A stretch of DNA of 12,818 nt, from positions 1 through 12,818 of the forward strand of contig JACZXM010000032.1 in NCBI GenBank assembly GCA_022571615.1. The letters run 5' to 3'. The DNA is from Acidobacteriota bacterium (GTDB lineage Bacteria > Acidobacteriota > UBA890 > WLXD01). A model generated the notes under the pieces. The model did not search any database, was not told where the DNA came from, and worked only from the letters and a program-made list of their open reading frames with translations. Below, one piece after another: positions 1-12,818 of this stretch (position 1 is the first letter of the stretch; every line of letters begins with the position of its first letter). Both the position numbers and the translations under genes were made by a program.

Positions 1-201
1 GCGGTCGCGCAGCTCGGGCGACGGCTCGGCGACCGGGACAGCGTGCGCCAGCAGCCCGGCGATGGCGCGTAGCTCCTCGACCTCGGCGCGGGCCGTCGCG
101 GAATCCGCAAGGTGCGCCTCCAACTGCCGACGATCGCTGTCATCGAGCGCATCGAGAGCGTACCCTGCTGCAAGCTCGCGCCAGTCGTATCGATCGCTCA
201 T
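1..201 (-). CDS. Anti-sigma factor, N-terminal part (cut by window edge)
   Basis: The first 67 codons of a gene that runs off the left edge. The visible protein begins MSDRYDWRELAAGYALDALD and continues with a DxxDRRxLEAHLxxS pattern, then a helix and a PSPELRDR segment. This is the layout of the cytoplasmic sigma-binding N-terminus of RskA-type (anti-sigma-K-like) factors, which hold an ECF sigma factor at the membrane until a signal releases it. The ATG overlaps the sigma gene stop as ATGA, so the two are translationally coupled and should form a sigma/anti-sigma pair. The visible part has no HxxxCxxC zinc motif, so it is not an obvious ZAS-type anti-sigma factor. The membrane helix and outer domain lie outside the window. 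The family call rests on the N-terminal pattern and the position next to the sigma gene. Confidence 0.8.
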   Translation of the reverse strand, partial: MSDRYDWRELAAGYALDALDDSDRRQLEAHLADSATARAEVEELRAIAGLLAHAVPVAEPSPELRDR

Positions 202-785
202 CGTTGATCCTGCCTCAGATGCTCACCCAGCGCGCCGCGTAGTTTCTGCATTGCCGCCCGCATGCGCGTCTTAACGGTTCCCAACGGAGTGCCGGTAGCC
301 GTTGCGATCTCGCTCTGGCTCATGCCCTGGAAATATGCCAGCTCGATCGTGATTCGCTGCTCTTCAGGTATCGCGCGCAAAGCCGCGCTCACTGCCCCGC
401 TCAGCTCGCGGCGCCCGACCGCGGTCTCCTGATCCGCCGGCTGCCAGCGCCAGGAATCCGGTGAGCTAAGCGCTGCCTCATGTGCCTGCTGCCGGCGGCG
501 GGCCGCACGATAGAGATCCAGAGCGCGGCTCCGCACCACCATGTTCATCCAGGCACTCACCCCACCACGCGCGGGATCGAATCGCCGGCCCTGCTTCCAG
601 AGCTGCACGAAGGCCTGCGCCACCGCATCCTCTGCGTCGCCTGGATCGCGCAGGATCGCGAATGCGATCGAGTACGCCTTGCGGCCATGCCGATCGTACA
701 GTTCCCCGAGGGCTGCCTCGTCGCCACCGTTCATTCGCACCACGAGCTGCGCGTCGTCGATTCTGGTTGGTTCGACATCAACCAT
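198..785 (-). CDS. ECF RNA polymerase sigma factor (sigma-70 family)
   Basis: A group 4 (ECF) sigma factor that directs RNA polymerase to a small regulon. From the chosen ATG at 785 (195 aa), region 2 covers about residues 10-90, with DEAALGELYDRHGRKAYSIA and DAEDAVAQAFVQLWKQ. Region 4 covers about 135-185, with IPEEQRITIELAYFQGMSQSEIA followed by TPLGTVKTRMRAAMQKLR, a typical helix-turn-helix that reads the -35 element. There is no sigma region 3, as expected for ECF factors. A longer in-frame ATG at 839 would add 18 residues that look unlike sigma sequence. Neither start has a clear Shine-Dalgarno site, so the start is uncertain. The stop overlaps the start of the anti-sigma gene, so activity is probably controlled by that partner. 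The family is certain; the ECF subgroup and the signal are not determinable here. Confidence 0.9.
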   Translation of the reverse strand: MVDVEPTRIDDAQLVVRMNGGDEAALGELYDRHGRKAYSIAFAILRDPGDAEDAVAQAFVQLWKQGRRFDPARGGVSAWMNMVVRSRALDLYRAARRRQQAHEAALSSPDSWRWQPADQETAVGRRELSGAVSAALRAIPEEQRITIELAYFQGMSQSEIATATGTPLGTVKTRMRAAMQKLRGALGEHLRQDQR

Positions 786-867
786 GGACGGAACTCGGGA
801 GAGGGACGCACGGCAAGCCCCCGAGCCTAGCCGCTCCATCCAAGTCCGTAAACCCGGCCGGCCCCGG

Positions 868-908
868 ATCAGGATAATCGTTCACATCAGGATACGTCGG
901 GAATCAGG
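868..908. repeat. Triple ATCAGG direct repeat between divergent sigma and hydrolase genes
   Basis: ATCAGGATA occurs twice without mismatch (868-876 and 886-894), and a third partial copy, ATCAGGgTt, begins at 903. The starts are 18 and 17 bases apart, so the copies lie on roughly one face of a stretched helix. They sit in the 156-200 base region between the divergent sigma-factor gene and the MBL-fold gene, just upstream of the candidate promoter of the latter. A regulator-binding array is possible; chance is not excluded. Confidence 0.35.
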
Positions 909-925
909 GTTCGGATTCGAACGCC

Positions 926-955
926 TTGCCAGAATCTCGCTCCAGCGGCTAGAGT
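926..955 (+). promoter_or_regulatory. Candidate sigma70-type promoter of the MBL-fold hydrolase gene
   Basis: TTGCCA at 926-931 (five of six matches to TTGACA) and TAGAGT at 950-955 (four of six to TATAAT) are separated by 18 bases. This would start transcription near 962, about 34 bases before the ATG at 996. It is a motif match only; no transcript evidence is available. Confidence 0.4.
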
Positions 956-995
956 CAGGCGCCGAGACCCACCCCCTACACAAGGAGATCGCGCG

Positions 996-1904
996 ATGCG
1001 CACTCGCCCCCTATCGCTGGCAACCTGTCTACTGACCGCAACCTGTCTGATCGCCGCCGCCCCGTCCCAGCAGAGGGACTTCAGCGAAGTGCAGATCGAG
1101 ACACTGGAGGTGGCGGACGGCATTTACATGCTCGTTGGAGCGGGCGGCAACATCGGCCTGTCGGTGGGGGAGGACGGACCGTTCGTGGTCGATGATCAGT
1201 TCGCCCCCCTGACCGACAAGATCAAGGCGGCGATCGCCGCGGTGACCGATGGCGAGGTGCGTTTCGTTCTCAACACCCACTGGCACGGCGATCACACCGG
1301 CGGCAACGAGAACTTCGGCCAAGCCGGAGCGCTGATCGTGGCGCACCGCAACGTGCGCAAGCGGATGAACCCGGAGGAGTTCACCGAGGTCATGGGGCGC
1401 ACCCAACAGGCGCCGGCGGCGGCCCTGCCGCTGGTCACCTTCACCGACGAGGTCACCCTGTACTGGAACGGCGAGAAGATCCGCGCCCAGCATGTGGAGC
1501 ACGCCCACACCGACGGCGACACGATCATCTGGTTCACCCACGCCAACGTCGTACACATGGGCGACACCTTCTTCAACGCCCGCTACCCGTTCATCGACAT
1601 CGATTCGGGCGGCAACCTCAACGGCGTGATCGCGGCCGCCGAGGCGGTGCTGGCGCGGGCCGATGCCGACACCAAGATCATCCCGGGGCACGGGGAGCTG
1701 GCTGGGGTGGAGGCGCTGCAGAAGTACCACGACGTCCTGGTGCTGGCACGCGATCGGGTCAGTGCGCTGATTGACGAGGGCAAGAGCCTGGAGCAGATCA
1801 TCGAGGCCAAGCCGATGGCCGAGTACGACGAGGGCTGGGGCAGCGGCTTCATCAACGGCGAGCGTTTCCTCGCCGCGGTTCATCGGAGCCTGACCGGGAG
1901 CTGA
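996..1904 (+). CDS. Exported MBL-fold metallo-hydrolase
   Basis: A 302-residue metallo-beta-lactamase-superfamily protein. The ATG at 996 is preceded by AAGGAG at 982-987 (8-base spacing), a strong start. Residues 1-22 form a Sec signal peptide (positive MRTR, then a hydrophobic run ending IAAA before PSQQ), so the enzyme should act in the periplasm or outside the cell. Metal-binding motifs are complete: THWHGDHTGG with H95, H97, D99 and H100; HAHTDGDT with H169/H171; GD at D190; and PGHGE with H232. Together these indicate a dinuclear zinc hydrolase fold. The sequence style is that of the broad quinoprotein-relay/SoxH-like MBL group rather than a recognisable resistance enzyme, so the substrate is unknown. 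It is divergent from the ECF sigma gene and has its own candidate promoter. Downstream it converges on the TPR/HEAT gene. Superfamily certain, function not. Confidence 0.92.
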   Translation: MRTRPLSLATCLLTATCLIAAAPSQQRDFSEVQIETLEVADGIYMLVGAGGNIGLSVGEDGPFVVDDQFAPLTDKIKAAIAAVTDGEVRFVLNTHWHGDHTGGNENFGQAGALIVAHRNVRKRMNPEEFTEVMGRTQQAPAAALPLVTFTDEVTLYWNGEKIRAQHVEHAHTDGDTIIWFTHANVVHMGDTFFNARYPFIDIDSGGNLNGVIAAAEAVLARADADTKIIPGHGELAGVEALQKYHDVLVLARDRVSALIDEGKSLEQIIEAKPMAEYDEGWGSGFINGERFLAAVHRSLTGS

Positions 1905-1996
1905 TCTCGGCGGGCTGCCGCGGCGCTCGACCCCTGGCGATCGTTCGCAGCTGGGCGCGGACGAGCTTCCGGGCTACTGCTGTGCTAGCGCGACGA

Positions 1997-2077
1997 CCGG
2001 ATCAATCCGGGTGGCGCGCCACGCCGGAACAAGGCACGTCCTTGAGCTCGCGCCGGTTCACCCTCCGGGATCCGGAG
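1997..2077. terminator. Cluster of three short hairpins between convergent genes
   Basis: Three perfect inverted repeats lie in the 191-base gap between the ends of the hydrolase gene and the TPR/HEAT gene: CCGGAT/ATCCGG at 1997-2010, CAAGG/CCTTG at 2030-2044 and CTCCGG/CCGGAG at 2063-2077. None is followed by a T-run on either strand, so this is not a classical intrinsic terminator. The placement between two gene ends makes a bidirectional termination or mRNA-end role plausible. Confidence 0.25.
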
Positions 2078-2095
2078 CCTGCCGCCCCAGCTAAC

Positions 2096-3841
2096 TCAGT
2101 GGATGGTCATGCCGTCCTCATCGTCGACATCGACCGCTTCGCCCGAGACAAAACCGGCCATGGTCATGGCTTCCTCGGCTGCCTCAACGATGTCTTCGTC
2201 GTCGGAGCCCGTGAGGTCGAAGAGGACTTCATCTGCTTGGTGCGGGCGGATGCTGCCCACGGCATCGATCGCGGCCAGCAGCAGAGGCTTGTCGGTACCA
2301 AGTGAAGTCACGAGTGCGGCGACGTGTGGCCAGGCCGCATCCACTTCCCAGTCGCCAGCCGCGCATACCGCCTGGTAGTGGATGTCAGGATCCGTGTTTT
2401 CCAACGCGTCGAGTATCTGATCGTGAAAGCCCGGGACCCAACACATCGCGAAGACCGCGGTCAGCTTCCAGTCTCGATCATCGCTGGAGTACGCCGCGCG
2501 GATCGCATCATGGTGCCAGTCCTGGACCGCACGCACGGATGCTTCGAGAATCCTCCGACGCACGAACTTGGGGACAACGGCGTCCATGTAAAGCCTGCGA
2601 AAAGAGCCCTGGATGCCAAGGAAGGTCGCTTCGGAGATCGGCACGGAGTCGTCATCGAACCCGTCCATGTCCGCCAGTTCGAGGACGGGCCCCAGTGCGA
2701 TCGCCGCCTTGGCGCGCAGCTTCTCTGTCTCCTCGGCACTGCCCACAATCGACAGCAGGGCGTCGACGAGCTCGTCGTCAATACCGATGCAATCGCCAGC
2801 GAGATCCGCGGCCAGCAGGCGATCGGATTCATCGGCCCGGGGTTCACAGAGAATACCGACGAGAATCGCGCTGGCCCCTTGTGGCCAATCCCAAGGAGGC
2901 ACGTCTTCCAGCATCCTCAAGTCCGTTCTCTTGTCCCCTCTCGAAGGTTGCTCTTCTTCGTATTTTTCTTCTTCTTCTACAGATTCTTCCCATGATCTTC
3001 CGGCCCTGACATCGTCGATCAGGAACCTCACTCCCTGGTTGTCGGACGGATTGAGCCACAGCATCCGCTCGAAAACCTCCTCGGCCTGGTCGAAGCGCTC
3101 CAGTCGCCACAGGCACAATCCGTAGCCGTGCATGCAGCGCAGAAACGGCCGATTGTCGATCAGGCCCCATGGCAGCAAGCCGGCAAAGCCCTCGCTGAGG
3201 GACAGCTCTCCGATTCGCAGGCCGACCTCATAGTGCCTTATGGCGTATTGGGGCCAATGGTCGCAAGCGAGGTTGCCGAGATGCGAATGCGCATCCAGAC
3301 ACCTGAGGTCGGATTGGCAAAGCTCCATGAGGATGCTGCGTGCACCGTCTGGATCGCCCATGTGCTTGAGATCGTTGGCTTCGTTGATCGGGTCGGAAAA
3401 CGGGTCGTCTGGATCGGCACCGGGCAGCACCCGCTGCATCTCGAACTGGGGCCGTGGACCGCGGGCGATGATCGGCTTGGCCCACTCCTCGATCGGTTCA
3501 TCTTCTTCGCCCCAGTAATGCTCTCCGGGGTCCCAGATGTCGTAATCCTCGAGACCGAGCGGTACGAGACCGAGTTCAGCTACGGACAGCCGGGTCGATG
3601 CAATCTCTCCGGACAGATGCATGTGACTGCCAAAGCGCCACTGCTTGCGGGGGTTGATGGTGACGATCTCACCGGGCACAAGCTCCCAAAGCTCACCCAC
3701 ACGCAGGATGATGACCCGGTCACTTCCCAGCAGGCGACACCGGGCAGCGGGGTCCTTGACCGACAGGACCACGAGCACCACCGGGCTGCTGAGGTCGAGG
3801 TCATCAGCTGATCCCTTGGGCTGCTCGCTCTTTTTCCCCAT
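2096..3841 (-). CDS. TPR and HEAT-repeat fusion protein, cytoplasmic
   Basis: A 581-residue protein without signal peptide or membrane helix. From the ATG at 3841, residues 15-85 form a small beta-rich domain (PGEIVTINPRKQW and LSGEIASTRL). About 150-280 carry tetratricopeptide-like helices, including a strongly patterned PWGLIDNRPFLRCMHGYGLC then RFDQAEEVFERMLWLNPSDNQG. Residues 288-298 are a glutamate-rich hinge (VEEEEKYEEEQ). About 370-565 are HEAT-like repeats (VRRRILEASVRAVQDW, then a SSDDRDWKLTAVFAM block and a DPDIHYQAVCAAGDWEVDAA block). The tail is acidic. I chose this ATG because GGAG at 3850-3853 sits 8 bases upstream; a GTG at 3868 would add nine residues with poorer spacing. Both repeat types bind proteins, so a scaffold role is likely, but no partner is evident. 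It is divergent from the DUF6880-like pseudogene. Domain reading is confident, function unknown. Confidence 0.85.
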   Translation of the reverse strand: MGKKSEQPKGSADDLDLSSPVVLVVLSVKDPAARCRLLGSDRVIILRVGELWELVPGEIVTINPRKQWRFGSHMHLSGEIASTRLSVAELGLVPLGLEDYDIWDPGEHYWGEEDEPIEEWAKPIIARGPRPQFEMQRVLPGADPDDPFSDPINEANDLKHMGDPDGARSILMELCQSDLRCLDAHSHLGNLACDHWPQYAIRHYEVGLRIGELSLSEGFAGLLPWGLIDNRPFLRCMHGYGLCLWRLERFDQAEEVFERMLWLNPSDNQGVRFLIDDVRAGRSWEESVEEEEKYEEEQPSRGDKRTDLRMLEDVPPWDWPQGASAILVGILCEPRADESDRLLAADLAGDCIGIDDELVDALLSIVGSAEETEKLRAKAAIALGPVLELADMDGFDDDSVPISEATFLGIQGSFRRLYMDAVVPKFVRRRILEASVRAVQDWHHDAIRAAYSSDDRDWKLTAVFAMCWVPGFHDQILDALENTDPDIHYQAVCAAGDWEVDAAWPHVAALVTSLGTDKPLLLAAIDAVGSIRPHQADEVLFDLTGSDDEDIVEAAEEAMTMAGFVSGEAVDVDDEDGMTIH

Positions 3842-3849
3842 CTCTATGT

Positions 3850-3856
3850 CTCCGCC
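3850..3856 (-). promoter_or_regulatory. Ribosome binding site that sets the TPR/HEAT start
   Basis: On the minus strand GGCGGAG lies 8 bases before the ATG at 3841. The competing GTG at 3868 has only a GCAGGTC about 3 bases away. This favours the ATG. Confidence 0.5.
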
Positions 3857-3942
3857 AGTTTGTGCCACGACCTGCGATCACCAACCATAGTTTAAGGTGG
3901 CTCGCGCCGCCTATGATCGTCAACCCCGGTGGAGAACGGCAA

Positions 3943-4694
3943 GTGGCCAAGGACAACGAGCAGATCCAGCTCCTGCTGACCCGCCTCGGCGCCGAGCGTT
4001 TGGCCGCCGAGCTCGTGCATCTGGCGGATTACGACCGCGCCATCGAGCGGCGGGTGAAGCTGCTGGCCAAGGAAGCAGATCCCAAGGGTCTCGCTGCCGA
4101 GCTGGGCCGGAGGATCGGAGGCCTGAGGCGTTCCTCGCGGTTTGTTCACTCATAAGACCTACGGTCGGGTCGACGATTCCTCCGGCATCGTTGCCGATGC
4201 CTATCGCGATGCCTGCGACACCTGGCTTCGTGCGGCGGCTGCTTCGAAAGCTCGTGGAGCTACTGCCGGCCGACGACCAGGCGACAGCGCGCAAGCGCGC
4301 CATCGCGTGCGCTATCGCGTTCAACAGTGTGTCGAGAGGCGTCCGCTTCCTGCTGCAGGTCGGCGCGGCTGCCGAGGCCGAGTCGCTGCTTATGGAGCGG
4401 TTCCAACAACTCGAGGGAATCGACTATACGAGCCTATTGCCACTGGCCAAGCTGGCAGCGGAGTGTGACCGGCCACGGATCGAGATGCTCTGCTACCGCC
4501 AGCTCCTGAACGACATCCTCAAGGAGGCGCGCAGCAAGGCCTACGGCCACGCCGCTCGCTACTACAAGCGCCTGGTGGCGCTCGATGAGGTCATCGATGA
4601 CTACGGCAGCGCCGCCGACCACAAGGCTTTCGTTGAGGCGGTGCGGCAGGGTCATGGGCGGAAGTACGCTTTCTGGAGAAGGGTCGAGGGGTAA
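3943..4694 (+). pseudogene. DUF6880-like gene, broken by two frame changes and a probable deletion
   Basis: No single frame gives the whole protein. It starts well: GTG at 3943 behind GGAG at 3931-3934, encoding DNEQIQLLLTRLGAERLAAE and a second helix ending GLRRSSRFV, then a TAA at 4153-4155. The next recognisable part, KTYGRVDDSSGIVADAYRDA then CDTWLRAA, is in the frame one base later (about 4150-4240). From about 4230 the frame shifts by one more base and stays open to a TAA at 4692. That part includes a VRRLLRKLVELLPADDQATA stretch and, near the end, SKAYGHAARYYKRL with HGRKYAFWRRVEG. From memory of the DUF6880 family, which often accompanies SWIM zinc-finger proteins, all three pieces belong together. 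About 40-50 residues between RFV and KTYG appear to be missing. A sequencing error could explain a frame change but not the lost segment. Function of the family is unknown. Confidence 0.7.
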
Positions 4695-4697
4695 CCC

Positions 4698-4721
4698 GAA
4701 ACGGCTGCGGCCGGCTGTTTC
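4698..4721 (+). other. Hairpin just after the DUF6880-like pseudogene
   Basis: GAAACGGC and GCTGTTTC can pair (8 base pairs, one G-U) around an 8-base loop, starting four bases after the TAA. The following bases are C-rich rather than a T-run, so a terminator call is weak. The rest of 4722-4908 shows no gene I can support. Confidence 0.25.
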
Positions 4722-4879
4722 CCCGGGCCTCAAGCTATCGACCCCGAGGGCGACCGTGCAGGGCGCAGATGCAAGGCGCCACATCCGTGGCCGTCTCATC
4801 AAGGGGGGATGAGCGCCCCGTCAACCATGAACCGGGTCCGCTTCCGCCCACGGTCGCTCATCTTGTTCTTTGGTTGCAT

Positions 4880-4890
4880 GTGTGTCACAC
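4880..4890. promoter_or_regulatory. Candidate operator upstream of the toxin-like gene
   Basis: GTGTG-T-CACAC is an 11-base perfect inverted repeat ending 20 bases before the proposed toxin ATG at 4911. It lies in a locally AT-richer stretch (about 4855-4920) that looks like a promoter region. Ribbon-helix-helix antitoxins bind short palindromes of this kind and repress their own operon. No convincing -35/-10 pair was found. Confidence 0.3.
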
Positions 4891-4910
4891 TTTTGCTGTA
4901 CGAGTTACTC

Positions 4911-5216
4911 ATGAGCTTCAAAGAAGCTCGATCAAGACTCATCGCCGCGTTAGCGGTTGGTGATTATGAGCACGAGGCGCGGCAAGCGCTCGCGGAAAAG
5001 AACCTGCTGGCCATTGGCACCGTCACGGCGGGTTTCGTTATTCGTCTGCTACGCAAGGCCCGCGGTCACGACCACAGGGAGTCGGCCCATCATTGGGACG
5101 ACAGCGTGACGGTGCATTCGTTCCGCTGTCGAGATGGCAACGATCTCTGGTACATCAAGGCGTACTTCATTGAGTCAACGGGCGCGGTATTCATCAGCGT
5201 TCACAGAAGCGAGTAA
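4911..5216 (+). CDS. Putative toxin of a toxin-antitoxin pair (MqsR/RelE-like)
   Basis: A 101-residue protein starting MSFKEARSRLIAALAVGDYE, with NLLAIGTVT, SAHHWDDSVTVHSF and a terminal WYIKAYF...AVFISVH block. The compact helix-then-beta layout and the closing strand pattern resemble small mRNA-cleaving toxins of the MqsR/RelE kind, with candidate catalytic or RNA-contacting H60, H61 and H69. It precedes, in the same frame and 9 bases apart, a gene that looks like a DNA-binding antitoxin; toxin-first order is the MqsR-MqsA arrangement. I chose the ATG at 4911 because the block before it matches nothing and sits over the likely promoter. An ATG at 4809 (135 aa) would add a basic stretch and a hydrophobic segment rich in codons such as TTG, TTT and TTA, rare in the neighbouring genes. 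The toxin role is inferred from layout and neighbour; the exact family is not certain. Confidence 0.6.
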   Translation: MSFKEARSRLIAALAVGDYEHEARQALAEKNLLAIGTVTAGFVIRLLRKARGHDHRESAHHWDDSVTVHSFRCRDGNDLWYIKAYFIESTGAVFISVHRSE

Positions 5217-5225
5217 GTAAGCAGC

Positions 5226-5822
5226 ATGCGGATCTTGAGAGCCGGGGATAGGGGGAAGGCTCTTGCCCCTGAGCGAGGGCTAGTGCCGATCGTCTACGAG
5301 TATCGAACCGTTCGACTGCAAGAGTCAGCCGTAGACGTGTCGAATGTTCTGGTGGGGGTCTGCGAGGAAACAGGACAGGTCCTTATCATTCCGGCACAGT
5401 CCACTCCGAAGTTGAAGGAGGCCCGTGCGGCCACAAAGGTCGAGACCTGCCAGGTGCGCCTACCTCGGCAGTTGCACGACATCCTGTGGTTGCTGGCGGA
5501 CCATTATCGAGCCGAAGGCAGCAAGTTCTGGCCGGCATTGGTTCGCTTCTATCTGGCCGAAGCCGTACGACAGCGCCGCCTCGCAGCCCGAATCGCGCGC
5601 CTGTCAAAGACGGCACTCGCATCCGAAGGGCCCAAGTCCCGGTTCACGGTCCGGTGCGAGCGGAGCTTGTTGTTGGAAGTGGACAAGCTCGCTAAGGAGT
5701 TCTCGGGAGTGACCAGGAGCGACCTGATTCGCGGGGCGATCGTCGCCGCCAAGGACGATGTGCTGGGCAACCGATCCCGCACTCGTGCAAAGAAGCTCGA
5801 GGCCATCGCATGCGCTGTCTGA
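5226..5822 (+). CDS. Putative antitoxin, YgiT-like N-terminus with two ribbon-helix-helix segments
   Basis: 198 residues. Residues 20-68 (YEYRTVRL, then DVSNVLVGVCEETGQVLIIP and PKLKEARAA) match the layout of YgiT/MqsA-type zinc-finger antitoxins after their first CxxC. Here the N-terminus has no CxxC and the second knuckle is CEETG, so zinc binding appears lost. Residues 72-114 (CQVRLPRQLHDILWLLADHY, FWPALVRFYLAEA) and 138-176 (SRFTVRCERSLLLEVDKLAK, VTRSDLIRGAIVAA) each have the strand-helix-helix pattern of ribbon-helix-helix DNA-binding domains. Two in one chain would form a pseudo-dimer. A stop codon lies 9 bases upstream in frame, so the protein cannot start earlier. The ribosome site is weak, consistent with coupling to the toxin gene. 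It probably neutralises the toxin and represses the operon, perhaps via the 4880-4890 palindrome. Antitoxin role is inferred. Confidence 0.65.
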   Translation: MRILRAGDRGKALAPERGLVPIVYEYRTVRLQESAVDVSNVLVGVCEETGQVLIIPAQSTPKLKEARAATKVETCQVRLPRQLHDILWLLADHYRAEGSKFWPALVRFYLAEAVRQRRLAARIARLSKTALASEGPKSRFTVRCERSLLLEVDKLAKEFSGVTRSDLIRGAIVAAKDDVLGNRSRTRAKKLEAIACAV

Positions 5823-5924
5823 TGTTGATTGAAAGCGCCGGGCCCCTGTGACCCCGATTCCCAAGTCCCGCTGATCAACGACGAGAGAACACTTCTGGGC
5901 GAACCCGCTTCCAACACGTCACTG

Positions 5925-5999
5925 CTACCCTTGAGGTTGCACAACACGAGAGTTCGGCGCCTTCATCCGGTCGTCGTGCTCGTTCTCGGCATCGGCCAT
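5925..5999 (-). CDS. Possible 24-residue ORF at the end of the membrane-protein operon
   Basis: ATG at 5999 to TAG at 5925 encodes a short acidic, charged peptide beginning MADAENEHDDRMKAP. On the minus strand AGGTGAAG stands about 7 bases before the ATG and overlaps the end of the membrane-protein gene, so it could be translated as the next gene of that operon. It may equally be the surviving 5' end of a gene cut by rearrangement, or chance. The rest of 5823-6008 shows nothing else. Confidence 0.2.
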   Translation of the reverse strand: MADAENEHDDRMKAPNSRVVQPQG

Positions 6000-6008
6000 C
6001 GCTCGGCT

Positions 6009-6950
6009 TCACCTTGAAATCGCCACTGCCTCGTACAGCGCCGTCTGCCCGGCGTAGAACAGGCAGCGCACCGCGATGCGGGCCAGGATGTACAGCTGCC
6101 CGATCAGGAACGCCATCAGCAGCGGCGCGGTGGAGCTTTGCCCCGCTCCTGGTGCGACGGCCCAGTAGACCAGCAGCAAAACCACCCACACCAGGCCGGT
6201 TGCCAGGTACAGGCCCACCGTGCGGCCGAGGTTGCGGCGCACGAAATCGAGGGCGTGCAGGGGGGCGGTGAGCGCGTTGCGGTGGTTCTGTACCACGACC
6301 AGGATCTTGCTGTAGTCGAACACCATGCTCACCAGCCACACCAGGCACCAGATCAGCAGGTATTGGATGACGGTGTAGGCGAAGGCGACGCGCTCGTCGA
6401 TGGTCTCGTGGGTCAGCGACGCCACCCGGTCGCCGGCCCAGGGCGCGACGAAATGGAAGATCAACCAGTACAGCACGCCGGCCATCACCGCCAGGAGCGC
6501 GAAGCGCGGGAAGAAACGGGCGCCCTGCTCGAAGAACGAGCCGTCCTGTGCGCGGCGCCGGTAGCAGGCGATGAAACCGCCCGCACAGAACGTCCAGGCC
6601 AGCAGGTACAGGAGCCCGGCACCGACGATGCCGGCGTACTGGTGAAACAGCCCTCCCTGCAGGAAGGTATCGAGGCTGGAAAAGACCGCGCCGATGCCCA
6701 CCACCGCGGGGTCGAAGGTGGCCGCCAGGCCGCTGGCACCGGCCGAAAAGCCCCGGAACCACAGCTCGTCGAAGCTGTCGCGCAGGTTGCCGGCAGCGAG
6801 GCTGGAGCCGAGCGAGTCCTCCAGCGCCCCTGCGAGCACGAGGCCCAGCACCAGGGCGACCGCCACGTTCAAGAAATAGATCACCAGCAGGTATTGCGGG
6901 GCCGCACCGACCCGCTGGATTCCTTCCACCAATGAGCGTCCGATGCTCAT
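6009..6950 (-). CDS. Integral membrane protein, six predicted helices
   Basis: 313 residues with hydrophobic segments at about 20-40, 107-129, 148-170, 190-212, 244-267 and 277-300, so an inner-membrane protein. Loops contain conserved-looking motifs: YRRRAQDGSFFEQGARFFPR after helix 2, FDYSKILVVVQ after helix 4, and the end FYAGQTALYEAV. There is no transporter ATP-binding, channel or enzyme motif that I recognise. The ATG at 6950 is supported by AGGTGA at 6955-6960, four bases upstream, which overlaps the TAG of the peptidase gene. The two are thus tightly coupled. Reading further upstream in this frame would only run into the peptidase gene. The context suggests a role linked to the exported peptidase, such as membrane stress or transport, but this is speculation. 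The gene is certain, the function unknown. Confidence 0.85.
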   Translation of the reverse strand: MSIGRSLVEGIQRVGAAPQYLLVIYFLNVAVALVLGLVLAGALEDSLGSSLAAGNLRDSFDELWFRGFSAGASGLAATFDPAVVGIGAVFSSLDTFLQGGLFHQYAGIVGAGLLYLLAWTFCAGGFIACYRRRAQDGSFFEQGARFFPRFALLAVMAGVLYWLIFHFVAPWAGDRVASLTHETIDERVAFAYTVIQYLLIWCLVWLVSMVFDYSKILVVVQNHRNALTAPLHALDFVRRNLGRTVGLYLATGLVWVVLLLVYWAVAPGAGQSSTAPLLMAFLIGQLYILARIAVRCLFYAGQTALYEAVAISR

Positions 6951-6954
6951 GTCA

Positions 6955-6961
6955 TCACCTA
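6955..6961 (-). promoter_or_regulatory. Ribosome site embedded in the peptidase stop codon
   Basis: The minus-strand string TAGGTGA contains the peptidase stop (TAG, 6959-6961) and the Shine-Dalgarno site of the membrane-protein gene, four bases before its ATG. This arrangement usually means translational coupling. Confidence 0.5.
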
Positions 6962-9106
6962 CGACAGGAAGCTGAAGAATTCCAACATGCTCTGGACCCA
7001 GATCATCCATTTCGACGCCCACTTGCGGGAGGCGAAGCGAGCCTCGGGCTGGCGCGTCCAGCTGTTGTTGGTGAAGTCCACATCCAGCGTCAGTTTGTGC
7101 TCTGGATCGACCCGCACCGTCTCGACCTTCGCCGGCCGGGTGTAGTCGAAGCGAGCCCAGCGCGACCGGCCGTCCCACTGCTCGCGAACGGTCTCACCGT
7201 CGGCGAACGCGATCTCGATCTGTACCGGGAAGATCGCCTCGCCCCAGCGGCGCACGATCACCGTTGAGTCGTATTGGGCCGCCTCGTCGGATTCGTCTTC
7301 CTCTCCCGCCTCGCCCGGGGCAAACGCCAGGCCGCCCTCGCTTTCGACATAGCCGCGCGGCGATCGCACCGGGCGCGAATCCACCGACTCGACCGCGTAG
7401 TCGAACACGTCGGAACTGTCGTAGGTCTGCGCGAAGTACCAGCCGAGGTCCTGGCCGCTGACCTCGTTCACCACGGCGAAGAAGTCCTCCGGCTTCGGGT
7501 GGCGGAACTTCCAGCGCTGGTAGTAAGTCGACATGACCTTCTGGAAGGTCTCCCAGCCCAGCATGTTCTCGAGCGTTCGCAGCATCATGCCGGGCTTGCC
7601 GTAGGAGTTGAGCCCGTAGGCTCCCGGCCCGTAGCGCCAGGAGGGCGTGGACATGGGATCGAGCTTCAGCTCGGTGTGGAAACCGCCGTAGGCGTCGGCC
7701 CCGATCGTGCGCTCGGTCATCGGAACGGAGGGAAACACCACCGGCAGGAAGCCCTCGAAGTAGCGTTGTGTGAGCACCGGGTTCGGGTAGGCGACCTCCA
7801 TCGTGCGGGTGGTGGAGTAGGTGTCGAAACCCTCGTCCATCCAGGCGTTCTCGAACTCGTTGTTGGCGACGATGCCGTACCAGAACTGGTGGCCGGCCTC
7901 GTGCACGGTGACGCCCTCGGGCGATCGCATCGGCGGAGGCGAGAGCCAGCGGGTACCGCCGGTAAACAGCGTCGGGTACTCCATCCCGCCGGTTCTCGAC
8001 TGGTAGGCGGGGTCCACGACGGTGACATGATCGTACGGATACGCACCCCACCAGGTGCCGTAGTACTTGAGCGCCGCGCGGGTGGCGTTGAAGTAGCGCT
8101 CCACGCGGTCTGCGTGGTCGGGCATGAGTAGCAGGCGCATGTCTACCGGCGGCAGGCCCGGCTCCTCGAAGCGCGACTCGTGCACCGTGAAGTAGGGGCT
8201 GGTCGTCCAGGTGAAATCGTGGACATCCTCCTGGACGAACTGGTGCGTGGAGGTCCCGTCGCCGTTGTCGCGCACCTGGACTTCCTTGCCGGTGGCCCCG
8301 AGCACCCAACCAGTCGGCACCGTCATGCGCACGTCGTAGACGCCGAAATCGGCGTAGAACTCGGTCTGGATGAACTGGTGGCAATTCCAGGTACCGTCGG
8401 CCTCGAACACACCCACCTTGGGGAACCACTGCGCCAGAAAGTAGTAGTCGGCAATCGTGCCGGTGCGCGCGAAGGTGCGCGGCACCTTGGCCTCCCAGTG
8501 GATCGCCACCCGCACCGTCGCTCCGGGTGCGACCGGCTCGGGCAACGTCACCCGCATGACCGTACGGTCGTGCGGGTTGCCGTCGTCGGGCTGGATGAAC
8601 TCCGGGACTAGCACGGTGGCGGGCTGTCCCTCGGGCGCCTCGGCGGGCTGTTTCTCGGCCGACCCGGAGTCGCCCAGCAGTTGCACCAGCTTGACGTCGC
8701 TGTAGGCCCACTCGTCGTCGCGCCGGTCGGTGAAGTCTCTGGACCGGTAGCGCACCGAGCGCAAGAAGGAGCTCTCGGTGTTGCGCCAGGCGTTGTAGTA
8801 GAGATGGAACTGCAGGTCCGGAGCGGGATGCTCGGTGGTGTTGGTCCAGGTGAGAATCTCGCGCCCGTCGAGGATCTTGCGCTCCGTATCGAGCCGCACG
8901 TCGATGTCGTAGTTGGCGTTGCGGGCGCTGAGTGCAGCCGGCGGCGCTGGCGAGCCGCCCGGCTCCTGGGCCGCTTGCGCCGAGCCCTCGAGTTGCGCCT
9001 CCTCCTGGCCGGCGACTCTTTCGATGGGTGCCGCCCCCTGGCCGGCAACAAGCAGAGCCGCCAACGCGGTGGTCAAGCATCCCCTGGCAAAGATCCTGGA
9101 GCGCAT
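6959..9106 (-). CDS. Secreted M1-family zinc metallopeptidase
   Basis: 715 residues. The ATG at 9106 has AGGGAGGT at 9111-9118 (4-base spacing) and opens a signal peptide, MRSRIFARGCLTTALAALLV then GQGA, so the enzyme is exported. A longer in-frame ATG at 9217 lacks these signs. The N-terminal beta domain (about 62-300) is followed by the catalytic core. GGMEYP at 373-378 is the M1 substrate N-terminus/exopeptidase motif. HEAGH at 402-406 gives zinc ligands H402 and H406 and the general base E403. DEGFD supplies the third ligand E425, exactly 18 residues after the second histidine. A tyrosine in the YGKPGMMLRTLE block (about 502) fits the transition-state-stabilising position. A glutamate- and aspartate-rich linker lies near 599-612, then a beta C-terminal domain and an aromatic tail. 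It should cleave N-terminal residues from peptides outside the cytoplasm. It is first in an operon with the membrane protein and divergent from the large multidomain gene. Confidence 0.93.
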   Translation of the reverse strand: MRSRIFARGCLTTALAALLVAGQGAAPIERVAGQEEAQLEGSAQAAQEPGGSPAPPAALSARNANYDIDVRLDTERKILDGREILTWTNTTEHPAPDLQFHLYYNAWRNTESSFLRSVRYRSRDFTDRRDDEWAYSDVKLVQLLGDSGSAEKQPAEAPEGQPATVLVPEFIQPDDGNPHDRTVMRVTLPEPVAPGATVRVAIHWEAKVPRTFARTGTIADYYFLAQWFPKVGVFEADGTWNCHQFIQTEFYADFGVYDVRMTVPTGWVLGATGKEVQVRDNGDGTSTHQFVQEDVHDFTWTTSPYFTVHESRFEEPGLPPVDMRLLLMPDHADRVERYFNATRAALKYYGTWWGAYPYDHVTVVDPAYQSRTGGMEYPTLFTGGTRWLSPPPMRSPEGVTVHEAGHQFWYGIVANNEFENAWMDEGFDTYSTTRTMEVAYPNPVLTQRYFEGFLPVVFPSVPMTERTIGADAYGGFHTELKLDPMSTPSWRYGPGAYGLNSYGKPGMMLRTLENMLGWETFQKVMSTYYQRWKFRHPKPEDFFAVVNEVSGQDLGWYFAQTYDSSDVFDYAVESVDSRPVRSPRGYVESEGGLAFAPGEAGEEDESDEAAQYDSTVIVRRWGEAIFPVQIEIAFADGETVREQWDGRSRWARFDYTRPAKVETVRVDPEHKLTLDVDFTNNSWTRQPEARFASRKWASKWMIWVQSMLEFFSFLS

Positions 9107-9110
9107 CCGC

Positions 9111-9118
9111 ACCTCCCT
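9111..9118 (-). promoter_or_regulatory. Strong ribosome binding site that sets the M1 peptidase start
   Basis: AGGGAGGT on the minus strand, four bases before the ATG at 9106, is the best Shine-Dalgarno match in the window. It decides the start against the longer ATG at 9217 and places the signal peptide at the very N-terminus. Confidence 0.65.
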
Positions 9119-9199
9119 CGCGTTCGCACAGACCCACGACTGTGGGGCTGCTCCGACCCTACGTCTTTCCGGGTTTAGCCTCAAACCAACGTGCAGGCC

Positions 9200-9217
9200 G
9201 TGCTCGATCCGGAGCAC
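9200..9217. promoter_or_regulatory. Inverted repeat between divergent peptidase and multidomain genes
   Basis: GTGCTC at 9200-9205 and GAGCAC at 9212-9217 are perfect inverted arms around GATCCG. They lie near the middle of the 172-base gap between two divergent genes for exported proteins, so a shared operator is possible. A second, smaller hairpin (CCCAC/GTGGG, 9133-9146) lies nearer the peptidase start. No clear -35/-10 pair was recognised in either direction. Confidence 0.3.
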
Positions 9218-9278
9218 AAACCGGCCCGCCGCCGATCTTCGGCAACCATGGCGTCAGGAAGCGGTACCATGCGGCATC

Positions 9279-12200
9279 ATGCGACGTCCGGTTTTCTTGT
9301 TGCTCGCGCTCGGAGCGCTCATCGGGGCGCCCGGCAACCCGGCCGCAGTTGCGTCAGCCCCGGCTCGCGACGTCCTGCTGGATCCAGACAACGCGGCCTG
9401 GCAGGTGGCGGCACCGGATCTGTTCCGGGTTCGGTTCGACACCTCCAAGGGAGCCTTCGTGCTCGAGGTCAACCGGCGCTGGGCACCGCGCGGGGCCGAT
9501 CGGATCTACAACCTCGTGCGGCTGGGCTTCTACGACGACACGCGCTTTTACCGCGTGCGAGAGGGCTTCATTGTCCAGTTCGGCCTGTCGGGTGATCCGG
9601 CGGTCAACGCCGTTTGGTACGAGCGCACGATGCCCGACGATCCGGTGCGCCGGGGCAACGAGCGCGGCATGGTGTCGTTCGCCATGCTCGAGGCCCCCGA
9701 TAGCCGCACCACGCAGCTCTACATCAATCTGGCAGACAACACCCGGCTCGATGCGCAGGGGTTCGCGCCAGTGGGGCGCGTTCTGCAGGGCATGGACGTA
9801 GTCGAGAGCCTGTATTCGGGCTACGACGAGTCGGCCGGCGGCGGCATGCGCGGAGGAAACCAGGGCGAGATCGTAACCGGCGGCAACGCCCATCTGGATG
9901 CCGAGTACCCGCTGCTCGACCACATCTTCAGCGCCCGGATCGAGCCCGGCTCGATCATGCGCTTCCCCGATACCGGGGCCAATCGCATCCGCATCGAGGA
10001 GCATCTGTTGCCGGCCGTCACCACCGGGCCGCTCGATCCCGCCTGGAGCCCCGACGGGCGATGGATCGCCTTTTCGATGCGTGGCGATATCTGGAAGGTG
10101 CCCGCCGAAGGGGGCGAGGCGGTGGCGCTCACTCACGGGCCCGCCTATCACTACGAGCCCGCCTGGAGTCCCGACGGAAACACGCTGGCGCTGAGCCTGG
10201 AGCTCGATGGCAACTTCGACATCGGCGTGGTTGAGGCCGGCGGGGGTCGGACCGGCGAGGGCAACGCCGGCTCGGGCGAGGTGCGACGGCTCACCCGTCA
10301 TCCTCACATCGACATCCAACCAGCGTGGAGCGCTGACGGGTCGCGGCTGGTCTTTGCCAGCGCGCGGGGACGGGGCTTCGACATCTACTCGGTTCCGGTG
10401 AGCGGCGGTGCCCCAACTCCCTTGGTGGCAGGGCCAGGGCATCAGATCCAGCCCGCGGTGGCGCCCGACGGCGCCGGGTTGGCGTTCGTCTCGCCGCTGC
10501 GCGGGCGCCTGGGAACCGGCGCCATCTGGAGCACCGAGCTAACTGCAGGAAACGACCCCGACCCCGCCACCTACACGGCCGCCGAACGGCTCCAGCGTGC
10601 CACGATGGTGCACTACGAGGAAACCAGCTACCGATCCGAGCCGGCGTGGACGCCCGATAGCAAGGCGATCCTGTGGGTATCGGATGCGGCGGGCAGCAAC
10701 GACATCGCCGTGGTGCCGGCCGGTGGCGGCAGTGTGGTTCGCCTGACCGAGGATCGCGGTGACGAATACGGTCCCGTTGCCAGCCCGGACGGGCGGCGCA
10801 TCGCCTTCGTGTCCAACCGCAACGGCCCGATGCGCCTTTACACCGCGCCGGCCGGCGGGGCGCGGCGCAGCGCCTGGAGCGAGGTGCGGATCACCTCACG
10901 CCGAGCCATGGTGCCGAGCGGTCGGGTACGGATCCAGGTGCGCGACGCCGCCAACGGACAACTGCTGCCGGCACGCGTCGTCCTCACTGCGGCCGATGAG
11001 CGCAGCTACGCCCCCGAGGGCGGATTCCACAAGGTGGTCTCGTCCACCGACATGCACTCCTTTCACCTTCAGGGTGCGGTCGAGGTGGAGGTGCCCGTGG
11101 GCACGGTGCACGTAGAGGCGATGCACGGGTTCGAGTTCGAGCCGGCGGCCGCGAGTGTGCAGGTAACCGCCGGCGGGACCACACCCGTCGTTCTGGAGCT
11201 CCAACGCCTGATCGACGCTCCAGCCCTGGGCTGGTATTCGGGCGATACCCACGCCCACGATCTGCACCAGGGACGCCACGGACTGAGCCGCAAGGAGTTC
11301 TTCGGGCAGCTGTTGGCCGAGGATCTGCATGTCACCAACGCGCTCATCCACATGGACGGCACCCGCATCATGGGACGGTGGGAGGATCTCACCGGGGAGC
11401 CCTCGCCGCTCTCCACCCCGGAGCACATCCTGCAGTACGCGCAGGAGTTTCGGGGCTCGTTCGGCCACGTCGGCCTGCTGGGGATCTCCGAGTTCGTCAT
11501 GCCGCTCATCGGCGGCACGCCGGCCACGCAATTTGCCAACGATGTGCTGAACTTCGCGTATCTCGATGCCGCTCGGGAACAAAACGGCATCGGCGGCTTC
11601 ATGCACCCCTACACGCGTCCCGTGCGCACACCGGCCGACGGTGCCTTCTCGGAGATCGCCCTGGACGTGGCGCTGGGCAAGGGCACGTTCTTCGATGTTG
11701 CCTCGATCTGGTATGACGAACTATCCAACGCCGCAATGTACTACCGCTACCTCAACGCCGGCTTTCACCTGGCTGCCAGCGGCGGCTCCGACAACTTCGC
11801 CGACGTGTGGCGCGACCCCGGCGCTGGCACCGACCGCACCTACGCCCTGCTGCAGGGACCGCTGTCGCTGCCAACGTGGCTGGAGGCAGTGGCGGCGGGC
11901 CGCACCTTCGCCACCACCGGGCCGTTGCTCTTCTTGCAGGTCAACGGCGCAAAGCCGGGAGAACACCTGGATCTGGGACCGGACGATCCCGTGCACGTGA
12001 AGATCGATGTCGCCTCGATCGTGCCGCTCGATCGCGTCGAGATCGTCGCCAACGGCGAGGTGGTGCATGGGTTCGATGCCCGCTCCGCAGGGCACCGCTT
12101 CTTGATCGAGCACACCCTCGATCTGCCCGAAGGCGGCTGGGTCACGGCCCGGGCGGTGGGGCCACCGGCGCGAGCGGTTACCGACAGCTACGCCTTTGCC

Positions 12201-12818
12201 CAGACCAGCCCGGTGTGGGTGACGCGCGAGGGCAGGGCGTTTCGGAGCGCCTCCGATGCCCGCTTCCTCGCCAACACGGTGCGGGCTCTGTGGCGGCGGG
12301 TGTCCGAGCGCGATCGTTTCGTCGACGCGGCTTCCCGCGAGCGCTACCGGGCGGCGGTGAACGAGGCGATCGGCATCTACGAGCAAATCGCTACCAGCGC
12401 CGATACCATCACCTCCCCCAACCCGGATCCCCGCGTGCATCAGCTTCCCGCCGGCCCCGAGACCGTCGCCTGGGGCTACTACTGGTCGGAAGGCAAGCCG
12501 GTGCTCGAGATCGACTCCGGCGACATCGTCGAGGTGACGACGATGATCACCAACAATCCGACGCGGCTGGAGGCCGCCGGGGTGCCGCCCGAGAAGGTGC
12601 AACAAGCGCTGCGCGATATCTACGAGCAGGTCACCGACCGAGGCCCGGGGGGTCACATTCTCAACGGGCCGATCTTCGTGCGCGGGGCCGAGCCGGGCGA
12701 TGTTCTCGAGGTCCGCATGCTGTCGATCGATCTGGAGATAGATTACGGCTACAACGGCTGCCGGGGCTTCCTTCCCGACAATTGCACCGAGCCCCGCACC
12801 CGCATCATTGCGCTCGAT
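9279..12818 (+). CDS. Secreted multidomain protein: cyclophilin, TolB-like propeller, CehA/McbA metallohydrolase, acetamidase (3' end cut)
   Basis: One open frame of 1,180 codons without a stop, continuing past the window. Residues 1-27 are a signal peptide (MRRPVFLLLALGALIG, then AVASA). About 47-185 are a cyclophilin-type prolyl isomerase: FYRV with R92, Q100 in IVQFG, and RTTQLYIN at 143-150. Its tail reaches about 220. Six PD40 blades follow, with PAWSPDG-type motifs near 254, 294, 348, 392, 455 and 499. About 545-645 are a beta-sandwich. The CehA/McbA PHP-type metallohydrolase begins at GDTHAHDLH (655-663), with H776 in GGFMHPY and D838 in ASGGSDN, and a helical end near 990-1040. From 1053 comes an acetamidase/formamidase domain (VAWGYYW near 1065, GHILNGPIFVRGAEPGD at 1125-1141); only about 128 residues of it are inside. 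The start has no good ribosome site, but the signal peptide supports it. It probably acts on amide or carbamate bonds outside the cytoplasm; substrate unknown. Confidence 0.9.
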   Translation, partial: MRRPVFLLLALGALIGAPGNPAAVASAPARDVLLDPDNAAWQVAAPDLFRVRFDTSKGAFVLEVNRRWAPRGADRIYNLVRLGFYDDTRFYRVREGFIVQFGLSGDPAVNAVWYERTMPDDPVRRGNERGMVSFAMLEAPDSRTTQLYINLADNTRLDAQGFAPVGRVLQGMDVVESLYSGYDESAGGGMRGGNQGEIVTGGNAHLDAEYPLLDHIFSARIEPGSIMRFPDTGANRIRIEEHLLPAVTTGPLDPAWSPDGRWIAFSMRGDIWKVPAEGGEAVALTHGPAYHYEPAWSPDGNTLALSLELDGNFDIGVVEAGGGRTGEGNAGSGEVRRLTRHPHIDIQPAWSADGSRLVFASARGRGFDIYSVPVSGGAPTPLVAGPGHQIQPAVAPDGAGLAFVSPLRGRLGTGAIWSTELTAGNDPDPATYTAAERLQRATMVHYEETSYRSEPAWTPDSKAILWVSDAAGSNDIAVVPAGGGSVVRLTEDRGDEYGPVASPDGRRIAFVSNRNGPMRLYTAPAGGARRSAWSEVRITSRRAMVPSGRVRIQVRDAANGQLLPARVVLTAADERSYAPEGGFHKVVSSTDMHSFHLQGAVEVEVPVGTVHVEAMHGFEFEPAAASVQVTAGGTTPVVLELQRLIDAPALGWYSGDTHAHDLHQGRHGLSRKEFFGQLLAEDLHVTNALIHMDGTRIMGRWEDLTGEPSPLSTPEHILQYAQEFRGSFGHVGLLGISEFVMPLIGGTPATQFANDVLNFAYLDAAREQNGIGGFMHPYTRPVRTPADGAFSEIALDVALGKGTFFDVASIWYDELSNAAMYYRYLNAGFHLAASGGSDNFADVWRDPGAGTDRTYALLQGPLSLPTWLEAVAAGRTFATTGPLLFLQVNGAKPGEHLDLGPDDPVHVKIDVASIVPLDRVEIVANGEVVHGFDARSAGHRFLIEHTLDLPEGGWVTARAVGPPARAVTDSYAFAQTSPVWVTREGRAFRSASDARFLANTVRALWRRVSERDRFVDAASRERYRAAVNEAIGIYEQIATSADTITSPNPDPRVHQLPAGPETVAWGYYWSEGKPVLEIDSGDIVEVTTMITNNPTRLEAAGVPPEKVQQALRDIYEQVTDRGPGGHILNGPIFVRGAEPGDVLEVRMLSIDLEIDYGYNGCRGFLPDNCTEPRTRIIALD

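Follow-up and report, generated by a model that had tools for sequence, protein, structure and literature searches.

CehA/McbA metallohydrolases are familiar from pesticide breakdown. An excerpt of a review reports histidines 467, 477 and 504 of the carbaryl hydrolase McbA as crucial, and acetamidases/formamidases (FmdA) are enzymes that hydrolyse small amides: a mutant of Halorubrum lacusprofundi in the acetamidase gene amd3 is described as unable to grow on acetamide (excerpt of PMC5052560). In the part of the literature that was covered, we found no description of a cyclophilin combined with a PD40-CehA protein, no tested member of the CehA/McbA branch that carries a propeller and a cyclophilin, and no account of a pattern of FmdA-hydrolase fusions. 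Here we compare these systems with a bacterial locus encoding a protein in which a common three-module enzyme of the CehA/McbA type has acquired, probably genuinely and so far in this single case, a C-terminal FmdA.

Results and discussion

Modules of the window protein

The window, the whole stretch of 12,818 nucleotides that was analysed, is an entire contig (C508). The draft genome to which it belongs comprises 527 contigs and 3.2 Mb and is 71% complete. The preliminary description had claimed a frame free of stop codons that starts with the ATG at 9279 and runs to the end, and translation bore this out, giving 1180 residues up to the last base, 12818, with no stop and with every sequence motif that had been named. 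The same description spoke of a secreted chain of four modules: four kinds of module are indeed present in the one frame (Table 1), which opens with what by eye is a signal peptide, with a basic start, a hydrophobic core and an ASA end, so that this part of the claim stands, and export of the protein is presumed from the sequence.

Table 1. Features of the window, with the evidence for each.
Feature	Residues	Coordinates	Strand	Evidence
M1-family peptidase, divergent neighbour		6959..9217	-	PF01433, 56.3 bits vs cut-off 27.7
Sec-type signal peptide, MRRPVFLLLALGALIGAPGNPAAVASA	1-27	9279..9359	+	by eye
Cyclophilin module	51-180	9429..9818	+	PF00160, 73.1 bits vs cut-off 21.7
TolB-type beta-propeller	247-545	10017..10913	+	PD40 repeats
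Beta-rich domain between propeller and metallohydrolase	546-640	10914..11198	+	strands in predicted model
CehA/McbA metallohydrolase domain	651-981	11229..12221	+	NF038032, 179.6 bits vs cut-off 80
Putative metal ligands	H658, H660, H730, H776, D838	11250..11792	+	alignment
C-terminal helical hairpin of CehA part	991-1044	12249..12410	+	predicted model
Linker TSADTITSPNPDPR, the join	1039-1052	12393..12434	+	positions from alignment
N-terminal ~128 of ~310 residues of FmdA acetamidase/formamidase, cut by contig end		12435..12818	+	sequence homology

The metallohydrolase match covers positions 1-314 of the 315 in the NF038032 profile and lies above its curated cut-off. The five putative ligands are identical in 15/15 aligned proteins, McbA of Pseudomonas sp. 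XWY-1 among them, and we take the HxH motif, the two further histidines and the aspartate to form a PHP-like metal site. That McbA (P0325) has the same ligands and a similar NF038032 score (174.4 bits against the cut-off of 80); it is 26% identical to the window protein and, unlike it, has no match to a propeller or cyclophilin model (NCBIfam, E ≤ 1e-5). Window residues H730 and H776 align with His467 and His504 of McbA, whereas its His477 is not conserved, the corresponding residue being V740, and a histidine is found there in just two plasmid proteins of the 15. The window protein is for this reason not classed as a carbaryl hydrolase McbA proper, and the bond that it cuts may be an amide or a carbamate. 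A comparison of the CehA part with PDB chains by sequence gave no match at E ≤ 1e-3; in the predicted model the two helices of its hairpin span residues 991-1011 and 1017-1044.

The cyclophilin match spans positions 2-139 of the 159 in PF00160, and R92 aligns with the arginine of FHRV in PpiA chain 8xck_j; this residue is presumably the catalytic arginine of cyclophilins. The structure model is poor here, its confidence being low between about residues 90 and 210. For the propeller, the PD40 family matched with 148.7 bits, and an assignment as TolB of the Tol-Pal system was rejected, as TIGR02800 gave 133.7 bits against an equivalog cut-off of 343.15. What TolB and this region have in common is the propeller fold, and the PDB structure matches listed cover the propeller region. 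The beta-rich domain that follows was modelled with a pLDDT of 72-97 in blocks of 10 residues.

Relatives of the three-module part

Candidates in the three protein searches came from 5.8 billion proteins, and the set or list of each search was limited. Full-length comparison with proteins of 649-2065 aa gave 3191 of 7996 scored candidates above threshold, and among the best 120 of these 84 combine a cyclophilin, a propeller and a CehA domain, the cyclophilin lying in front in 11 (P0004 among them) and behind in 73; the other 36 lack a cyclophilin, and none of the 120 carries an FmdA. The addition of a cyclophilin to a PD40-CehA protein, which the preliminary description had taken for a new architecture, is thus common in the databases, where the first three modules often occur together; novelty is limited to the join with FmdA.

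Proteins P0002, P0003 and P0009 have these three modules in the same order as the window protein and are 59-70% identical to it across 86-87% of its length but, in contrast to it, stop after the CehA part with no FmdA. P0009 bears the database label 'Acidobacteria bacterium', and a three-module protein in a genome of the same family as ours (G001) includes the P0009 sequence with a difference in the start residue only; an acidobacterium is therefore the most likely source of the window. In P0017, P0025 and P0086 the same three modules and the metal ligands are found, and the cyclophilin lies behind, at the site occupied by FmdA in the window protein; named sources of this type include Gemmatimonadaceae, Longimicrobiales and Congregibacter. 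A quick tree of the propeller-CehA core, with a very long branch to a distant outgroup (25/73 rear, 18/36 without cyclophilin and 11/12 front sequences, P0004 having been dropped), placed the front type in one clade (SH-aLRT 95) and required at least four changes of the rear label on well-supported branches. The front cyclophilins also formed one clade (97/98) in a cyclophilin tree of 37/73 rear and all 12 front sequences, in which the deep forks were without support. The trees therefore suggest that the association at the rear end has changed repeatedly, and that the one in front was probably set up once.

The FmdA part and the join

The FmdA fragment makes up about 40% of the domain and scored 22.1 and 26.7 bits with PF03069 against a cut-off of 27. 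Identity is 69% with the full-length P0221, at most 77% with stand-alone FmdAs of the tree described below and, over the aligned part, 60-76% with the best 120 of 3287 proteins matched; the conserved stretch GHILNGPIFVRGAEPGD is present. Stand-alone relatives (n = 110) continue past the aligned part for a median of 185 residues, and the complete window protein would therefore have about 1365 residues. GDGHAAQGDGE, a conserved motif of the C-terminal half in the FmdA relatives that were read, would fall beyond the end of the contig. The genome outside the window yielded no C-terminal half of FmdA and no continuation of the frame, and no overlap of the window with another contig was found. The sole other FmdA-like piece in the genome (C430, 1-510, minus strand) was rejected as a continuation: it is a separate relative with what by eye is its own signal peptide, shares 41% identity with P0221 and is itself cut by the end of its contig. 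Residues 1046-1180 were modelled with a pLDDT mostly below 50 from an alignment of 26 sequences that contained no FmdA, because a whole-protein alignment with FmdAs scattered them across the CehA part and was discarded as unusable.

The two homologies meet in a clean join. CehA homology ends at about residue 1038, and after a linker of 14 residues FmdA homology begins at 1053, the position at which stand-alone FmdAs start directly past the signal peptide (10 compared). By eye, 22 of 24 relatives without a rear cyclophilin end no more than 14 residues from the tyrosine that matches Y1034, and the other two, P0008 and P0095, about 25 residues beyond it; the G001 relative has a stop at the position corresponding to the join. 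The window has no stop in the frame at the join and, as read by eye, no signal peptide there in any of the three frames. GC3 of the FmdA part (0.853) lay within the 0.825-0.857 measured for five parts of the front, and the codon score of the FmdA part (0.34) fell within the 0.15-0.40 range of 46 front stretches, a comparison that is a weak test for 128 codons. The best match of the FmdA DNA to the genome outside the window was 33 bases at 88%. The 99% identical P0004, on a separate contig of 4690 bases, lacks the equivalent of window bases 11316-11403; the loss of these 88 bases shifts the frame, which is left at residue 680, and since this break comes before the join P0004 is silent on it.

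Search for other joins of CehA with FmdA

When residues 1000-1180 were compared with proteins of 649-2065 aa, PF03069 was found in 85/85 matches listed and a CehA or PD40 domain in none; the partners of FmdA were alpha/beta hydrolases (5), D-aminoacylase-like enzymes (30), an amidase (1), a protein of PQQ type (1) and AraC (48). Among proteins of 275-877 aa, none of the best 120 of 3287 had the join or exceeded 59% coverage of the query region. Matches were found in 53 of 396 genomes of the phylum, and that of the window was the sole one with both parts in a single frame, as judged for 30 genomes from the fetched locus and for the rest from match range and frame length; among the 30 fetched loci, only the window's own had a match to the CehA part. 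The supposition that the combination of CehA with FmdA had not been seen before is in keeping with these searches, which turned up no other case.

Homologues that are always separate adjacent genes would, according to the preliminary description, have pointed to an assembly artefact. This check spoke neither for nor against the fusion, as the CehA core and FmdA occur apart in the relatives examined but are not neighbours there: tblastn (E ≤ 1e-8) matched CehA in none of 27 FmdA loci (L003-L013, L080-L095) and FmdA in none of seven distinct CehA-core loci (G001, G002, G004, G007, G015, G058 and Croceicoccus), some of the locus stretches being short (for example, L016 with 3007 bases). This counts against a long-standing functional pair and for a recent, lineage-specific join. 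Four candidates for a further join (L003, G007 C266, P0152 and G332 C38) were rejected upon reading; they are FmdAs, either stand-alone or fused to another enzyme, with apparent matches before the join because the alignment extends into a signal peptide or an upstream frame, and G332 C38 has no match to the CehA part of the window. In two of the FmdA loci, L009 and L010, a match to the propeller only lies about 2-7 kb away.

Origin of the join

We think it probable that the join is a genuine fusion, that is, an exported cyclophilin-propeller-CehA/McbA enzyme that has gained a C-terminal FmdA. In favour of this are the position of the join at the natural ends of both domains and the precedents, described below, for FmdA behind another hydrolase. 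FmdA would have been added at the site where many relatives carry the cyclophilin; the CehA gene would have lost its stop codon and FmdA, once a stand-alone exported protein, its signal peptide, and FmdA would in consequence be exported with the larger protein. An assembly chimera is the less likely of the two, and in our estimate unlikely. It would mean that the last ~390 bases came from another place or organism and were attached to a normal cyclophilin-propeller-CehA gene, and this fits with a join seen once, at the very end of a single contig in an incomplete draft, at a position where most relatives without a rear cyclophilin stop; the near-identical P0004, with its lost bases and frameshift, indicates in addition that variants or errors occur in this gene. 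However, the break would have had to fall in the last few of about 1045 codons, between the signal peptide and the mature start of FmdA, and in frame, for which a rough estimate of the chance would be 1 in 10,000; moreover, the FmdA DNA has no better counterpart elsewhere in the genome than the short match given above, and GC3 and codon use, weak as these tests are, continue across the join. Some weight is still left to an artefact because joins such as this are what a reader picks from many contigs.

That CehA and FmdA are distinct proteins in the relatives examined would suit a reading in which two genes look like one owing to a stop that was missed or a shift of frame, but just 14 residues separate the homologies, a signal peptide ahead of FmdA is not seen by eye in the other frames at the join, and the two are not neighbours in those relatives, so that this reading appears to be largely excluded. 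Somewhat more weight, though still little, is given to a real fusion whose FmdA part does not function, the join being recent, neutral or decaying and the amidase half incomplete or dead. Its retention in no relative found, and the position of its second half beyond the contig end, would be in line with such a fate; against it, the visible part is in frame, as similar to its best matches as described above and has kept GHILNGPIFVRGAEPGD, and a plain read-through would have retained the signal peptide.

If the fusion is genuine and FmdA complete, the propeller would most likely hold or gate a substrate, and the PHP-like metal site would hydrolyse an ester, a carbamate or an amide. The substrate of FmdA would be a small amide, perhaps a product of the metal site. 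The cyclophilin would probably assist the folding of the large exported chain or bind a proline-containing substrate; the recurrent association of the enzyme with a cyclophilin, in front or behind, suggests that it needs a foldase or a proline binder of its own.

Other FmdA fusions

Modules of the FmdA family are also joined to other exported hydrolases, and the join in the window is thus a variant of a recurrent pattern. FmdA lies in front of alpha/beta hydrolases in 10/10 cases and of D-aminoacylase-like enzymes in 30/30. P0122 and P0127, in which FmdA is joined to an alpha/beta hydrolase or a D-aminoacylase-like amidohydrolase, have FmdAs 70% and 66% identical to that of the window; the order is the reverse of the window's and their clades are apart from the window FmdA. 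In a tree of 129 columns with many forks that lack support (85/110 stand-alone FmdAs and 10/30 deacylase fusions used), the other fusions fell into clades of their own (99/94, with one stand-alone row inside, 96/99 and 100/98) and the window FmdA into none of them, which makes its join look independent.

That FmdA recurs in fusion with different hydrolases suggests an extracellular release of small amides by these enzymes, and points to candidate substrates. We would tentatively, and with more doubt than for the fusion itself, extend this to the window protein as an exported hydrolase with two sites in series, in which CehA would cut a larger carbamate or amide and FmdA the small amide released, as part of the same pattern of FmdA addition. 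If so, FmdA-type modules would be a shared nitrogen-releasing module of exported lactonase-, D-aminoacylase-, cyanophycinase- and CehA-like hydrolases.

In the lactonase-like P0275, P0301 and P0305 FmdA lies behind, from residue 293-296 on, and by eye P0275 and P0301 have no internal signal peptide. P0275 thus resembles the window protein in having FmdA at the C-terminus of a hydrolase, and differs from it in its lactonase-like partner and complete FmdA; its front part scored best against models of quorum-quenching lactonases, far below their cut-offs. A similar arrangement is present in G001, where a single frame of 701 residues has a distant FmdA (263.7 bits) behind a cyanophycinase/S51-like enzyme. 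As in the window protein, this FmdA is C-terminal with no internal signal peptide by eye; unlike there, it is complete, is distant from the window's FmdA and has another partner, which scored 57.7 bits as S51 against a cut-off of 23.9 and 109.6 bits with the cyanophycinase model, below the cut-off of 126.6.

Module order and related arrangements

The trio of cyclophilin, propeller and CehA/McbA core exists in two module orders among the 120 best homologues of 3191. The propeller-CehA core is followed by the cyclophilin in 73 of these 120 (P0013-P0091), and the cyclophilin lies ahead of the core in 11. P0004, a copy that matches the window protein at 99% identity, comes from a contig of 4690 bases; in it 88 bases inside the CehA domain (window 11316-11403) are absent and the frame shifts. 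This gap reflects either variation between strains or a mistake in assembly.

Coordinates of genes and fusions discussed in the text
Feature	Location	Strand	Remark
ECF sigma factor	window 198-839	-	divergent from next row
Metallo-beta-lactamase-fold protein	window 996-1904	+	
M1 peptidase adjoining cyclophilin fusion	window 6959-9217	-	
M1 peptidase adjoining stand-alone cyclophilin relative	L119 1-1212		Granulicella plasmid
Second FmdA relative, same genome as window	L001 1-855 (contig C430)	-	truncated by contig end
Stand-alone cyclophilin	L003 8243-8974	-	Gemmatimonadetes genome
Stand-alone FmdA	L003 9617-11059	+	Gemmatimonadetes genome
Cyanophycinase/S51-like enzyme + FmdA	L121 1495-3600	-	single frame, 701 aa; genome G001

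The second FmdA relative was 41% identical to the full-length FmdA P0221. In the Gemmatimonadetes locus, the stand-alone cyclophilin is of the window's type and lies about 1 kb from the FmdA, with an oxidoreductase-like frame between them. The FmdA of the 701-aa fusion is complete and more distant, and its host genome is of the window's family. P0275, P0301 and P0305 carry a C-terminal FmdA on metallo-beta-lactamase-fold proteins; for the front part of P0275 the top-scoring models were quorum-quenching lactonases, with scores below their cut-offs.

Neighbouring genes

The occurrence of an M1 peptidase beside the cyclophilin fusion in the window and beside a stand-alone cyclophilin relative on the Granulicella plasmid is perhaps a coincidence. 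The metallo-beta-lactamase-fold protein near the window's start scored 56.7 bits.
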